Positions 1-64,000 of a stretch of DNA of 64,000 bases are shown one piece after another; position 1 is the stretch's first letter; every line of letters starts with the position of its first letter. Made by a program: the position numbers and the translations under genes. The stretch comes from Bacillus sp. AZ43 (GTDB lineage: Bacteria; Actinomycetota; Actinomycetes; Mycobacteriales; Geodermatophilaceae). The notes under the pieces are model-generated. The model was not told the origin of the DNA. It did not search any database and saw only the letters and a list, made by a program, of their open reading frames with translations. Location: assembly GCA_004570425.1 (NCBI GenBank), contig SPQJ01000014.1, positions 1 to 64,000 of the forward strand, given 5' to 3'.

Positions 1-1
1 G

Positions 2-649
2 GTGGGCTGCGGCCGGCCGGGGCTGGCCGGCGGGCTGCGCGCGCCGCTGACCGCCATCGCCCGGGCGTCGGGGGCCCTGCTCGGCTTCGTGCTGCTGCTC
101 AACCTCGACCTGCTGCTGGCCCGCCACCACCTCAGCGCGGCGGCCGCCGGCGAGTACGCCGTCGGGGCCGTCGTGGCCAAGGTGGCGTTCTGGGTGCCGC
201 AGGGCGTGGGGGTGGTGCTGCTCCCCCGCCTCGCCGACGAGCACCGCCGGGCGCAGCTGCTGCCGCGCGCGCTCGCGCTGGTCGCCGCCTCCGGGGCGCT
301 GCTCACCCTGTGCACCGCCGCCCTGGGCTCCACGGCGCTGCCCCTGATCGGCGGTTCGGCGTACGGCGACGCCCTCGGCTCGGCGACCTGGCTGTTCGCC
401 GCCCTGGGCACCCTGCTCGCCCTGGCCCAGCTGCTCCTCTACTCCGGCATCGCCACGGCCGACCACCTCGGCGTCGGTGCGGTGTGGGCGGCGGCGCTGG
501 CCGAGGCGGCGGTCGTCACCGCGCTCGACGTGTCGGGCCGGCTGTCCGTCGTCGTCCTGGTCGGCACGGCGGTCGGGACGGCGGTGCTGCTCGTCGCCGT
601 CGGCCTGCTGCGGGCCCGGATCGGGCGGCCCGCGCGTCCCGGGGAGTGA
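2..649 (+). CDS. Polysaccharide/lipid-linked oligosaccharide flippase, C-terminal part (5' end outside window)
   Basis: The reading frame is open from the first bases of the window, so the true start lies upstream. The 215 visible residues form a run of hydrophobic helices separated by short basic loops (for example LLGFVLLLNLDLLLARHH near residue 30 and TWLFAALGTLLALAQLLLY near residue 130). The pattern AAAGEYAVGAVVAKVAFWVPQGV near residue 50 resembles the C-terminal half of Wzx/MATE-fold polysaccharide exporters, which flip lipid-linked sugars across the membrane. The family call rests on overall resemblance rather than a catalytic motif. It might belong to a cell-surface glycan cluster extending left of the window. 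Confidence 0.6.
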   Translation: MGCGRPGLAGGLRAPLTAIARASGALLGFVLLLNLDLLLARHHLSAAAAGEYAVGAVVAKVAFWVPQGVGVVLLPRLADEHRRAQLLPRALALVAASGALLTLCTAALGSTALPLIGGSAYGDALGSATWLFAALGTLLALAQLLLYSGIATADHLGVGAVWAAALAEAAVVTALDVSGRLSVVVLVGTAVGTAVLLVAVGLLRARIGRPARPGE

Positions 650-653
650 TCAA

Positions 654-699
654 CTCCTGCCTCCGGGCACGACTAGCCGGCGGCCGCGGGGGGCAGGAG
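654..699 (+). terminator. Possible terminator hairpin after the flippase
   Basis: An 8-bp perfect inverted repeat (CTCCTGCC at 654-661, GGCAGGAG at 692-699) begins a few bases after the flippase stop. The 30-base loop is long and there is no T-tract, so this is a weak call. Confidence 0.35.
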
Positions 700-764
700 C
701 AGGGCACCATGCGCCCGGCCCCGCCGGGCGCCGCGTCCACGTCCCGACGAGAGGAGCGCCGTCC

Positions 765-1169
765 ATGGCGTCCGTCATCCACTACACGATCGCCACCGAG
801 GCCGAGAAGAGCCCGGACTTCCGCCGCGTCCTCTGGACCGGCAAGAAGACCCAGCTGGTCATCATGACCATCCCGCCGGGCGGGGAGATCGGCGAGGAGG
901 TGCACGAGGACATCGACCAGATCCTCACGTTCGTCAGCGGCACCGGGAAGGCGATCGTCTCGGGCTCCGAGAAGAACGTGGCCCAGGGCGACCTCGTCGT
1001 CGTCCCCGCCGGGAGCAAGCACAACTTCCTCAACACCGGTGAGAACCCGCTGATCCTCTACACCGTCTACGGCCCGCCGGAGCACGCCGACGGCGCCGTG
1101 CACAAGACGAAGGAGGAGGCCGACCGGCTCGAGGAGGAGGGCAAGGACGAGCCCCCGACCGAGGACTGA
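765..1169 (+). CDS. Cupin-domain protein
   Basis: A 134-residue single-domain cupin of unknown substrate. The small beta-barrel is visible as the two conserved cupin stretches: an acidic motif 1 (PPGGEIGEEVHEDIDQILTF, about residues 38-57) and motif 2 (GDLVVVPAGSKHNFLN, about 75-90). Motif 1 has H and E/D residues that could bind a metal, and motif 2 has a His. The C-terminus is very acidic (EEADRLEEEGKDEPPTED). The ATG is preceded by GAGGAG at 751-756 with 8 bases spacing, which decides the start over longer in-frame openings. The gene stands alone and is convergent with ackA. Such small cupins are often isomerases, dioxygenases or sugar/hormone binders; nothing here picks one. Confidence 0.8.
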   Translation: MASVIHYTIATEAEKSPDFRRVLWTGKKTQLVIMTIPPGGEIGEEVHEDIDQILTFVSGTGKAIVSGSEKNVAQGDLVVVPAGSKHNFLNTGENPLILYTVYGPPEHADGAVHKTKEEADRLEEEGKDEPPTED

Positions 1170-1183
1170 CCGGGCACTCTCCG

Positions 1184-1213
1184 GGTGGCCGCCGCCGGCC
1201 GGCGGCGGCCACC
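1184..1213. terminator. Bidirectional terminator between cupin and ackA
   Basis: A perfect 15-bp inverted repeat without spacer (GGTGGCCGCCGCCGG then its complement) fills the gap between two convergent stop codons (cupin 1169, ackA 1215). It could stop transcription from both sides. Confidence 0.7.
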
Positions 1214-1214
1214 G

Positions 1215-2309
1215 TCAGGCCACCGCGGACAGCACCTGCCGGCGGATCTCCAGGTCCTCCCGCGCGGTCACCACCACGGTGCGCACGGCCGAGCCGTCCG
1301 CGCTGACGTCCGCGTCGGCGGTGGCCGCCCGGTTGCGGGCGTCGTCCAGGCCGACCCCGAGGTGCGCGAGCCCGTCGGCCAGCGCAGCCCGCACCTCCCA
1401 GGACCCCTCCCCCGCCCCGCCGGTGACCACCAGCAGGTCCAGCCCCCCGGTGGCCGCCGTCATCGCCGCCGCCTCCCGCACCAGCCGGTGGGCGTAGACG
1501 TCGAACGCCAGCACGCAGTCCGGGTCGCCCCGATGCCGCCCGGCCAGCACCTCGCGCAGGTCGCCGTCGGTGCCCGAGAGCCCCTTCAGGCCGGCGTGGT
1601 GCTCGAGCACGTCGCCCAGCTCCGGCTCGGGCACGTGCCCGTGCTCCAGCAGCCACAGCACCAGGCCCGGGTCCACGGTGCCCGGCCGGGTGTTCATCAC
1701 CAGCCCGGCCAGCGGCGTGAACCCCATCGTCGTGTCGACCGACTCACCGCCGCGGACGGCGGCCAGCGACGCGCCGGCACCGAGGTGGCAGGACACCACC
1801 CGCAGGTCCTCGACCGGCCGGCCGACCAGCTCGGCGGCCCGGCGGACGGCGTGGGCGTGGGAGAGGCCGTGGAAGCCGTACCGGCGCAGCTGCCAGCGCT
1901 CGTTCCACTCCCGCGGCAGGGCGTAGGTGCGCGCCGCCGGCGAGAGCGTCGCGTGGAACGTGGTGTCGAAGCAGGCCACGGCGGGCGCGCCGGGGAGCAG
2001 CTCCTCGACTGCCCGGATCCCGGCGAGCGCCCGCGGGTTGTGCAGCGGCGCGAGGTGGCTGATCGACCACAGGTAGCTGGTCACCGCCGGGTCGATGAGC
2101 ACCGGGCCGGTGTACCGGGGCCCGCCGTGCACCACCCGGTGGCCGATCGCGCCCACCGGTCCGCACCCGCGGAGGAACGCCTCGAGCGGCTCCAGGTGCC
2201 CGGGGCCGTCCCACCCCTCCACGGTGGTGTGCGCGGTGACCGACCCGTCGTCGTCCAGGTGGGTGAGCTTGAGGCTGCTGGACCCGGCGTTGACGACGAG
2301 GACCGTCAC
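1215..2309 (-). CDS. ackA: Acetate kinase
   Basis: Interconverts acetyl phosphate and acetate with ADP/ATP in the cytoplasm. Family signatures seen in order are the N-terminal NAGSSSLK phosphate-binding motif (residues 6-13), [32 protein letters not shown] and [23 protein letters not shown], followed by a [12 protein letters not shown] segment matching the usual TGGIGEN region. At 364 residues it is slightly shorter than the usual ~400, but all expected motifs are present. The GTG start overlaps the phosphoketolase stop as GTGA, so the two are translationally coupled. The pair forms a phosphoketolase-acetate kinase shunt making ATP and acetate from sugar phosphates. Confidence 0.95.
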
Positions 2310-4759
2310 GCCTCCGGCTCCCGCAGCGGGCCCCCGCCGTCGGTCTCGGGCCCGGGCTGCGGGCTCCACCGCCAGTCGCGCACCTCCGGCAGGTCCTCGC
2401 CGTGGGTGCGCACGTAGCGCCGGTGCTCGATGAGGTGGTCCCGCAGCCGGTCCCGGGCGTGCGCACCGACGGTCCGCAGCCGCGGCACCCGGTCGATGAC
2501 GTCGATGGCGAGGTCGAACCGGTCGAGCCGGTTCATGACGCACATGTCGAACGGCGTCGTCGTCGTGCCCTCCTCCACGTAGCCCCGCACGTGGAAGCCG
2601 GCGTGGTTGGCCCGCCGGTAGGTGAGCCGGTGGATCAGCCAGGGGTAGCCGTGGTAGGCGAAGATCACCGGCCGGTCGGTGGTGAAGTACGCGTCGAACT
2701 CGGCGTCGGAGAGCCCGTGCGGGTGCTGCCGGTCGTCCTGCAGCCGCATGAGGTCGACGACGTTGACCACCCGGATCCGCAGGTTGGGGAAGAAGCCGCG
2801 CAGGATCTCGACCGCGGCGAGCGTCTCCATCGTCGGGACGTCGCCGGCGCAGGCCATGACCACGTCGGGCTCGCCACCGGCGTCGCTGCTGGCCCACTCC
2901 CAGATGCCGATGCCCTTGGTGCAGTGCTCGACCGCGGCGTCCATGTCCAGGTACTGCAGGGCGGGCTGCTTGCCGGCCACGATGACGTTCACGTACTGGC
3001 GGCTGCGCAGGCAGTGGTCGGCCACCGACAGCAGGGTGTTGGCATCGGGCGGCAGGTAGACCCGCACGACCTCGGCCTTCTTGTTCACCACGTGGTCGAT
3101 GAACCCGGGATCCTGGTGGGAGAAGCCGTTGTGGTCCTGCCGCCAGACGTGCGAGGTCAGCAGGTAGTTCAGCGAGCCGATCGGGCGCCGCCACGGGATG
3201 CCGTTGGTGGTCTTCAGCCACTTGGCGTGCTGGTTGAACATCGAGTCGACCAGGTGGATGAACGCCTCGTAGCAGGAGAAGAAGCCGTGCCGCCCGGTCA
3301 GCAGGTAGCCCTCGAGCCAGCCCTGGCAGGTGTGCTCCGACAGGATCTCCATGACCCGGCCGTCCGGCGCCAGGTGGTCGTCACCGGGCAGCCGGTCGGC
3401 CTGCCACGCACGGTCGGTGACCTCGAGGAGGGCGCCGAGCCGGTTGGAGTTGTTCTCGTCCGGCGCGAAGACCCGGAAGGTCGTCATGTTCTGCCGCATG
3501 ACGTCCCGCAGGAAGGTCCCGAGCACGCGGGTCGCCTCGACCGCGCCGGTGCCCGGCGCCTCCACCGGCACGGCGTAGTCGGCGAAGTCGGGCATCCGCA
3601 GCGGCTGGAGCAGCAGCCCTCCGTTGGCGTGCGGGTTGGCGCTCATCCGCCGCGTCCCGCCCGGGTGCAGGTCGCGGACGGCGGGCACGGGCACGCCGTC
3701 GGCGTCGAAGAGCTCCTCGGGCCGGTAGCTGCGCATCCAGTCCTCGAGGACGGCGCGGTGTCCGTCGTCGCCGCGGGCGTTGGCGAAGGGCACCTGGTGG
3801 GCCCGCCAGGTGCCCTCGACGGGCAGCCCGTCGACGTCCGCCGGCCCGGTCCAGCCCTTCGGCGTGCGGAGCACGATCATCGGCCAGCGCGGGCGGGCGT
3901 CGCCGCTGAGGTCCTCCCCGGCCCGCGCCCGGCGCCGGATGTCGGCGATGTCGTCGAGGCAGCGGTCGAGCGTGCGCGCGAACTCGCGGTGCATGACCGC
4001 GGGCTCGGAGCCGGCGACGACGTGCGGCGTGTAGCCGTAGCCGCGCATCAGCTCGACCAGCTCCTCCTCGCTGATCCGCGCCAGCACCGTCGGGTTGGCG
4101 ATCTTGTAGCCGTTGAGGTGCAGGATCGGCAGGACGGCGCCGTCGCGTCGCGGGTCGAGGAACTTGTTGGAGTGCCAGCTGGTCGCCAGCGGGCCGGTCT
4201 CCGCCTCGCCGTCCCCCACGACGGCGGCGACCACCAGGTCGGGGTTGTCGAAGACGGCGCCGAACGCGTGGCTGAGCGCGTAGCCGAGCTCGCCGCCCTC
4301 GTGGATCGACCCCGGGGTCTCCGGCGCCACGTGACTGGGGATGCCGCCGGGGAAGGAGAACTGGGTGAACAGCCGCCGCATCCCCTCCGCGTCCTGGGAG
4401 ACGTCCGGGTAGACCTCGCTGTACGTGCCCTCGAGCCAGGCGGCCGCGACCGGACCCGGACCGCCGTGCCCCGGCCCCATCACGTAGATCATGTCGAGGT
4501 CGCGGGCCACGATGGCGCGGTTGAGGTGCGCGTACAGGAAGTTCAGCCCCGGCGTGGTGCCCCAGTGCCCCAGCAGGCGGGGTTTGACGTGCTCCGGCCG
4601 CAGCGGTTCGCGCAGCAGCGGGTTGTCCATGAGGTAGATCTGGCCGACCGACAGGTAGTTGGCCGCCCGCCACCACGCGTCGAGCGCCGCGAGTTCCTCC
4701 TCGCCCGGCGCTCCGGTGGTCTCGTCGGCCGGGGTCCGCTCGTCCGTCCAGGTCGCCAC
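2306..4759 (-). CDS. xfp: Xylulose-5-phosphate/fructose-6-phosphate phosphoketolase
   Basis: Thiamine-diphosphate enzyme splitting xylulose-5-P (and usually fructose-6-P) with inorganic phosphate to acetyl phosphate plus a triose or tetrose phosphate. The protein is 817 residues, the usual family length. Visible signatures include YLSVGQIYL and [11 protein letters not shown] near the N-terminus, the TPP/Mg motif [19 protein letters not shown] (around residue 185), [11 protein letters not shown], and [11 protein letters not shown] with DANTLLSV in the second half. The start is uncertain between GTG at 4759 and an in-frame GTG three codons upstream (4768); neither has a clear ribosome site. ackA follows with a GTGA overlap. 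A divergent FAD/Fe-S dehydrogenase begins 66 bases away. Confidence 0.95.
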
Positions 4760-4825
4760 CCGTCGCACGCTAACCACACCGCTGCCGGTCGCGCGAGGCG
4801 TCCGGGCCCCTGGTTGCATGAACAC

Positions 4826-7663
4826 ATGGGGGGCACCACCGCGACCGAGGTCACCGCGGCGCTGCGGGCCGCGGGGGTGTCCGACGTCGACGACTCCGGC
4901 CTGGCCCGCGCCCTGTACTCCTCCGACGGGTCGCTGTACCGCGTGCTGCCGCGCGCGGTCGTCCGTCCCCGGCACGCCGACGAGATGATCGCGACGCTCG
5001 AGGTCTGCCGGTCCCTCGGCGTCCCGCTGACCGCCCGCGGGGCGGGCACCTCGATCGCGGGGAACGCCGTGGGACCCGGCGTCGTGCTCGACACCAGCCG
5101 GTACCTCTCGGCGGTCGGGAGGATCGACGCGGAGGCCTCCACCGCGGAGGTGCAGCCGGGCCTGGTGCAGGCCGCGCTGCAGGCCGCGGCCAGGCCCGCC
5201 GGCCTGCGGTTCGGCCCCGACCCGAGCACCCACAACCGCTGCACGGTCGGCGGGATGATCGGCAACAACGCCTGCGGCTCGCGGGCGCTGGGCTACGGCC
5301 GGACGGCGGACAACGTCGTCGGCCTCGACGTCGTCACCGGCGGCGGCGAACGGCTGCGCCTGGACACGGGCGCCGGGCCCCGCGCCGGTGTCCTGGGCGA
5401 CCTGCACCGCCTGGTCGCCGCCGAGCTGGGCACCATCCGCACCGAGCTCGGCCGGTTCGGCCGCCAGGTGTCCGGCTACTCGCTCGAGCACCTGCTGCCC
5501 GAGCACGGCTTCGACGTCGCCCGCGCGCTGGTGGGCAGCGAGGGCACGCTCGCGCTGGTCCTGGGCGCCACCGTGCGGCTGGTGGCCGACGCGCCGTTCC
5601 GCGGGCTGGTCGTGCTGGGCTACCCGACGATGCCGGAGGCGGCCGACGCCACCCCGGGGCTGCTCCCGCACGGGCCCACCGCCGTCGAGGGGCTGGACGC
5701 CCGGATGGTGCAGCGGCTGCGCGACGTGCCGGCCGCCGTCGTGCCCGAGCTGCCCCGGGGCGACGCCTGGCTGGTCGTCGAGCTGACCGGCGACAGCGAG
5801 GCGGAGGTGGTCGCCAAGGCCCGCGGCGTGCTCGCCGACGCCGGCGCCCTGGACTCGCTGGTGGTCACCGACCCGGCCGAGGCCGCGGCGATCTGGCGGG
5901 TCCGGGAGGACGGCGCCGGGCTGGCCGCGCGCACGTCCGACGGCCACCCGGCGCACGCGGGGTGGGAGGACGCCGCCGTCCCGACGGAGCGGCTGGGCGA
6001 CTACCTGCGCGAGTTCGAGGAGCTGCTCGACCAGCACGGTCTGCAGTGCGTGCCCTACGGCCACTTCGGCGACGGCTGCGTGCACGGCCGCATCGACTTC
6101 CCGCTCGGCAGCGGGCCCGACCGCGGCCGGGCCCGCTACCGCGCCTTCGTCGAGGACGCCGCCCGGCTGGTCGCCGGGTACGGCGGGTCGCTGTCCGGGG
6201 AGCACGGCGACGGCCGGGCCCGCAGCGAGCTGCTGCCGGTGATGTACTCCCCCGCCGTCGTCGACCTGTTCCGGCGGGTGAAGGGGCTCTTCGACCCGGA
6301 CGACGTCCTCAACCCCGGGGTGCTGGTGCGCCCGGCGCCGGTCGACGCCGACCTGCGGATGGCCGAGGCGCCGGTGCTCCGCGAGAACCTGGCGCTGGCC
6401 TACCGGCACGACGGCGGCGACTTCTCCGCGGCCGTCCACCGCTGCACCGGCGTGGGCAAGTGCCGGGCCGACCTGCAGGCCTCCGGCGGCATCATGTGCC
6501 CCTCCTGGCCGGCCACCCGCGAGGAGAAGGACACCACCCGCGGCCGCGCCCGCGTGCTGCAGGAGATGCTGGCGCCCGGCGGGCCGGTGCGCGACTGGCG
6601 CTCCCCGGAGGTGCACGACGCGCTCGACCTGTGCCTGTCGTGCAAGGGCTGCTCGCGCGACTGCCCGACCGGGATCGACATGGCCTCCTACAAGGCGGAG
6701 GTGCTCCACCAGTCCTACCGGCGGCGGCTGCGACCCCGCCCGCACTACACGCTGGGCCGGCTGCCCCGCTGGGCCGATCTCGCCGCCCGCGCCCCCCGGC
6801 TGGTGAACGCGGTGCTGCGGTCCCGGCTCGGCGGCCGGGTGGCCAAATGGTCGGCGGGGATGGACCAGCGCCGCGAGGTGCCCCCGTTCGCACCGCAGAC
6901 CTTCCGCGCCCAGTGGGCCCGGTCGAAGGGCCACGATGGCCATTCCGGCCCTGAGGGTGGTTCGGCGGTGGCGTTGTGGGTCGACTCGTTCACCGACCAC
7001 TTCGCGCCGGAGGTGGCGGTGGCGGCGGCGCGGGTCCTGGAGACGGCCGGCTACCGGGTGCAGGTGCCCGGAGCCGACACCTGCTGCGGCCTGACCTGGA
7101 TCACCACCGGGCAGCTCGACACCGCGCGGCGGATCCTCGGCTCGACGGTCGAGGCACTGGCCCCGCTCGCCGAGGCGGGCGTCCCGATCGTCGGGGTGGA
7201 GCCCTCGTGCACCGCCGCGCTGCGGTCCGAGACGCTGGAGCTGGTCGGGGGCCCGGCCGCGGAGCGCGTGGCTCGCGGCACGGTCACCCTGGCCGAGCTG
7301 CTGCGCGACACCCCCGGCTGGGAGCCCCCGTCGCTGGCCGGCGTCGAGGTGGTGGCCCAGCCGCACTGCCACCACGCGTCGGTGATGGGCTGGTCGGCCG
7401 ACGCCGCACTGCTGGCCCGGGCCGGGGCGACGGTGAACCGGCTCGGCGGCTGCTGCGGGCTCGCCGGCAACTGGGGCGTCGAGAAGGGCCACCACGACGT
7501 GTCGGTCGTGATCGCGGACCAGCAGCTGCTGCCCGCCGTGGCCGCGGTCGGTCCGGATGCCGTCGTCCTGGCCGACGGGTTCTCCTGCCGCACCCAGCTC
7601 GACCAGCTGGCCGGTCGTCGTGGGCTCCACCTCGCCGAGCTCCTGGCGCAGCGGCTGCCCTGA
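4826..7663 (+). CDS. FAD-linked oxidase / Fe-S D-lactate-type dehydrogenase fusion
   Basis: A 945-residue two-part oxidoreductase. The N-terminal ~530 residues are a GlcD-like FAD domain: a PCMH FAD-binding stretch ([15 protein letters not shown], then [22 protein letters not shown]) and a C-terminal FAD_oxidase_C part ending in [14 protein letters not shown] and [17 protein letters not shown]. The C-terminal ~400 residues hold iron-sulfur ligands (CTGVGKC, then [14 protein letters not shown]) and two CCG-type cysteine motifs ([15 protein letters not shown]). This architecture is that of Dld-II/GlcDF-type D-lactate or 2-hydroxyacid dehydrogenases feeding electrons to the membrane quinone pool. 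D-lactate is the likely substrate but this is not proven by sequence. It is divergent from xfp-ackA, suggesting linked carbon-overflow metabolism. ATG at 4826 was chosen; the open frame upstream is antisense to xfp. Confidence 0.85.
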
Positions 7664-7679
7664 GCGCGCATCTGGGAGC

Positions 7680-8174
7680 ATGCCCGGCGTGGAGCTCGAG
7701 GAGACCCTGCTGCCCGGTGTCGGCGTCCGGTACGAGATGAGGGTCAGCTCCGGCGAGACGCTGGGGATCGTGGTGCAACGCGAGGGCGGCGCCGAGATCG
7801 CGGTCTACGACGCCCGCGACCCCGACCGGGCCCGGGGCATGTTCCGGCTCAGCCCCGAGGAGGCCGACGCCGTCGCCGAGGTGCTCGGCGCGCCCCGGCT
7901 CACCCAGCGGTTCGCCGATCTCTCGCGCGAGGTGCCGGGCCTGGAGTCGGGGCGGCTGTCGATCCCGCCCGGGTCGCCGTTCGACGGGCGGCCGCTGGGC
8001 GACACCCGGGCCCGCACCCTCACCGGCTGCTCGATCGTGGCGCTGGTCCGCGGCGAGGACGTGGTGCCCTCGCCCGGGCCGGACGACGTGCTGCGCGGTG
8101 GCGACGTGCTCGTGGTCATCGGTTCGGCCAGCGGGCTCGCGCAGCTCGAGCGCCGCCTCTCCGGCCGGGAGTAG
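7680..8174 (+). CDS. khtT: KhtT-like regulatory subunit of a cation:proton antiporter (TrkA-C domain)
   Basis: A 164-residue soluble protein. The N-terminal ~70 residues ([22 protein letters not shown]) match the KhtT N-terminal domain, and the last ~75 residues are a TrkA_C/RCK-C domain ([36 protein letters not shown]). Such subunits bind small ligands (c-di-AMP or nucleotides are known for relatives) and gate a partner antiporter. The partner gene starts 7 bases downstream. The name is by analogy with Bacillus KhtTU and the ligand is inferred. Confidence 0.8.
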
Positions 8175-8180
8175 TCCCGC

Positions 8181-9344
8181 GTGGACCACGTCGCCGCGCT
8201 GCTGCTCGAACTCGGACTGCTCTTCCTCGGCCTCTCCCTGCTCGGGCTCCTGGCCCGGCGGCTGGGCCTCTCGCCCGTGCCGTTCGTCCTGGTGGCCGCG
8301 CTGGCCCTGGGCAACGGCGGGCTGGTCCCGCTCGACGCCGCCGAGCCGTTCCTGACCGCCTCGGCCGAGATCGGCGTCGTCCTGCTGCTGCTGACGCTCG
8401 GCCTGGAGTTCTCGGCCACCGAGCTGTTCGCGTCCTTCCGGCGGCACGCGCCCTCGGGCGTGGTGGACCTGCTGCTCAACGCGCCACCGGGGTTCGTCGC
8501 CGGGCTGATGCTCGGCTTCCCGTGGCAGGGCGCGCTGGCCCTGGCCGGCGTCACCTGGATCTCCTCGTCGGGCATCGTCGCCCGGCTGCTCGGCGACCTC
8601 GGCCGGCTGGCCAACCGCGAGACCCCCGCCGTCCTCGCCGTCCTGGTCCTCGAGGACCTGGCGATGGCCCTCTTCCTCCCGCTCCTCGTGGTGGCCCTCG
8701 CCGGAGGCGGCCCGGCGTCGGCGGCGGCGGGCATCGCGCTCGCGGTGGCCGCCGTGCTGATCGTGCTGGTCGCCGCCCAGCGGCACGGCCACCGGCTCGG
8801 CCGGCTGATGAGCCACGACGACGACGAGCAGGTGATGCTGCGCCTGGTCGGCCTGACGCTGCTGGTCGCCGGGCTGGCCCAGTCGATGGGGGCCTCGGCG
8901 GCGGTGGGCGCCTTCCTGGTCGGCCTGGCGCTGCCCGCGTCGTTCGCGGAGCGGGCGCGGGCGATCCTCGGCCCGCTGCGCGACCTGTTCGCCGCCACGT
9001 TCTTCGTCGCGTTCGGGCTGGCCACCGACCCCGGGGCGATCCTGCCGGTGCTGCCGGCCGCGCTCGCCCTGGCCGCGGTCACCACCGCCACGAAGATGGG
9101 GACCGGCTGGTTCGCCGCCCGGCGCGACGGCGTGGGCGTGCCGGGCCGGCTCCGCGCGGGGACGGCGCTGGTCGCCCGCGGCGAGTTCTCCATCGTCATC
9201 GCCGGGCTCGCGGTGACCGCCGGCCTGACCGAGGTCGGCCCGGTCGCGACCGGCTACGTGCTGCTCCTCGCCGTGGCCGGTCCGGTGCTCACCCGGTTCG
9301 TCGAGCTGGTGCCGGTGCGCCGGCCGGCGACCGTCCCCGCCTGA
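8181..9344 (+). CDS. khtU: KhtU-like monovalent cation:proton antiporter (CPA2 family)
   Basis: A 387-residue integral membrane protein with about 12 hydrophobic helices and no C-terminal TrkA-N domain, which fits a KhtU-type transporter whose regulation comes from the separate subunit encoded just upstream. CPA2-like features include the GLEFSATELF segment near residue 75, GVTWISSSGIVARLL near 125, VLEDLAMALFLPLLVV near 155 and the late ARGEFSIVIAGLAV helix near 335. It probably exports K+ (or Na+) in exchange for protons, serving ion and pH homeostasis. It starts with GTG and ends 3 bases before the convergent SGNH gene. Confidence 0.85.
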   Translation: MDHVAALLLELGLLFLGLSLLGLLARRLGLSPVPFVLVAALALGNGGLVPLDAAEPFLTASAEIGVVLLLLTLGLEFSATELFASFRRHAPSGVVDLLLNAPPGFVAGLMLGFPWQGALALAGVTWISSSGIVARLLGDLGRLANRETPAVLAVLVLEDLAMALFLPLLVVALAGGGPASAAAGIALAVAAVLIVLVAAQRHGHRLGRLMSHDDDEQVMLRLVGLTLLVAGLAQSMGASAAVGAFLVGLALPASFAERARAILGPLRDLFAATFFVAFGLATDPGAILPVLPAALALAAVTTATKMGTGWFAARRDGVGVPGRLRAGTALVARGEFSIVIAGLAVTAGLTEVGPVATGYVLLLAVAGPVLTRFVELVPVRRPATVPA

Positions 9345-9347
9345 GGA

Positions 9348-9971
9348 TCACGCCGCGGCGTCGTCCCGGCGGGCGCGGGCCGCGGTGACCACGTGGGGCG
9401 TCAGCACCTCGGCGATGCGGGCGTAGCCCGCCGAGGACGGGTGGAACCGGTCGTGCGAGAAGAGCGCCGGGTCGGCGGCGAACGCGGCCGCGACCTCGGC
9501 GGCCACCCCGGCGACCGACGCGCCGGCGGCGCCGGCCACCTCGGCCTGCCGGTGCTGCAGCTGGGCGCAGGCGGCCTGGACGAGCGGGCGGAACGCCGGC
9601 GGGACGAACGGCACCATCGACATGTCGGGCGCCGGCACGACGACGACATCGGTCCCCGCCGCGCGCAGGGTGGCGACGGCGGCGGCCAGCGCGGTCGTCG
9701 CCTGCTCCGGCGGCACGAAGCGGGCCAGGTCGTTGGCCCCGATGACGACGACCGCGAGGTCGGCCGCGAACGGCTCGGCCCGGCGCACCTGGGCGGCCAG
9801 GTCCGCGCTGACCGCACCCGGCACGGCGAGGACGCGCAGGTCGACGTCGAAACCGTCGGCGGTCAGCGCCGCCGACAGCCGGTGGCCGAGCGTGTCCTCG
9901 GCGCGCAGCGCACCGGTCCCGTACGCGATGGAGTCACCGAGGATCAGCAGGCGCAGACGCGAAAGGGCCAC
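9348..9971 (-). CDS. SGNH/GDSL-family hydrolase
   Basis: A 207-residue GDSL-type esterase/lipase-fold hydrolase. Block I LLILGDSIAYGTGA holds the nucleophile Ser near residue 11, the conserved Gly and the VVVIGANDLARF block III (Asn) follow, and the catalytic Asp-His pair is in LFSHDRFHPSSAGYARIA near residue 180. No signal peptide is evident, so a cytoplasmic acyl-ester hydrolase is likely; substrate unknown. The GTG at 9971 lies inside the right arm of the terminator of the upstream MFS gene. An in-frame ATG at 10004 would give 11 more residues but would overlap the end of that gene. Confidence 0.8.
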   Translation of the reverse strand: MALSRLRLLILGDSIAYGTGALRAEDTLGHRLSAALTADGFDVDLRVLAVPGAVSADLAAQVRRAEPFAADLAVVVIGANDLARFVPPEQATTALAAAVATLRAAGTDVVVVPAPDMSMVPFVPPAFRPLVQAACAQLQHRQAEVAGAAGASVAGVAAEVAAAFAADPALFSHDRFHPSSAGYARIAEVLTPHVVTAARARRDDAAA

Positions 9972-10000
9972 GACCGGTGCAACACCGGCCGTGGCCCCTT
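9963..10000 (-). terminator. Terminator hairpin of the MFS exporter gene, overlapping the next gene's start
   Basis: Arms of about 17 bases (AAGGGCCACGACCGGTG and its near-complement) around a CAA loop, with one mismatch and one bulge. It sits 9 bases beyond the MFS stop; read on the minus strand the stem is followed by TTTCGCG. The preferred SGNH start codon is within the stem. Confidence 0.6.
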
Positions 10001-10009
10001 CCATCCGGA

Positions 10010-11605
10010 TCAGTGCGGCGGCATCCCCGCGGCCGCCTGCTCCTCGGCGAGTCGCTGCGCGCCCGACGTGGTCTTGAGCGCCTTCTCCTTGATGAAGAGG
10101 ACGACGACCAGCGCCAGCGCCGCCAGCGGCACCGCGATGAGGAACAGCTCCGCCGTGGCGTCGGCGTAGGCGTTCTGGATCAGCTCGCGCACCGGTGCCG
10201 GGAGCATCGACATGTCCGGCGCCGCCGCCTCGCCCGTGCCCTCGGCGGTGCCCAGGACGCTGAGGTCCTCGGCCACGCGGGTGGCCAGCAGCGCGCCGAG
10301 CACGCTCACGCCGATGGTCCCGCCCAGGCTGCGGAAGAACGAGACCACGGAGGTGGCCGCGCCCAGCTCGTGCGCCGGGACGTCGTTCTGCGCCGCGAGC
10401 ACCAGGTTCTGCATCAGCGCACCGACCCCGGCACCCAGGACGGCCATGAAGACGCCGAGCACCCACGGGGAGGTCTGCGCGTCGATGGTGGCGAACAGGG
10501 CGAACCCGACGGTCATCAGGATCGCGCCGCCGACCAGCCAGCCCTTCCACCGGCCGGTCTTGGTGATCAGGCCACCGGCGACGGTGGAGGACACCAGCAG
10601 ACCGCCGACCAGCGGCAGGGTCAGCAGACCGGACTCGGTCGGCGAGTAGCCGAGCGAGACCTGCAGGTACTGCGCCAGGAACACGGTGCCGCCGAACATC
10701 GCGACACCGACCAGGGCGCTGGCCAGCGTGGCCAGCGTGACGGTCCGGCTGCGGAAGATGTCGAGCGGGATGACCGGCTCGGGCACCTTCGACTCGACGA
10801 CCAGGGCCAGGCCGAGCAGGACGACGGTGCCGCCGACCATCAGCGCGGTCTCGGTGGAGAGCCAGTCGTACTTGTCACCGGCGAAGGTGACCCAGATCAG
10901 CAGCAGGCTCACGCCACCGGTGATCAGCAGGGCGCCCCACCAGTCGATGGCGGCCGTGCGACGCGGGACGGCCGGCAGCTTCAGCGTGCGCTGCACCAGG
11001 AGCATCGCCAGCAGGGTGAACGGCACGCCCAGCAGGAAGCACCAGCGCCAGCCCAGCCAGTCGGTGTCGACGATGACGCCACCGATCAGCGGGCCACCCA
11101 CCGTGGCGACGGCGAAGATCGCGCCGAAGACACCGGCGTAGCGGCCGAGCTCGCGCGGCGGGATCATCGCCGCCATCACGATCTGGACGAGGGCGGTGAG
11201 GCCGCCGGCGCCCATGCCCTGCAGCGCCCGGGCGACGATCAGCATCGTCGTGTCCTGCGAGAAGCCGGCGAGCAGCGAGCCGGCCACGAACAGTCCGAAG
11301 GACATCTGCAGGAGCAGCTTCTGGCTGAACAGGTCGGCCAGCTTGCCCCACAGCGGGACGGTGACGGTCATCGCCAGCAGCTCGGCGGTGACCACCCAGG
11401 TGTAGATCGACTGGCTGCCGCCGATCTCCGGGATGATCACGGGCAGGGCGTTGGACACGATGGTCGCGGCCAGGATGGCCACGAACATGCCCATGAACAG
11501 CCCGGAGAGCGCCTGGAGCACCTCGTTGCGCGTCATCGGCGCGACGACCGCGGGGTCCCCGCCGGGCGGGGTCGCCGCGGCGGCGGGTTCGACGGACGTG
11601 GACAC
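10010..11605 (-). CDS. MFS drug exporter, DHA2 (EmrB/QacA) 14-helix family
   Basis: A 531-residue proton-coupled multidrug exporter. It has about 14 hydrophobic helices and typical DHA2 motifs: motif A region WGKLADLFSQKLLLQ near residue 85, the helix-4 RALQGMGAGGLTALVQ motif near 130, and motif C-like LFAVATVGGPLIGG near 165. Helix 1 reads MGMFVAILAATIVSNALPVI as in EmrB/LfrA. A TetR-type repressor gene lies 50 bases upstream on the same strand, the usual layout for a substrate-inducible exporter. The substrate cannot be read from sequence. Confidence 0.9.
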   Translation of the reverse strand: MSTSVEPAAAATPPGGDPAVVAPMTRNEVLQALSGLFMGMFVAILAATIVSNALPVIIPEIGGSQSIYTWVVTAELLAMTVTVPLWGKLADLFSQKLLLQMSFGLFVAGSLLAGFSQDTTMLIVARALQGMGAGGLTALVQIVMAAMIPPRELGRYAGVFGAIFAVATVGGPLIGGVIVDTDWLGWRWCFLLGVPFTLLAMLLVQRTLKLPAVPRRTAAIDWWGALLITGGVSLLLIWVTFAGDKYDWLSTETALMVGGTVVLLGLALVVESKVPEPVIPLDIFRSRTVTLATLASALVGVAMFGGTVFLAQYLQVSLGYSPTESGLLTLPLVGGLLVSSTVAGGLITKTGRWKGWLVGGAILMTVGFALFATIDAQTSPWVLGVFMAVLGAGVGALMQNLVLAAQNDVPAHELGAATSVVSFFRSLGGTIGVSVLGALLATRVAEDLSVLGTAEGTGEAAAPDMSMLPAPVRELIQNAYADATAELFLIAVPLAALALVVVLFIKEKALKTTSGAQRLAEEQAAAGMPPH

Positions 11606-11655
11606 GGTTCTCCTCGAAGTGCTTCGGTTCCCGGACGGCGATCGGCCGCCGGGGG

Positions 11656-12264
11656 TCAGTGGGGGCGCGGCGAGGGCGCGCGCAGGCCCGCGGCCAGGAC
11701 GTCGACGGCGTCGTCGAACAGATCGGCCATGGACCTCGCCCCGCCCAGGGCGTGCCAGCGCCCGAGGCTCACCCGTACGGCGCAGCCCAGCGTGGCGGCC
11801 AGCAGCGCCGGGTAGAGGTCGCGGTCGGGATCCTGCCCGGTGCGCTCGGCGATCGCCACGGAGATTTCGCGTTCGCCGGCCGAGCCGAGCTCCATCACCC
11901 GCGGGAGGGCCTCGGGAGCGGCGGCGACCACCGCGAGCCGCTGGTGCCAGCCGGCGCGGTCGGCGTCCAGACCGGAGAGCTGCTCGCGCATGGCCCGGCG
12001 AGCCGCCTCCAGCGGAGGCAGCGCCGGGTCCTGGGCGCGCAGCCGCGGGCCGAACGTGGCGTCGGCGCCGCCCGGGCGGAGCAGGGCCTCCTCCTTGCCG
12101 GAGAAGTAGTTGAAGAAGGTGCGGTACGAGACGCCGGCCCGTGCCGCGATCTGCTCGACGGTGACCGCCGCCAGGCCGTGCTCCACGGCCAGCTCGAGAG
12201 TCGCCTTCGCCAGGGCCGCCCGGGTGTCCTGCTTCTTGCGCTCGCGCAGGCCGGGGACGGTCAC
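11656..12264 (-). CDS. TetR-family transcriptional repressor
   Basis: A 202-residue regulator with an N-terminal HTH (LAAVTVEQIAARAGVSYRTFFNYFSGKEEALL, about residues 25-56) typical of TetR proteins, and a variable helical C-terminal ligand pocket. GTG at 12264 (VTVPGLRERKK) was chosen; a TTG at 12300 would extend the protein through the likely operator. It precedes the DHA2 exporter and probably represses both itself and the exporter from the inverted repeat just upstream. The ligand is likely an exported drug-like compound (inference). Confidence 0.9.
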   Translation of the reverse strand: MTVPGLRERKKQDTRAALAKATLELAVEHGLAAVTVEQIAARAGVSYRTFFNYFSGKEEALLRPGGADATFGPRLRAQDPALPPLEAARRAMREQLSGLDADRAGWHQRLAVVAAAPEALPRVMELGSAGEREISVAIAERTGQDPDRDLYPALLAATLGCAVRVSLGRWHALGGARSMADLFDDAVDVLAAGLRAPSPRPH

Positions 12265-12285
12265 CGGACCACTACAGCAGGTTTC

Positions 12286-12317
12286 TTGCACACCATGCAA
12301 TCTTTCACGGTGTGCAA
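12286..12317. promoter_or_regulatory. Candidate TetR operator (inverted repeat)
   Basis: A perfect 9-bp inverted repeat, TTGCACACC at 12286-12294 and GGTGTGCAA at 12309-12317, separated by 14 bases, 22 bases upstream of the TetR start. A smaller TTGCA/TGCAA pair is nested at 12286-12300. The region is unusually AT-rich for this genome and also lies just beyond the end of the upstream crotonase gene. Confidence 0.6.
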
Positions 12318-12329
12318 CGCGTCACCGCG

Positions 12330-13094
12330 TCAGCGGCCGCGCCAGACGGGGGCGCGGCGCTCGGCGAACGCGGTGGAGCCCTCGCGGGCGTCCTCGGAGG
12401 CGAACACCGGCGCGACGATCTCGTCCTGCCGGGCCCAGGCCTCGTCCGGTGACCAGCCGGGGACCGACTGCACGATCCGCTTGGTGGCGGCCACGGCCAG
12501 CGGGCCGTTGGCGGCGATCCGCTCCGCCAGCTCCACGCCCGCCTCGACCGCCGACCCGTCGTCGACCACCCGGTTGACCAGACCGACCGCGGCGGCCCGT
12601 TCCGCGTCGATCGGGTCGCCGGTGAGCAGCAGCTCGAGCGCGACGGCCCGCGGCACCCGCTGCGGCAGCAGCAGGGCCGCCCCGCCGGCGGCCACCAGCG
12701 AGCGCTTCACCTCCGGGACGCCGAAGCGGGCGCCCCGCCCGGCGACCACGAGGTCGCAGGCGAGGACGAGCTCGAAGCCGCCCGCCAGCGCGCCACCCTC
12801 GACGGCGGCGACCAGCGGCTTGCGCGGCGGCGTGCGGGTGATCCCGCACAGCCCGCGCCCCTCGATGGCGGGGGTCTCCCCGCGGAGGAACGCCTTGAGG
12901 TCCATGCCCGCGGAGAAGAAGCCCCCAGCGCCGGTCAGGACGCCGGCCCGCAGGTCGGGGGAGGCGTCCAGCTCGTCGACGGCGGCAGCCACCTGCCGCG
13001 CCACCGCGGCGTCCAGGGCGTTCTTGGCGTGCGGGCGGTTGATCGTCACGACCTGCACGGCGCCTCGGCGCTCGACCAGCACCTCGTCGGCCAT
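12330..13094 (-). CDS. Enoyl-CoA hydratase/isomerase (crotonase family)
   Basis: A 254-residue crotonase-fold protein. Oxyanion-hole segments are visible: GAGGFFSAGMDLKAF near residue 57 and VEGGALAGGFELVLACDLVVA near 100, followed by ARFGVPEVKRSLVAAGGAALLLPQRV. The first catalytic Glu position of true hydratases reads AAGGAAL rather than the usual G-E pattern, so hydration of trans-2-enoyl-CoA is not assured; it may be an isomerase or another crotonase activity. It follows an SDR reductase on the same strand but a hairpin separates them. The ending ERRAPVWRGR is typical of actinobacterial crotonases. Confidence 0.85.
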   Translation of the reverse strand: MADEVLVERRGAVQVVTINRPHAKNALDAAVARQVAAAVDELDASPDLRAGVLTGAGGFFSAGMDLKAFLRGETPAIEGRGLCGITRTPPRKPLVAAVEGGALAGGFELVLACDLVVAGRGARFGVPEVKRSLVAAGGAALLLPQRVPRAVALELLLTGDPIDAERAAAVGLVNRVVDDGSAVEAGVELAERIAANGPLAVAATKRIVQSVPGWSPDEAWARQDEIVAPVFASEDAREGSTAFAERRAPVWRGR

Positions 13095-13118
13095 GGGCCC
13101 TCCTCCCGTCGCGGGTGA

Positions 13119-13148
13119 CGGGCCCGGCCACCGGGGTGGCCGGGCCCG
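13119..13148 (-). terminator. Terminator of the SDR reductase gene
   Basis: A perfect 13-bp inverted repeat (CGGGCCCGGCCAC and complement) with a 4-base loop, just after the SDR stop at 13154 and before the crotonase start. Confidence 0.65.
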
Positions 13149-13153
13149 GTGCG

Positions 13154-13921
13154 TCATGCCTTCGGGCCGCCGGCGGCGTAGACCACCTGGCCGGACACGA
13201 AGCCCGCGCCCTCGCTGACGAAGAACGACACCAGGTGGGCGATGTCCTCGGGCTGGCCGACGCGGGCCACCGGGATCTGCGAGGCGGCGCCCTTGATGAA
13301 GTCCTCGAACGGGATGCCCATGCGCTCGGCGGTCGCCTTGGTCATCTCGGTCTGGATGAAGCCGGGGGCGATGGCGTTGGCGGTGACGCCGAACTTGCCG
13401 AGCTCGATGGCCAGGGTCTTGGTGAAGCCCTGCAGGCCCGCCTTCGCCGTCGAGTAGTTGGCCTGGCCGCGGTTGCCCAGCGCCGAGACGCTGGACAGGT
13501 TCACGATCCGGCCCCACTTGGCCTCGATCATGTGCTTCTGCGCCGCCCGGGTCATCAGGAACGCGCCCCGCAGGTGCACGTTCATGACGACGTCCCAGTC
13601 GGTCTCGGTCATCTTGAACAGCATGTTGTCGCGGGTGACACCGGCGTTGTTGATCAGCACGGTGGGCGCACCCAGCTCGGTGGCGACCCGCTCGACGGCG
13701 GCCTCCACCTGCTCGCTGTCGCTGACGTCCGCGCCCACGGCCAGGGCCCGGCCGCCGGCCGCCTCGATGGCCTCCACGGTGCCCTTGGCCGAGGCCTCGT
13801 CCAGGTCGAGGACGGCGACGGCGAAGCCGTCCTGGGCCAGCCGGAGGGCGGTGGCCGCACCGATCCCTCGGGCCGCTCCGGTCACGATGGCCACGCGGGT
13901 GGCGGCGCTCGACTCGCTCAT
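13154..13921 (-). CDS. SDR 3-oxoacyl-ACP / acetoacetyl-CoA reductase
   Basis: A 255-residue classical short-chain dehydrogenase. It shows the TGAARGIG nucleotide motif (residues 14-21), NNAG (about 90), the catalytic Ser in NLSSVSA and the YSTAKAG Tyr/Lys pair near 155. The late segment GFIQTEMTKATAERMGIPFEDFIKGAASQIPVARVGQPEDIAHLVSFF resembles FabG4-like or PhaB-like 3-ketoacyl reductases rather than the housekeeping FabG, which is present separately at 42.7 kb. ATG at 13921 with GGGAAGA upstream was preferred to an adjacent TTG. NADPH use is inferred. It may work with the neighbouring crotonase in acyl-CoA metabolism. Confidence 0.88.
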   Translation of the reverse strand: MSESSAATRVAIVTGAARGIGAATALRLAQDGFAVAVLDLDEASAKGTVEAIEAAGGRALAVGADVSDSEQVEAAVERVATELGAPTVLINNAGVTRDNMLFKMTETDWDVVMNVHLRGAFLMTRAAQKHMIEAKWGRIVNLSSVSALGNRGQANYSTAKAGLQGFTKTLAIELGKFGVTANAIAPGFIQTEMTKATAERMGIPFEDFIKGAASQIPVARVGQPEDIAHLVSFFVSEGAGFVSGQVVYAAGGPKA

Positions 13922-14049
13922 CAATCTTCCCTTTCCGTCGGATGCCGGCCGTCACCGGCGGCGCGAAGGCCGCGCGGGGTGCCGGAAGCTGCGCCCGACA
14001 CGTTACGGCCGGGCCGTGCGGCCGCCGTCACATGGTCCGGCGGCCGACG

Positions 14050-14469
14050 TCAGGGCCAGATCGAGGCGACGATGATCGCCGCGACCGACAGCTGCACCGC
14101 GGCGCTGACCAGGCTGGCGGGGTGGAAGTCACGGTCGGTGAGGTGCGCGCCCAGCCGGCCGGGCGTGATCAGGTCGAGCACCAGGAAGGCGATCGACTGG
14201 AGGACGACGCCGAGCACGCCGAACACCACCGTGTAGAGCAGCGCCTCGCCGAAGCCGCTGGTGGCGTTGGTCCAGATGCTGGCGAAGACGATGGCGCCCT
14301 GGCCGAGGAAGCCGGCGGCCAGGGTCAGCCCGGCGTTGACCGAACGGTCCTCGTAGATGTGCCGCCCCAGGTGACCCGGGGTGAGCAGGTCGAGGGCGTA
14401 GAAGCCCAGGACCAGCAGCACGATGCCGACCCCGGTGTAGGCGGCGGCGTAGCCGATGCTCTCCAGCAC
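14050..14469 (-). CDS. DUF350-family membrane protein
   Basis: A 139-residue protein with four hydrophobic helices arranged as two similar halves. Each half has a loop of the form LDLLTPGHLGRHI (about residue 28) and LDLITPGRLGAHL (about 100), the internal repeat that marks DUF350/UPF0719 proteins. Its function is unknown; relatives sit in bacterial envelopes, sometimes near stress or polyamine genes. It is the last gene of a minus-strand run. Confidence 0.75.
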   Translation of the reverse strand: MLESIGYAAAYTGVGIVLLVLGFYALDLLTPGHLGRHIYEDRSVNAGLTLAAGFLGQGAIVFASIWTNATSGFGEALLYTVVFGVLGVVLQSIAFLVLDLITPGRLGAHLTDRDFHPASLVSAAVQLSVAAIIVASIWP

Positions 14470-14552
14470 GGGGTGGACCTCCGGGCGGTGTCGACGGGAA
14501 CGGGCTTGCCAGGTCTACCGCACGCGGCCCACCCGCGCACGGACCGGGTCGC

Positions 14553-14972
14553 TCAGGGCTCCCCCGGGTCGTCACCGCGGACGACGTCCACGCGGTCGAA
14601 ACCCTCCGCGAGGGTCGGTGGCACGAAGCGGGCCCGGGTGGCGAAGATCCCGACCGGCGGGACGCGGTCCCGACCGGTCCGGGCGTCGTTCCGGGCGAGC
14701 GAGACGTCCGCCGGGGTGTCCACCCAGACGGCGCGCACCGGCACGCCGGCCTCGCGCGCGGCGGCGACCAGCGGGGCGCGGTCGTCCGGGGCGGGGTTGG
14801 TGTTGTCGACGACGACGCTGCGGCCCGCCGCCAGCAGCTCGGCGACGACGCGGCGCTGCCGCGCCTCCCGGCGGCGGGCGCGCGGCCAGTGGTCCTTGCT
14901 GACCACGACGTGCGTGCCGGCGAGGTGCCCGGCGACCCAGGTGGACTTGCCGGCCCCCTGGAGCCCCACCAT
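14553..14972 (-). CDS. P-loop kinase, polynucleotide-kinase/zeta-like (AAA_33)
   Basis: A 139-residue small kinase. The Walker A motif GLQGAGKST is at residues 3-11, VVSKDHW follows the second strand, and a VVVDNTNP motif near residue 53 is the typical D-NTN box of T4 polynucleotide-kinase-like and AAA_33 proteins. A lid region with basic residues (LARNDARTGRDRVP) follows. The substrate may be a nucleic-acid end or a small molecule. It is shorter than most relatives (~150-180). ATG at 14972 begins almost directly at the P-loop strand, and no alternative start was found upstream in frame. Confidence 0.7.
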   Translation of the reverse strand: MVGLQGAGKSTWVAGHLAGTHVVVSKDHWPRARRREARQRRVVAELLAAGRSVVVDNTNPAPDDRAPLVAAAREAGVPVRAVWVDTPADVSLARNDARTGRDRVPPVGIFATRARFVPPTLAEGFDRVDVVRGDDPGEP

Positions 14973-15042
14973 GACGACGAGTTCGGCCCCCCTGCAGAGA
15001 CCCGCCGAGGTCCTCGGGGCGGAGGTGGACAGCGGGCCCTCC

Positions 15043-16263
15043 TCAGTCGGGGTCGCTCTCGGCCGGGGCGCCCACCGCCCGCCGCGGGTGGTGGAGCCGG
15101 CGGACCGACGCGAGGGCGGCGCGGCGGGCGTGCATGCGCCGCTTGGCCCGCATCGTCCGGGGCGCCCGGGGCTCCTCCCGCAGCAGCGCGTCCAGCCAGT
15201 GGCCCCGCGGGTCGACGTCGACCAGGAGGGCCTTGACCAGCAGCGTCAGCGGGATGGCGAGCAGCGCCCCCAGCGCCCCGAGTACCCACCCCCAGAACAG
15301 CAGGGCCAGGAAGGTGACGGTCATCGACAGGCCGACCGAGTCGCCCACGAAGCGCGGCTGGATCAGCGTCTGGACGACGAAGTTCAGCAGCGAGTAGACG
15401 ACGACGATCGCGATCAGCTCGCCCCAGCCGCCGGCGAGCAGCCCGAGCACGGCCGGGGGCACGACGCCCAGGACGAAGCCGATGTTCGGCACGTAGTTGG
15501 TGATGAAGGCGAGCAGGCCCCACAGCCCCGCGGCGGGGACGCCGATGATGGCCAGCGCGATCCAGTCGCCGATGGCCACGATGGCGCCGAAGACCGTGCT
15601 CACCAGCAGGTAGCTGCGGGTGCCCTGCGTGAACAGGGTCATGGCCACCGGCAGGTGCGGGCGGTCCTCCCCCACCAGCGCCATCCGGCGGGAGAAGCCG
15701 CTGGACTCGATGGCCATGAACACCAGGGCCGACAGCAGCAGCACGAGGGTGCTGGCCGCGCTGGTCAGGCGGCCGAGCAGGTCGGTGGCCAGGCCGACGA
15801 ACTGGCCGTAGTCGAGCTGGCGGACGAGATCGGACAGCTGCCCGGACACGATGCCGGCGTCGTTGAGGTCGTCGACGACGTCGCGGATGAGGAACTCCGC
15901 CCGGTCGGCGTAGTCGGGCAGCAGCGCCGCGAACTGCCCGACCGACACCACGAGCAGGGTCGCGAAGCCGAGGAGGACCGACCAGACGAGCAGGAGCAGG
16001 ACCGTCGTGGCGACCCAGCGCGGCACGCCGACCCGCAGCAGCCAGCTCTGCACGGGCGCGAGGGCGACGACGACGACGAGTGCGAGGAGGACCGGCGCGA
16101 CCAGCCAGGCCACCGCCCGCAGGCCGGCGACGGCGACCGTGGCCGCGGCCAGGCCCACGAGCAGCAGCAGCCAGCGCGGGATCCCGCCCGGTGCCGGCTG
16201 GGCCTCCACCGCGCCGGCGCCGCTGGGCGCTTCCGGGACCGGCACGTCCGGTACCGCCGCCAT
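15043..16263 (-). CDS. AI-2E family transporter (PerM/TqsA-like)
   Basis: A 406-residue membrane protein with about eight hydrophobic segments. The characteristic AI-2E pattern is seen: paired N-terminal helices, a soluble central region (DYADRAEFLIRDVVDDLNDAG), then the C-terminal cluster AAGLWGLLAFITNYVPNIGFVLGVVPP and FVGDSVGLSMTVTFLALLFWGWVLGALGALLAIPLTLLVKALL. Members are proposed exporters of autoinducer-2 or other small solutes, or Na+/Li+ antiporters. A second member is at 20.3 kb. The charged C-terminal tail (RAKRRMHARRAALASVRRLHHPRR) is cytoplasmic by inference. Confidence 0.85.
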   Translation of the reverse strand: MAAVPDVPVPEAPSGAGAVEAQPAPGGIPRWLLLLVGLAAATVAVAGLRAVAWLVAPVLLALVVVVALAPVQSWLLRVGVPRWVATTVLLLLVWSVLLGFATLLVVSVGQFAALLPDYADRAEFLIRDVVDDLNDAGIVSGQLSDLVRQLDYGQFVGLATDLLGRLTSAASTLVLLLSALVFMAIESSGFSRRMALVGEDRPHLPVAMTLFTQGTRSYLLVSTVFGAIVAIGDWIALAIIGVPAAGLWGLLAFITNYVPNIGFVLGVVPPAVLGLLAGGWGELIAIVVVYSLLNFVVQTLIQPRFVGDSVGLSMTVTFLALLFWGWVLGALGALLAIPLTLLVKALLVDVDPRGHWLDALLREEPRAPRTMRAKRRMHARRAALASVRRLHHPRRAVGAPAESDPD

Positions 16264-16327
16264 GCCGCCCCCTCCCCGGATCGCTTCCTCGTGTGCCTAC
16301 ACCGTGCTCCCGACCGGCGCGGGACGC

Positions 16328-16723
16328 CTACCGGGCGTCGAGCAGCTTGCCCATCTCCGGCAGCTCGAAGAAGGCGGCCGTCGCGCGGGCACTCGGCCCG
16401 CCCGCGTCGGGGTCGGCGCCGGCCGCGATCAGCCGGGTGACCGTCTCGGCCGACTGCTTGAACACCGCCGCGGCGAGCGCGGTCTGCCCGCGGTCGTTGG
16501 CCCGGGAGTGGTCGGCGCCGCGGTCCAGCAGGGCACCGACCGTCTCCGGGTGCCCGTGGTATGCGGCCAGGATGAGCAGCGTGTCGCCCTTGTCGTTGGT
16601 CAGGTTCACGGGCACACCGGCGTCGACGTAGGCCGCCAGCTCGTCCGTGTGACCGCCGCGGGCCAGGTCGAAGACCCGTCCGGCCAGTTCGATGACGCCG
16701 GGGTCGATCGGCTCGCCAGTCAC
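16328..16723 (-). CDS. Ankyrin-repeat protein
   Basis: A 131-residue protein made of about three ankyrin repeats: GHTDELAAYVDAGVPVNLTNDKGDTLLILAAYHG, HPETVGALLDRGADHSRANDRGQTALAAAVFK and SAETVTRLIAAGADPDAG. Ankyrin repeats mediate protein binding; the partner is unknown. No signal peptide. In other bacteria short ankyrin proteins are sometimes paired with catalase, but katA here is 8 kb away. GTG start at 16723. The upstream GNAT gene ends 10 bases earlier, so the two are probably cotranscribed. Confidence 0.8.
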   Translation of the reverse strand: MTGEPIDPGVIELAGRVFDLARGGHTDELAAYVDAGVPVNLTNDKGDTLLILAAYHGHPETVGALLDRGADHSRANDRGQTALAAAVFKQSAETVTRLIAAGADPDAGGPSARATAAFFELPEMGKLLDAR

Positions 16724-16732
16724 GTGCTCAGC

Positions 16733-17227
16733 CTAGGAGGGTTCGGGCAGCGAGAGCTTCATGCCCTCGTGCGACGCGACGAATCCGAGCCGCTCGTAGA
16801 AGCGTCGGGCATCGGTGCGCCCCTTGTCGGTGGTCAGCTGCACGAGGGCGCAGCCCCGGTCGCGCGCCTCGTCGACCGCCCACGTCATGAGCGCGGTCCC
16901 CAGCCCGGCGGAGCGGAGGTCGGCGCGGACGCGGACGCCCTCGACCTGGGCGCGCAGCGCGCCGCGGCGGGACAGCCCGGGGATGAACGACAGCTGCAGG
17001 GTGGCCACGACGTCGTCCCCGATGGCCGCCACCACCAGCAGCTGCCCCGGGTCGGCGTCGACCCGCTCGAAGGCGGCGCGGTAGGCGGGCTCGTCGGGGC
17101 CGGACTCGCGGGTGACGCCGATGGGGTCGTCCACCAGCAGGCCCACGATCGCGGGCAGGTCGTCCCCGGTGGCGCGGCGTACGGTCGCGGTCGCGCCGTC
17201 CAGGGTCAGGGTCGCGAGGATGTCCAC
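16733..17227 (-). CDS. GNAT-family N-acetyltransferase
   Basis: A 164-residue acetyl-CoA-dependent acyltransferase. Motif A is clear: VEGVRVRADLRSAGLGTALMTWAVDEARDRGC, with the R/Q-x-x-G-x-G/A pyrophosphate loop at RSAGLG near residue 107, followed by the motif B segment TDKGRTDARRFYERLGF. The substrate is unknown. GTG start. It lies within a tight minus-strand run between the dienelactone hydrolase and ankyrin genes. Confidence 0.85.
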   Translation of the reverse strand: MDILATLTLDGATATVRRATGDDLPAIVGLLVDDPIGVTRESGPDEPAYRAAFERVDADPGQLLVVAAIGDDVVATLQLSFIPGLSRRGALRAQVEGVRVRADLRSAGLGTALMTWAVDEARDRGCALVQLTTDKGRTDARRFYERLGFVASHEGMKLSLPEPS

Positions 17228-17243
17228 GCCGACAGTCTCGCGG

Positions 17244-17996
17244 TCAGCGCACCGCCACCCGGTCGGTGAGCGCCAGGACGTGCTCCCAGGCGTCGCGGCA
17301 GGCCTCGGACCACTCGCCGTGCGCGCGGTCGAAGAACGAGTGCGGCGCCCCGTCGTAGACGACGGTCCGCACGTCGGCCCCCGCGGCGCGCATCGTGTCG
17401 GCCAGCGCGAGCTGGTCGGCGACGGGGGTGGCGGCGTCGTCCCCGGCGATGAGCATCAGCGTCGGCCGGGAGGCCCGGGTGGCGGCGTCGCCGACGACGG
17501 AGGGCCGGCCGTAGAAACCCACGCAGCCGGCGATGTCGAGCTGGCCTCCCGACTGCCGCCAGGAGATGCTGCCGCCGAGGCAGAAGCCGACGGTGACCAC
17601 GGGGAGGTCGGCCCCGGCCCGCGCGCGCAGGTAGTCGACGGCGGCCGCGAGGTCGGCGTCGATGCCCTCCGGCGTCGCGGCCTCGACGTGCGGCCGCCAC
17701 GCGAAGTCGGCGCCCCGGACGCCCTGCTCGGCCGGTCCGGCCGTGCGGCCGAAGTAGTCGATGGCCACGGTCGGCAGGCCGGCCCGCGCGAACTCGTCGG
17801 CGAGCGCGACGTAGAAGGGGTGCAGGCCGCGGACGTCGGGCAGCAGCACGATCCCGGCCCCGCGTGGATCGGCCGGGGCGGCGTAGGCGGCGGAGAAGTC
17901 GGTGCCGTCCGCGGCCGTGAGGGTCAGCACGCCGCGTTCGGCAACGTCCCCGGTGCGCGGCGCGGCGGGCGGGCGGCTGTCGTGGTCGTGGCACAC
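17244..17996 (-). CDS. Dienelactone hydrolase-family alpha/beta hydrolase
   Basis: A 250-residue hydrolase. The nucleophile elbow is GFCLGG (Cys as nucleophile, about residue 138), as in dienelactone hydrolases, with the catalytic Asp in IAGDDAATPV and the His in GAPHSFFDR. The N-terminus begins MCHDHDSRP, a short His/Asp-rich leader. Family members open dienelactones in aromatic degradation, but many are general esterases. GTG start at 17996, 8 bases after the previous gene's stop. Confidence 0.85.
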   Translation of the reverse strand: MCHDHDSRPPAAPRTGDVAERGVLTLTAADGTDFSAAYAAPADPRGAGIVLLPDVRGLHPFYVALADEFARAGLPTVAIDYFGRTAGPAEQGVRGADFAWRPHVEAATPEGIDADLAAAVDYLRARAGADLPVVTVGFCLGGSISWRQSGGQLDIAGCVGFYGRPSVVGDAATRASRPTLMLIAGDDAATPVADQLALADTMRAAGADVRTVVYDGAPHSFFDRAHGEWSEACRDAWEHVLALTDRVAVR

Positions 17997-18003
17997 GGGC
18001 GGG

Positions 18004-18549
18004 TCAGCTGTCGGCGGCGGCGTCGGCCGGGCCCGGGTCCCCGCCGAAGATGCGGCCGGCCACCTCGCGGCGGGCGTCGGCGAGCCACTCGTGCTGCTTG
18101 TCGGCCTGCGCGATCAGCCGGTCGAGCAGCGCGGCGTCCAGCCGGCCGTCGACCGCGGCGATCTCCCGCAGCGTCTCGAAGCCGGCCCGCTTGGCCAGCA
18201 CCGCCGTCGCGATGAACTCGAACTCCACCAGGTCGCTGAGCGGCGAGCGGGACAGCACGTGGCCGTTGAGCTTGAGCCGGGAGAGCTTCTCCCCGACCCA
18301 GGAGCCCACCTGCTTGTACTGGCGCACCGGCAGCCCGAGCGCGGCCATCGAGGAGCGCACGCCGGCCCGTTCCTCGCGCAGCTCGTCGAGCAGCTGCTCC
18401 AGCCGCGCCTCGTACGGGGTGCCCCGGTGGACGCCGAGCATGCGGCTGACCAGCTCGATGCCCCCGGTGGCTGCGGCCAGGTGGTCGTTGCAGTAGATGC
18501 CGAGCAGTTCGGGGTTGCGGAGGGCACCGGCTGCGGACGACTGGGACAC
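18004..18549 (-). CDS. Conserved helical protein, possibly ferritin-like
   Basis: A 181-residue all-helical protein without a signal peptide or clear catalytic motif. Its helices carry regularly spaced acidic residues and histidines (NDHLAAATGGIELVSRMLG near residue 20, LVEFEFIATAVLAKRAGF near 100, QADKQHEWLADARREVAG near 150). This resembles the four-helix ferritin/rubrerythrin or tRNA-hydroxylase folds, but the metal-binding E-x-x-H pattern is not obvious, so this is a loose structural guess. GTG at 18549 was chosen because AGGAGG sits 4 bases upstream, and this shortens the longest open frame by 12 codons. Confidence 0.65.
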   Translation of the reverse strand: MSQSSAAGALRNPELLGIYCNDHLAAATGGIELVSRMLGVHRGTPYEARLEQLLDELREERAGVRSSMAALGLPVRQYKQVGSWVGEKLSRLKLNGHVLSRSPLSDLVEFEFIATAVLAKRAGFETLREIAAVDGRLDAALLDRLIAQADKQHEWLADARREVAGRIFGGDPGPADAAADS

Positions 18550-18624
18550 GGGGCCTCCTGGGGCGACGACGGGACTCCGCGCCATTCTCCCCGCCAGGTG
18601 ATCACCGCGCCCGGCGTGGAGCCC

Positions 18625-19146
18625 TCACCCGCGCAGCAGCACGGCGACGCCGACGCAGGCAGCAGCCCACAGACCGCTGGCCAGCGTGCCGACGATGAAG
18701 CGCTCGGCCGCGGCCGGCGCCCGCAGCTCGGCGAAGCGTCCCAGGCCCTTCACGGCGAGCACGACGGCGAGCCCCTCGGCGGAGCCGGCCAGCAAGGCGG
18801 CGGCCACGGCGGCCCGCTCGAGCACGCCGATCCAGGCGCCACCGCGCAGGATGCTCGGGTCCTGGGGTCCTCCGGCCACGCCGACGGCGGAGGGATCGGC
18901 CGCGGACAGGACCGCGGTGGCGACCGGCCCACCGGCGAGCACCGCGGCCAGCACCGCCGCGACGGTGACGCCCTGCACCAGACCCCGGGACGGGTCCTCT
19001 GCGGTCCAGGCGACGACGGCGGCCGCGGCCAGCAGCGCGGCCAGGACGGCCGCCCCCCACGCCGGGCGGACCCGCTCGCCACGGGCGGTCAGCACCAGGC
19101 CGACGGCCGCGGTGAGCGCGAGGAGGACCAGGACGGCGACGGTCAC
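18625..19146 (-). CDS. Membrane protein of the SatD pair, unknown function
   Basis: A 173-residue protein with five or six hydrophobic helices (for example VAVLVLLALTAAVGLVLTA at the N-terminus and FIVGTLASGLWAAACVGVAVLL at the C-terminus). It starts 7 bases after the stop of the SatD-like gene and is probably cotranslated with it. SatD genes in other bacteria are often paired with a small membrane protein, so a joint role at the membrane is plausible but unproven. I do not recognise a named domain. Confidence 0.6.
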   Translation of the reverse strand: MTVAVLVLLALTAAVGLVLTARGERVRPAWGAAVLAALLAAAAVVAWTAEDPSRGLVQGVTVAAVLAAVLAGGPVATAVLSAADPSAVGVAGGPQDPSILRGGAWIGVLERAAVAAALLAGSAEGLAVVLAVKGLGRFAELRAPAAAERFIVGTLASGLWAAACVGVAVLLRG

Positions 19147-19153
19147 GGCCGGC

Positions 19154-19741
19154 TCACCCCGCGGCCCGGGTGAGCAGCCGGGCGGCCGTCGGGCGCAGCT
19201 CGCGCTCCAGGTCCCAGAGCCCGGCGGCGAGGCGCTGGCCGACCGCCTGCCGGGAGATGCCGAGCTCGGCGGCGGCCTGCGCCTGGGTGCGGCCGCTGCC
19301 GACGAGGGCGATCGCCTCCCACGCCTGCTCGCTGCGCCGGTCGACGACGACGGCCAGCGCGCTGAGCACCGCCTGGGCGTCACCGGCGTCGGCCGGGGAC
19401 GCACCGCGCACGGCGAGCCGCGCGGCCCGCTGCTTGGCGGCGTCCACGGCGCGGCGGGCACTGAGGAAGGCGGGCCCGGCGCCGGCCCGCGTGGTGGGCG
19501 GGAGCGGCGTCTGTACGGGACCGGCGCCCACGCCGATGCTCCAGTCGCCGGCCCGCACCAGCCGCAGCACCACGTCCACGACGTCGTCCGGCTCGGAGAG
19601 CACGCCCTGGAACTCGTCACCGGCCGTCCGCTCGAAGGCGAGGACGGCCGGGACGGCGTCGTTCAGGTCGCGGAGGGCGTCCGCGACCCGGTCGGGGTTG
19701 CGGCGACTGCCCTTCTGGTCGACGGTCAGCACGTACGGCAC
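19154..19741 (-). CDS. SatD-family protein with C-terminal helix-turn-helix
   Basis: A 195-residue protein. The N-terminus (YVLTVDQKGSRRNPDRVADAL) has the [D/G]-x-x-G-SR motif of SatD proteins, followed by a ferredoxin-like region (TAGDEFQGVLSEPDDVVDVVLRLV and WSIGVGAGPVQTPLP) resembling nucleotide-cyclase-like folds. The C-terminus is a clear helix-turn-helix (RTQAQAAAELGISRQAVGQRLAAG). The SatD family takes its name from a Streptococcus mutans acid-adaptation locus; its biochemistry is not known. GTG at 19741 was chosen, 19732 is an alternative. It may autoregulate through the repeats just upstream. Confidence 0.7.
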   Translation of the reverse strand: MPYVLTVDQKGSRRNPDRVADALRDLNDAVPAVLAFERTAGDEFQGVLSEPDDVVDVVLRLVRAGDWSIGVGAGPVQTPLPPTTRAGAGPAFLSARRAVDAAKQRAARLAVRGASPADAGDAQAVLSALAVVVDRRSEQAWEAIALVGSGRTQAQAAAELGISRQAVGQRLAAGLWDLERELRPTAARLLTRAAG

Positions 19742-19743
19742 CG

Positions 19744-19780
19744 CGCAAGCCTGACAGCTTTCATCGCTGAACGCAAGGCT
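19744..19780. repeat. Direct repeats upstream of the satD-like gene
   Basis: CGCAAGCCT at 19744-19752 and CGCAAGGCT at 19772-19780 are near-identical and 28 bases apart. They lie in the 38-base gap before the SatD-like gene, and the second touches the upstream stop codon. They may be a binding site, but this is weak evidence. Confidence 0.35.
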
Positions 19781-20247
19781 CAGAGCTTGTCGATGACCTC
19801 GGGCGGGAAGCCGCCCGTCGCGATCGGGCCCCAGCCGGTGATCGTCACGCGGATCAGCGACTTGCCCTGGCGCTGCATCGCCGCCCGGTACTCGTCCCAG
19901 TCCGGGTGCTCGCCGCTGATCGACCGGTAGTACTCGACCAGCGGCTCCAGGGCCTCGGGCAGGTCCAGCACCTCGGCGGTGCCGTCGACCTGCACCCACG
20001 CGTCGTTCCAGTCCGGCGACAGGACGCACAGCGACACGGCGGGGTCGCGACGCGCGTTCGCCACCTTGGCCCGCTGCGGGTAGGTGGAGACCACGACCCG
20101 CCCCTCGCCGTCCACCCCGCAGCTCACCGGCGACAGCTGCACGCCGCCGTCCCGGCGGCGGGTCACCAGCACCGCCTGGTGGCGCGGGCGGAGGAACTCG
20201 AGGAGGGCGTCGCGGTCGACCCGGTCGGCGGTGGCGGTCTTCGGCAT
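19780..20247 (-). CDS. PPOX-class F420/FMN-dependent oxidoreductase
   Basis: A 155-residue split-barrel flavin protein. Typical stretches are LVTRRRDGGVQLSPVSCGVDGEGRVVVSTYPQRAKVANARRDPAVSLCVL (residues 28-77) and the WVQVDGTAEVLD strand near 85. The RAKVANARRDP segment is characteristic of actinobacterial F420-dependent PPOX enzymes. The family reduces or oxidises small molecules with F420 or FMN; the substrate is unknown. ATG start at 20247. It is the first gene of the minus-strand run reading down to 14 kb. Confidence 0.85.
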   Translation of the reverse strand: MPKTATADRVDRDALLEFLRPRHQAVLVTRRRDGGVQLSPVSCGVDGEGRVVVSTYPQRAKVANARRDPAVSLCVLSPDWNDAWVQVDGTAEVLDLPEALEPLVEYYRSISGEHPDWDEYRAAMQRQGKSLIRVTITGWGPIATGGFPPEVIDKL

Positions 20248-20324
20248 GCCGCGACGCTACGACGTGGGTGTGATGATCGTTTCCTGACCGGTCGTCCCGG
20301 TCCATCTGTGCTGTGATCGACCGC

Positions 20325-21614
20325 ATGAGGCTCCGCTTCCCCGGTCGACCCGCCGCCGCGCCGGCCCGCGAGTCCGGCGACCACCCCGACCAGGACGTCG
20401 CCGACCCGGCCGTGGCCGCGGTCACCACCGCTCCCGCCCCCACCCGGGGGCGCGGTCCGCGCGCGCAGGCGGCGGGGCGCACCTTGGCGATCGCCTCCGC
20501 GCAGTTCCTGCTCATCACCGCCGCGCTGGTCGTCCTCGGCTACGTCCTGGGCCGGCTGTGGTCCATCCTGCTGCCGATCGTCCTGGGTCTCCTGATCGCG
20601 ACCGTCCTCTGGCCGGCGACCCGCTTCCTGCGCACGCACAAGTGGCCGCCGGCGCTGGCCGCGTCGACGGTCCTGCTGGCGTTCATCGCGGCGTTCGTCG
20701 GCATCATCGCGGCGATCGCGCCGTCGGTCGCCGACCAGGTCACCGAGCTCGCCGACGCGGCCACCGAGGGGCTGCAGGACGTCCAGGAATGGCTGCAGGG
20801 CCCGCCGGTGAACCTGCAGGAGGGGCAGATCGAGAACGCGGTCGACTCGGCCATCAACTCCATCCAGGGCAACGCGCAGGACATCGCCGGCTACGCCCTC
20901 ACCGGCGCCTCCGCCGTCGGCAACGGGCTGATCAACCTCGTCCTCGCGCTGGTCCTGGTCTTCTTCTTCCTCAAGGACGGGCCCCGCTGGGTGCCGTGGC
21001 TCGCCGCGCAGACCGGGCCGCGCGCCGCCCGGCACGTCGCGGCGCTGTCCCACAAGACCTGGTCGACCCTGTCGGAGTTCATCCGACAGCAGGCACTGGT
21101 CGGCTTCATCGACGCGTTCTTCATCGGCCTGGGACTGTGGATCTTCGACGTCCCGCTCGTGCTGCCCCTGGCCGTGCTGACGTTCTTCGGCGCGTTCATC
21201 CCGATCATCGGGGCGTTCGTGGCCGGGGCGTTCGCCGTCCTCATCGCCCTGGTCGACGAGGGCTTCACCGTCGCCCTGATCATCTTCGGCATCGTGCTGC
21301 TGGTGCAGCAGATCGAGGGCAACGTGCTGCAGCCGATCATCCAGGGCCGCGGGTTCAACCTGCACGCCGCCGTCGTGATCCTCGCCGTCACCGCCGGCAG
21401 CAGCCTGGCCGGCATCATCGGCGCCTTCCTGTCCGTGCCGATCGCGGCGCTGATCGCGGTGGTCTACCGGTACGTGCGCGACGAGTTCGACGACGAGTCA
21501 CCCGAGGTCCGGGACGACGGCACCCAGGCCCGCCTGGAGGGCGACCGCTCGGGTACCCGGGTCACCGAGGAACAGGTCGCCGCGCCGGCGCCCGACGGGG
21601 AGGCGGGGCGCTGA
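20325..21614 (+). CDS. AI-2E family transporter (second copy)
   Basis: A 429-residue membrane protein with the same architecture as the transporter at 15.0 kb. It has paired helices (LLITAALVVLGYVLGRLWSILLPIVLGLLIATVLWPATRFL), a soluble middle part with a glutamine-rich region (LQDVQEWLQGPPVNLQEGQIENAV) and the AI-2E cluster VLTFFGAFIPIIGAFVAGAFAVLIALVDEGF followed by VQQIEGNVLQPIIQGRGFNLHAAVV. Both ends are hydrophilic (Pro/Ala-rich N-terminus, acidic C-terminus). Solute unknown. ATG at 20325 was preferred to a GTG four codons upstream. It diverges from the PPOX gene. Confidence 0.85.
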   Translation: MRLRFPGRPAAAPARESGDHPDQDVADPAVAAVTTAPAPTRGRGPRAQAAGRTLAIASAQFLLITAALVVLGYVLGRLWSILLPIVLGLLIATVLWPATRFLRTHKWPPALAASTVLLAFIAAFVGIIAAIAPSVADQVTELADAATEGLQDVQEWLQGPPVNLQEGQIENAVDSAINSIQGNAQDIAGYALTGASAVGNGLINLVLALVLVFFFLKDGPRWVPWLAAQTGPRAARHVAALSHKTWSTLSEFIRQQALVGFIDAFFIGLGLWIFDVPLVLPLAVLTFFGAFIPIIGAFVAGAFAVLIALVDEGFTVALIIFGIVLLVQQIEGNVLQPIIQGRGFNLHAAVVILAVTAGSSLAGIIGAFLSVPIAALIAVVYRYVRDEFDDESPEVRDDGTQARLEGDRSGTRVTEEQVAAPAPDGEAGR

Positions 21615-21716
21615 CCACCCCCGCGGGGGGACCATGGGAATGCAGCGCCCTCGCCGGAAGCTGCACCACCCAGGAGCGGCCACCGGGCCGCGCGACGCAC
21701 CGCAGGAGGTCCGACC

Positions 21717-22667
21717 GTGCCCCAGCGACCGGAGGAGCTGTTCGAGCTGCTCCCCGCCGCCGACCCGTTCCTCGCCCGCGAGGCAGCCGTCGGTGAGGCG
21801 TCCGAGCGCGCCGGGCTGGTACTGGTCCACGACCTGGCGGGCGAGTTCGACGCGGCGCGCGCCGGCACCCTGGCCGGCGCACACCTGCTGGCCAGCCTGC
21901 CGCACGAGGTGATCGCCCGCTTCGACGCCGACAGCCTGGTCGACTACCGCGCGCACCGGCCGCGGATGACGTTCAACAGCGACCGGTACGAGTCCTACGC
22001 GGCGCCGGAGATCCTCCTGTACGCCCTCGAGGACGACGCCGGCGCGCCGTTCCTGCTGCTGCACGGGGCGGAGCCCGACTACTCCTGGGAGCGGTTCGTC
22101 GCCGCCGTCATCGAGCTGGTGGAACGTCTCGGGGTGACCACCGTGGTCGCGCTGCAGGCGATCCCCATGCCGGTTCCGCACACGCGTCCGGTCACCGTGA
22201 CCGCGCACGCCACGCGCCGTCAGCTCATCGAGCCCTATCCGGTGTACTGGGGCGAGATGCGGCTGCCCGGCAGTGCGTCGGCGCTGCTGGAGTTCCGGCT
22301 CGGCGAGCGGGGCGTCGACGCCCTCGGCGTCGCCGCGCACGTTCCTCACTACCTGGCCCAGGGCTCGTTCCCCGCCGCGTCGCTGACGCTGGTCGAGCAC
22401 CTCGGCCGGCTCACCGGGCTGCACCTGCCGACCGAGGTGCTGGCCGAGGCCGCGCAGGCCAACCGCACCGACATCGACGAGCAGATCGCGCGCTCGGAGG
22501 AGAACACCGCGGTGGTGGCGGCGCTGGAGCAGCAGTACGACTCGTTCGCCGCCGCGCGCGAGGGCACCGACCTGCTGGCCGGCGGCGAGGTCCCCAGCGC
22601 CGAGGAGATCGGCGCGGAGTTCGAGCGCTTCCTCGCCGACCAGGACCGCAAGCGCCCGCGCGACTGA
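21717..22667 (+). CDS. PAC2 (proteasome assembly chaperone 2) family protein
   Basis: A 316-residue protein of the PAC2/COG2047 family. Signatures are LVHDLAGEFDAARAGTLAGAHLLASLPHEVIARFDADSLVDYRAHRPRM near the N-terminus and LLHGAEPDYSWERFVAAVIELVERLGVTTVVALQAIPMPVPHTRPV near residue 115. In actinobacteria with a 20S proteasome these proteins are thought to assist assembly or protein turnover, though their role is not fixed. GTG at 21717 is well supported by AGGAGG at 21704-21709. It stands alone, convergent with the MFS gene at 22.7 kb. Confidence 0.9.
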   Translation: MPQRPEELFELLPAADPFLAREAAVGEASERAGLVLVHDLAGEFDAARAGTLAGAHLLASLPHEVIARFDADSLVDYRAHRPRMTFNSDRYESYAAPEILLYALEDDAGAPFLLLHGAEPDYSWERFVAAVIELVERLGVTTVVALQAIPMPVPHTRPVTVTAHATRRQLIEPYPVYWGEMRLPGSASALLEFRLGERGVDALGVAAHVPHYLAQGSFPAASLTLVEHLGRLTGLHLPTEVLAEAAQANRTDIDEQIARSEENTAVVAALEQQYDSFAAAREGTDLLAGGEVPSAEEIGAEFERFLADQDRKRPRD

Positions 22668-22740
22668 GCCCGGACGGACCCGTTCCCGTCGTCCCGAGTG
22701 GGCCCGCAGGGTCTGCGCAGGAACGACTCAGCGGCTCCGC

Positions 22741-24072
22741 TCAGTCCGGGGACGGCACGTGGGCGCGGTGCGGTCCGGAGGACCGCGATGTCACAGCCAC
22801 GCTGAAGGCCACTGCGCCGAGCGCGCCGACCACGGCGAAGAGGTAGAAGCCGCCCGGGAACGCGTTCCCGGCGGCGAACAGGGCGCCGGTGATCGTGGGG
22901 CCGACGATCGCGCCCACCCGCCCCGCGCCGGCCGACCAGCCCAGCGCCGTCGCCCGCACCTGGGGCGGGTGGTTGGCGCTGACGAACGCGTAGACCAGCA
23001 CCTGCGCGCTGAACACGAAGCAGCCCGTCAGGAAGACCATGGCGTAGATGCCGGCGATGGGCAGCCGGATCGACAGCAGCGCCAGGAAGACCGCCGCGCC
23101 GGCGAACCAGACGATCCCGGCCGCGCGGGCGCCGATCCGGTCGGCCACCGCGCCGGCCACGAGCAGGCCGACGATCGCCCCGACGTTGAGGACGACGAGG
23201 AAGGCCAGCGACGCGCCGAGGTCGTAGTCGGCCTCCCGCATGATCGTGGGCAGCCAGTTGTTGAGGCCGTAGACCAGCAGCAGGCCCATGAACGACGTGA
23301 CGCCGATGACGACGGTGTTGCGCAGGTACCCGCCGCCGAACAGCGTGCGCACCGTCGCCGCGGCACCCTCCCCCGCGTGCTCCGCCACGGGAGCGGCCGG
23401 CTCCTCCAGCCGCAGACCGTACCGGCGGGCCACCTCCTCGGCCTCCGACCGGCGGCCGTGCGCGACGAGGTAGGACGCCGACTCGGGCAGGTGCCGCACC
23501 ATGAGCGGCACCAGGACCACCGCCGGCAGCGCGCCGATGACGAACATCCACTCCCAGCCGAGGTTCGGGACGACGGCGATCGCGAGCGCGGCCGTGGCGA
23601 CGGCCCCGACGTGGTAGCCGGTCATGATCGTCGTCGTGGCCCGCCCGCTGCGGCCGGACCGGGTGAACTCGTTGACCATGGCGATCGCCGTCGGCAGGCA
23701 GCCGCCCAGGCCCAGCCCGGCCAGGAAGCGCAGGACGCCGAACACGTACTCGTTCGGCGCGAAGGCGCAGGCGAAGGTCAGCACCGAGAACGCGGTCACC
23801 GCGCCGATGAGGGCCTTGCGGCGGCCGACGAGGTCGGTGAGCGTGCCGATCGTCAGCGCGCCGATCATCATGCCGACCAGGCCGATCGTGATGACGAACG
23901 TCGTCCCCGAGCCGGTGAGGCCCCACTCGCCGGGCTCCTGCAGGGTGGGCACGACGGTGCCGACGACGACGAGGTCGAAGCCGTCCAGCAGCACGGCGAT
24001 CCAGCAGAGGGGGGCGACCCAGCCCGCCGCCCGGGACGAGGTGGTGGCCGCGGACGCGGGCGAGGTGCTCAC
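22741..24072 (-). CDS. MFS transporter, aromatic acid:H+ symporter (AAHS) type
   Basis: A 443-residue 12-helix transporter. AAHS-type hallmarks are the helix 1 motif LLDGFDLVVVGTVVPTL near residue 30, IGALTIGTLTDLVGRRKAL near 75, and LAGLGLGGCLPTAIAMVNEF near 120. This family (PcaK, BenK) imports protocatechuate, benzoate or related acids with protons. No aromatic catabolic gene lies nearby except the dienelactone-hydrolase-like gene 5 kb away, so the substrate is open. GTG start at 24072. A katA terminator lies upstream. Confidence 0.88.
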   Translation of the reverse strand: MSTSPASAATTSSRAAGWVAPLCWIAVLLDGFDLVVVGTVVPTLQEPGEWGLTGSGTTFVITIGLVGMMIGALTIGTLTDLVGRRKALIGAVTAFSVLTFACAFAPNEYVFGVLRFLAGLGLGGCLPTAIAMVNEFTRSGRSGRATTTIMTGYHVGAVATAALAIAVVPNLGWEWMFVIGALPAVVLVPLMVRHLPESASYLVAHGRRSEAEEVARRYGLRLEEPAAPVAEHAGEGAAATVRTLFGGGYLRNTVVIGVTSFMGLLLVYGLNNWLPTIMREADYDLGASLAFLVVLNVGAIVGLLVAGAVADRIGARAAGIVWFAGAAVFLALLSIRLPIAGIYAMVFLTGCFVFSAQVLVYAFVSANHPPQVRATALGWSAGAGRVGAIVGPTITGALFAAGNAFPGGFYLFAVVGALGAVAFSVAVTSRSSGPHRAHVPSPD

Positions 24073-24127
24073 GCGGAAACGGTAGGTGCGTGGCCCCCGT
24101 CACGCCGAGCGGGCCCCGGGACGGGGA

Positions 24128-24161
24128 CGGGCCGCGACCGGGAGGTCCCGGTCGCGGCCCG
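24128..24161 (-). terminator. katA terminator
   Basis: A perfect 16-bp inverted repeat with a 2-base loop, 18 bases beyond the katA stop. The stem begins CGGGCCGCGACC. Confidence 0.75.
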
Positions 24162-24178
24162 CAGCCGTGGTGCTGGTC

Positions 24179-25840
24179 CTAGCCGACGGTCACGTGCTCG
24201 TTCGGCACGCAGTGCGTCATCTGGTGGCCGGTGACGTCGCGCGGGCCGTTCTTGCCGAGGTTGGCGGCGCGCTGAAGCTCCTCCTCGGTGAGGGTCTGCG
24301 TCTGCAGCGGCTCGAGGCCGCGGACGTCGTCCGCGCTGATGCCCAGGCCGTCGCCGACCCGCTGGCCCCACTCGTCGTCGCACATGAAGAAGTGCCAGAC
24401 CATCCGCTCCTGGATCTCGCGGCGGCACTGCGAGAGGGCGTCGACCAGGTTCGCCACCAGGTCGTCCTTCTCCCACTGCTCCGAGAGCTGGTAGCGCTCG
24501 CCGGCCTGCGCGTAGTCGTTCGTGCGCGGGATCCGCTTGCGGGTGAGCCGGCCGGTGATGACCGGGCCCTGCTCGTCGTGCGTCGGGTACTCCGACTCGC
24601 GCAGGCCACCGAGGATCGACGGCTCGTAGTTCACGTGCGGGTTGGTGCCGTCGGCCCGGTCGACGCCGTAGGCCATCTGGCCGTCGCGCTGGTTGGTGGC
24701 GACCCGGGCCTTCGGCTGGTTCACCGGCAGCTGCAGGTAGTTCGCACCGATCCGGTAGCGCTGGGTGTCGGAGTAGGAGAACGTCCGGCCGACCAGCATC
24801 TTGTCGTCGGAGAAGTCCAGGCCGTCCACGAGCACACCGGTGCCGAAGGCGATCAGCTCGTTCTCGGTGAAGTTGTCCACCGGCATCCGGTTCAGGGTCA
24901 TCGTGCCGACCTTGCGGACCGGGAACAGCTCCTCCGGCCAGACCTTGGTGTCGTCGAGCGGGTCGAAGTCGAGCTCGGGGTGCTCGTCGTCGCTCATGAT
25001 CTGCACGTAGAGGTCCCACTGCGGGTAGTCGCCGGCGGCGATGGCGTCGTGCAGGTCCTTGGTGTGCGTGCCGAGGCTCTTCGCCTGTGCGGCCGAGGCG
25101 TCGGCCGCCGTCCAGGACTTGACGCCCTGCTTCGGGTACCAGTGGTACTTGACCAGCACGGTCTCGCCCTGGGCGTTGACCCACTTGTAGGTGTTCACGC
25201 CGAAGCCCTGCATGTGCCGGTAGCTGGCCGGCGTGCCGCGCGGGCTGAAGACCAGCGAGATCATGTGCATGGCCTCAGGGGTCTGGCTGAAGAAGTCGAA
25301 CGCGCGCTCGGCGACGTTCGCCTCGAAGGTGACCGGGTCCGGCTTCTGGGAGTGGATGAAGTCGGGGAACTTGATGGCGTCCCGGATGAAGAAGACCCCC
25401 AGGTTGTTGCCGACGAGGTCCCAGTTGCCGTCCTCGGTGTAGAACTTCACCGCGAAGCCACGCGGGTCGCGGGCGGACTCGGAGGAGTCGCGTCCACCGG
25501 CGACGGTGGAGAACCGCAGCGCGACGTCGGTGCGCTTGCCCTTCTCCTGGAACAGCTTGGCGCGGGTGTACTTCGCGATCGGCTCGTCACCGACCGTGCC
25601 ATCGGCCTCGAAGTAGCCGAACGCGGTGATGCCGCGGGCGTGCACCACGCGCTCCGGGACGCGCTCCCGGTCGAAGTGGCTGATCTTCTCGAGGAACTGG
25701 TAGTTCTCCAGGGTGGCTGGGCCGCGGGCGCCCACGGTCCGCTGGTTCTGGTTGTCGTAGACCGGGTGGCCCTGACGGTTGGTCAGGACCGGGCGGTCGG
25801 CCTCGCTCGGGGCCGGTCCCTGCGATGCGACGTCGGTCAT
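24179..25840 (-). CDS. katA: Monofunctional heme catalase
   Basis: Breaks down hydrogen peroxide to water and oxygen. It has 553 residues. Catalytic elements are seen: the distal His in [13 protein letters not shown] (about residue 60) and the Asn in the [10 protein letters not shown] segment (about 135). [26 protein letters not shown] is the family heme-pocket signature and [20 protein letters not shown] carries the proximal heme-ligand Tyr (about 350). The C-terminal extension is small, so this is a small-subunit type. ATG at 25840 overlaps the furA stop as ATGA and has a purine-rich ribosome site; longer open sequence upstream is the furA region in another frame. It is coexpressed with and probably controlled by the upstream regulator. 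Confidence 0.95.
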
Positions 25841-26310
25841 GCTCCTGCTCCTCCTCGGGTGTGGTGCTCGTCGGTCCGCGCTGGCCCTGCTGCTGCCTTC
25901 GGCCGGCAGTCGCGGCACAGTCCCCAGAACACGACCTCCGCCTCGTCCACGACGAAGCCGGCCGGGTCCGAGGGGCTCAGACACGGAGCGGCACCGACGG
26001 TGCAGTCGACGTCGGTGATCGCGCCGCAGGAGCGGCAGACCAGGTGGTGGTGGTTGTCGCCCACCCGCAGCTCGAAGAGCGCGGGGGCGCCGGCAGGTTC
26101 GATCCGGCGGGCGAGTCCCGCGGAGACCAGGGCCTTGAGCACCCCGTAGACCGCCTGCGGCGACAACGAGGGGTGCTGGGTCCGGGCCGCCGTCACGATG
26201 GAGTCGGCGTCGGCGTGCGGGCGCTCGGCGAGGACGTCCAGCACCGCGAGCCGGGGACGGGTGACCCGCAGCCCGGCACCCCGGAGCTGGTGCTCCCCCG
26301 TCGTCTCCAT
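25837..26310 (-). CDS. furA: Fur-family peroxide/metal-sensing regulator
   Basis: A 157-residue Fur protein. The winged helix ([54 protein letters not shown]) occupies residues 12-65, the metal-site segment [17 protein letters not shown] is near 90, and a second CxxC (LCRDC) near 130 forms the structural zinc site. It is cotranscribed with katA through a 4-base overlap, the mycobacterial furA-katG style layout but with a monofunctional catalase. It is expected to repress the operon and be inactivated by peroxide through metal-centred oxidation. Regulation is inferred from context. Confidence 0.92.
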
Positions 26311-26334
26311 CGGGTCCCAGTCAACCGCCTTTTC

Positions 26335-26347
26335 TTGATCGAGTCAA
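26335..26347 (-). promoter_or_regulatory. Candidate Fur-type operator upstream of furA-katA
   Basis: The AT-rich palindrome TTGATCGAGTCAA (TTGA, 5-base spacer, TCAA) lies 25 bases upstream of furA. On the minus strand the surrounding promoter region reads TTGACT, 17 bases, TTGACT, ending close to the ATG, so the transcript may be nearly leaderless. Low confidence; a footprint would be needed. Confidence 0.45.
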
Positions 26348-26374
26348 AACAAGGCGACCGGCATCACCCGTCTT

Positions 26375-26454
26375 GATCAGGAGACCTGATCACCACGGGT
26401 CCTGGCTCAGGACCGGTGGTGAGCCAGGAGCCAGAACGACCAGGTCTCCTGATC
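26375..26454. repeat. Nested inverted repeat between purU and furA
   Basis: Outer arms GATCAGGAGACCTGATC (26375-26391) and GACCAGGTCTCCTGATC (26438-26454) are complementary with one mismatch. An inner perfect 9-bp repeat (CCTGGCTCA at 26401-26409, TGAGCCAGG at 26420-26428) lies between them, so the 80-bp region can form a cruciform or two-level hairpin. It is 11 bases beyond the purU stop and probably ends that transcript, though no T-tract follows. Confidence 0.55.
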
Positions 26455-26465
26455 GTCGACGCGCC

Positions 26466-27356
26466 TCAGGCGAAGACGATGGTGCGGGGGCCTTCCACGA
26501 TCACGCGGTCCTCCACGTGCCAGGTGACCGCCTGGGCCAGCACCTGGCGCTCGACGTAGCGGCCCACCCTCCGCATGTCCTCGACGGTCGCGCGGTGATC
26601 CACCCGGGCGACCTCCTGCTCGATGATCGGACCCGCGTCGAGCTCCGGGGTGACGTAGTGCGCCGTCGCCCCGATCAGCTTGACCCCGCGGTCGTGGGCG
26701 GCCTGGTACGGGTTCGCCCCGACGAAGGCCGGCAGGAAGCTGTGGTGGATGTTGATCAGCCGCTCCGGGAACCGGGCGCAGAACTCCGGCGAGACGATCT
26801 GCATGTAGCGGGCCAGCACGACCAGGTCGACGTCGCCGATCAGCTCCAGCGCCCGTGCCTCCGCCGCCGCCTTCGTCCCCGGGGTGACGGGCACGTGGTG
26901 GAACGGGATCCCGGCCGCGCGGGCGACGGGCTCCAGATCGGGGTGGTTGGAGACGACGCAGGCGATGTCGGCCCGCAGGTCACCGGCGCGCACCCGGTAG
27001 ATCAGCTCCTGCAGCACGTGGTCGGTCCGGCTCACGAAGACGGCGACGGTGGGCCGGTGGCTCGCCTCGGTGAGCCGCCAGGTCAGCTGCCACTCCCCGG
27101 CCAGCGCGGCCAGCCCCCGCTCGAGCTCGACGCGGCGCTCGGCCAGCCGGTCGAGCACGAACTCCAGCCGGAGCGTGAACGTGCCCCCGCTGGGGTCGGA
27201 GGAGTGCTGCTGCGAGTCGGTGATGTTGGCCCCGCAGTCGGTCATGAGGCCGCTGAGCGCGTGCACGATCCCCGGCCGGTCGGGGCAGCGGACGACCAGC
27301 CGCCCCACGTCGGTGAAGCGGGGATCCTGCGGACCGGGCGCGACCATGGCGGGCAT
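26466..27356 (-). CDS. purU: Formyltetrahydrofolate deformylase
   Basis: Hydrolyses 10-formyl-THF to THF and formate, balancing one-carbon pools and supplying formate. It is 296 residues: an N-terminal ACT domain (LVVRCPDRPGIVHALSGLMTDCGANITDSQQHSSD, residues 20-55) and a C-terminal formyl-transferase fold. In the latter are VVSNHPDLEPVARAAGIPFHHVPV, LARYMQIVSPEF, and the catalytic INIHHSFLPAFVGANPYQAAHDRGVKLIGATAHYVT, with the Asn-His-Asp triad of the family. ATG at 27356 was chosen; 27347 is a close alternative. It follows the ligD polymerase gene by 47 bases. Confidence 0.95.
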   Translation of the reverse strand: MPAMVAPGPQDPRFTDVGRLVVRCPDRPGIVHALSGLMTDCGANITDSQQHSSDPSGGTFTLRLEFVLDRLAERRVELERGLAALAGEWQLTWRLTEASHRPTVAVFVSRTDHVLQELIYRVRAGDLRADIACVVSNHPDLEPVARAAGIPFHHVPVTPGTKAAAEARALELIGDVDLVVLARYMQIVSPEFCARFPERLINIHHSFLPAFVGANPYQAAHDRGVKLIGATAHYVTPELDAGPIIEQEVARVDHRATVEDMRRVGRYVERQVLAQAVTWHVEDRVIVEGPRTIVFA

Positions 27357-27403
27357 CGTCCCAGACCCGCTCCGCCGGGCCGGGCGGGTGTCCCCCTGAC
27401 GGG

Positions 27404-28333
27404 TCAGACGTCGGGCAGCGTGCCGCGGGTGGCCCCCGCGACGTCGAAGAGGTCGCCGTACTCCTCGACCCTCGCCAGCACGTCGTCGGTCGTGAAGCGC
27501 AGCGCGGCGGGGTCCAGCGACCCGTCGCGGACCGCGTCCACCTCGTCCCAGCCGATCGGGGTGGAGACGGTGGCGCCGGCCCGCGCACGGAGGGAGTACG
27601 GCGCGACGGTCGTCTTGGCCGGGTTGTTCTGGCTCCAGTCGATGAGCACCTTGCCCGGGCGCAGCACCTTCTCCATCCGCCAGACGACGTCGTCCGGCGT
27701 CTCGCCGGCGAGCTCCTGGGCCAGCATCTTGGCGTACCGGCTGGGGTGCTCCCGGTCGGCCGGCGTCGTGATCGGCGCGTACACCTGCAGCCCCTTGGAG
27801 CCCGACGTCTTCACCACCGGGTCCAGCCCGTCGGCCTCCAGCCGCTCGCCCAGCCGCTCGGCCACGACGCAGCACTCGAGCACGCCGGTGTCGGGCCCCG
27901 GGTCGAGGTCGAGCACCAGCAGGTCGGGCAGCTGCGGCACCCCGTCGTCGTCGACCTGCCACTGCGGGACGTGCACCTCGAGCGCGGCCAGGTTGGCCGC
28001 CCAGGCCAGGTCGGCCACCGACTCGAGGACGACCATGTCCAGGGTCTCCCGGCCGCGCGAGCTGCCCGGGCTGGGGATGGTCACCCGCCGCACCCACTCG
28101 GGGGCGTGCCGGGCGCTGTTCTTCTCGAAGAACGCCTGCCCCTCCACCCCGTCGGGCCACCGGGTGAAGGTCACCGGCCGGCCCGCCACGTGCGGCAGCA
28201 GCACCGGCGCGATGCGCACGTAGTAGTCGATCACCTGGGCCTTGGTGAACGAGACCTCCGGGAACAGCACCTTCTCCAGGTTGGAGACGGCCAGGGTCCG
28301 CCCGGCGATCTCGACCCGCTGCTTGGGCGTCAC
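27404..28333 (-). CDS. ligD: LigD polymerase domain protein (NHEJ primase-polymerase)
   Basis: A 309-residue stand-alone LigD Pol domain that fills ends with ribo- or deoxynucleotides during non-homologous end joining. Hallmarks are NLEKVLFPEVSFTKAQVIDYY at the N-terminus, GRPVTFTRWPDGVEGQAFFEKN, the catalytic metal pair in PDLLVLDLDPGPDTG (about residue 140), KTSGSKGLQVYAPI (about 180) and PIGWDEVDA near the end. The GTG start overlaps the upstream ligase gene stop as GTGA, indicating translational coupling. In mycobacteria and pseudomonads the domain is fused within LigD; here it is separate. Confidence 0.92.
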   Translation of the reverse strand: MTPKQRVEIAGRTLAVSNLEKVLFPEVSFTKAQVIDYYVRIAPVLLPHVAGRPVTFTRWPDGVEGQAFFEKNSARHAPEWVRRVTIPSPGSSRGRETLDMVVLESVADLAWAANLAALEVHVPQWQVDDDGVPQLPDLLVLDLDPGPDTGVLECCVVAERLGERLEADGLDPVVKTSGSKGLQVYAPITTPADREHPSRYAKMLAQELAGETPDDVVWRMEKVLRPGKVLIDWSQNNPAKTTVAPYSLRARAGATVSTPIGWDEVDAVRDGSLDPAALRFTTDDVLARVEEYGDLFDVAGATRGTLPDV

Positions 28334-29799
28334 GCCTCGATCACCACGTCGTCGGGCTCGAGGTCGTCGCGGACGCCCTTCCAGGAGGGGTGCCGCAGCC
28401 GGTTGTCCGCCGTCCAGACGGCGTAGGCCACCTCGCCCACCAGGTCGGGCTCCACCCAGTGCGCGTCCCGGGTGACGTCCCGCGGCAGCGTGCCGTGGAA
28501 CGGCGACGTGCCGCGGGCGGTGAACGTCCGCTGCAGGTCGCGCAGGTCCTGGTCGCTGAAGCCGGTACCGACGTGCCCGACGTAGACCAGCCGGCCCTCG
28601 TCGTCCGGGACGCCGACCAGCAGCGAGCCCACTCCCCCGCTGCGCCGCCCCTGGCCGGGCCGCCAGCCGCCGACCACCACCGACTGCGTGCGGACGTTCT
28701 TGATCTTCCGCCAGTCGGGGCTGCGGACGCCGGGGCGGTACGGCGAGGACAGCCGCTTGGCGACGACGCCCTCGAGCCCGTTCTCCTGGCTGGCGGCGTG
28801 CACGTCGGCGCCACCGCCGCTGAACCACGGGGTGGCGACCCAGCGGTGCCCGGCCAGGCCGAGCGCGTCGAGCCGCTCCCGACGCTCGACGTAGGGCCGC
28901 CCGGTGAGGTCCTCGCCGTCCCAGGCCAGCAGGTCGAACACCAGGTAGGTCACGGGTCTGGCGGCGGCCAGGCGCGGCACCTCCGGCCCGGTGCGGTGCA
29001 TCCGGTTCTGCAGGGCCCCGAAGTCGGGGCGCCCCTGCTCGTCCATGGCGACGATCTCGCCGTCGACCACGGCGTCGTGCCCGGCGAGGGCGGCCGGCAG
29101 CCTCCCCACCTCCGGGTAGCGGACGGTGATGTCGGTGCCCTTGCGGGAGGTGAGCGCCAGGACGCCGCCGCGCACGGCGGCGACGGCACGGACGCCGTCC
29201 CACTTGAACTCGTAGCCCCAGGCGGCGTCCTCCTCCGGCGGCGGGAGCTCGCCCGGGGTCGCCAGCATCGGCAGGGGGACGTCCCGTGCCTCCGGCGCGG
29301 GGTCGACGGGGCGGGTGTCGTCGAGCTTCCTGATGTTCCAGGCGCCGTCGTCCACCGGGAACATGGCGTAGCGCCCGGCCAGCCGGCGGCCGTCGAAGCT
29401 GACGATGATGTGCCGGTCGTCCCACTTCTCGGTGGCGTAGCGGCCGGCGTCCCAGATGGTCACGTGCCCGCCGCCGTACTCGCCCGCGGCGATGGTCCCG
29501 GCGAAGGAGGCGTACTCCAGCGGGTGGTCCTCGGTGGGGACGGCGAGCCGGCTGGGCCCCGGCTCGGTGGGCGGGCCCTTGGGCACCGCCCAGCTCTTCA
29601 GGACGCCGTCCCGCTCCAGCCGCAGGTCCCAGTGCACCCGCTCCCCCGCGCCGCGGGGCGTGTGGTGCTCCTGGACGACGAAGGTGTCGTCGTTCCCCGC
29701 GGGCAGCGGGGATCCGGCGGCCGGGACGGGCTCGGCCGTCCGCGCCGGATCTCGCTTGGCGCGGTACTCGGCGAGCGGGTCCCGCCCGCGGGCGGGCAC
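28330..29799 (-). CDS. ligD: LigD phosphoesterase-ligase protein (NHEJ)
   Basis: A 489-residue protein with an N-terminal 3'-phosphoesterase domain (HWDLRLERDGVLKSWAVPKGP near residue 56, GEYGGGHVTIWDAG near 105) and an ATP-dependent DNA ligase domain. The ligase lysine is in EFKWDGVRA (about residue 197), followed by DGEIVAMDEQG and EGVVAKRLSSPYRPG, and an OB-fold tail ending RLRHPSWKGVRDD. The order PE-Lig followed by a separate Pol gene matches the domain order of Pseudomonas LigD cut in two. GTG start; the ku gene ends 1 base before it. Confidence 0.92.
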   Translation of the reverse strand: MPARGRDPLAEYRAKRDPARTAEPVPAAGSPLPAGNDDTFVVQEHHTPRGAGERVHWDLRLERDGVLKSWAVPKGPPTEPGPSRLAVPTEDHPLEYASFAGTIAAGEYGGGHVTIWDAGRYATEKWDDRHIIVSFDGRRLAGRYAMFPVDDGAWNIRKLDDTRPVDPAPEARDVPLPMLATPGELPPPEEDAAWGYEFKWDGVRAVAAVRGGVLALTSRKGTDITVRYPEVGRLPAALAGHDAVVDGEIVAMDEQGRPDFGALQNRMHRTGPEVPRLAAARPVTYLVFDLLAWDGEDLTGRPYVERRERLDALGLAGHRWVATPWFSGGGADVHAASQENGLEGVVAKRLSSPYRPGVRSPDWRKIKNVRTQSVVVGGWRPGQGRRSGGVGSLLVGVPDDEGRLVYVGHVGTGFSDQDLRDLQRTFTARGTSPFHGTLPRDVTRDAHWVEPDLVGEVAYAVWTADNRLRHPSWKGVRDDLEPDDVVIEA

Positions 29800-29800
29800 G

Positions 29801-30814
29801 TCAGGCGCTGCGGCGGGCGCGCTTCGCCGGCGCCTTCTTCGCCGCCGGCTCGTCCGCCGTCGTCTTCTCGGCGGCGGTGCTCTTCTTCGCGGCGGCGGCC
29901 TTCTTCGCCGGCGCCTTCTTGGCCGGGGTGTCCTTGGCCGGGGTGTCCTTGGCCGGGGTGTCCTTCGCGGGGGTCTTCTTCGCCGCGGTCTTCTTCGCCG
30001 GCGCCTTCGGGGCCGCCTCCTCCGCGTCGGCGTCGCCGGCCCCGCCGCGGGCCCGCTCGACGCTGCGGCGCAGCGCGCTCATCAGGTCGACGACGGCGCC
30101 GCCGGTGTCCTCCACCTCGGGCACCTGCTGGACCTCGCCGCCGCTCTGCTTGGCCTCGAGCAGCGCGGTCATGGCCTCGCGGTAGTCGTCGGTGAACTCG
30201 CTGGGGTCGAACTCGCCGGTCATGGAGCTGATCAGCGCCTCGGCCATCTTCAGCTCCTGCGGCCGGACGCTGATGTCCTCGTCGAGGAAGCCGAAGTCGG
30301 GACGGCGGATCTCGTCGGGCCAGCGCATCGTGTGCAGGACGAGGATGCCCTCGCGCACCCGCAGCGCCGCGAGCGACTCGCGCTGGCGGATGGCGATCTT
30401 GGTGATCGCGACCTGGCCGGCGTTCTCGAGCGCGTCGCGGAGCAGCACGTAGGGGCGCGCGGCGGGGCCGTCGGGCTCGAGGTAGTAGGTCTTCTCGAAC
30501 ATGATCGGGTCGATCTCGTCCTGGGCGACGAACTGCAGGACCTCGATCTCGCGGCGGGTGCTCAGCGGCAGCTCGTCGAAGTCCTCGTCGGTGAGGACGA
30601 CGACCTGGCCGTCGGGCAGCTCGTAGCCCTTGGCGATGTCGCTGTACTCGACCTCTTCGCCGTCGATCGAGCAGACCCGCTTGTACTTGACCCGCCCGCC
30701 GTCGGCCGCGTGCACCTGGTGGAAGCGGATGTCCTTGTCCTCGGTGGCCGAGTACAGCTTCACGCCGATGCTGACGAGCCCGAAGGAGACGGCCCCGCGC
30801 CAGATCGATCGCAT
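29801..30814 (-). CDS. ku: Ku homodimer end-binding protein
   Basis: A 337-residue bacterial Ku. It binds double-strand DNA ends as a ring and recruits LigD. The core MRSIWRGAVSFGLVSIGVKLYSAT opens the protein, with VLTDEDFDELPL and FEKTYYLEPDG near the middle. The core ends around residue 255. The ~80-residue C-terminus is a Lys-Ala-Pro tail (APAKKTAAKKTPAKDTPAKD...) like histone H1, including a 5-residue unit repeated three times. Such tails in other actinobacterial Ku proteins bind DNA. ATG start at 30814. It leads the ku-ligD-ligD operon. Confidence 0.95.
   Translation of the reverse strand: MRSIWRGAVSFGLVSIGVKLYSATEDKDIRFHQVHAADGGRVKYKRVCSIDGEEVEYSDIAKGYELPDGQVVVLTDEDFDELPLSTRREIEVLQFVAQDEIDPIMFEKTYYLEPDGPAARPYVLLRDALENAGQVAITKIAIRQRESLAALRVREGILVLHTMRWPDEIRRPDFGFLDEDISVRPQELKMAEALISSMTGEFDPSEFTDDYREAMTALLEAKQSGGEVQQVPEVEDTGGAVVDLMSALRRSVERARGGAGDADAEEAAPKAPAKKTAAKKTPAKDTPAKDTPAKDTPAKKAPAKKAAAAKKSTAAEKTTADEPAAKKAPAKRARRSA
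29919..29963 (-). repeat. Three 15-bp tandem copies inside the Ku tail
   Basis: TTGGCCGGGGTGTCC occurs three times without gaps. Read on the minus strand it encodes a repeated KDTPA unit of the Lys-rich tail. In-frame repeat-number change would alter tail length without breaking the gene. Confidence 0.8.
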
Positions 30815-30940
30815 GCACGCCCCTCAGGTGTCCGGGCGCCGACGCCCGTGCCAGGTCAAGATCACAGGATAGGTCCGGGCGGCTGCCCGCGGCAGGTCGA
30901 TCGACGCGCGCCGTCCCTCGGACGGGCGAGGGCGACCCGC

Positions 30941-31516
30941 TCAGGCGTCGTCGTCCACGCCCTCCGTCTGAGGGGCCAGCCCCCCGTTCTGGATGGCGTC
31001 GTAGACGAACTGGAGGACGTCGGACCCGGCCACCATCGTCATCGTCAGCGCGGCCAGGCGGGTGGCCTTGGGCGCGGTGACGTAACCGAAGACGAACCCC
31101 GTGCCGACCCACTGGGCCAGGCAGAACGGGCAGGTGACCAGCTCCCCCACGGCGTGCTTGACCCCGCCGTGCTCGCGGACCTCCTCGGCCACCTCGGCGT
31201 GCCCCGACGGCCCCTCGAAGCGGACGAACGGGGCACGGACCGGCGCGGTGACCGGGTCCTTGGCGATCCGGCGGGCGAGACGGAAGGTCGCGACGGTGAG
31301 CAGGGCGGCGTCGCCGAGCGGGATCCGCTCGGGCAGCTCCTTGCCGGAGGCCCGCACCGCCGCCGCGGCGGCCGACACCAGCCCCACGTAGACGCCCATG
31401 GCGCCCAGGTCGCCGGCCAGCGGGCGCTCCTCGCCGTTGGTGTACTCACGCTTCTGCGTGCGTGCCCAGCGGCGGACCGGGCCACCGATCCGCGCAACGC
31501 CGTCCGAGATCGCCAT
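30941..31516 (-). CDS. DUF1360-family membrane protein
   Basis: A 191-residue protein with two or three hydrophobic helices. The core segment LGDAALLTVATFRLARRIAKDPVTAPVRAPF and the later CPFCLAQWVGTGFVFGYV (a CxxC motif before a helix) are typical of DUF1360 proteins. Homologues often occur in spore-coat or envelope contexts. Function unknown. ATG at 31516 was chosen over upstream open sequence that is antisense to the DUF5709-like gene. Divergent from the next gene. Confidence 0.75.
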   Translation of the reverse strand: MAISDGVARIGGPVRRWARTQKREYTNGEERPLAGDLGAMGVYVGLVSAAAAAVRASGKELPERIPLGDAALLTVATFRLARRIAKDPVTAPVRAPFVRFEGPSGHAEVAEEVREHGGVKHAVGELVTCPFCLAQWVGTGFVFGYVTAPKATRLAALTMTMVAGSDVLQFVYDAIQNGGLAPQTEGVDDDA

Positions 31517-31699
31517 GGAGGGCGCGCTACCCCCGCCGCCCCCGGCGCATGCCCGGCGGCAGGGGAAGGTGCCCCCGACCACAGCGGCGCATGGGCGGGG
31601 AGGCGGCGGGTAGGGCCGGACCAGACGCCGGTCGCCGACCGGCTCCCCGTCCGACCGCGCCGCAGGTGGGTCCGGACCCCCGTCGAAGGAGGAACAGCG

Positions 31700-32113
31700 A
31701 TGACGCAGCCCGAGGGCCCGACCGCCCGCGACGTCTTCCCCGAGGACAACGGCATCCCGGAGGTCTCCCAGGACGACAGCCCGACGCAGGAGCGCGCCGA
31801 GGACCCGCAGTTCGCCCCCATGCCGGGCGAACGGGCCAACGCCAGCGTCGACTTCGGCACCACGTCGTTCGAGCAGGCCGAGGGCGAGTCCCTGACCGGC
31901 CGCCTCGAGCGCGAGCTCCCCGACGACGCCCCCGACGTCCGGCCCGCCGAGGACCCCGACCGCGAGGCGGGGCAGCTGGAGCAGGACACGTCCACCAGCC
32001 CCGTCAGCGACTCGGGCACCAACCGCACCGCGGACGACGTCGAGGCGACCTCGGACGTCTCCACCGGCGGCGAGGGCCCCGAGGAAGGTGCCATGCACCT
32101 CACCGACGGCTGA
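31700..32113 (+). CDS. Small acidic DUF5709-like protein
   Basis: A 137-residue very acidic, low-hydrophobicity protein, likely disordered in part. The stretch EGESLTGRLERELPDDAPDV (about residues 60-80) resembles the conserved core of actinobacterial DUF5709 proteins; the rest is Asp/Glu/Ser/Thr-rich. Function unknown; such proteins are often part of stress regulons. ATG is preceded by AAGGAGG (31686-31692), which fixes the start. Confidence 0.6.
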   Translation: MTQPEGPTARDVFPEDNGIPEVSQDDSPTQERAEDPQFAPMPGERANASVDFGTTSFEQAEGESLTGRLERELPDDAPDVRPAEDPDREAGQLEQDTSTSPVSDSGTNRTADDVEATSDVSTGGEGPEEGAMHLTDG

Positions 32114-32132
32114 CCGCACCCGCTCCCCACGA

Positions 32133-32165
32133 CCCCGCCCGCCGACGCACCGTCGGGGGGCGGGG
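32133..32165 (+). terminator. Terminator after the DUF5709-like gene
   Basis: A GC-rich hairpin (CCCCGCCC... paired with ...GGGCGGGG, about 14 bp with one mismatch, 3-base loop) followed by TT, 20 bases beyond the stop. Between it and the next start at 32366 there is a ~200-base region with a TAGATT-like -10 near 32309 but no clear -35. Confidence 0.65.
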
Positions 32166-32365
32166 TTGGCGTGTCCGGGGCGCCTTGTCTACGTTTGTGA
32201 TCGCGGTTCAGCAGGCAGCCGCGTCGGGCCGGACAGGAACACTGCCGGCACCAGACATGTTCACCACCTGCGGGACCGGGCGCGACGTGCCCCCGGACCG
32301 TGCAGCGGTAGATTGACCCGGCGGTCACCACCGCCGGGAAATGCCGCCGAGAGGAGCCACTGTCC

Positions 32366-32764
32366 GTGACCACATCCGACCTGCCCGCCGAGGGGCAGCC
32401 CGACGTGTCGAGCGAAGGCACCGAGGCCCCCTTCGACGACGTGATCACGCTCTCGACCTCCACCAGCGAGGACGGCGTGGTGACGGTGACGGTCGTCGGT
32501 GAGGTGGACACCTTCACCGCTCCGGTGCTCCGTTCCACCCTGGACAGCCAGCTCGAGCAGCAGCCCCGCGAGCTCGTCATCGACCTGTCCGGCGTCCAGT
32601 TCCTCGGCTCCGCCGGCCTGGCCGTCCTCGTCGAGACGCAGAAGTCCTCGCGGGCCCGCGACGTCGCGCTGCGCCTGATCGCCACGACCCGGGCCGTCAC
32701 CCGGCCGCTCGAGGTCACCGGCCTGATCGACCTCTTCACGATCGCCGACAGCTCCGCGCGCTGA
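32366..32764 (+). CDS. STAS-domain anti-anti-sigma factor (RsbV-like)
   Basis: A 132-residue SpoIIAA/RsbV-type protein. In partner-switching systems the unphosphorylated STAS protein binds the anti-sigma kinase and frees the sigma factor. The segment LVIDLSGVQFLGSAGLAVLVETQ (about residues 70-92) holds the usual phosphorylatable Ser in the LGSAGL loop. About 30 acidic residues precede the domain. GTG start with AGGAG upstream. It lies 4 kb from usfX-sigF and may serve that or another sigma factor; I cannot tell which. Confidence 0.85.
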   Translation: MTTSDLPAEGQPDVSSEGTEAPFDDVITLSTSTSEDGVVTVTVVGEVDTFTAPVLRSTLDSQLEQQPRELVIDLSGVQFLGSAGLAVLVETQKSSRARDVALRLIATTRAVTRPLEVTGLIDLFTIADSSAR

Positions 32765-32827
32765 ACGAGGGCTCGTTCCTCTCACCCGTCGCACGCTCAG
32801 GGCGAGCCTCCGAACGAGGCCGTACGC

Positions 32828-32856
32828 AGGGCCCCCGCCGAACCGGCGGGGGCCCT
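32828..32856. terminator. Bidirectional terminator between STAS and topoisomerase genes
   Basis: A perfect 13-bp inverted repeat (AGGGCCCCCGCCG and complement) with an AAC loop, between two convergent genes. Confidence 0.8.
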
Positions 32857-32864
32857 TCGTCGTC

Positions 32865-33878
32865 TCAGGCCGACAGGAGCTGGCAGACCGCCTGCTCGAG
32901 GACCTTCTGCGTGTCCCGGTCGGCCTCGGCCTCGTCGGCCCGTTCGAGCACGTGCTGGCGGATCGTCTCCCCGTTCTCGAACCGGTCGACCACCCGCGGG
33001 TCGACGTAGCTGGCCTTGCACACCGCGGGGGTGTTCCCCAGCTGCTCGCTCACCTGCTTGTAGGCGGCGCTGATCACCTTCTTGCGGCCGGTCTTCGACG
33101 CCGGCGGCGGGGCCTCGGCCAGCGCGGCCGCCATGAGCACGGTCGCCGTCCAGGTGCGGAAGTCCTTCGCGGTGATCTCCGCCCCGCTGATCTCCTTGAG
33201 GTAGGCGTTGATCTCGGCGCTGGTCACGTCGCGCCACTCGCCGTCCTCGGTCCGGTAGGCCAGCAGGTCCTCCCCCGCGTCCGCCGGCCGCTCCAGCAGC
33301 TGGCGGACGACGGTCGCCGTCGGGCGGTCGGTGATCTCGACCTCCCGCTCGATGCCGCCCTTGGCGGTGTAGGAGTAGAAGGTCCGCTCGCCGCGCACCG
33401 AGACGTGGTCGCGCTTGAGCGTGGCCAGCCCGTAGGTCCCGTTCTCCTCCTCGTACTGCTCGCTGCCGACGCGGAAGGCGCCGAGGTCGAGCAGCCGGAC
33501 GGCGGTGGCGAGCACGCGGTCGCGGTTGAGCCCGCGGGTACGCAGACCGGCCTGCACCGCGTCCCGGACGTCGGGCAGCTGGTGGGCGATCTCGAGGACC
33601 CGCTCGTGCTTCTCCGCGTCGCGCCGCGCCCGCCACTGGTCGTGGTAGCGGTACTGGCGGCGGCCGGCGGCGTCGACCCCGGTCGCCTGGATGTGCCCGT
33701 TCGGCCAGGGGCAGATCCAGACGTCCTTCCACGCCGGCGGGATCGCCAGCCCGCGGATCCGGTCCAGCCGCTCGTCGTCCCGGATGAGGACCCCGTCCTC
33801 GTCGTAGTAGGCGAAGCCGCGGCCGGCGCGGCGACGTCGGTAGCCGGGACCGTTCACGTCGCTGCGGCGGAGTCTCAC
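32865..33878 (-). CDS. DNA topoisomerase IB (poxvirus-type)
   Basis: A 337-residue type IB topoisomerase that relaxes supercoils by a 3'-phosphotyrosine intermediate. It has the N-terminal bacterial-TopIB segment (RRSDVNGPGYRRRRAGRGFAYYDEDG and IPPAWKDVWICPWPNGHIQATGVDAAGRRQYRYH), the catalytic core RDHVSVRG, TAKDFRTWTATVLMA (Arg and Lys/His region), and the active Tyr in CKASYVDPRVVDRF near residue 300. It is the usual length. GTG at 33878 was chosen as it starts at the conserved region; a TTG at 33911 is possible. Bacterial TopIB is sporadic, found in hardy soil and radiation-resistant lineages. Confidence 0.9.
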   Translation of the reverse strand: MRLRRSDVNGPGYRRRRAGRGFAYYDEDGVLIRDDERLDRIRGLAIPPAWKDVWICPWPNGHIQATGVDAAGRRQYRYHDQWRARRDAEKHERVLEIAHQLPDVRDAVQAGLRTRGLNRDRVLATAVRLLDLGAFRVGSEQYEEENGTYGLATLKRDHVSVRGERTFYSYTAKGGIEREVEITDRPTATVVRQLLERPADAGEDLLAYRTEDGEWRDVTSAEINAYLKEISGAEITAKDFRTWTATVLMAAALAEAPPPASKTGRKKVISAAYKQVSEQLGNTPAVCKASYVDPRVVDRFENGETIRQHVLERADEAEADRDTQKVLEQAVCQLLSA

Positions 33879-33933
33879 CGTCGGAGGATGTGCACCGGAC
33901 CCGTTCCCCAAACCAGACCGACCCCCGGCCGGG

Positions 33934-35790
33934 TCAGCGCAGGTCGACCAGCCCGCCCAGGCCGCTGATCTCGAGGACGTGCCGGGTGATGCCGCCCTCC
34001 GGCGCGTGCACGACCAGGCGCCACCCCTCGTCCCGCCCGATCCGCGCGATCGCCAGCACCACGCGCACCGCGGCGCTGCTGAACAGGGAGACGCCGGTCA
34101 GGTCCAGCTCCACCTGACCGGTGCCGCCGTGGCTGGCCTCCAGCAGGCGGATCCGCAGCTGCTCGGCGCCGATCTCGTCCACCGCGCCGCTCGCGCGCAC
34201 CACCGGGCGCTCGCCCTCGCGGTCGACCGTCACCGTCGCGGCGCTGGCCGACAGGGGGCGGTCCTCGTCCGCCGAGGGGCTGCGCCGCAGCCGCATGCTC
34301 AGCGTCACCGTGGTGCCCTTCGCCTCCTCCTCGAGGACGACGCCGTCGACGAGCTGGCGCATGATGAGCAGCCCGCGGCCGCGGTCGCCCGGATCGCGGT
34401 CCGGCGGGCGCCAGGTCCCCTCGTCGCGCACCGTCACGGTCAGCATGCCGTCGGCGTCCACCCGCGCGACCACCGACATCGGGCCCGGCTCGGTCCCGCG
34501 GTAGGCGTGCTCGGCCGCGTTGGCGCACGCCTCGCCGACCGCCACCATGACCCCGACACGGTCCTGCTCGCCCATGCCCAGCGAGGTCAGCCAGCCGCTC
34601 AGCCGGCGGCGCACGCCGGGCAGGGCGGCGGGATCGGCGGTCAGCTCGATGACCAGCGGCTCGAGGCTGTCCTCGCGCCGGTGGGCGACCAGCACGGCGA
34701 CGTCGTCGAGCCATCCCTCCGGGCTGCGCAGGCCCTCCGCGATGGCCGCGGCCGCGTCGTCGGCACCGCCGGCCTCGAGGGCCTCGGGCGCTGCGAGGAC
34801 GGTCGTGGCGACGTCGGCGAGGCGGTCCAGTGCGTCCGCGGCCTCCGGGACGGGGCCGGCCACGGCGCCGTTGGAGAACAGCACGAGCGTGGCGCCCTGC
34901 TCGAGCACGTGCCGGGACACCGTCGTGCGGGTGCCCGGGACGCTGCCCAGCGGGGGGCGCGGCGGGACCGGGAGGAAGGTCGCGTCGCCGTCCGCGCCCA
35001 CGACCAGGGGCGCCGGGTGACCCGCCGCGGCGTAGGCGAGGTCGCCGGTGGCGGTGTCGAGCACCCCGTAGAAGACCGAGGCGCCCTCGACGTCGTCCAT
35101 CTGGCCGGCGAAGGCGTCCAGCGCGGTGAGGACGGCCGCCGGCGAGGGATCGCGCAGGACCGACGACCGCATCGCGCCCCGCAGCCGGCTCATCGCCCCC
35201 GCGGCCGGGACGCCGTGACCCACGGCGTCGCCGATCACCAGCGCCACCCGGCCGGAGCCGAGGGTGACCGTGTCGTACCAGTCGCCGCCGGCCGCCTGCG
35301 TCGCCGAGGCGCGCTGGTAGCTGCCCGAGAGCTGGAGGTCCGGGAGCAGCGGCAGGGACGGCGGCAGCAGGGACAGCTGCGCCTGCTCCACGCCGTCCGG
35401 CGGCGCCGGCCACAGTGAGGTGTCGGCGGGGTTCCCCTCGGACTCCAGCACCAGGAGCGCGCCCGGGGCGTCGGCCACCCGCATCGGCCGCACCAGCACC
35501 GTCGCGGCCGGTCCCCCGCGGCCGAGCGCTCCGCAGACCGTCTCCGGACGGCCGGTGCGCAGCACGGAGTCGAGCAGCTCGGCCACCGGACGGCCGTCCA
35601 CCACCGGGAGCGCGTCGCGCCCGGTCCCGAGGTCGCGCGCCCGGGCATTGGCCCACACCGGCGCCTCACTGGCGGCGCTGAGCACGTACACGGCCGCGGG
35701 CGCCGTCTCCAGGGCCGCGACCAGCGCAGCGGCGCCCGGGTCCCCGGCGGTCTCGGGGACGGGGCGGGAACTGCCGGGGCTGGAGGTCAT
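33934..35790 (-). CDS. PAS-SpoIIE phosphatase-HATPase-STAS fusion regulator
   Basis: A 618-residue protein carrying a complete partner-switch set. Order: a PAS-like N-terminus (about 20-120), a PP2C/SpoIIE phosphatase (about 150-365, with GGDWYDTV and VIGDAVGHGVPAAGAMSRLR metal residues), an RsbW-like HATPase (about 385-510, N-box EACANAAEHAY and G-box RGRGLLIMRQLVDGV), and a C-terminal STAS domain (about 525-618, VELDLTGVSLFSSAAVRVVL). It has no membrane segment and is cytoplasmic. It is divergent from usfX-sigF, 231 bases away, and probably senses a signal and adjusts SigF release. The late phosphatase region lacks some of the usual acidic residues (FSNGAV where FTDGL/V is common), so activity should be tested. 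Confidence 0.9.
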   Translation of the reverse strand: MTSSPGSSRPVPETAGDPGAAALVAALETAPAAVYVLSAASEAPVWANARARDLGTGRDALPVVDGRPVAELLDSVLRTGRPETVCGALGRGGPAATVLVRPMRVADAPGALLVLESEGNPADTSLWPAPPDGVEQAQLSLLPPSLPLLPDLQLSGSYQRASATQAAGGDWYDTVTLGSGRVALVIGDAVGHGVPAAGAMSRLRGAMRSSVLRDPSPAAVLTALDAFAGQMDDVEGASVFYGVLDTATGDLAYAAAGHPAPLVVGADGDATFLPVPPRPPLGSVPGTRTTVSRHVLEQGATLVLFSNGAVAGPVPEAADALDRLADVATTVLAAPEALEAGGADDAAAAIAEGLRSPEGWLDDVAVLVAHRREDSLEPLVIELTADPAALPGVRRRLSGWLTSLGMGEQDRVGVMVAVGEACANAAEHAYRGTEPGPMSVVARVDADGMLTVTVRDEGTWRPPDRDPGDRGRGLLIMRQLVDGVVLEEEAKGTTVTLSMRLRRSPSADEDRPLSASAATVTVDREGERPVVRASGAVDEIGAEQLRIRLLEASHGGTGQVELDLTGVSLFSSAAVRVVLAIARIGRDEGWRLVVHAPEGGITRHVLEISGLGGLVDLR

Positions 35791-35866
35791 CTTGCGCCAC
35801 CCAATACCAGCCTCGGAAGCCCGGCAACCGCGCTGCGGCCGCTTCGCCGGAGGTGGGGACGGCCAC

Positions 35867-35893
35867 GTTTCGGACGCGGTCGTCCGCGGGTAG
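35867..35893 (+). promoter_or_regulatory. SigF/SigB-type promoter ahead of usfX-sigF
   Basis: GTTT at 35867-35870, 17 bases, GGGTAG at 35888-35893. This matches the actinobacterial SigF consensus GTTT-N15-17-GGGTAT except for the last base. It points at usfX-sigF, about 130 bases upstream of its ATG, suggesting autoregulation. No second such site was seen in the window. Confidence 0.65.
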
Positions 35894-36021
35894 ACGAGCG
35901 CGGTTGGCCGCACCCCGGGGATGCCTCCGGACGCGGCCGGGCACGGCCCGGAGCGGGCACGGCAAGATGGACCGGCGGGCCCGATCAGCGGGTGCGCCGG
36001 CGACGAAGGAGCGGACGACGG

Positions 36022-36513
36022 ATGGTCGACTCGAGGGGTGCCCTCGCGCAGGACGGGCGACGTGCGGAGCGGCTGGAGCTGCGGGTGCCGACGACGGCCA
36101 CCCAGCTGCCGGCCGTGCGCGCCATGGCCGGTGACCTGGCGATCCGGATGGACTACGACCTGGACGCGGTCGAGGACCTGCGGCTGGCCGTCGACGAGGC
36201 GTGCGCGACCCTCGCCCAGATCGGCTCGCCGGACGCTCCCCTGACGGTCATCTTCGAGACGACGCGCTCGGGCCTGCACATCGAGGCGTGGGTGCCGACC
36301 GCCGAGGGCGTGGAGGTCCCCCGCGACGGGTTCGGGTGGGCGATCCTGGCCACCCTCGTCGACTCGGTGGACGCGCGCCGGGCGAGCCAGGACGTCGTCC
36401 CGGGCGGCGACGGCAGCCCCACCCCGGTGGGCCTCATCGCCATGGACAAGTACCTGCCCGGTCAGCACCCGACCGAGGTGGGAAGCGGCCAGAACCTCTC
36501 GGTCGCCCAGTGA
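36022..36513 (+). CDS. usfX: Anti-sigma factor, UsfX/RsbW-type HATPase
   Basis: A 163-residue anti-sigma factor expected to bind SigF until released by a STAS antagonist. The segment YDLDAVEDLRLAVDEACATLAQIGSPDAPL (about residues 40-72) closely resembles mycobacterial UsfX. As in UsfX the N-box lacks the usual Asn (EACAT rather than EACTN), so ATP use may be unusual. The G-box region is GFGWAILATLVDSV. ATG at 36022 with AAGGAG 9 bases upstream. The stop overlaps the sigF GTG by 4 bases, giving coupled synthesis. Confidence 0.88.
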   Translation: MVDSRGALAQDGRRAERLELRVPTTATQLPAVRAMAGDLAIRMDYDLDAVEDLRLAVDEACATLAQIGSPDAPLTVIFETTRSGLHIEAWVPTAEGVEVPRDGFGWAILATLVDSVDARRASQDVVPGGDGSPTPVGLIAMDKYLPGQHPTEVGSGQNLSVAQ

Positions 36514-37463
36514 GCCGGTCGCCCTCGACCGACGAGACCCCCGTCATCGAGGTACCCGTGCCCGACCAGAGGTCCGAGGCGACGCCCGCGGAGGACGACA
36601 TCACCGCCCAGCAGCCCGGCGACCCCGAGACCGTGCCCGACCCCCGGCCCGTCGAGGCGGAGACGGAGGCGGAGGCGGCGCCCGACGCCGTCCCCGTGTC
36701 GGACAACCGGCGCCGCGCCGAGCGCACCGCGCCGCTGTTCGCCGAGCTGGCGACGCTCGACAAGGACGACCCGCGCCGCGAGCGGCTGCGCGAGATCCTC
36801 GTCGAGGAGCACCTGCCGCTGGTGCGGCACTTCGCCCGCCGGTTCAGCAACCGTGGCGAGCCGTTCGACGACCTGCTGCAGGTGGGCACGCTCGGGCTGA
36901 TCGCGGCGATCGACCGCTTCGACCCGACCCGCGGCGTCGAGTTCCTCTCCTTCGCCGTCCCCACGATCACCGGCGAGATCAAGCGGCACTTCCGCGACCA
37001 GGGCTGGTCGGTGCGCGTGCCGCGCCGCCTGCAGGAGCTGCACCTGTCGCTCAACGCCGCCGTGGGCGAGCTGGCCCAGAAGAACGGCCGGGCGCCGACG
37101 CCGTCGGAGCTCGCCGAGCACCTGGGCATCCCGCGCGCCGAGGTGCTCGAGGGCCTCGCGGTGGCCAACGCCTACCGGAGCAGCTCGCTGGACGAGCGCC
37201 TCTCGGGCGAGGACGACTCCCCCACGCTGGCGGCGACGCTCGGCGAGGAGGACGCCGCGCTGGAGGGCGTGGAGTACCGCGAGTCGCTGCAGCCGCTGCT
37301 GGCCACCATCCCGGCCCGCGAGCGCCGCATCCTCATCCTGCGGTTCTTCGGGAACATGACGCAGTCGCAGATCGCCGCCGACATCGGCATCTCGCAGATG
37401 CACGTCTCCCGGCTGCTCAGCCAGACCCTCGCCAAGCTGCGCGAAGGCCTGCTCAAGGACTGA
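36510..37463 (+). CDS. sigF: RNA polymerase sigma factor SigF/SigB subfamily
   Basis: A 317-residue stress sigma factor of the SigB/SigF group. Region 2 is HFARRFSNRGEPFDDLLQVGTLGLIAAIDRFDPTRGVEFLSFAVPTITGEIKRHFRDQGWSVRVPRRLQEL (about residues 105-178) and region 4 includes RRILILRFFGNMTQSQIAADIGISQMHVSRLLSQTLAKLR. About 65 acidic residues precede region 1.2/2. It should direct RNA polymerase to GTTT/GGGTAT promoters during general stress and stationary phase. GTG start overlaps usfX as GTGA. Confidence 0.93.
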   Translation: MSRSPSTDETPVIEVPVPDQRSEATPAEDDITAQQPGDPETVPDPRPVEAETEAEAAPDAVPVSDNRRRAERTAPLFAELATLDKDDPRRERLREILVEEHLPLVRHFARRFSNRGEPFDDLLQVGTLGLIAAIDRFDPTRGVEFLSFAVPTITGEIKRHFRDQGWSVRVPRRLQELHLSLNAAVGELAQKNGRAPTPSELAEHLGIPRAEVLEGLAVANAYRSSSLDERLSGEDDSPTLAATLGEEDAALEGVEYRESLQPLLATIPARERRILILRFFGNMTQSQIAADIGISQMHVSRLLSQTLAKLREGLLKD

Positions 37464-37466
37464 GCG

Positions 37467-37515
37467 TGTGCGCCGAGGCCCCCTTCCGAGCACTGGAAGG
37501 GGGCCTCGGCGCACA
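37467..37515. terminator. Strong bidirectional terminator after sigF
   Basis: A perfect 21-bp inverted repeat (37467-37487 and 37495-37515) with a 7-base loop, between the convergent sigF and SPFH stops. Confidence 0.9.
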
Positions 37516-37518
37516 GGG

Positions 37519-38673
37519 TCAGGTCTGGCCGGGCGGCTCGTCGGGCGTGACCTCCGACAGCGGGGGCGGCGCCGGCACGGCTGGGGTCGAGTCGGCGATG
37601 CTGCTCAGCTCGATCTTCGCCTCCGGCTGGTCGGCGGCCCGGGGCAGCCGCGACTCGAACCAGTCGCTGGTGTCCAGCCCGCCGTCCTGCCCGCCGCCGC
37701 CGTTGCCGGACGGCGCGACGTCCATCCACGACTTCCCTCCCTCGGCGCCGCCGAGGTTGGCCAGGCCCTCGAGGGCCTTGCTGAACTCGCTGGGGACGAT
37801 CCACATCTTGTTGGCGTCGCCCTGCGCGATCTGCGGCAGCGTCTGCAGGTACTGGTAGGCCAGCAGCCCCTGGTCGGGCTTGCCGTCGTGGATGGCCTGG
37901 AAGACCGTCTCGATCGACTTGGCCTGGCCCTGCGCCTGCAGGAACAGCGCGGCGCGCTCACCCTCGGCGCGCAGGATCCGGCTCTGCCGCTCGGCCTCCG
38001 CCTCGAGGATCGCGGCCTGCTTCTTGCCCTCCGCCGACAGGATCGCCGCCGCCTTCTGGCCCTCGGCGGTGGTGATGGCCGACTGCCGGGCACCCTCGGC
38101 CTGCAGGATGATCGCCCGCTTGTCGCGGTCGGCGCGCATCTGCTTCTCCATCGAGTCCTGGATGGACGGCGGCGGGTCGATCGCCTTGATCTCGACGCGG
38201 GCCACGCGCAGGCCCCACGGGCCCGTGGTGCCGTCGAGGACGGAGCGCAGCTGGCTGTTGATGCCGTCGCGGCCGGTGAGCGCGCCCTCGAGGTTCAGCC
38301 CACCCACCACGTTGCGCAGCGTCGTCGTGGTCAGCTGCTCCATGCCGGTGATGTAGTTGGCGATCCCGTAGACGGCCAGGCGCGGGTCGGTCACCTGGAA
38401 GTAGACGACCGTGTCGATGCCCACCTGCAGGTTGTCGGCGGTGATCACCGGCTGGGGCGGGAAGGAGACCACCTGCTCGCGCAGGTCGATCGTCGCCCGC
38501 ACCCGGTCGATGAAGGGCACCAGGATGGACAGGCCGGGCTGCAGGGTGCGGCTGTAGCGGCCCAGCCGTTCGACCACCTTGGCCTGGGCCTGCGGCACGA
38601 TCGTCACGCTCTTGGCGATCACCACGACCACCAGCAGCGCGACGACGAGCAGTGCGATGAGTGCCGGTTCCAC
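37519..38673 (-). CDS. SPFH/band-7 protein (stomatin/slipin-like)
   Basis: A 384-residue membrane-anchored SPFH protein. A single N-terminal helix (LIALLVVALLVVVVIA) is followed by the SPFH domain (VERLGRYSRTLQPGLSILVPFIDRVRATIDLREQVVSFPPQPVITADN, residues 34-83), then a long Ala/Glu coiled coil with repeated AEGERQ/AEGKKQ units (about 195-260) and a Gly/Pro-rich tail. SPFH proteins build membrane scaffolds and are usually paired with NfeD-like proteins, as here. It is downstream of the NfeD gene in the same strand with a 77-base gap. Confidence 0.92.
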   Translation of the reverse strand: MEPALIALLVVALLVVVVIAKSVTIVPQAQAKVVERLGRYSRTLQPGLSILVPFIDRVRATIDLREQVVSFPPQPVITADNLQVGIDTVVYFQVTDPRLAVYGIANYITGMEQLTTTTLRNVVGGLNLEGALTGRDGINSQLRSVLDGTTGPWGLRVARVEIKAIDPPPSIQDSMEKQMRADRDKRAIILQAEGARQSAITTAEGQKAAAILSAEGKKQAAILEAEAERQSRILRAEGERAALFLQAQGQAKSIETVFQAIHDGKPDQGLLAYQYLQTLPQIAQGDANKMWIVPSEFSKALEGLANLGGAEGGKSWMDVAPSGNGGGGQDGGLDTSDWFESRLPRAADQPEAKIELSSIADSTPAVPAPPPLSEVTPDEPPGQT

Positions 38674-38750
38674 GGCGGGCTCCCTTCGTCGGGCGTCGTC
38701 TGCGATCCTCCCCCGCGGAAGCCCCCGGGATCATCACCTCTCGGTTGCGT

Positions 38751-39188
38751 TCACTCCAGCGCGTCACCGACGACGGCGGTGGCGCCCTCGACCTGCAGGA
38801 TGCGGACCGTCTCGCCCACGGCGAACGTCTCGCCGGCGTGCTGGCTGCGCGCCGTCCACTCGTCGGCGCCCATGCGGATCCGCCCGCCGGACGAGTCGAT
38901 CTCCTGGGTGACCTTCGCCGTCCGGCCGATCAGCGTGTCGACGCCGTCGATCTGCAGGGGCGTGCGATTGGTGAGGTGCCGGGAGGCGATCGGCCGCACC
39001 AGGACCAGCAGCAGACCAGAGACGGCGATGAACGCGATGAGCTGCAGCGCGGTGGCCCCGCCGAGCAGCGCGACGGTCATGCCACCGAGCGCGCCACCGG
39101 CGAACATCAGCAGGACGAGGTCGAGGCTCACGATCTCACCGGCGGCGAACAGGCCGGCGGCGATGAGCCAGAGCAGCCAGGCAGCCAT
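38751..39188 (-). CDS. NfeD-family membrane protein
   Basis: A 145-residue NfeD1b-type protein. Three or four helices (WLLWLIAAGLFAAGEIVSLDLVLLMFAGGALGGM and LIAFIAVSGLLLVLVR) precede a C-terminal OB-fold soluble domain (LIGRTAKVTQEIDSSGGRIRMGADEWTARSQHAGETFAVGETVRILQVEG). NfeD-like proteins act with SPFH proteins in membrane-domain organisation; the SPFH gene follows. ATG at 39188. Confidence 0.92.
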   Translation of the reverse strand: MAAWLLWLIAAGLFAAGEIVSLDLVLLMFAGGALGGMTVALLGGATALQLIAFIAVSGLLLVLVRPIASRHLTNRTPLQIDGVDTLIGRTAKVTQEIDSSGGRIRMGADEWTARSQHAGETFAVGETVRILQVEGATAVVGDALE

Positions 39189-39281
39189 GCCCGGAGTCTC
39201 GCAGAACGTCGCGCCGGGAGCGGTCACCGGCGGCCGGCGCTGCCGAACCGATACGAACGCGTCCCGTCGTAGCCTCGACTG

Positions 39282-40019
39282 GTGCACGACTTCCCCGCCG
39301 GCCGCTTCGCCGTCTGGGCCACCGCCTGGCTCACCGGACGCGTCTCCTACGACGAGGCCCTCGACGCCCTGCTGGGCGACACCGCGCACCGGGTGGCCGG
39401 GCTGCCCGGCACCGACGAGGCGGTGCCGCTCGGCTGGGCGCTGACCGCGCTGCGCGGCCTCGGCGAGCGCCGGTTCCGGCTGGTCCTGCCGGTCCCTGGC
39501 GACGTCCGCGGGCTGCCCCGGGCGCCCGGCCTGGCGCCGCTGGCGCTGGAGTCCGGGCAGGCGGCGGTGGGCGAGCACCTCGCGCTGGTGCCCGAGGCAC
39601 TGGGCCCCGAGGTCGTCCAGTGGACGGCGTTCTCGCTGGACGGCGTCCCGCCGGTGGCCCCGCTGCCCGAGGGCAACCTGCGGGCGGTCTCGGGCGAGCT
39701 CGACCTCGCCGTCGGTGACACCGCGCGGGCGCTGGCCGGCCTCGACGTCGCCCGCTGGAACCCGGAGGTGCCGGCCCTGCTGGCCGGGCTGGCCCGCACC
39801 TCGGCGGCCCCTGGCCTGCCCGACGACCACGACCCGCTCGCCCTCTCGGTGCTCGGACGGGCGCAGCGGCTGGCCAGGGTCCTCGACCTCGCGATGGCCG
39901 ACGCTCCCGGCGCCGCGGTCAACCACGCGCAGGCCGCCGCCCGCGACGACGCGCTGCGGCCGCTGGCCCAGGCGGTCCGCGAGGCCGTCGCGGCCGCCTT
40001 CAACGCCGTCCCCCGCTGA
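39282..40019 (+). CDS. Conserved hypothetical protein (actinobacterial)
   Basis: A 245-residue soluble protein I do not recognise by family. It is Ala/Leu/Pro-rich and has no signal peptide or catalytic motif. The N-terminus LHDF...WLTGRVSYDEALDALLGDTAHRV and a middle VQWTAFSLDGVPPVAPLPEGNLRAVSGELDLAV are distinctive. GTG start at 39282. It is divergent from the NfeD gene and followed by the hemerythrin gene in the same direction, 61 bases later. Function open. Confidence 0.55.
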   Translation: MHDFPAGRFAVWATAWLTGRVSYDEALDALLGDTAHRVAGLPGTDEAVPLGWALTALRGLGERRFRLVLPVPGDVRGLPRAPGLAPLALESGQAAVGEHLALVPEALGPEVVQWTAFSLDGVPPVAPLPEGNLRAVSGELDLAVGDTARALAGLDVARWNPEVPALLAGLARTSAAPGLPDDHDPLALSVLGRAQRLARVLDLAMADAPGAAVNHAQAAARDDALRPLAQAVREAVAAAFNAVPR

Positions 40020-40080
40020 CCCCGCCGCCCGCGTCCGGAGGCCTCCCCGGAGCATCCCGGCATCGCTAGCGTGCGGGGCC

Positions 40081-40719
40081 ATGACCGCGCCGACCACGAC
40101 GATGAACCGGGTGATCCACGCCGCCGTCCGTCGCGACCTGGACCGCCTCGCCACCGCCCTGGACTCCGTCCGGGACGGCGACCGGGCTCGCGCGCAGGGC
40201 CTCGAGCGGGCCTACGCGAACCTGCGGGCCGAGCTGACGCACCACCACGAGGGCGAGGACACGCACATCTGGCCGATGCTGCAGTCGGTCGGCGTCGACC
40301 CGGTCCTGCTCGGTGCGATGGAGAGCGAGCACCACACGATGGCCGAGGCCCTGGCCGAGACGTCCGCTGCGATGCGGACCTTCGCGGCGAGCGGGTCGGC
40401 GGCCGACGCGGCGGCGGCCCGCGCGAGCCTGCGCACGACCCGGGACGTGGTCGAGCGGCACCTCCGCCACGAGGAGAACGAACTCGAGCCCGAGCTGCAC
40501 CGCTACCACGACACCCCGGAGTGGAAGGCGGTGGAGAAGAAGCTGCGCAGCCAGCCGCCGGGGGTGGCCGGGCGCTTCTTCGCCTGGCTCACCGACGGGA
40601 TGAGCGACGAGCACCGCGCGTTCCTGCGTGCCACGGTGCCGGCGCCGGTGGTCACCGTGCTCGCCAAGGTCTTCGGCCGCCGCTACTACAAGGACGTCGC
40701 GCCGACCTGGCGCGTCTAG
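40081..40719 (+). CDS. Hemerythrin-domain protein
   Basis: A 212-residue hemerythrin-like protein. The four-helix di-iron bundle shows the expected histidines and acids: HAAVRRDLDRLATAL near residue 13, LTHHHEGEDTHIWPML near 58, ESEHHTMAEAL near 80, and HLRHEENELEPEL near 130. It may bind oxygen or iron, or sense redox state. The extra ~70-residue C-terminus (WKAVEKKLRSQPPGVAGRFFAWLTDGMSDEHRAFLRATVPAPVVTVLAKVFGRRYYKDV) is common in actinobacterial versions. ATG start. Confidence 0.88.
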   Translation: MTAPTTTMNRVIHAAVRRDLDRLATALDSVRDGDRARAQGLERAYANLRAELTHHHEGEDTHIWPMLQSVGVDPVLLGAMESEHHTMAEALAETSAAMRTFAASGSAADAAAARASLRTTRDVVERHLRHEENELEPELHRYHDTPEWKAVEKKLRSQPPGVAGRFFAWLTDGMSDEHRAFLRATVPAPVVTVLAKVFGRRYYKDVAPTWRV

Positions 40720-40727
40720 CCCGGCGA

Positions 40728-40788
40728 TTGATCATCGGCGAACGGCTGCGCCCGCCGGCGTGGCGGACAGCCGTACGCCGATGATCAA
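40728..40788. terminator. Terminator cruciform between hemerythrin and hemH
   Basis: A perfect 13-bp repeat (TTGATCATCGGCG at 40728-40740 and complement at 40776-40788) encloses an inner ACGGCTG/CAGCCGT pair (40742-40748, 40768-40774). It overlaps the hemH stop at 40785 and serves two convergent genes. Confidence 0.75.
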
Positions 40789-41906
40789 CTCCGGGCGGGG
40801 CGCGGGGGCACGAAGCAACAACTCGCCGGGCAGTTGGTGCCCAGGCGCGGGAGCCCACCGGCGCGGCGCTCCTCCAGCAGCAGCCGGATCGACTCCACGA
40901 ACGCCGGGTGCGTGCCCGCCGTCGCGGCCCGGGCGAACGCCAGCCCGAGCTCGGCGGCGGTCTCCTTGGCCTCGTTGTCGAGGTCCCAGATCACCTCGAG
41001 GTGGTCGCTGACGAAGCCCACCGGGAACAGGACGACGGCGGTCTCGCCCGCCGCGGCGAGCGTGCGCAGGTGGTCGTTGACGTCGGGCTCGAGCCACGGG
41101 ACCGACGGCGGGCCGCTGCGGCTCTGCCAGACGAGGTCGAACGCGCGCCCCGGCGCGGCCTCGGCGACCACGCGCTCGGCGGCGGCGAGCAGCTCGGACT
41201 CGTAGGCGTGCCCGTCCGGGCCGGCGACGGCGGCCATGGAGTCGGGGATGCTGTGCGCGGTCGCGACCAGGCGGGCGGTGTCGCGCACCTCGGCCGGCAG
41301 CGAGGCGATCGCGGCGGCGAGCGCCTCGGCGTTGGCGGCGATGAAGCCGGGCGTGTCGAAGTAGTGGGGCAGCTTCTCCGCCGTCGGGCCGCCGCCGTAG
41401 GAGACCCGGGCACGGGCGATGTCCTCGTGGTACTGCCGGCAGCCGGAGAACGAGGCGTAGGCCGACGTCGGGAAGACGTAGACGTGCTCGATGCCGTCCT
41501 CGGCGAGCCGGGCCCAGGTGTCCTCGACGTAGGGCTCCCAGTTGCGGTTGCCCCAGTAGACCGGCAGGTCGGCGCCCGCGGCGGCCAGCTCCTTCTCGAG
41601 GGCCGCGATCAGCGCCTTGTTCTGGTCGTTGATCGGGCTGACGCCGCCGAAGTGGTGGTAGTGCTCGGCGACCTCCTCGAGCCGCTCGCGGGGGATGCCG
41701 CGACCGCGGGTGACGTTCTCGAGGAACGGCATGACGTCGTCGGGGCCCTCGGGCCCGCCGAACGAGAGGACCAGCAGGGCCTCCCGCCGTCCGGCCGGCG
41801 CGGGCTCGGACGACGGCTCCGCGCCGCCGTTGTTGCGGACGGCGAGCGACGGGTCCTCGTCGGGGCGCTGTCCTGCGGGGGTGATGTCGACGGTTGCGCG
41901 TGGCAC
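40785..41906 (-). CDS. hemH: Coproporphyrin ferrochelatase
   Basis: Inserts ferrous iron into coproporphyrin III in the actinobacterial heme pathway (name CpfC in the newer nomenclature). It is 373 residues with LLVLSFGGPEGPDDVMPFLENVTRGRGIP near residue 45, HYHHFGGVSPIN near 85 with the catalytic His region, YWGNRNWEPYVEDTW, ATAHSIPDSMA near 220, and VLFPVGFVSDHLEVIWDLDNEA near 290. Near the C-terminus a GTNCPASCCF motif gives cysteines for the [2Fe-2S] cluster common in actinobacteria. The order fabG-fabI-hemH matches mycobacteria. GTG start. Confidence 0.95.
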   Translation of the reverse strand: MPRATVDITPAGQRPDEDPSLAVRNNGGAEPSSEPAPAGRREALLVLSFGGPEGPDDVMPFLENVTRGRGIPRERLEEVAEHYHHFGGVSPINDQNKALIAALEKELAAAGADLPVYWGNRNWEPYVEDTWARLAEDGIEHVYVFPTSAYASFSGCRQYHEDIARARVSYGGGPTAEKLPHYFDTPGFIAANAEALAAAIASLPAEVRDTARLVATAHSIPDSMAAVAGPDGHAYESELLAAAERVVAEAAPGRAFDLVWQSRSGPPSVPWLEPDVNDHLRTLAAAGETAVVLFPVGFVSDHLEVIWDLDNEAKETAAELGLAFARAATAGTHPAFVESIRLLLEERRAGGLPRLGTNCPASCCFVPPRPARS

Positions 41907-41943
41907 AGCTGTTCTTCTCTTCTCTTGTTGCGAACGGATGCGG

Positions 41944-42716
41944 TCACACGCCGACGGCGTGGAACCCTCCGTCGACGTGCACGATCTCGCCGGTGGTCGC
42001 GGGGAACCAGTCCGAGAGCAGGGCGACGACGGCCTTGCCGGCGGGCTCGGTGTCGGTGACCGACCAGCCCAGCGGGGCGCGCCCCTCCCAGGCCTCCTCG
42101 AACTGGGCGGAGCCGGGGATGGACTTCATGGCCATGCTGCGCAGCGGCCCGGCGGCGACGATGTTCGACCGCACACCCTCGGGGCCGAGCTCGCGGGCGA
42201 CGTACCGGCTGACCGACTCCAGCGCCGCCTTGGCCGCTCCCATCCAGCCGTACACCGGCCACGCGACGGAGGCGTCGAAGGTCAGGCCGACGACGGACGA
42301 CGGGTTGGCCAGCAGCGGGCGGCAGGCCTGGGTGAGCGAGGCGTAGGACCACGACGACACCTGGAACGCCGTCGCCGCGTGCTCCCAGGCGACCTCGGGG
42401 AAGCCCTCCCCCATCGCCTCCTGGGGCGCGAAGCCGATCGAGTGGACGACGCCGTCGAGCGAGTCGAAGCCCTGCTCGCGCAGCCGGTCGGCCAGCGTGC
42501 CGAGGTGCTCGGTGTTCGTGACGTCGAGCTCGACGACGGCGGCCGCCTGCGGCAGCCGCTTGGCGATCCGCTGGCACAGCGAGAGCGCCCGGCCGAAGTT
42601 GGACAGGACGACGGTGGCGCCCTGCTCCTGCGCGATCCGGGCGGTGGCGAACGCGATGGACGCCTCCGTCAGGACGCCGGTGACGAGGACCTTCTTGCCC
42701 TCGAGGATGCCGCTCA

Positions 42717-42717
<1 letters not shown>
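41944..42717 (-). CDS. fabI: Enoyl-ACP reductase, InhA/FabI type
   Basis: Reduces trans-2-enoyl-ACP with NADH in fatty acid synthesis II. It is 257 residues. Starts GILEGKKVLVTGVLTEASIAFATARIAQEQGA; the InhA-type active Tyr/Lys region is VYGWMGAAKAALES near 160; FDASVAWPVYGWM and RELGPEGVRSNIVAAGPLRSMAMKSIPG follow. ATG at 42717 overlaps the fabG stop as ATGA. Isoniazid and triclosan target this enzyme in other actinobacteria. Confidence 0.95.
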
Positions 42718-43463
<746 letters not shown>

Positions 43464-43529
43464 CTAGTCGCTGCGCGCAGGTCACACCGCCTACCGGCGA
43501 GTACGTGATCACTGCCTCACGCGACCGGG

Positions 43530-45972
<2,443 letters not shown>

Positions 45973-46002
45973 GACGCGGAACCGTAGCTCCTTCCACCTC
46001 AA

Positions 46003-46031
46003 CGTATAGCGCGCCCCGGGGCTTGCGGCAA
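46003..46031 (-). promoter_or_regulatory. Promoter of DAHP synthase gene
   Basis: On the minus strand a -35 TTGCCG (46026-46031) and -10 TATACG (46003-46008) are separated by 17 bases. The -35 lies inside the RAE-like repeat. A transcript would start near 45996, leaving a ~24-base leader. Confidence 0.5.
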
Positions 46032-46036
46032 GACCC
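46018..46036. promoter_or_regulatory. Rifamycin-associated element (RAE)-like inverted repeat
   Basis: GGGGCTTGCGGCAAGACCC is a 19-bp inverted repeat around a central G with one mismatch, matching in size and core (CTTGC-N-GCAAG) the RAE motif known upstream of rifamycin-inactivating genes and helR in actinomycetes. It lies 64 bases before helR. The exact consensus should be checked against published alignments. Confidence 0.75.
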
Positions 46037-46099
46037 CGGTCGTCCCGAACAATCGCCGACCGCGCCGGAGCGACCGGGCGGCGGGAACGGGAGCAGCGC

Positions 46100-48253
46100 A
46101 TGCATGGCACCACCTCGGCGGGCGTCTTCGCCCTGCCCGACCACCTCGCGGCCAAGGCCGACCCTGCGCTGATCGGCGACGACGAGGCGCACTTCGCCGC
46201 CGTCGCGGCGAGCCTCGCGGACTCGATCGCCGGGCTGTCCGGACGCCTCCACGCCGAGCGCACCGCGGCCGGCGGCACCGGGCAGGAGGCGCTGGACCGG
46301 GACCTCGAGGTCCACCGGCTGACCGGGCGGTTGCGCACCCTGCGCCGCTTCGGCCTGGATCTGTGCCTGGGACGCATCGTCCGGGCCGGCGACGCCGAGC
46401 CGGTGTACGTCGGGCGGCTCGGCCTCACCGACGACGCGGGACGCCGGCTGCTGGTCGACTGGCGCTCCCCGGCCGCCGAGCCGTTCTTCGCCGCGACCCA
46501 CGCCGACCCCATGGGACTCGTGAGCCGGCGCCGGTACCGCTGGACCCGCGGCCGCATCACCGACTACTGGGACGAGGTGTTCGACGCCGAGGGCCTCGCG
46601 GGGCACGCCGCCCTCGACGACCAGTCCGCGTTCCTCGCCGGCCTGGGCACCAGCCGGTCCGAGCGGATGCGCGACGTCCTCGGCACCATCCAGGCCGACC
46701 AGCACGCGATCATCCGTGCGGGCTCGCGGGGCGCCCTCGTGGTCGACGGCGGACCGGGCACCGGCAAGACGGTCGTCGCGCTGCACCGCACCGCCCACCT
46801 CCTGTACGCCGAGCCGGAGCTGGCCTCCCGGGGCGGCGTGCTGTTCGTCGGCCCCCACGAGCCCTACCTCGCCTACGTCTCCGACGTGCTCCCCGGCCTC
46901 GGGGAGGAGGGGGTGCGGACCTGCACGCTGCGCGACCTCGTGCCGGAGGGGGCGACGGCGCGGATCGAGCCGGATCCGGAGGTGGCCCGGCTCAAGTCGT
47001 CGGCGGACCTGGTGCGCGCGATCGAGGCCGCCGTCCGGTTCTACGAGGAGCCACCGACGAGGCCGGTCACCGTCGCCACGCAGCGGGCCGACGTCCGGCT
47101 GACCGCCGACGACTGGGCCGACGCGTTCCGCGCCCCCGACCCCGGCACCCCGCACAACGAGGCCCGCGACGAGGTCTGGGAGGAGCTGGTCGCGATCCTC
47201 GTGGACAAGCACCCCGCGGACGACGACGTCCCCGACGACGAGGTGCGCGCCGAGCTCCTGGAGAACGACGAGCTGCGGACGGCGTTCACCCGCGCGTGGC
47301 CGCTGCTCGATGCGGCCGACGTCGTGGCGGACCTGTGGTCGGTGCCGGCCTACCTGCGGATGTGCGCTCCCTGGCTGGGCCCCGACGAGGTCCGCGTACT
47401 GCAGCGCGCCGATCCCCGGGCGTGGACGGTGTCCGACCTGCCGCTCCTGGACGCCGCCCGGCGGCGGCTCGGCGACCCGGAGGCCTCGCGTCACGGGCGG
47501 CGCCGGCGGGCCGCCGTCGCCGCCGAGCGCGCGCGCATGGCCGACGTCATCGCCGATCTCGTCGCCACCGACGACTCCGAGCTGAAGCTGATGACGACGC
47601 TGCGGCACGGCGACCTGCAGGACGCCCTCGTCGACGACGCGGCGCTGCCGAGCGCCGCCCCCGACGTGCTCGCCGGTCCGTTCGCGCACGTCGTGGTGGA
47701 CGAGGCGCAGGAGCTGACCGACGCCGAGTGGCAGATGCTGCTGCTCCGCTGCCCGTCGAGGAGCTTCACGATCGTCGGGGACCGCGCGCAGGCCCGGCAC
47801 GGCTTCCCCGAGTCGTGGCGGGAGCGGCTGCAACGGGTGGGACTGGGCGACGTGCAGCTCGCGTCGCTGACCATCAACTACCGGACGCCGGAGGAGGTCA
47901 TGGCCGAGGCCGAGCCGGTGATCCGGGCGGCGCTGCCGGACGCGAACGTGCCGACGTCGGTGCGCAGCAGCGGCGTCCCGGTGCACCACGGGTCCACGTC
48001 CGAGCTCGCGTCGGTGCTGGAGGGCTGGCTCGACCAGCACGCCGAGGGCACCGCCTGCGTCATCGGCGACGCGACCTTCGCGCCGACCGACCGCGTCCGT
48101 TCGCTGACCCCGTCGCTGGCGAAGGGCCTGGAGTTCGACCTCGTCGTCCTCGTCGACCCCGACGCGTTCGGCACCGGCACCGAGGGCGCCGTCGACCGCT
48201 ACGTCGCGATGACGCGGGCGACCCAGCGGCTCGTCGTCCTGACCAGCAGCTGA
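46100..48253 (+). CDS. helR: HelR, RNA-polymerase-recycling UvrD-like ATPase (rifamycin resistance)
   Basis: A 717-residue HelD-type superfamily 1 motor. HelR displaces rifamycins from RNA polymerase and rescues stalled enzyme in actinomycetes. Helicase motifs: Walker A GGPGTGKTVVALHRTAHLLY near residue 218, motif II HVVVDEAQELTDAEWQMLLL near 530, motif III FTIVGDRAQA, motif IV-like LTINYRTPEEVM, and motif VI VAMTRATQRLVVL near the C-terminus. The N-terminal ~150 residues form the HelD-like arm (RLTGRLRTLRRFGLDLCLGRIV, VDWRSPAAEPFF). ATG at 46100; GGGAGC lies upstream. The RAE-like repeat in its promoter is the strongest reason to prefer HelR over generic HelD. Confidence 0.9.
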   Translation: MHGTTSAGVFALPDHLAAKADPALIGDDEAHFAAVAASLADSIAGLSGRLHAERTAAGGTGQEALDRDLEVHRLTGRLRTLRRFGLDLCLGRIVRAGDAEPVYVGRLGLTDDAGRRLLVDWRSPAAEPFFAATHADPMGLVSRRRYRWTRGRITDYWDEVFDAEGLAGHAALDDQSAFLAGLGTSRSERMRDVLGTIQADQHAIIRAGSRGALVVDGGPGTGKTVVALHRTAHLLYAEPELASRGGVLFVGPHEPYLAYVSDVLPGLGEEGVRTCTLRDLVPEGATARIEPDPEVARLKSSADLVRAIEAAVRFYEEPPTRPVTVATQRADVRLTADDWADAFRAPDPGTPHNEARDEVWEELVAILVDKHPADDDVPDDEVRAELLENDELRTAFTRAWPLLDAADVVADLWSVPAYLRMCAPWLGPDEVRVLQRADPRAWTVSDLPLLDAARRRLGDPEASRHGRRRRAAVAAERARMADVIADLVATDDSELKLMTTLRHGDLQDALVDDAALPSAAPDVLAGPFAHVVVDEAQELTDAEWQMLLLRCPSRSFTIVGDRAQARHGFPESWRERLQRVGLGDVQLASLTINYRTPEEVMAEAEPVIRAALPDANVPTSVRSSGVPVHHGSTSELASVLEGWLDQHAEGTACVIGDATFAPTDRVRSLTPSLAKGLEFDLVVLVDPDAFGTGTEGAVDRYVAMTRATQRLVVLTSS

Positions 48254-48256
48254 GCG

Positions 48257-50407
48257 TCAGGCGGCCTGCTGCTCGGACAGGGCGTCGGTGAGCAGCGCGA
48301 CCAGCGCCTCGAGCTGGACGTCGGCGGACGACTGCACCTCCTCGTCCGAGCCGTCGAGCGCGCGGGCGGCCAGGCCGGCCTTGCTGTCGATCAGCTCGGC
48401 GATGCGGGAGTCGAGGGTCTGCGCGGCGAGGATCCGCCAGGCGGTGACCGGCTCGGTCTGCCCGATGCGGTGGCTGCGGTCGATCGCCTGCGTCTGCTCG
48501 GCGTCGGTCCAGGAGAGCTCCGCGAGCACGATGTTGGACGCGACCTGCAGGTTGAGGCCGACGCCCGCGGCGGTCAGGGAGCAGACCGCGACGGCGACGT
48601 CCGGGTCCTTCACGAACGCGTCGATGTGCCGCTGCCGCACCGACGGCGTCTGGTCGCCGCGGATCGACGAGTACCGGACGCCGAGCTTGGTGAACGTCTC
48701 CTCGGCGGCGTCCATGACGTCGACGTGCTTGGCGAAGAAGACCACCTTGCCGGCGCTGCGGGCGAGCTGCGCGGCGTAGTCGGCGGCGAGACCGGCCTTC
48801 GCCTGGCCGATGCGCCGCATCATGCTGAAGACGTTCTCGCCGCTGGTCTTCGTGCTGGTGTCCTTGAGCTCCCAGCCGGCCACCTTGCGGACGAGCGCGT
48901 GGTCGATGCCCACGACCTCGGTGGCGGACTCCCGGGCGGCGAGGGCGCTCTCGTACCGCTTGACCAGACGGCGGGCGAGCTCGCGCTCGGCGGCGCGGAT
49001 CGAGCGGCCGGCCGCGCTGTCGAGCTCGACGGGGAGGTCGGCGATGCGGCGGGCGGGGATGTCGGCGGCGACGTCGACCTTGCGGCGGCGGACGATGCCC
49101 ATGTCGATCACGCACTGGCGGGCCGCCGGGTAGAAGCCCGGGTCGGCGGGCGTGAGACCGGTGTCCTCCAGCCGCTGCATCAGCTCGCCGAGCGGCTTCT
49201 CGTCGTCGATCCACCCGAGGAACTGCCAGATGGCGCGGAAGTCGTCGATGTCGTTGATCAGCGGGGTGCCGGTCAGCGCCATCAGCAGCGGCCGGCCGAT
49301 GCGGGTGCGGATGCGCTCCGAGAGCTCCAGGACGTGCTGCGACCGCTGCGAGGTCTTGTTCTTGATGAAGTGCGCCTCGTCGACGACCATGCCGCGGAAC
49401 CCGAAGTCGCCGATCCAGCCGACGTGCCGGTCGAGCACCTCGTAGTTGACGACGACGATGTCGGCGAAGGCGTCGATCGTCTCGCCGTTGCCCTGGATGA
49501 CGGTGGCCGGGCGGTGCGGGACCCAGCGGCCGGCCTCGCGGGCCCAGTTGGTCTTGACGACGTTCGGCACGACCACGAGCAGCGGGAATGCCTGCGCCGC
49601 CTCGGCCGCCAGCAGCGACTGGGCGGTCTTGCCCAGGCCCGGCTCGTCGGCGAGCAGGAAGGTCCGGTGCCCGGCGGCGGCCGCGGCGACCAGCTGCGCC
49701 TGGTGGGGCATGAGCTCGAGCCCGGCCGGGACGCTCCAGGGCGCCGGGGTGGGGAGGTCCATGCACGCGGGGGCGCCGCCGCCGGCGCGCTCGAAGGAGG
49801 TGAACAGCGGGTCGAGCAGCTCCCACCCGGCCAGCCGTCGCGGGCGGGTGACGGCCGGGCGGGCCGCGGAGAAGTCGGGAGCGAGGAACGGGTTGGCCAG
49901 CTGGCGGGAGATGACCGACTGCGGCACGACCTGGCGTTCGGGCGCGGCGGGCGCGACGAAGGCGGCCGGCTCGGGCGGTGCCGTCTCCTCCTCCGGCGCC
50001 GCCTCGATGCCGACGGCGCCGAGCATCTCCCGCCGGATCGCCCGGGCGGACTCGGAGACGACGGCGTCGTCGGCGAGCAGCCCGTAGAGCGCGGAGTCGC
50101 GGACGGCGGTGGTGGCGAGGATGGTGGCGATGCCGTCGAGCCGCTTGAGCTGCTCGGACCGGCGGGACTCGCTGCCGGCCCTGTCGGCCTGCACGCGGGC
50201 GCGCTCCTCGCGGAGCAGCAGGGCGATGGCCTGGAACTCCGCGCGCACGGACGGCGTGACGCGGCCGCGCTGGACGGCGCCCTCGACCTCGCGCACGGCG
50301 CGGGCGAGGACGGCGATCAGGTCGTCGCCCTCGCGGACCCGCCGGGACCGCTGGCCTCGCGGGGCCTCACGGCGCGCGCCGGTCGAGCGTCGGCCTCGTC
50401 CTGCCAC
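48257..50407 (-). CDS. SNF2-type DEAD/H helicase with unusual N-terminal domain
   Basis: A 716-residue Swi2/Snf2-related ATPase. Motif I is LLADEPGLGKTAQSLLAAEAA (about residue 275), motif II MVVDEAHFIKNK, motif III LMALTGTPLIND, then in the second RecA domain KVVFFAKHVDVMDAAEE, VAVCSLTAAGVGLNLQVAS and the motif VI QAIDRSHRIGQTEPV. The N-terminal ~250 residues are not a known nuclease or zinc domain: a charged coiled coil (about 30-120) then an Ala/Pro/Glu-rich linker. Substrate unknown; such proteins remodel protein-DNA complexes. GTG at 50407 with GAGGAGG upstream is preferred to longer starts. It ends 3 bases from the helR stop, convergent. Confidence 0.85.
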   Translation of the reverse strand: MAGRGRRSTGARREAPRGQRSRRVREGDDLIAVLARAVREVEGAVQRGRVTPSVRAEFQAIALLLREERARVQADRAGSESRRSEQLKRLDGIATILATTAVRDSALYGLLADDAVVSESARAIRREMLGAVGIEAAPEEETAPPEPAAFVAPAAPERQVVPQSVISRQLANPFLAPDFSAARPAVTRPRRLAGWELLDPLFTSFERAGGGAPACMDLPTPAPWSVPAGLELMPHQAQLVAAAAAGHRTFLLADEPGLGKTAQSLLAAEAAQAFPLLVVVPNVVKTNWAREAGRWVPHRPATVIQGNGETIDAFADIVVVNYEVLDRHVGWIGDFGFRGMVVDEAHFIKNKTSQRSQHVLELSERIRTRIGRPLLMALTGTPLINDIDDFRAIWQFLGWIDDEKPLGELMQRLEDTGLTPADPGFYPAARQCVIDMGIVRRRKVDVAADIPARRIADLPVELDSAAGRSIRAAERELARRLVKRYESALAARESATEVVGIDHALVRKVAGWELKDTSTKTSGENVFSMMRRIGQAKAGLAADYAAQLARSAGKVVFFAKHVDVMDAAEETFTKLGVRYSSIRGDQTPSVRQRHIDAFVKDPDVAVAVCSLTAAGVGLNLQVASNIVLAELSWTDAEQTQAIDRSHRIGQTEPVTAWRILAAQTLDSRIAELIDSKAGLAARALDGSDEEVQSSADVQLEALVALLTDALSEQQAA

Positions 50408-50925
50408 GTACTCCTCCTCCACTGCCCTGCACCGCCCCGGCGGAACGCCGTGAACGACGGAGAACCCGCGCGAGCGGGTGAGAGCCGATCCCGCGGGTCT
50501 GCGGGAGCTCGACGTCTCCGGACCGGACGGCCGGCTCCCGCAGGAACGACGGCCGCTGATCGATCTGGCCCCACGGCACAGCCGAAGTCGTCGCCAGAGG
50601 AACGGCGCGGGCCTGGGCCGATGCTGTGTCGAGCGTAACGCCTGCCGGCCCGCGGGACTCCGCAGGCCATGACCGGGAAACCCCGCCACGGACGGCCTTG
50701 TTCCGCGCAGCTCTCCCGGGCGTCCCGTGCATGGCCTGTCACCACGCGGTCCGCAACGGTCGCGGCGGGCGCACGGGCAACATCTGACGAACCGGACCAG
50801 TCCGTCTCATCCGTCTCGGCCTCTCGCGGCGCGCGCTCGGGCACTTACGGTCAGTACCGACAGAGACGCAGCACGTAGCCGCCCGTCGCAGACGGACGCG
50901 CATCCGCCCACCGAGAGGAATCGAC
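50408..50925. other. 518-base gap without a convincing gene
   Basis: Lies between the divergent SNF2 helicase and BldC-like genes. It holds hairpins (ACCCGC/GCGGGT at 50464-50479; CTGCGGGAG/CTCCCGCAG at 50499-50543), but no ORF with codon structure I would trust. It probably contains the two promoters and may encode a leader RNA. Confidence 0.5.
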
Positions 50926-51273
50926 GTGTCCCTTCCCCAGCGCTCCGCCGCCCCCACCCTCACCCGCCCGGTCGCCTACGGCCAGCGCCCCATCCCCCGG
51001 CCGGCCATGCCCGCTGGCTACCCGGCCGCCCGCCTCGCGCCCGGCGCCCGCCCGCAGCCCGCCGTCGCCCCGGTGGCCCAGCGCCCGGCCCCGCGCCAGG
51101 TCGCCTTCCTCACCGTCGCCGAGGTCGCGGCGATCATGCGCGTCTCGAAGATGACGGTGTACCGCCTCGTCCACGGCGGCGAGCTGTCCGCCGTCCGCGT
51201 CGGCCGCTCCTTCCGCGTGCCCGAGCCGGCCGTCCGCGCCTACCTGTCCGAGGCCCGCACCGACGTCGCCTGA
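50926..51273 (+). CDS. BldC/excisionase-like helix-turn-helix protein
   Basis: A 115-residue DNA-binding protein. The C-terminal ~55 residues are a MerR-like winged helix: FLTVAEVAAIMRVSKMTVYRLVHGGELSAVRVGRSFRVPEPAVRAYL, close to BldC and excisionase-type domains. The first ~58 residues are Pro/Ala-rich and probably disordered, longer than in BldC itself (68 residues). BldC-type proteins bind AT-rich direct repeats to control development and sigma factors. GTG start with GAGAGG upstream. It is divergent from the SNF2 helicase. Confidence 0.85.
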   Translation: MSLPQRSAAPTLTRPVAYGQRPIPRPAMPAGYPAARLAPGARPQPAVAPVAQRPAPRQVAFLTVAEVAAIMRVSKMTVYRLVHGGELSAVRVGRSFRVPEPAVRAYLSEARTDVA

Positions 51274-51318
51274 GCCCGCCGACCCCTGGGGCGCGGCAGC
51301 CGACCCGGCTGCGGAGCC

Positions 51319-51684
51319 TCAGGCCGGGGCCTCCTGGAACGCGCGCACCTCGATCCGGGCTCCGAGCGCCTTGGACGCCTTCGCGGCCCAGGCGACGGCC
51401 GCCTCCTGATCCGGCGCATCGATCACCCAGAGACCACCGAGGTACTCCGGCGCCTGCGTGTACGGCCCGTCGGTGAGGGCCACGGCGTCACCCGTGTGGT
51501 CGACGGTGACCGCCGTCGACGGCGGGTGGAGCCCACCCGCGAAGACCAGCGCCCCGGACCCGGTGAGCTCCTCGATGAACGCGCCGGCCGCGGCCATGAC
51601 GGCCTCCAGCTCCGCGGGATCCATCGTCGCCATCGTGGGCTCCTCGGCCGAGTCGTGCGGCATGGAGAGCAGGTACTGCGTCAC
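51319..51684 (-). CDS. YciI-like (YCII) protein
   Basis: A 121-residue dimeric ferredoxin-fold protein. The sequence TQYLLSMPHDSAEEPTMATMDPAELEAVMAAAGAFIEELTGSGALVFAGGLHPP has the His/Asp pair typical of YCII proteins and ends with GGLWVIDAPDQEAAVAWAAKASKALGARIEVRAFQ. In actinobacteria such proteins are often linked to ECF sigma factors (SigJ-type), but no partner is adjacent here. GTG start at 51684; a 220-base region to the next gene holds nothing clear. Confidence 0.8.
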   Translation of the reverse strand: MTQYLLSMPHDSAEEPTMATMDPAELEAVMAAAGAFIEELTGSGALVFAGGLHPPSTAVTVDHTGDAVALTDGPYTQAPEYLGGLWVIDAPDQEAAVAWAAKASKALGARIEVRAFQEAPA

Positions 51685-51904
51685 GGCGGACCTCCGACGT
51701 CGTGCGACGGCTCGTCCGGCCGCGCTACCAGCAGATGACCCGGTCCGCTGCCCGAACTCATCGGCCGGTGCCGGTCCTCGGCCGCGTCGGCGACCAGCCA
51801 CAGTCGCCCCGGCACCCACTCTCCAGCGACATCGGAAGCGCCACAGCACCCGTCCCTCGACGGCGCCTGCCGGAGCGCGCTGCGCAGCACCTAGCCTCCA
51901 CCTC

Positions 51905-52876
51905 ATGCGCGCTGTGCAGATCACCCGTTTCGGCGGCCCCGAGGTCCTGGACATCGTCGACGTCCCCGAGCCCGAGGCGGGTGACGGCCAGAAGCTCTAC
52001 GACGTCTCCACCGCCGGCATCAACTACGCCGACACCCACCAGATCGAGAACTCCTACCTCGCTGCGCAGCAGCTGCCGCTGATCCCCGGCGCGGAGTTCG
52101 TCGGCACCCCCGTCGGTGGCGGGCAGCGGGTCGTCGGGCTGCTCGACGGCGGCGGGTACGCGGAGAAGGTCGTCGCTCACGACGCCCTCACCTGGGCGGT
52201 GCCCGACGGGGTCAGCGACGAGCAGGCGCTGGCGGTCGTCCTGCAGGGCTCGACCGCGTGGCACCTGCTGCGCACCAGCGCGCACCTGGCCGAGGGCGAG
52301 ACCGTCGTCGTCATCGCCGGTGCGGGTGGGGTCGGCTCGCTCGCCGTCCAACTGGCCAAGCGCTGGGGTGCCGGCCGGGTCATCGCCACCGCCTCCAGCC
52401 CGGAGAAGCGCGCCGTGGCCGAGGAGCTCGGCGCGGACGCGACCGTCGACCCGGCGCTCGCCGACGACGACCCGAAGCAGTTCACCGGCGCGCTCCGGGA
52501 GGCCAACGGCGGCAAGCCGGTCGACATCGTGCTCGAGATGACCGGCGGGAACGTCTTCTCCGGCTCGCTCTCGGCGCTGGCCCCGTTCGGCCGGCTGGTC
52601 ACCTACGGCATGGCCGCGCGGCAGGGGACGCCGTCGGTCCCGCCGGGGATGCTCATGCAGAAGAGCCGCGCCGTCATCGGTTTCTGGCTGGCCCACTGCA
52701 TGAGCCGCCCGCGGATGATGGACGCCGCGATGCACGACCTGCTGCCGATGGTGGCCGACGGCTCGCTGCGGCCGGTGGTCGGAGGCCGCTACCCGATGTC
52801 CGCCGTCCGAGAGGCGCACCAGGACCTGCTCGCCCGCCGCACCACCGGCAAGCTCGTCCTCGACCCCGGCCGCTGA
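51905..52876 (+). CDS. Zinc-free medium-chain dehydrogenase (quinone oxidoreductase-like)
   Basis: A 323-residue MDR-family NADPH oxidoreductase. It starts MRAVQITRFGGPEVLDIVDVPEPEAGDGQ, has the GINYADTHQIENSYLAAQQLPLIPGAEFVG segment near residue 40, and a GAGGVGSLAVQLAKRWGA nucleotide fold near 140. Typical QOR/zeta-crystallin features are seen and no structural zinc cysteines. It reduces quinones or enones; substrate unknown. ATG at 51905. Convergent with the ArsR regulator. Confidence 0.85.
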   Translation: MRAVQITRFGGPEVLDIVDVPEPEAGDGQKLYDVSTAGINYADTHQIENSYLAAQQLPLIPGAEFVGTPVGGGQRVVGLLDGGGYAEKVVAHDALTWAVPDGVSDEQALAVVLQGSTAWHLLRTSAHLAEGETVVVIAGAGGVGSLAVQLAKRWGAGRVIATASSPEKRAVAEELGADATVDPALADDDPKQFTGALREANGGKPVDIVLEMTGGNVFSGSLSALAPFGRLVTYGMAARQGTPSVPPGMLMQKSRAVIGFWLAHCMSRPRMMDAAMHDLLPMVADGSLRPVVGGRYPMSAVREAHQDLLARRTTGKLVLDPGR

Positions 52877-52895
52877 CCCACCCGACCGGCGGCGA

Positions 52896-53276
52896 TCAGG
52901 CGGTCGTGCGGGGGGCGTCCGCCAGCGCCACGGCGTCCTCCTGGCCGTGCAGTGCCTCCAGCAGCACCTGACCCTGCCGCAGGTTCGCGGTCAGCATGCG
53001 TCGCGCCACCGCCAGCAACTCCGCGGTCTGCGGGTCGCTCAACGAGCAGATGACGTTGTTCCGCACGCGCCTGCTGTCGACGATGCCCGCACGACGCAGG
53101 ACCCCGACCTGCTGGGACAGGTGGGAGAGCTCGAGCCCCGTGCCGTCGGCCAGCTCTCCCACGGTGCGCTCCCGCTCGGCGAGGAGCTCGAGCACCCGTA
53201 TCCGGGCCGGATGCGCGAGTGCCTTGAACAGATCCGCCTTGGCCTCGGCCAGTGGTCGGCCGGGAGTGAACGGCAT
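52896..53276 (-). CDS. ArsR/SmtB-family transcriptional regulator
   Basis: A 126-residue winged-helix regulator (LFKALAHPARIRVLELLAERERTVGELADGTGLELSHLSQQVGVLRRAGIVDSRRVRNNVICSLSDPQTAELLAVARRML). No CxC metal-binding pair is evident in helix 3, so it may sense redox state or an organic ligand rather than arsenic. ATG at 53276. It is divergent from the PAS-GAF-SpoIIE gene and a palindrome sits between them. Confidence 0.88.
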   Translation of the reverse strand: MPFTPGRPLAEAKADLFKALAHPARIRVLELLAERERTVGELADGTGLELSHLSQQVGVLRRAGIVDSRRVRNNVICSLSDPQTAELLAVARRMLTANLRQGQVLLEALHGQEDAVALADAPRTTA

Positions 53277-53313
53277 GGCGTCATCATACGAGCGGCCGGG
53301 CCGAGGTCAGGAG

Positions 53314-53329
53314 TTGATAAAGTCATCAA
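53314..53329. promoter_or_regulatory. Candidate ArsR operator
   Basis: TTGATAAAGTCATCAA is a 5-bp palindrome (TTGAT, 6-base spacer, ATCAA) in the 89-base divergent gap, extended one more base each side. It is AT-rich in a GC-rich genome, typical of ArsR sites. Confidence 0.5.
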
Positions 53330-53365
53330 GTCGTCGAGTTACGTCCGTCCGAGTGAAGAGGTGCA

Positions 53366-55087
53366 ATGGCGCGCTGGTGGGCCTCGGCGGACGAGGACGA
53401 GGTCGGCGCGCAGACGTTGGAGACCATGCCGATCGGCCTGATCGAGCTGGACACCGACTGGACGATCCGGTTCGTGAACGCGGCGGCGGAACGCCTCGTG
53501 GAGCGCTCGCGGGACGAGCTGCTCGACCGCTCCTACTGGGACGCGTTCCCCGCCAACGTGGACAACGAGTTCGGCCGGGCCTACCGCCGCGCCGTCAGCA
53601 CCCGCCGGCCCCAGACGGTGGAGGCCTTCTACCCGGAACCGCTGAACCAGTGGTTCGAGGTGCAGGCGGTGCCCACCCCGCAGGGCCTGTGGCTGTACTT
53701 CACCGAGGTGACCGCCCGCCGTCGGGCAGTGGAACGGCTGAGCCTCCAGGCCCGGGTGACCGACGAGCTGGCCGGCACCCTGGACGCGCCGGCAGCGGTG
53801 GGACGCATCCCGCGCCTGGTGGTCCCGACCCTGGCCACCTGGGCGACGGTGGCGCTGGTGGGCGAGGACGGCGGCCTCCGTCCGGCGGGGGGCTGGCACG
53901 TCGACCCCGCCAAGACACCCTTGGTCCGGCGCTACGTCGCGGCCGCGCTGGAGTCCTCCCCCGCCACGGCGCCGCTCCTGCGCGCCGTCGCTGCCGGCGC
54001 CCCCGTCACAGTCTCCGGACCCGAGCTCACCGGACGCGGACTGGACACCGTGGCCACGGGGCCGGCGCGCGACCTCCTGCGGCTGCTCTCCCCCGGCTCC
54101 ATGACGGTGCTGCCGATCCGCGGCCCCGACCGGCTCCTCGGCGCCCTGACCGTCGTCCACGACCGGAGCCGCGCCGTCGACCCCGCCGACATCACGACCG
54201 CCGCCGAGATCGCCGACCGCGCGGGACTGGCCCTCGACAACGCGCGGCTGTACGAGCAGCAGCGGCAGCTGGCCCAGGAACTGCAGCGCAGCATGCTCAC
54301 GGCCCCTCCGGAGCCCGACCACGCGCACATCGTGGTGCGCTACCTCCCCGCCGCGGAAGCCGCCCGGGTCGGGGGCGACTGGTACGACGCGTTCGTGCAG
54401 CCGGACGGCGCCACCACGCTGGTCATCGGTGACGTCGTGGGCCACGACACGGCGGCCGCGGCGTCCATGGGCCAGCTGCGCAGCATGCTGCGCGGCATCG
54501 CCGTCACCGGCGACGACGGTCCGGCGCAGCTGCTGTCCCAGCTCGACTCCGCCATGGCCCAGCTGCAACTGCACACCTACGCCACCGCGGCCCTGGCCCG
54601 CTTCGAGCAGACCCGCGCCGAGCTGGAACGCGGCGTCACCCGGATGCGCTGGGCCAACGCCGGCCACCCTCCGCCGCTGATCATCCATCCCGACGGCACC
54701 GTGGCCGAGCTGGCCAGCTGGCGCGGGGACCTGATGCTCGGCGTCGACCACACCGTCCGTCGCTCCGAATCGGTGGTCAGCCTGGACCGCGACACCACCG
54801 TCCTGCTCTACACCGACGGGCTGATCGAGCGTCGCGGATCCGACCTCGACGAGGGCATGGAGCGGCTGCGGATCGCCGCCGCGGAACTCGCCGACCGCCC
54901 CCTGGACGATCTCTGCGACGAGCTCATCGACCGGCTGGTCAGCGGCACGCCGGAGGACGACGTCGCCCTGGTGGCCATCCGTCTGCACCGCCAGGACCGG
55001 CCGCGCCCCGAGGAGGCAGGGCCGCCCATCGTCCCGCCGACCGTGCCACCCGATCCGGCGTCGGCCGTCACCGGCCGCGCGTCCTAG
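53366..55087 (+). CDS. PAS-GAF-SpoIIE serine phosphatase
   Basis: A 573-residue cytoplasmic RsbU/RsbP-type phosphatase. Domains: PAS (about 10-115, METMPIGLIELDTDWTIRFVNAAAERL), GAF (about 125-290, LDAPAAVGRIPRLVVPTLATWATVALVGEDGG), and SpoIIE/PP2C (about 305-545) with RVGGDWYDAFV, LVIGDVVGHDTAAAASMGQLRSML, RWANAGHPPPLI and LLYTDGLIERRG followed by DDVALVAIRLH. The metal-binding Asp residues appear intact. It senses an unknown signal and dephosphorylates a STAS protein; the RsbV-like gene at 32 kb is one candidate. Divergent from the ArsR gene. Its stop overlaps the convergent VWA gene by 4 bases. Confidence 0.9.
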   Translation: MARWWASADEDEVGAQTLETMPIGLIELDTDWTIRFVNAAAERLVERSRDELLDRSYWDAFPANVDNEFGRAYRRAVSTRRPQTVEAFYPEPLNQWFEVQAVPTPQGLWLYFTEVTARRRAVERLSLQARVTDELAGTLDAPAAVGRIPRLVVPTLATWATVALVGEDGGLRPAGGWHVDPAKTPLVRRYVAAALESSPATAPLLRAVAAGAPVTVSGPELTGRGLDTVATGPARDLLRLLSPGSMTVLPIRGPDRLLGALTVVHDRSRAVDPADITTAAEIADRAGLALDNARLYEQQRQLAQELQRSMLTAPPEPDHAHIVVRYLPAAEAARVGGDWYDAFVQPDGATTLVIGDVVGHDTAAAASMGQLRSMLRGIAVTGDDGPAQLLSQLDSAMAQLQLHTYATAALARFEQTRAELERGVTRMRWANAGHPPPLIIHPDGTVAELASWRGDLMLGVDHTVRRSESVVSLDRDTTVLLYTDGLIERRGSDLDEGMERLRIAAAELADRPLDDLCDELIDRLVSGTPEDDVALVAIRLHRQDRPRPEEAGPPIVPPTVPPDPASAVTGRAS

Positions 55088-56040
55088 ACCAGCCGGTTGG
55101 TCCAGAGCAGGCTCATGACCGCACCCAGCAGGGCGAGCGCGACGCCGGCGCGGACGAACCAGTAGCTGACGTCCTTCGGCTCGGTGGTGTAGCCGATCTG
55201 GCTGCCCAGGTCGGCGTACACCTCCTCCAGCTCCGCGGCGCTGGCGGCCTCGCTGTAGCTGCCGCCGGTCTCGTCGGCGATCCGCTCCAGCGCCGCCCGG
55301 TCGACGGGCACCGGCACGGTCTCGCCGTCGAGGTCGAGCGTTCCGTAGTCGGTGCCGAAGGCGATGGTCGACACCGGCACGCCGGCCTCGCGGGCGGCGT
55401 CGATGGCCTGGGTGTCCTCGCGCCCGACCGTGTTGGTGCCGTCGGAGAGGAGGACGATGCGGGCCGGCGCGGCCTCCTCCTCCCCTGCGTCCAGCGACGA
55501 CTGGAAGTTCTCGATCGCGCTCAGCGAGGTGAACACCGCCTCGCCGATCGCCGTCGCCTCGGCCAGCTTCAGGTTGTCGATGGCGCCGGCCACCTGCGCG
55601 CGGTCGGTCGTCGGCGGGACGACGGTCTGGGCCGTGCCGGCGAAGGTGACCAGCCCCAGGTTGATCCGCTCGGGCAGCACGTCGACGAACTGCTTGGCCG
55701 CGGTCTGCATCGCCTCGAAGCGGTCGGGCTCGATGTCGGTGGCCTGCATCGACAGGGACACGTCGACGGCCATCACGACGGTCGCCCGCTCGCGCGGGAC
55801 CCGCACCTCGGTGCTCGGCACCGCCAGCGACACGATCAGCGTGGCCAGGCCCAGCGCGACCACCGCGAACGCGACGTGCCGCTTCCAGCCCGGCCGCTTG
55901 GGCACGATCGTGCCGAGCAGCGCCACGTTGGTGAACCGCGCCGCGTACGCCTTCCGCCGCAGCTGCAGCAGCACGTAGAAGGCGACGAGAGCCACGACGG
56001 CCACGAGGGCCAGCAGCCACAGGGGTGCCTGGAAGGTCAT
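55084..56040 (-). CDS. VWA-domain membrane protein (BatA-like)
   Basis: A 318-residue protein with two N-terminal helices (LALVAVVALVAFYVLLQL and VAFAVVALGLATLIVSLAV), a von Willebrand A domain (VVMAVDVSLSMQATDIEPDRFEAMQTAAKQFVDVLPERINLGLVTFAGTAQTVVPP, with the MIDAS motif DVSLS), and a C-terminal helix (WFVRAGVALALLGAVMSLLW). It is the third gene of the MoxR-DUF58-VWA operon. Such operons assemble or chaperone metal- or envelope-related complexes; the exact role varies. ATG overlaps the DUF58 stop as ATGA. Confidence 0.9.
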   Translation of the reverse strand: MTFQAPLWLLALVAVVALVAFYVLLQLRRKAYAARFTNVALLGTIVPKRPGWKRHVAFAVVALGLATLIVSLAVPSTEVRVPRERATVVMAVDVSLSMQATDIEPDRFEAMQTAAKQFVDVLPERINLGLVTFAGTAQTVVPPTTDRAQVAGAIDNLKLAEATAIGEAVFTSLSAIENFQSSLDAGEEEAAPARIVLLSDGTNTVGREDTQAIDAAREAGVPVSTIAFGTDYGTLDLDGETVPVPVDRAALERIADETGGSYSEAASAAELEEVYADLGSQIGYTTEPKDVSYWFVRAGVALALLGAVMSLLWTNRLV

Positions 56041-57065
56041 CGGGACGCTCCTCCGCTCCCGGCCCGCCGGCGCTCGGCGACGAACCGCACCACGTCCATC
56101 AGCCAGTCCCGGTCGGTGCGCAGCCGCAGGTGGCCGGCACCGGCCCGGCGCAGCGCCCGGCCGACCTGCTCGCGCTGCTTCTGCGCGCCCTCGGCGAACC
56201 GGGCGCGGAACTCGGCGTCGCCGGTGGGCACCTCGAGGGTCTGCCCGCTCTCCGGGTCCACGACGGTCAGCAGGCCGACGTCGGGCAGCTCCAGCTCACG
56301 GGGGTCGACCACCTCGATCGCGAGGATCTCGTGCCGCGCGGAGAGTCCTCGCAGCGGCCGCTCCCAGTCGCTGTCGCCGAGGAAGTCGGAGATGACCACG
56401 ACCAGCCCGCGCCGGCGCTCGGGACGACGGAGCGTCTCCAGCGCGGCGGCCAGGTCGCCCCGCCGCCCGCTCGCCGCGCGCGGGGTCGCGACGACCGAGC
56501 GCAGCAGGCGCTCGGCGGCCAGCCGCCCGGGCATGGCCGGGTAGCGGTCCACCCGCTCCCCCGTGGTGACGACGGCGCCGAGCCGGTTCCCCCCGTGCAC
56601 GGTCAGGTGCCCGACGGCGGCCAGCCCCGCGATCGCGAGGTCGCGCTTCTGGCACTTCGCGGTGCCGAAGTCGAGGCTCGCGGAGAGGTCGACGACGGCC
56701 CAGGTCTCCAGCTCGCGGTCCGCGATCGTCTCGCGGACGTGCGGCACCTGGGTGCGCGCCGTCACCGGCCAGTCCATCCGCCGGACGTCGTCCCCGGGGT
56801 GGTAGGTGCGGGAGTCGCCCGCCTCCGAGCCCGACCCGGGCACCAGCCCCAGGTGGTCGCCCTGCAGCAGCCCGTCGAGCCGTCGCCGCACGGTGAGCTC
56901 GAGCCGGCGCAGCAGCACGTCGGCCGGGCCGTCGGTGAAGCGCGGCGGTGCGCCGTCGTCGTCACCCGGCTCGACCCCGGAGCCCGGGGTGGCCGGGTGC
57001 AGCAGGAGGCCCGGGTGCTCCGGCCCGGACGGTGGCGGCTGCGCCGCGCGGCGACGCCGGATCAC
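56037..57065 (-). CDS. DUF58-domain protein
   Basis: A 342-residue soluble DUF58 protein. The signature YHPGDDVRRMDWPVTART (about residue 88) is present, and a later VWA-like region ETWAVVDLSASLDFGTAKCQKRDLAIAGLAAVGHLTVHGGNRLGAVVTTG matches the family's divergent VWA fold. GTG overlaps the MoxR stop as GTGA. Basic N-terminus. Works with the MoxR ATPase, probably as its substrate adaptor (inferred). Confidence 0.88.
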   Translation of the reverse strand: MIRRRRAAQPPPSGPEHPGLLLHPATPGSGVEPGDDDGAPPRFTDGPADVLLRRLELTVRRRLDGLLQGDHLGLVPGSGSEAGDSRTYHPGDDVRRMDWPVTARTQVPHVRETIADRELETWAVVDLSASLDFGTAKCQKRDLAIAGLAAVGHLTVHGGNRLGAVVTTGERVDRYPAMPGRLAAERLLRSVVATPRAASGRRGDLAAALETLRRPERRRGLVVVISDFLGDSDWERPLRGLSARHEILAIEVVDPRELELPDVGLLTVVDPESGQTLEVPTGDAEFRARFAEGAQKQREQVGRALRRAGAGHLRLRTDRDWLMDVVRFVAERRRAGSGGASR

Positions 57066-58291
57066 GCCGGGTGGGGCCCTTGCGCGTAGCCGTTGGACGA
57101 CGGGCCCGGCTGGCCGGGCTGCGGGCCGTGCTGCGGGGCCGGTCCCTGCGGCACGGGCGGCCCGTGCTGCGGGGCGGCCGGCATGGCCTGGCTCGGGCCG
57201 AAGTGCCGTGCCGGAGGCACGTGCGGACCGCCGGGTGTGCCGGGGCCGAAGCCGCCGGCGTTCTGGCGGGGGGCGACCTGGGGCAGCGGCACGGTCTGCA
57301 CGATCCGCTTCACGATGTGGTCGGCCGGGACGCCGTCGGCGAGCGCGTCGTAGGAGAGCACCAGCCGGTGCCGGAGCACGTCGGCGGTGATGTCGAGGAC
57401 GTCCTGCGGCAGCACGTAGTCACGCCCGCGCACCAGGGCGAGGGCCCGGCTGGCCGAGATGAGGCCGAGCGAGGCGCGCGGGCTGGCGCCGTAGGACACC
57501 CACGTGGCGACGTCCTCCATGCCGTGCTCCCGCGGGGTGCGGGTCGCGACGACGAGGCGGACGACGTAGTCGACCAGCGCGTGGTGCACGAACACCTGGG
57601 ACGCCGTCTTCTGCAGGCGGCGCAGCTCCTCGGGGTTCAGCACCGTCTCGGCCACGGGCGGCTCGGAGCCCATGCGGTAGACGATCTCCCGCTCCTCCTC
57701 GGGGCTCGGGTAGTCGACGAGCACCTTCATGAGGAAGCGGTCGCGCTGGGCCTCGGGCAGCGGGTAGACGCCCTCGGACTCGATGGGGTTCTGGGTGGCC
57801 AGCACGAGGAACGGGTCGGGCAGCGGGTGGGTGACGCCGCCGATCGACACCTGCCGCTCGGCCATGACCTCGAGCAGCGCGGACTGCACCTTGGCCGGCG
57901 CGCGGTTGATCTCGTCGGTGAGGACGAAGTTGGCGAACACCGGACCGAGCTCGGTGTCGAACGCGTCCTGGCCCGCCTTGTAGATGCGGGTGCCGATGAT
58001 GTCGGCCGGCACCAGGTCGGGCGTGAACTGCAGGCGGGCGAACTTGCCTCCGACGGCGGTGGCCAGCGTCTCGACGGCGAGGGTCTTGGCCACCCCGGGC
58101 ACACCCTCCAGGAGGACGTGGCCGCGGGCCAGCAGCGCGACGAGCATCCGCTCGACGAGGCGGTCCTGGCCGACGATGACCCGCTTGATTTCGAACAGGA
58201 CCCGCTCGAGCCGGGCCGCGTCGGCCGACGGCGGGACGGGCGCCTGGCCGCTCGGCGAGGTGTCGGTCGGGGTGCTGGCAGCGCTGCTCAC
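57062..58291 (-). CDS. MoxR-family AAA+ ATPase
   Basis: A 409-residue AAA+ chaperone. Walker A GVPGVAKTLAVET (about residue 63), ARLQFTPDLVPADIIGT pre-Walker B, Walker B VLTDEINRAPAKVQSALLEVMAE (about 125), sensor 1 LVLATQNPIESEGVYPLPEAQRDRF, and sensor 2 GASPRASLGLISASRALALVRGRDYVLPQDV. The last ~75 residues are a Pro/Gly/His/Gln-rich low-complexity tail absent from most MoxR proteins. It is the first gene of a coupled operon with DUF58 and VWA proteins. GTG start. Confidence 0.92.
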   Translation of the reverse strand: MSSAASTPTDTSPSGQAPVPPSADAARLERVLFEIKRVIVGQDRLVERMLVALLARGHVLLEGVPGVAKTLAVETLATAVGGKFARLQFTPDLVPADIIGTRIYKAGQDAFDTELGPVFANFVLTDEINRAPAKVQSALLEVMAERQVSIGGVTHPLPDPFLVLATQNPIESEGVYPLPEAQRDRFLMKVLVDYPSPEEEREIVYRMGSEPPVAETVLNPEELRRLQKTASQVFVHHALVDYVVRLVVATRTPREHGMEDVATWVSYGASPRASLGLISASRALALVRGRDYVLPQDVLDITADVLRHRLVLSYDALADGVPADHIVKRIVQTVPLPQVAPRQNAGGFGPGTPGGPHVPPARHFGPSQAMPAAPQHGPPVPQGPAPQHGPQPGQPGPSSNGYAQGPHPA

Positions 58292-58595
58292 GGTGCTCCC
58301 TGGTCGTGCCGGCCGACCGGTGTCCGCGGCGGGACACGCGCTCGGCGGGGCGGCAGGACCGTCCCCCGTGCCAGTGTCCTACATCGCCCGACCGCCGACC
58401 CGCGAGCGCGGGGCGAGCTTGCTGGCAATCTCCTGGGAGTTGACGACGGCGGCACTCAACCCCTGCCCGCGGTCGTCGGCGACTGCTAGATTGGCCAACG
58501 CGTCGGGCAGCTCCCCCCGTGGCTGCCCGACGCCTCTCTTCGGCCCCGTCCCGGTCCCGCCCCCAGCTCGCGAAGGGTGGGAGGACGGGGCTTCC
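58292..58595. other. 304-base gap with hairpins between moxR and NlpC/P60 genes
   Basis: Contains a perfect 10-bp repeat CGTCGGGCAG/CTGCCCGACG (58501-58510, 58523-58532) and the likely NlpC/P60 terminator (58543-58591). The rest must hold the moxR operon promoter; I see no gene. Confidence 0.5.
58543..58591 (-). terminator. Terminator of the NlpC/P60 gene
   Basis: GCCCCGTCC (58543-58551) pairs with GGACGGGGC (58583-58591), just past the NlpC/P60 stop at 58596, with extra internal pairing CCCGCCCCC/GGGTGGGA. Confidence 0.55.
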
Positions 58596-59855
58596 TCAGG
58601 CGCTGGGGCGGACGGCGCCGATGTAGCCCCGCCAGCGCATGCTCGACACCTTCACCACCGAGCCGCTCTGGGGCGCCTCGAGGATCTGGTCCCCGCCCAG
58701 CCAGATGGCCACGTGGTGGATGGTGCCGGGTGCCGAGGTGTCGGTGGCCCAGAAGACGAGGTCGCCGGGGCGCAGGTCGTCGCTCGACACCTTGGGCAGC
58801 GAGGCGTACTGGGCGCGGCTGTTGCGCGGGATGCTGATGCCGGCCTGGGCGTAGGCGTACTGGGTCAGACCGCTGCAGTCGAAGCCCCAGACCCCGAGGT
58901 CGACACCCCAGCCCCAGCCCGGGCCGTTCGTGCCGCCGCCGCCCCAGGCGTACCGGGTGCCGCGGTAGGCCATGGCCGCGTCGATCGCGGTCCGGGCGGC
59001 CGACGAGTCGCCGGCGCCGGCCGGGGCGTCGTTGCCCGACGGCGCGGGAGGCGCGGCCACCGGCTTGGGAGCCGGCGCGGGGGTGCGGATGACCTGGGCG
59101 GCGCGGTCGGCCGCGGCCCGCTCGCCGATCAGCGTCTGCAGCTGGCCCTGGGCGGCGGCCAGCTCGGTCTCCAGCTGGGCCTGCTGGACGTCGAGCGCGG
59201 CGGCCTGCTCGCGGGCGGAGACCTCGGCTGCCTCGGCGACGACGAGAGTGGCCTCGGCGTGCTCCTTGAGCGCGGCGACGTGCTCGACGGCGGTGTGCGC
59301 GGCCGTCTCGGCCTGCTCGGCGCGCTCCTGGACGACGGTCACCTCGACCAGCACGTCGGAGCGGTGCGACCCGGCCGCCTCCAGCAGCGCGGCGCGCTCG
59401 ATCAGCTCGGCCGGACCGGTCGCCGTCAGCAGCGCCGCGGCCTCCGGGTAGGTGCTGCCCTGCATGTAGCTGCGGCGGGCGAACTCCACGACCTGCGCGC
59501 GGGCGACGCCGAGGTCGGCGGTGGCCTGCGCCGCGGCCGCGGCCGCGGCGACCGCCTCCTGCTGCGCGACCTCGTAGGCCGCCTGCGTCGCCTGGTACTC
59601 GTCGAGCGCGATGGCCGCCTCGGCCCGCGCGGTGTCGACGGCGTCCTGCGCCACGGCCAGCTGGGTCGACAGATCGCCGATGCGCCGCGCGACGGCGTCG
59701 GCCTGCGCCTGCGCCTGCGCGATCTGGGTGTCGCTGGGCCGGCGGGGCGCGGCGTCCGCGACGGCCGGGGTCAGCCCCAGGACGACGAGGCCGGCGACCG
59801 CCGTCCCCACCACCCGGAGGGCGCGCGCCGTACCGGTCCGCATGCCGCTGTCCAC
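58596..59855 (-). CDS. Secreted coiled-coil NlpC/P60 peptidoglycan endopeptidase (RipA-like)
   Basis: A 419-residue exported wall hydrolase. A Sec signal (LRVVGTAVAGLVVLGLTPAVADAAP) is followed by a long Ala/Gln/Glu coiled coil (about 40-255), a Pro-rich linker, and a C-terminal NlpC/P60 domain: YRGTRYAWGGGG, DLGVWGFDCSGLTQYAYAQAG with the catalytic Cys in DCSGL, LRPGDLVFWATDTSAPGTIHHVAIWLGGDQILEAP with His. It cleaves stem peptides to separate daughter cells. GTG at 59855 has GAGAGG 7 bases upstream; an ATG at 59843 is possible. The coiled coil is a paralogue of that in the Rpf protein at 43.5 kb. Confidence 0.9.
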   Translation of the reverse strand: MDSGMRTGTARALRVVGTAVAGLVVLGLTPAVADAAPRRPSDTQIAQAQAQADAVARRIGDLSTQLAVAQDAVDTARAEAAIALDEYQATQAAYEVAQQEAVAAAAAAAQATADLGVARAQVVEFARRSYMQGSTYPEAAALLTATGPAELIERAALLEAAGSHRSDVLVEVTVVQERAEQAETAAHTAVEHVAALKEHAEATLVVAEAAEVSAREQAAALDVQQAQLETELAAAQGQLQTLIGERAAADRAAQVIRTPAPAPKPVAAPPAPSGNDAPAGAGDSSAARTAIDAAMAYRGTRYAWGGGGTNGPGWGWGVDLGVWGFDCSGLTQYAYAQAGISIPRNSRAQYASLPKVSSDDLRPGDLVFWATDTSAPGTIHHVAIWLGGDQILEAPQSGSVVKVSSMRWRGYIGAVRPSA

Positions 59856-59867
59856 TGACCGACCTCT

Positions 59868-59905
59868 CGTCCGTGCGGCACCCGGGATGGGTGCCGCTGC
59901 GGACG
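59868..59905 (-). other. Leader hairpin of the NlpC/P60 gene
   Basis: CGTCCG/CGGACG and GCGGCACCC/GGGTGCCGC pair into a long stem just upstream of the ribosome site. It could regulate translation or be a simple structural element. No known riboswitch consensus was recognised. Confidence 0.4.
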
Positions 59906-59939
59906 TGATCGACCGGCAGCAGCCCGGCGTTGAGCGCGC

Positions 59940-59957
59940 CTCACCCCTCGGGGTGAG
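59940..59957 (-). terminator. Terminator of the acyl-CoA ligase gene
   Basis: CTCACCCC/GGGGTGAG with a 2-base loop, 27 bases beyond the acyl-CoA ligase stop. Confidence 0.5.
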
Positions 59958-59984
59958 ACGCCCCGATCAGGTGACGGGCGCGGA

Positions 59985-61520
<1,536 letters not shown>

Positions 61521-61632
61521 GCCGGCTCCCGTCGATGTGGCCGGACGAGCCGGCCGCTCGTAGTGGTCCCGGTCACGCTATCGCCGCACACGGGCTTCCG
61601 CCCATGGCCGCCGAGCTCGATGTCCTCGGGAC

Positions 61633-62202
61633 TCAGTGCACCGCCCCGGCCCGCAGGGGGGACAGCGCGGTGGCGGTGCGGGCCAGCTCGTCGAGCACGG
61701 TGCGGGCGGAGCCGTCGAGGGCCTCGTCGGGGCGCAGGTCCCCGTCCGCGTCGAGGTACTGGCGCGTCGGGATCGCCACCGCGGCGTTGAGCGGGTACAT
61801 CCGCAACGTGGTGACCACCTGCTTGGTCATCTGGACCCCGCGGGTGCCGGCGGACGTTCCTCCGTAGCTGACGAAGGCCACCGGCTTGTACGCCCACTCG
61901 TGGTACAGGAAGTCCAGCGCGTTCTTGAGCGGCGCCGGGGTGGCGTAGTTGTACTCGGGCGTGACGAAGGCGAAGGCGTCGGCCTCGTCCACGAGCCGGC
62001 TCCACACGCGCGTGTGCTCGTGCGCGTACCGGCCGGTGGACGGATGCTCCGGCTCGTCGAGGAAGGGCAGCCCCAGGGCGGCGAGGTCCACCGTCTCCAC
62101 GTCGAACACTCCGTGCGCCTGGGCGTGCCGGGTGAACCAGGCTCCGACCTCGGGGCCGCGGCGTCCCGGGCGGGTGCTGGCGATGACGACGTGCAGCTTC
62201 AC
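61633..62202 (-). CDS. NADPH-dependent FMN reductase
   Basis: A 189-residue flavodoxin-fold reductase. VKLHVVIASTRPGRRGPEVGAWF at the start gives the phosphate loop, and VTPEYNYATPAPLKNALDFLYHEWAYKPVAFVSYGGTSAGTRGVQMTKQVVTTLRMYPL carries the FMN-binding signatures (PEYN, YGG). It may reduce quinones, azo compounds or chromate. GTG overlaps the YczE stop as GTGA, so it is coupled to and controlled by the upstream operator bound by the divergent MarR regulator. Confidence 0.92.
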   Translation of the reverse strand: MKLHVVIASTRPGRRGPEVGAWFTRHAQAHGVFDVETVDLAALGLPFLDEPEHPSTGRYAHEHTRVWSRLVDEADAFAFVTPEYNYATPAPLKNALDFLYHEWAYKPVAFVSYGGTSAGTRGVQMTKQVVTTLRMYPLNAAVAIPTRQYLDADGDLRPDEALDGSARTVLDELARTATALSPLRAGAVH

Positions 62203-62816
62203 TGAGCTTCTCCTCGGATGGGGGAACCGACCGCGGGGCGGGATCGCCCGGCGAAGAACGGGATGAACAGGTGGGCGAGCGGGCCGATGCTCGCGGCGTA
62301 GAGGACGGTGCCGATGCCGACGGTGCCGCCGAGCAGGTAGCCGACCGCGAGGACGACGACCTCGATGGCGGTCCGGGCGCGACGGATGGGCATGCCCCGG
62401 GCGGCCAGGCCGGTCATGAGGCCGTCCCGGGCACCGGCGCCCATGCCCGCGGCGAGGTACAGGCCGGTCGCGACGGCGTTCAGGACGATGCCGCCGACGA
62501 GCATCGCGCACCGCCAGGGCAGCTCGGTGGGGCTGGGCAGGATCGCCAGCGACACGTCGAGGAAGACGCCCACCAGGAGGGCGTTGGCCAGCGTGCCCGC
62601 ACCGGGCCGCTGGCGGAGCGGGATCCAGGCGAGCAGCACGAGCACGCTCGTGGCGACGACCACGGTGCCCAGGGACAGCCCGGTGCGCAGCGACAGGCCC
62701 TGGTGCAGCACGTCCCACGGATCCAGCCCGAGGTCCGCCTCCACCAGGAGCCCGATGCTGAGCCCGTAGAGAGCCAGCCCCGCGAGGAGCCGTCCCGCCC
62801 GGCTGGTCGTTGACAT
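62199..62816 (-). CDS. YczE/YyaS-family membrane protein
   Basis: A 205-residue protein with five or six helices (RLLAGLALYGLSIGLLVEADLGLDPWDVLHQGLSLRTGLSLGTVVVATSVLVLLAWIPL). The DLGLDPWDVLHQGL segment is typical of YczE/YitT-like proteins. Function unknown; sometimes linked to amino-acid or antibiotic export. ATG at 62816 lies within the palindromic MarR operator, six bases after the -10, suggesting a leaderless transcript. Confidence 0.85.
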   Translation of the reverse strand: MSTTSRAGRLLAGLALYGLSIGLLVEADLGLDPWDVLHQGLSLRTGLSLGTVVVATSVLVLLAWIPLRQRPGAGTLANALLVGVFLDVSLAILPSPTELPWRCAMLVGGIVLNAVATGLYLAAGMGAGARDGLMTGLAARGMPIRRARTAIEVVVLAVGYLLGGTVGIGTVLYAASIGPLAHLFIPFFAGRSRPAVGSPIRGEAQ

Positions 62817-62851
62817 GTCATCAACCTGCCACGCGGGTTGGTGACATGTCA
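62811..62851. promoter_or_regulatory. Twin palindromic MarR operator and divergent promoters
   Basis: TGACATGTCA occurs at 62811-62820 and 62842-62851, centres 31 bp apart (three helical turns). The right copy covers -35 elements of both promoters: minus-strand TTGACA (62847-62852) to CAGGTT (62823-62828), 18-base spacer, for yczE; plus-strand GTGACA (62841-62846) to TAGGCT (62864-62869), 17-base spacer, for marR. The left copy covers the yczE ATG. Both ATGs are 6 bases from their -10. Confidence 0.75.
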
Positions 62852-62875
62852 ACCAGCAGCGTCTAGGCTTGCGTC

Positions 62876-63364
62876 ATGGAGGAACCGCGCTGGCTGTCGC
62901 CGTCCGAGGACCGCGCCTGGCGGGCATGGCGCCGGATGCACACGGCCCTACCGGCCCAGCTCGCCCAGGACCTGTGGAAGGACAGCCGCCTGTCCGATCC
63001 GGACTTCGAGGTCCTGTCCACCCTGTCCGAGGCCACCGACCACCGCCGCCGGTTGAGCGAGCTGGCCGCCAAGATGCTCTGGTCGCGCAGCCGGCTGTCC
63101 CACCACGTCACCCGGATGCAGGCCAGGGGCCTCGTCACCCGGGACGAGGACCCCACCGACGGCCGGGGCAGCTTCGTCACCCTGACGCCGCACGGGTTCG
63201 AGATCCTGCGCGCAGCCGCCGTGCACCACCTGTCCTCGGTGCGCAGGCACCTCATCGACCTGCTCAGCGAGGACGAGCTCGACGTGCTCGCCACCATCGC
63301 GGAACGGGTCGTCGACCGCCTGGACAGCGCGCGGGCCGCGACCGGGGAAGGCGCGCCCCGCTAG
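62876..63364 (+). CDS. MarR-family transcriptional regulator
   Basis: A 162-residue winged-helix repressor. Core LPAQLAQDLWKDSRLSDPDFEVLSTLSEATDHRRRLSELAAKMLWSRSRLSHHVTRMQARGLVTRDEDPTDGRGSFVTLTPHGFEILRAAAVHH holds the recognition helix (SRSRLSHHVTRM) and the wing (DPTDGRG). It should repress itself and the divergent yczE-FMN reductase operon by binding the twin palindrome. The inducer is unknown; a phenolic or oxidant is common in the family. ATG at 62876 looks leaderless. Confidence 0.93.
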   Translation: MEEPRWLSPSEDRAWRAWRRMHTALPAQLAQDLWKDSRLSDPDFEVLSTLSEATDHRRRLSELAAKMLWSRSRLSHHVTRMQARGLVTRDEDPTDGRGSFVTLTPHGFEILRAAAVHHLSSVRRHLIDLLSEDELDVLATIAERVVDRLDSARAATGEGAPR

Positions 63365-63371
63365 CCCGCGC

Positions 63372-64000
63372 TCAGTCCGAGGTCTGCAGCAGCCGCGGCA
63401 GCGCGACCCCGATCGGCTCGCGGACGACGAGGTCGGCGAGGTCGTCGTAGGGCGTGGGCTCGGCGTTCACGATCACCACGCGGGCCCCGCTCCTGGCGGC
63501 CAGCTCGGTGAGCCCGGCCGCGGGGTGCACCGTCAGCGAGGTGCCGACCGCCATGAACACGTCGCAGTCGGTGCTGGCCTGCGCGGCCGCATCGATGACG
63601 TCGGCGTCCAGCACCTGCCCGAAGCTGATCGTCGCCGATTTGAGGATTCCGCCGCAGACCAGGCAGGCCGGGTCGGGATCGCCGGCGTCGATCCGGGCCA
63701 TGGCGCTGTCCATGCTGGTGCGGTCCCCGCAGGAGAGGCACTCGACCTCGTGGATGGTCCCGTGCAGCTCGCGGACGACGTCGGTCGAGGAACCCGCGGC
63801 CTGGTGCAGCCCGTCGATGTTCTGGGTGAGCAGCGCCCGCAGCCGCCCCTGTCGCTCGAGGTCGGCCAGCGCCCGGTGCCCGGCGTTGGGCGCGACGTCG
63901 CCCACCTGCATGTCCGAGCGCATCCGCCACGCCTTGCGGCGGATGTCCGGGTCGTTCACGTAGTACGACAGCGTCACCAGCTTCTCGGCGTCCGGGTCCC
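63372..64000 (-). CDS. cobB: Sir2-family NAD-dependent protein deacylase (C-terminal part)
   Basis: A sirtuin whose N-terminus lies beyond the right edge. Visible family elements are LLTQNIDGLHQAAGS (the NID and His motif), two zinc Cys pairs (ECLSCGD and ACLVCGG), LKSATISFGQVLD, and MAVGTSLTVHPAAGL with VIVNAEPTPYDDLAD. The usual Rossmann GAG start is missing because it is outside the window. It removes acyl groups from lysines (for example acetyl-CoA synthetase) using NAD+. Convergent with marR. Confidence 0.9.
   Translation of the reverse strand, partial: DPDAEKLVTLSYYVNDPDIRRKAWRMRSDMQVGDVAPNAGHRALADLERQGRLRALLTQNIDGLHQAAGSSTDVVRELHGTIHEVECLSCGDRTSMDSAMARIDAGDPDPACLVCGGILKSATISFGQVLDADVIDAAAQASTDCDVFMAVGTSLTVHPAAGLTELAARSGARVVIVNAEPTPYDDLADLVVREPIGVALPRLLQTSD

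Follow-up and report, generated by a model that had tools for sequence, protein, structure and literature searches.

Genes and palindrome at the locus

The window analyzed in this study is a stretch of 64,000 nucleotides from Bacillus sp. AZ43 (Geodermatophilaceae), in which two divergent genes are separated by a short palindrome. On the plus strand, helR (46100..48250) encodes an ATPase that recycles RNA polymerase and belongs to the rifamycin-protecting class; the protein passed the curated model NF041254 with 1261.6 bits (cut-off 750). On the minus strand lies a gene for a class I 3-deoxy-7-phosphoheptulonate (DAHP) synthase (44758..45972), which scored 376.5 bits with TIGR00034 (cut-off 173.2). 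The palindrome, GGGGCTTGCGGCAAGACCC (46018..46036, no strand assigned), is 19 bp long and imperfect, with one mismatch between its arms, and is separated from the helR ATG (46100) by 63 bp and from the divergent DAHP synthase ATG by 45 bp, so that 127 bp lie between the two genes in all. A sequence-only reading of this DNA had reported a 19-bp repeat with one mismatch between the two genes and had taken it for the rifamycin-associated element (RAE) before helR. Both claims held: the repeat is present at 46018-46036, it is the only exact RAE in the genome, and the gene downstream passes the HelR model.

The RAE has reportedly been studied by Spanogiannopoulos 2014, Surette 2022 and Hurst-Hess 2022. 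Published accounts describe the RAE of Actinobacteria as a 19-bp palindrome before rifamycin-resistance genes and helR, which overlaps the proximal sense -35 and is possibly a site for an unknown factor (PMC10719064, PMC12802891, PMC8655204, PMC10194278). The window element has the CTTGC-N-GCAAG core within a 19-bp palindrome, as judged by a consensus drawn from the sites of this analysis. It is located upstream of helR, and family geometry predicts that it overlaps the -35 box of the nearer sense promoter. The M. smegmatis arr oligonucleotide has the same core (PMC7882622).

The exact pattern GGGNCTTGCNGCAAGNCCC occurs once in the 4.06 Mb genome, at the window RAE, and the remaining 14 of the 15 RAE-pattern sites have three mismatches each. 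Because the reversed control pattern gave 100 reported sites at three mismatches in the same genome, and 63 of 100 window shuffles contained at least one match at that level, three-mismatch matches are uninformative and the exact match is decisive. Among 200 genomes of the order, 102 contain the exact pattern and 2 the reversed one; among 197 genomes of the class, the corresponding figures are 69 and 1. These counts, and the rifamycin-resistance genes that adjoin 148 of 152 sites among the matches listed, leave virtually no probability for a chance palindrome without a regulatory role, in favor of which nothing can be cited beyond general G+C richness and the frequency of three-mismatch near-matches by chance.

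The DAHP synthase gene was found in 12 of 16 genus genomes, and among those 12 its divergent pairing with helR occurs in this genome only. The 11 other genus loci had no RAE, the best matches having 4-5 mismatches, and homology of the genus relatives to the window DAHP synthase starts at codons 3-7. A second, class II DAHP synthase is present elsewhere in the same genome, so the flux into aromatics need not follow the class I gene. The possibility that the gene encodes the aminoshikimate (rifamycin starter) enzyme was rejected because the gene is class I; the RifH-type DAHP synthase is class II.

Two predicted promoters sharing the RAE

Comparison with relatives predicts two back-to-back promoters around the RAE, which would serve as the shared -35 core of both. 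The putative sense promoter, directed at helR, consists of a -35 TTGCGG (46023..46028, plus strand) and a -10 AACAAT (46048..46053, plus strand) separated by 19 bp; this -10 deviates from the family consensus CAnAAT. The putative antisense promoter consists of a -35 TTGCCG (46026..46031, minus strand), which overlaps the sense -35, and a -10 TACGTT (46001..46006, minus strand), also with a 19-bp spacer. Its predicted start at about 45994 would give the DAHP synthase a 22-nt leader with AAGGAG (45973..45994, minus strand). Because the gap is only 45 bp, the promoter of this gene should either overlap the RAE or sit on its far side, toward helR. With its spacer of 19 bp, TTGCNG matches the consensus poorly, and a strict promoter scan with 16-18 bp spacers, which is blind to 19-bp spacers, identified none on either strand.

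The main sample consisted of 152 sites among the matches listed from exact-RAE searches of the order and class genomes. Among these, 148 sites from 22 families are located before helR, rox, rph, rgt or arr, and the other four (a helR remnant, a rox, an ABC transporter and one unclear), being without an assigned gene, were excluded from the 148. Among the matches listed, 146 of 148 sites have an antisense TAnnnT at a single exact offset, against 3 sites at the runner-up offset, and these sites represent each of the 22 families and each of the five gene families. At the mirror offset a sense nAnnnT is present in 148 of 148, against 30 at the runner-up. This supports an antisense promoter that is conserved regardless of what stands upstream of the RAE, which would make it a built-in part of the RAE module and no special DAHP synthase promoter.

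Of the 25 flanking positions on each side, only A-11 (148/148) and T-7 (146/148) were near-invariant and the same on both sides among the matches listed. Position 8 agreed in 129 of these 148 listed sites, and position -12 agreed in none, with T on one side and C on the other. A-11 and T-7 are the bases read by sigma. This conservation of the flanks agrees with reading by sigma rather than with a site for a symmetric protein. In addition, the published start of M. smegmatis arr, 31 bp before the GTG (PMC7882622), falls exactly 7 nt after the predicted sense T-7, which checks the register of the sense promoter.

The sequence-only reading had proposed a minus-strand promoter, TTGCCG-17-TATACG, with its -35 inside the repeat. 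Such a promoter is conserved in 146 of 148 sites among the matches listed, but with a spacer of 19 bp and not 17. The alternative -10 TATACG (46003-46008, minus strand) is present in the window sequence and has no T at its final position. As the main -10 it was rejected because no conserved T is found at this last base, which is G in 103 of 148 sites among the matches listed, and because the 19-bp register outdoes it among the same matches (A-11 in 148 of 148, T-7 in 146 of 148). The predicted -10 two bases further on, TTGCCG-19-TACGTT, is favored.

A second sample was chosen by RAE alone, with no site common to the first, from 80 loci of 119 stretches; 10 of its 81 windows of 81 bases are at least 90% alike. 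Where no gene had been assigned, the orientation with the higher score was taken. Both -10s were found in 68 of 70 actinobacterial sites among the matches listed, and in 63 of 65 when the orientation was set by the neighboring gene. For eight other sites among the matches listed, without a rifamycin gene, both -10s were found in 0 of 8. The Stenotrophomonas-family sample consisted of 27 loci (L316-L342), with L313-L315 excluded as repeats of second-sample sites and three one-mismatch sites not included. Before arr, both -10s were found in 15 of 16 of these loci, and 15 of 16 likewise had a stem of at least 7 at +1 together with 4 or more T in 8 bases. Both -10s at these offsets were found before rox in just 2 of 7 loci and before rph in 0 of 1.

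Lastly, a sample anchored on HelR, with a full RAE not required, consisted of 51 loci (22 plus the best-scoring 29 of 51 matches). Three loci with a cut or broken helR (L033-L035) were excluded from the 22; L033 is without upstream DNA, and L034 and L035 have no RAE in the locus. The RAE core was found within 450 bp in 38 of the 51 loci, and both -10s were found in all 38. The GGG and CCC arms were each kept in 37 of these 38 sites, though they lie outside the -35 boxes. No core was found within 450 bp in 13 of 51 loci and none anywhere in the locus in 10 of 51; among the 13, an exact RAE stands about 550 bp upstream in L366 and about 1.4 kb upstream in L350 and L362, and judging by the coordinates these appear to be rgt sites of the main sample. 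In some helR genes without an RAE, -10-like blocks flank both sides of a different palindrome, CTCATGAG. This palindrome seems not to be a general second element, since a search identified it in 5 of 296 genomes, with 4 of the 5 directly beside helR coordinates.

From these comparisons, we consider the two-promoter anatomy of the RAE highly probable.

Hairpins at the predicted antisense start

Hairpins were counted in 146 sites among the matches listed, two of the 148 being excluded as near contig ends. A stem of at least 7 was found at the predicted antisense +1 in 88 of 146 listed sites, versus 19% of shuffles, and on the mirror side in 9 of 148 listed sites. Among the matches listed, 66 of the 88 hairpins begin exactly at the predicted +1, and 45 of the 88 are followed by a T-rich tail (at least 4 T in the next 8 bases). 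Stems shorter than 7 were found in 58 of 146 listed sites, including 14 of 20 in the family of the window. A stem of at least 9 was found in 61 of 146 listed sites (0.42) when a site's own arms were paired, versus 0.15 with arms from other families; some pairing across families persists because certain arms resemble one another, for example GGCAAGGAG in 20 of 83. A plain protein-binding repeat is disfavored by this difference. The co-varying hairpin with its T-rich tail suggests a tiny, terminated antisense RNA in the relatives.

The window has no such hairpin at the antisense +1 (stem 5, no T tail, z +0.4). By comparison, the terminator-like hairpin that many relatives carry is lost in the window, where the predicted leader and the DAHP synthase take its place.

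The block left of the RAE could also be read as a second sense promoter, equivalent to P1 of M. smegmatis helD, for which two sense starts are reported, with P1 starting some 20 bp before the RAE (PMC10719064). We consider this quite improbable: the invariant bases fit an antisense TAnnnT in exact mirror image of the sense promoter, and the hairpin and T-rich tail occur in antisense order, mostly from the predicted antisense +1. The reported P1 start would overlap the antisense start.

Possible mechanism and its meaning

The whole reading, which we hold to be rather probable from the sequence comparisons, is that two mutually exclusive promoters share the RAE as their -35 core and that DAHP synthase has captured one of them here. 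They would be sigma70-type promoters standing back to back, with -35 boxes that overlap within the palindrome (TTGC-N-GCAA), and because of this overlap polymerase would occupy one promoter and never both. The predicted sense promoter, TTGCNG-19-CAnAAT, would produce the mRNA of the resistance gene, and the predicted antisense promoter, TTGCNG-19-TAnnTT, would point away from it. Given the hairpins (88 of 146) and T-rich tails (45) among the matches listed, the antisense promoter probably idles and yields a very short, terminated RNA. This genome has lost the hairpin, and a class I DAHP synthase would have moved in, so that the idling promoter becomes the predicted DAHP synthase promoter.

Sense and antisense promoters in one control region are also found in the rifampicin alarm of B. 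subtilis helD and pps, where rifampicin is sensed through both promoters, the antisense promoter has a 19-bp spacer, and the one at helD gives a short terminated RNA (PMC12802891). The window shares with that alarm a HelD-family gene and, by prediction from its sequence, the paired promoters and the 19-bp antisense spacer. Unlike the window, which has no hairpin (stem 5, no T tail), B. subtilis helD makes a terminated RNA, and its promoters are convergent and separate (PMC12802891), whereas those of the RAE would be divergent with overlapping -35s. A 17-bp deletion in B. subtilis, predicted to cause a steric clash, abolished induction (PMC12802891), so overlapping divergent promoters cannot simply copy that model.

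Overlapping divergent promoters with a common operator are known from tetR-tetA and MerR-type operons, and MerR-type promoters have the palindrome in the spacer. The RAE resembles these systems in having two opposed promoters around one palindrome and differs in that no conserved divergent regulator gene was recognised. A MerR-like spacer operator was rejected since the RAE palindrome is centered on the -35 boxes, not in the spacer. Compared with the RAE as described, the element is here the center of a longer module, which also holds a predicted antisense promoter in mirror position and in many cases a terminator-like hairpin, and in the window the outward half faces a metabolic gene. No prior account of an antisense promoter at the RAE was found in the literature searched, whose scope lay outside the original RAE studies, and this is not proof of absence. 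According to a 2026 paper, the mechanism of the RAE remains to be elucidated (PMC12802891).

The antisense promoter may fire, hold polymerase and keep helR low, and rifamycin-jammed polymerase may then shift usage toward the sense promoter. Most simply, helR and DAHP synthase would then be expected to show opposite responses. The factor that the sequence-only reading had supposed to bind the RAE may be RNA polymerase itself. Polymerase competition as the rifamycin sensor is a serious possibility, which we place somewhat below an even chance. Against it, polymerase jammed on the antisense side should obstruct the sense promoter as well.

A dedicated rifamycin-responsive repressor or activator could instead bind the RAE as a dimer over both -35s, with rifamycin relieving it and co-inducing DAHP synthase with helR. 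Such a factor is supposed by a review (PMC10719064) and a 2026 paper (PMC12802891). The 19-bp palindrome is consistent with it, and so are its GGG and CCC arms, which lie beyond the -35 boxes and yet are each kept in 37 of 38 HelR-anchored sites, as well as the helR genes with CTCATGAG between -10-like blocks, which look as if the bound protein had changed. The RAE center near -33 of both promoters is by geometry a repressor-like position and also fits a polymerase position. Among the matches listed, no self-regulating RAE regulator was recognised at the 152 sites (8 of 21 outward ORFs were scanned in the right frame), and the conserved antisense promoter and hairpin in 22 families are not required by a repressor. 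The same anatomy also recurs before arr in the Stenotrophomonas family. We see a dedicated protein as a real possibility, though less probable than not. A dimeric protein would explain the kept arms, for which polymerase alone would not account.

The module may also be as described above while its outward half is a weak constitutive DAHP synthase promoter without a meaningful rifamycin effect. Consistent with this are the divergent pairing in this genome only, of the 12 genus genomes with the gene, the class II DAHP synthase elsewhere in the genome, and the sense -10 AACAAT that is off the CAnAAT consensus. Since the -35 boxes overlap, however, changes in sense occupancy should touch the antisense promoter. 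We see this outcome as plausible, though clearly less than probable.

The fullest form of the polymerase-competition reading is that no dedicated RAE regulator exists and polymerase is the sensor, through a toggle of mutually exclusive idling and resistance promoters common to Actinobacteria and to arr of the Stenotrophomonas family. The idling arm would be captured here by DAHP synthase, which would couple an initial step of aromatic biosynthesis with the drug alarm's opposite arm. We put this forward as a tentative proposal.

If the RAE is such a polymerase toggle, the search for an RAE-binding protein may be misdirected, and the drug's target would itself be the sensor. With the signature of mirrored promoters, the 19-bp element grows into a searchable module that reaches into the Gammaproteobacteria, and this signature points to a possible RAE-controlled efflux gene (L132). 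DAHP synthase on the idling arm would be a natural reporter against helR: opposite responses of the two genes would indicate competition, and parallel responses a shared regulator.

The RAE and its neighboring genes

In the window, helR (46100-48250, + strand; NF041254, 1261.6 bits) and a class I DAHP synthase (44758-45972, - strand; TIGR00034, 376.5 bits) lie back to back with their start codons 127 bp apart, and this gap contains the repeat GGGGCTTGCGGCAAGACCC at 46018-46036. The pattern GGGNCTTGCNGCAAGNCCC has one exact match in the genome itself (4,064,414 bases), which is the window repeat. The remaining 14 of the 15 sites carry three mismatches, a level that is uninformative because the reversed control gave 100 sites and one is present in most window shuffles. 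A SNF2-type helicase gene (48257-50689, - strand) is convergent with helR, and its best NCBIfam match, the SCO1167/SCO6262 family, falls far under the cut-off. Adjacent FabG-like and enoyl-ACP-reductase-like ORFs were recognized by reading at 41944-43421 (- strand).

Within the order, 102 of 200 genomes contain the exact RAE pattern, and within the class 69 of 197 do; the reversed pattern gave 2 and 1, respectively. Among 22 HelR-type loci (L011-L032, the window being one of them and relatives the other 21), 17 have an RAE with no more than two mismatches, and all 17 share a left-hand block beside it, typically cttCAACGTATAGCGC, independent of the upstream gene. Among the matches listed, 152 distinct sites were collected. 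By sequence clustering, 148 of these precede helR (80), rox (31), rph (21), rgt (8) or arr (8). The sequence-only reading had taken the repeat before helR for an RAE, and the sole exact match in its genome together with these rifamycin-gene neighbors bears this out. The top NCBIfam match was the expected model for one or two representatives of each gene cluster, with the rph (797.9 versus 999, ORF truncated by the locus end) and rgt (616.2 versus 800) representatives under the curated cut-offs. Four sites fell outside the five clusters. By reading, the RAE precedes a shortened helR remnant in L059 and a rox with a disrupted frame in L136, and no clear gene was recognized in locus L128. In L132, the RAE (1501-1519) precedes a DrrA-like ABC transporter ATPase gene (382-1305, - strand; TIGR01188, 338 bits), and the outward side bears, by eye, a hairpin and a T run. 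This transporter gene is a candidate for RAE-controlled rifamycin efflux.

Probable mirrored promoters and the antisense hairpin

Both sides of the RAE contain a -10-like element at the same distance. On the sense side, nAnnnT occupies positions 12-17 from the RAE in 148 of 148 sites (30 at the next best offset), and on the antisense side TAnnnT occupies positions 12-17 in 146 of 148 (3 at the next best offset, median offset 0). For both, the spacing to TTGCNG within the palindrome is 19 bp. When positions 1-25 of the two sides were compared, the only near-invariant columns equal on both were position 13 (A, 148/148) and position 17 (T, 146/148), which are the -11 A and -7 T captured by sigma. 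Position 8 was equal on both sides in 129 sites and position 12 in none, where one side has T and the other C. Singling out just positions 13 and 17 would not be expected of a symmetric protein site. In 147 of 148 sites, the base 24 positions outward of the RAE (U-24) is a sense-strand C, hence an antisense-strand G. These alignments make a two-promoter anatomy of the RAE module highly probable. The earlier proposal from the window, that the repeat overlaps a minus-strand promoter, was right; what is new is that this promoter appears to belong to the RAE module itself, as one of its conserved halves. By eye, the sense transcript start is also alike in many of the 148 sites at positions of about 20-45 after the RAE (CGGCCGAGGCC..ACCTGCGGAAA), possibly a leader element.

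A mapped start was available for M. smegmatis arr. A CRISPRi study of this gene lists the coordinates of its oligonucleotides and places the start 31 bp upstream of the GTG (PMC7882622). From those coordinates the RAE spans -73 to -55 and CACAAT -43 to -38, and seven bases past its T is -31; thus, the sense register is right at this gene. Mirroring this register puts the predicted antisense start at U-24.

Outward from U-24, 88 of 146 sites have a stem of at least 7 and 58 do not; such a stem arises in 19% of dinucleotide shuffles, and on the mirrored sense side in 9 of 148 sites. Mean hairpin energy z was -1.8 versus +0.2 on the mirrored side. The stem starts exactly at the predicted first nucleotide in 66 of the 88, and the 8 bases past it contain a mean of 3.3 T against about 1.4 expected (local T fraction 0.17), with at least 4 T in 45 of the 88. 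Stems of at least 9 fell from 0.42 with their own arms to 0.15 when the 5' arm was paired with another family's 3' arm. A typical hairpin is GGCAAGGAG..CTCCTTGCCTTT. Where stem and T tail coincide, the natural reading is a predicted terminated antisense RNA of some 25-35 nt. A further new feature is that the antisense promoter would lead into a terminator-like hairpin in many relatives.

Independent samples and rifamycin sensing

A second sample, in which named genomes were scanned with the RAE pattern alone, gave at least 80 loci and at least 81 sites among the matches listed; none was identical over 81 bases to a first-set site and 10 were at least 90% alike. Among these matches, both -10s stood at the exact offsets in 68 of 70 actinobacterial sites (63 of 65 when limited to sites oriented by the neighboring gene), and the two exceptions are off by one base. 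Three of 11 other or unplaced sites had the full module. Two are Stenotrophomonas sites, L262 before arr and L258 (also L314), likewise before arr, and the third belongs to an rph in a Chloroflexi MAG (L264). The full module was found in none of the remaining eight listed matches, all without a rifamycin gene found.

In the Stenotrophomonas family (Xanthomonadaceae), the pattern with at most one mismatch occurred in 28 of 119 genomes (reversed control, 7 of 119), and 24 of the 27 loci read (L316-L342) adjoin a rifamycin gene. The two -10s stand at the mirror offsets in 15 of the 16 arr loci and 2 of the 7 rox loci, but not in the single rph locus or in any of the 3 others. The module thus extends beyond Actinobacteria, this family being Gammaproteobacteria, although the low rox and rph counts indicate that it drifts in those copies. 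The hairpin is at its clearest in the arr loci, where a stem of at least 7 is present in 15 of 16; all 15 begin at the predicted +1, with at least 4 T following in 8.

A HelR-anchored sample of 51 loci did not demand the full RAE. The core lay within 450 bp in 38, all 38 with both -10s, and the arms were conserved as GGG in 37 and CCC in 37. Of the other 13, three have an RAE further upstream and 10 have none in the locus. Several RAE-less helR genes (L016, L018, L020, L021, L347, L351, L354, L361 and partly L353) have in common a different upstream element, TAGCAG-N12-CTCATGAG palindrome-16 bp-TAnGGT, whose outward side likewise carries a TA-rich block. Of 296 genomes of the class, 5 contain the pattern, and in four of them it lies directly beside helR.

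Simultaneous occupancy of the module by two polymerases would hardly be possible. In B. subtilis, helD senses rifampicin by means of a pair of promoters, one sense and one antisense, the latter escaping faster and suppressing the former until the drug jams it (PMC12802891). The parallels are strong: a HelD family protein, an antisense promoter with a 19-bp spacer and a short terminated RNA, the last predicted here. However, the helD promoters are described as convergent and separate, and forced overlap abolished induction (PMC12802891). The RAE would therefore need an addition, either removal of the jammed polymerase from the idling promoter or a further protein reading the palindrome. Weighing these parallels, the overlap difference and the conserved arms, we consider polymerase competition as the rifamycin sensor plausible, though somewhat less likely than not. 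A dedicated factor that reads the palindrome, favored by the conserved GGG and CCC arms, is a little less probable.

DAHP synthase on the outward arm

In the window, the hairpin arms have lost their match (stem 5, z +0.4). The T-rich tail is absent past the window stem, where the bases are GCGTCATG, the final three being the DAHP synthase start codon. For the DAHP synthase transcript, a 22-nt leader with AAGGAG is predicted. Of 16 genus genomes, 12 have a class I DAHP synthase gene, and where flanks were read it adjoins helR only in the window (divergent) and in one other genus genome, G013 (convergent, on the far side). At the 11 other genus DAHP synthase loci the RAE was not found (best, 4-5 mismatches), and homology of these genes to the window gene begins at codons 3-7. 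For these reasons, the placement of the window gene looks like promoter capture. Beside the single class I gene, the genome encodes one class II DAHP synthase, so any effect on metabolism may be small.

Elsewhere, eight of 21 candidate outward ORFs were confirmed by Pfam. Six have stems of at most 5: a methyltransferase with its ATG approximately at the predicted antisense start (L115), an AraC-type regulator (L139), a class II tRNA synthetase, ProS by reading (L066), two short-chain dehydrogenases (L052, L053) and an Imm-5-like protein (L026). An MFS transporter (L110) and a PIG-L protein (L086) retain stems of 9 and 13, respectively. On these small numbers, the capture pattern may recur at other genes on the outward side of an RAE. 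Also new is the helR-DAHP synthase pair as a natural two-way reporter, which could settle the mechanism of the RAE.
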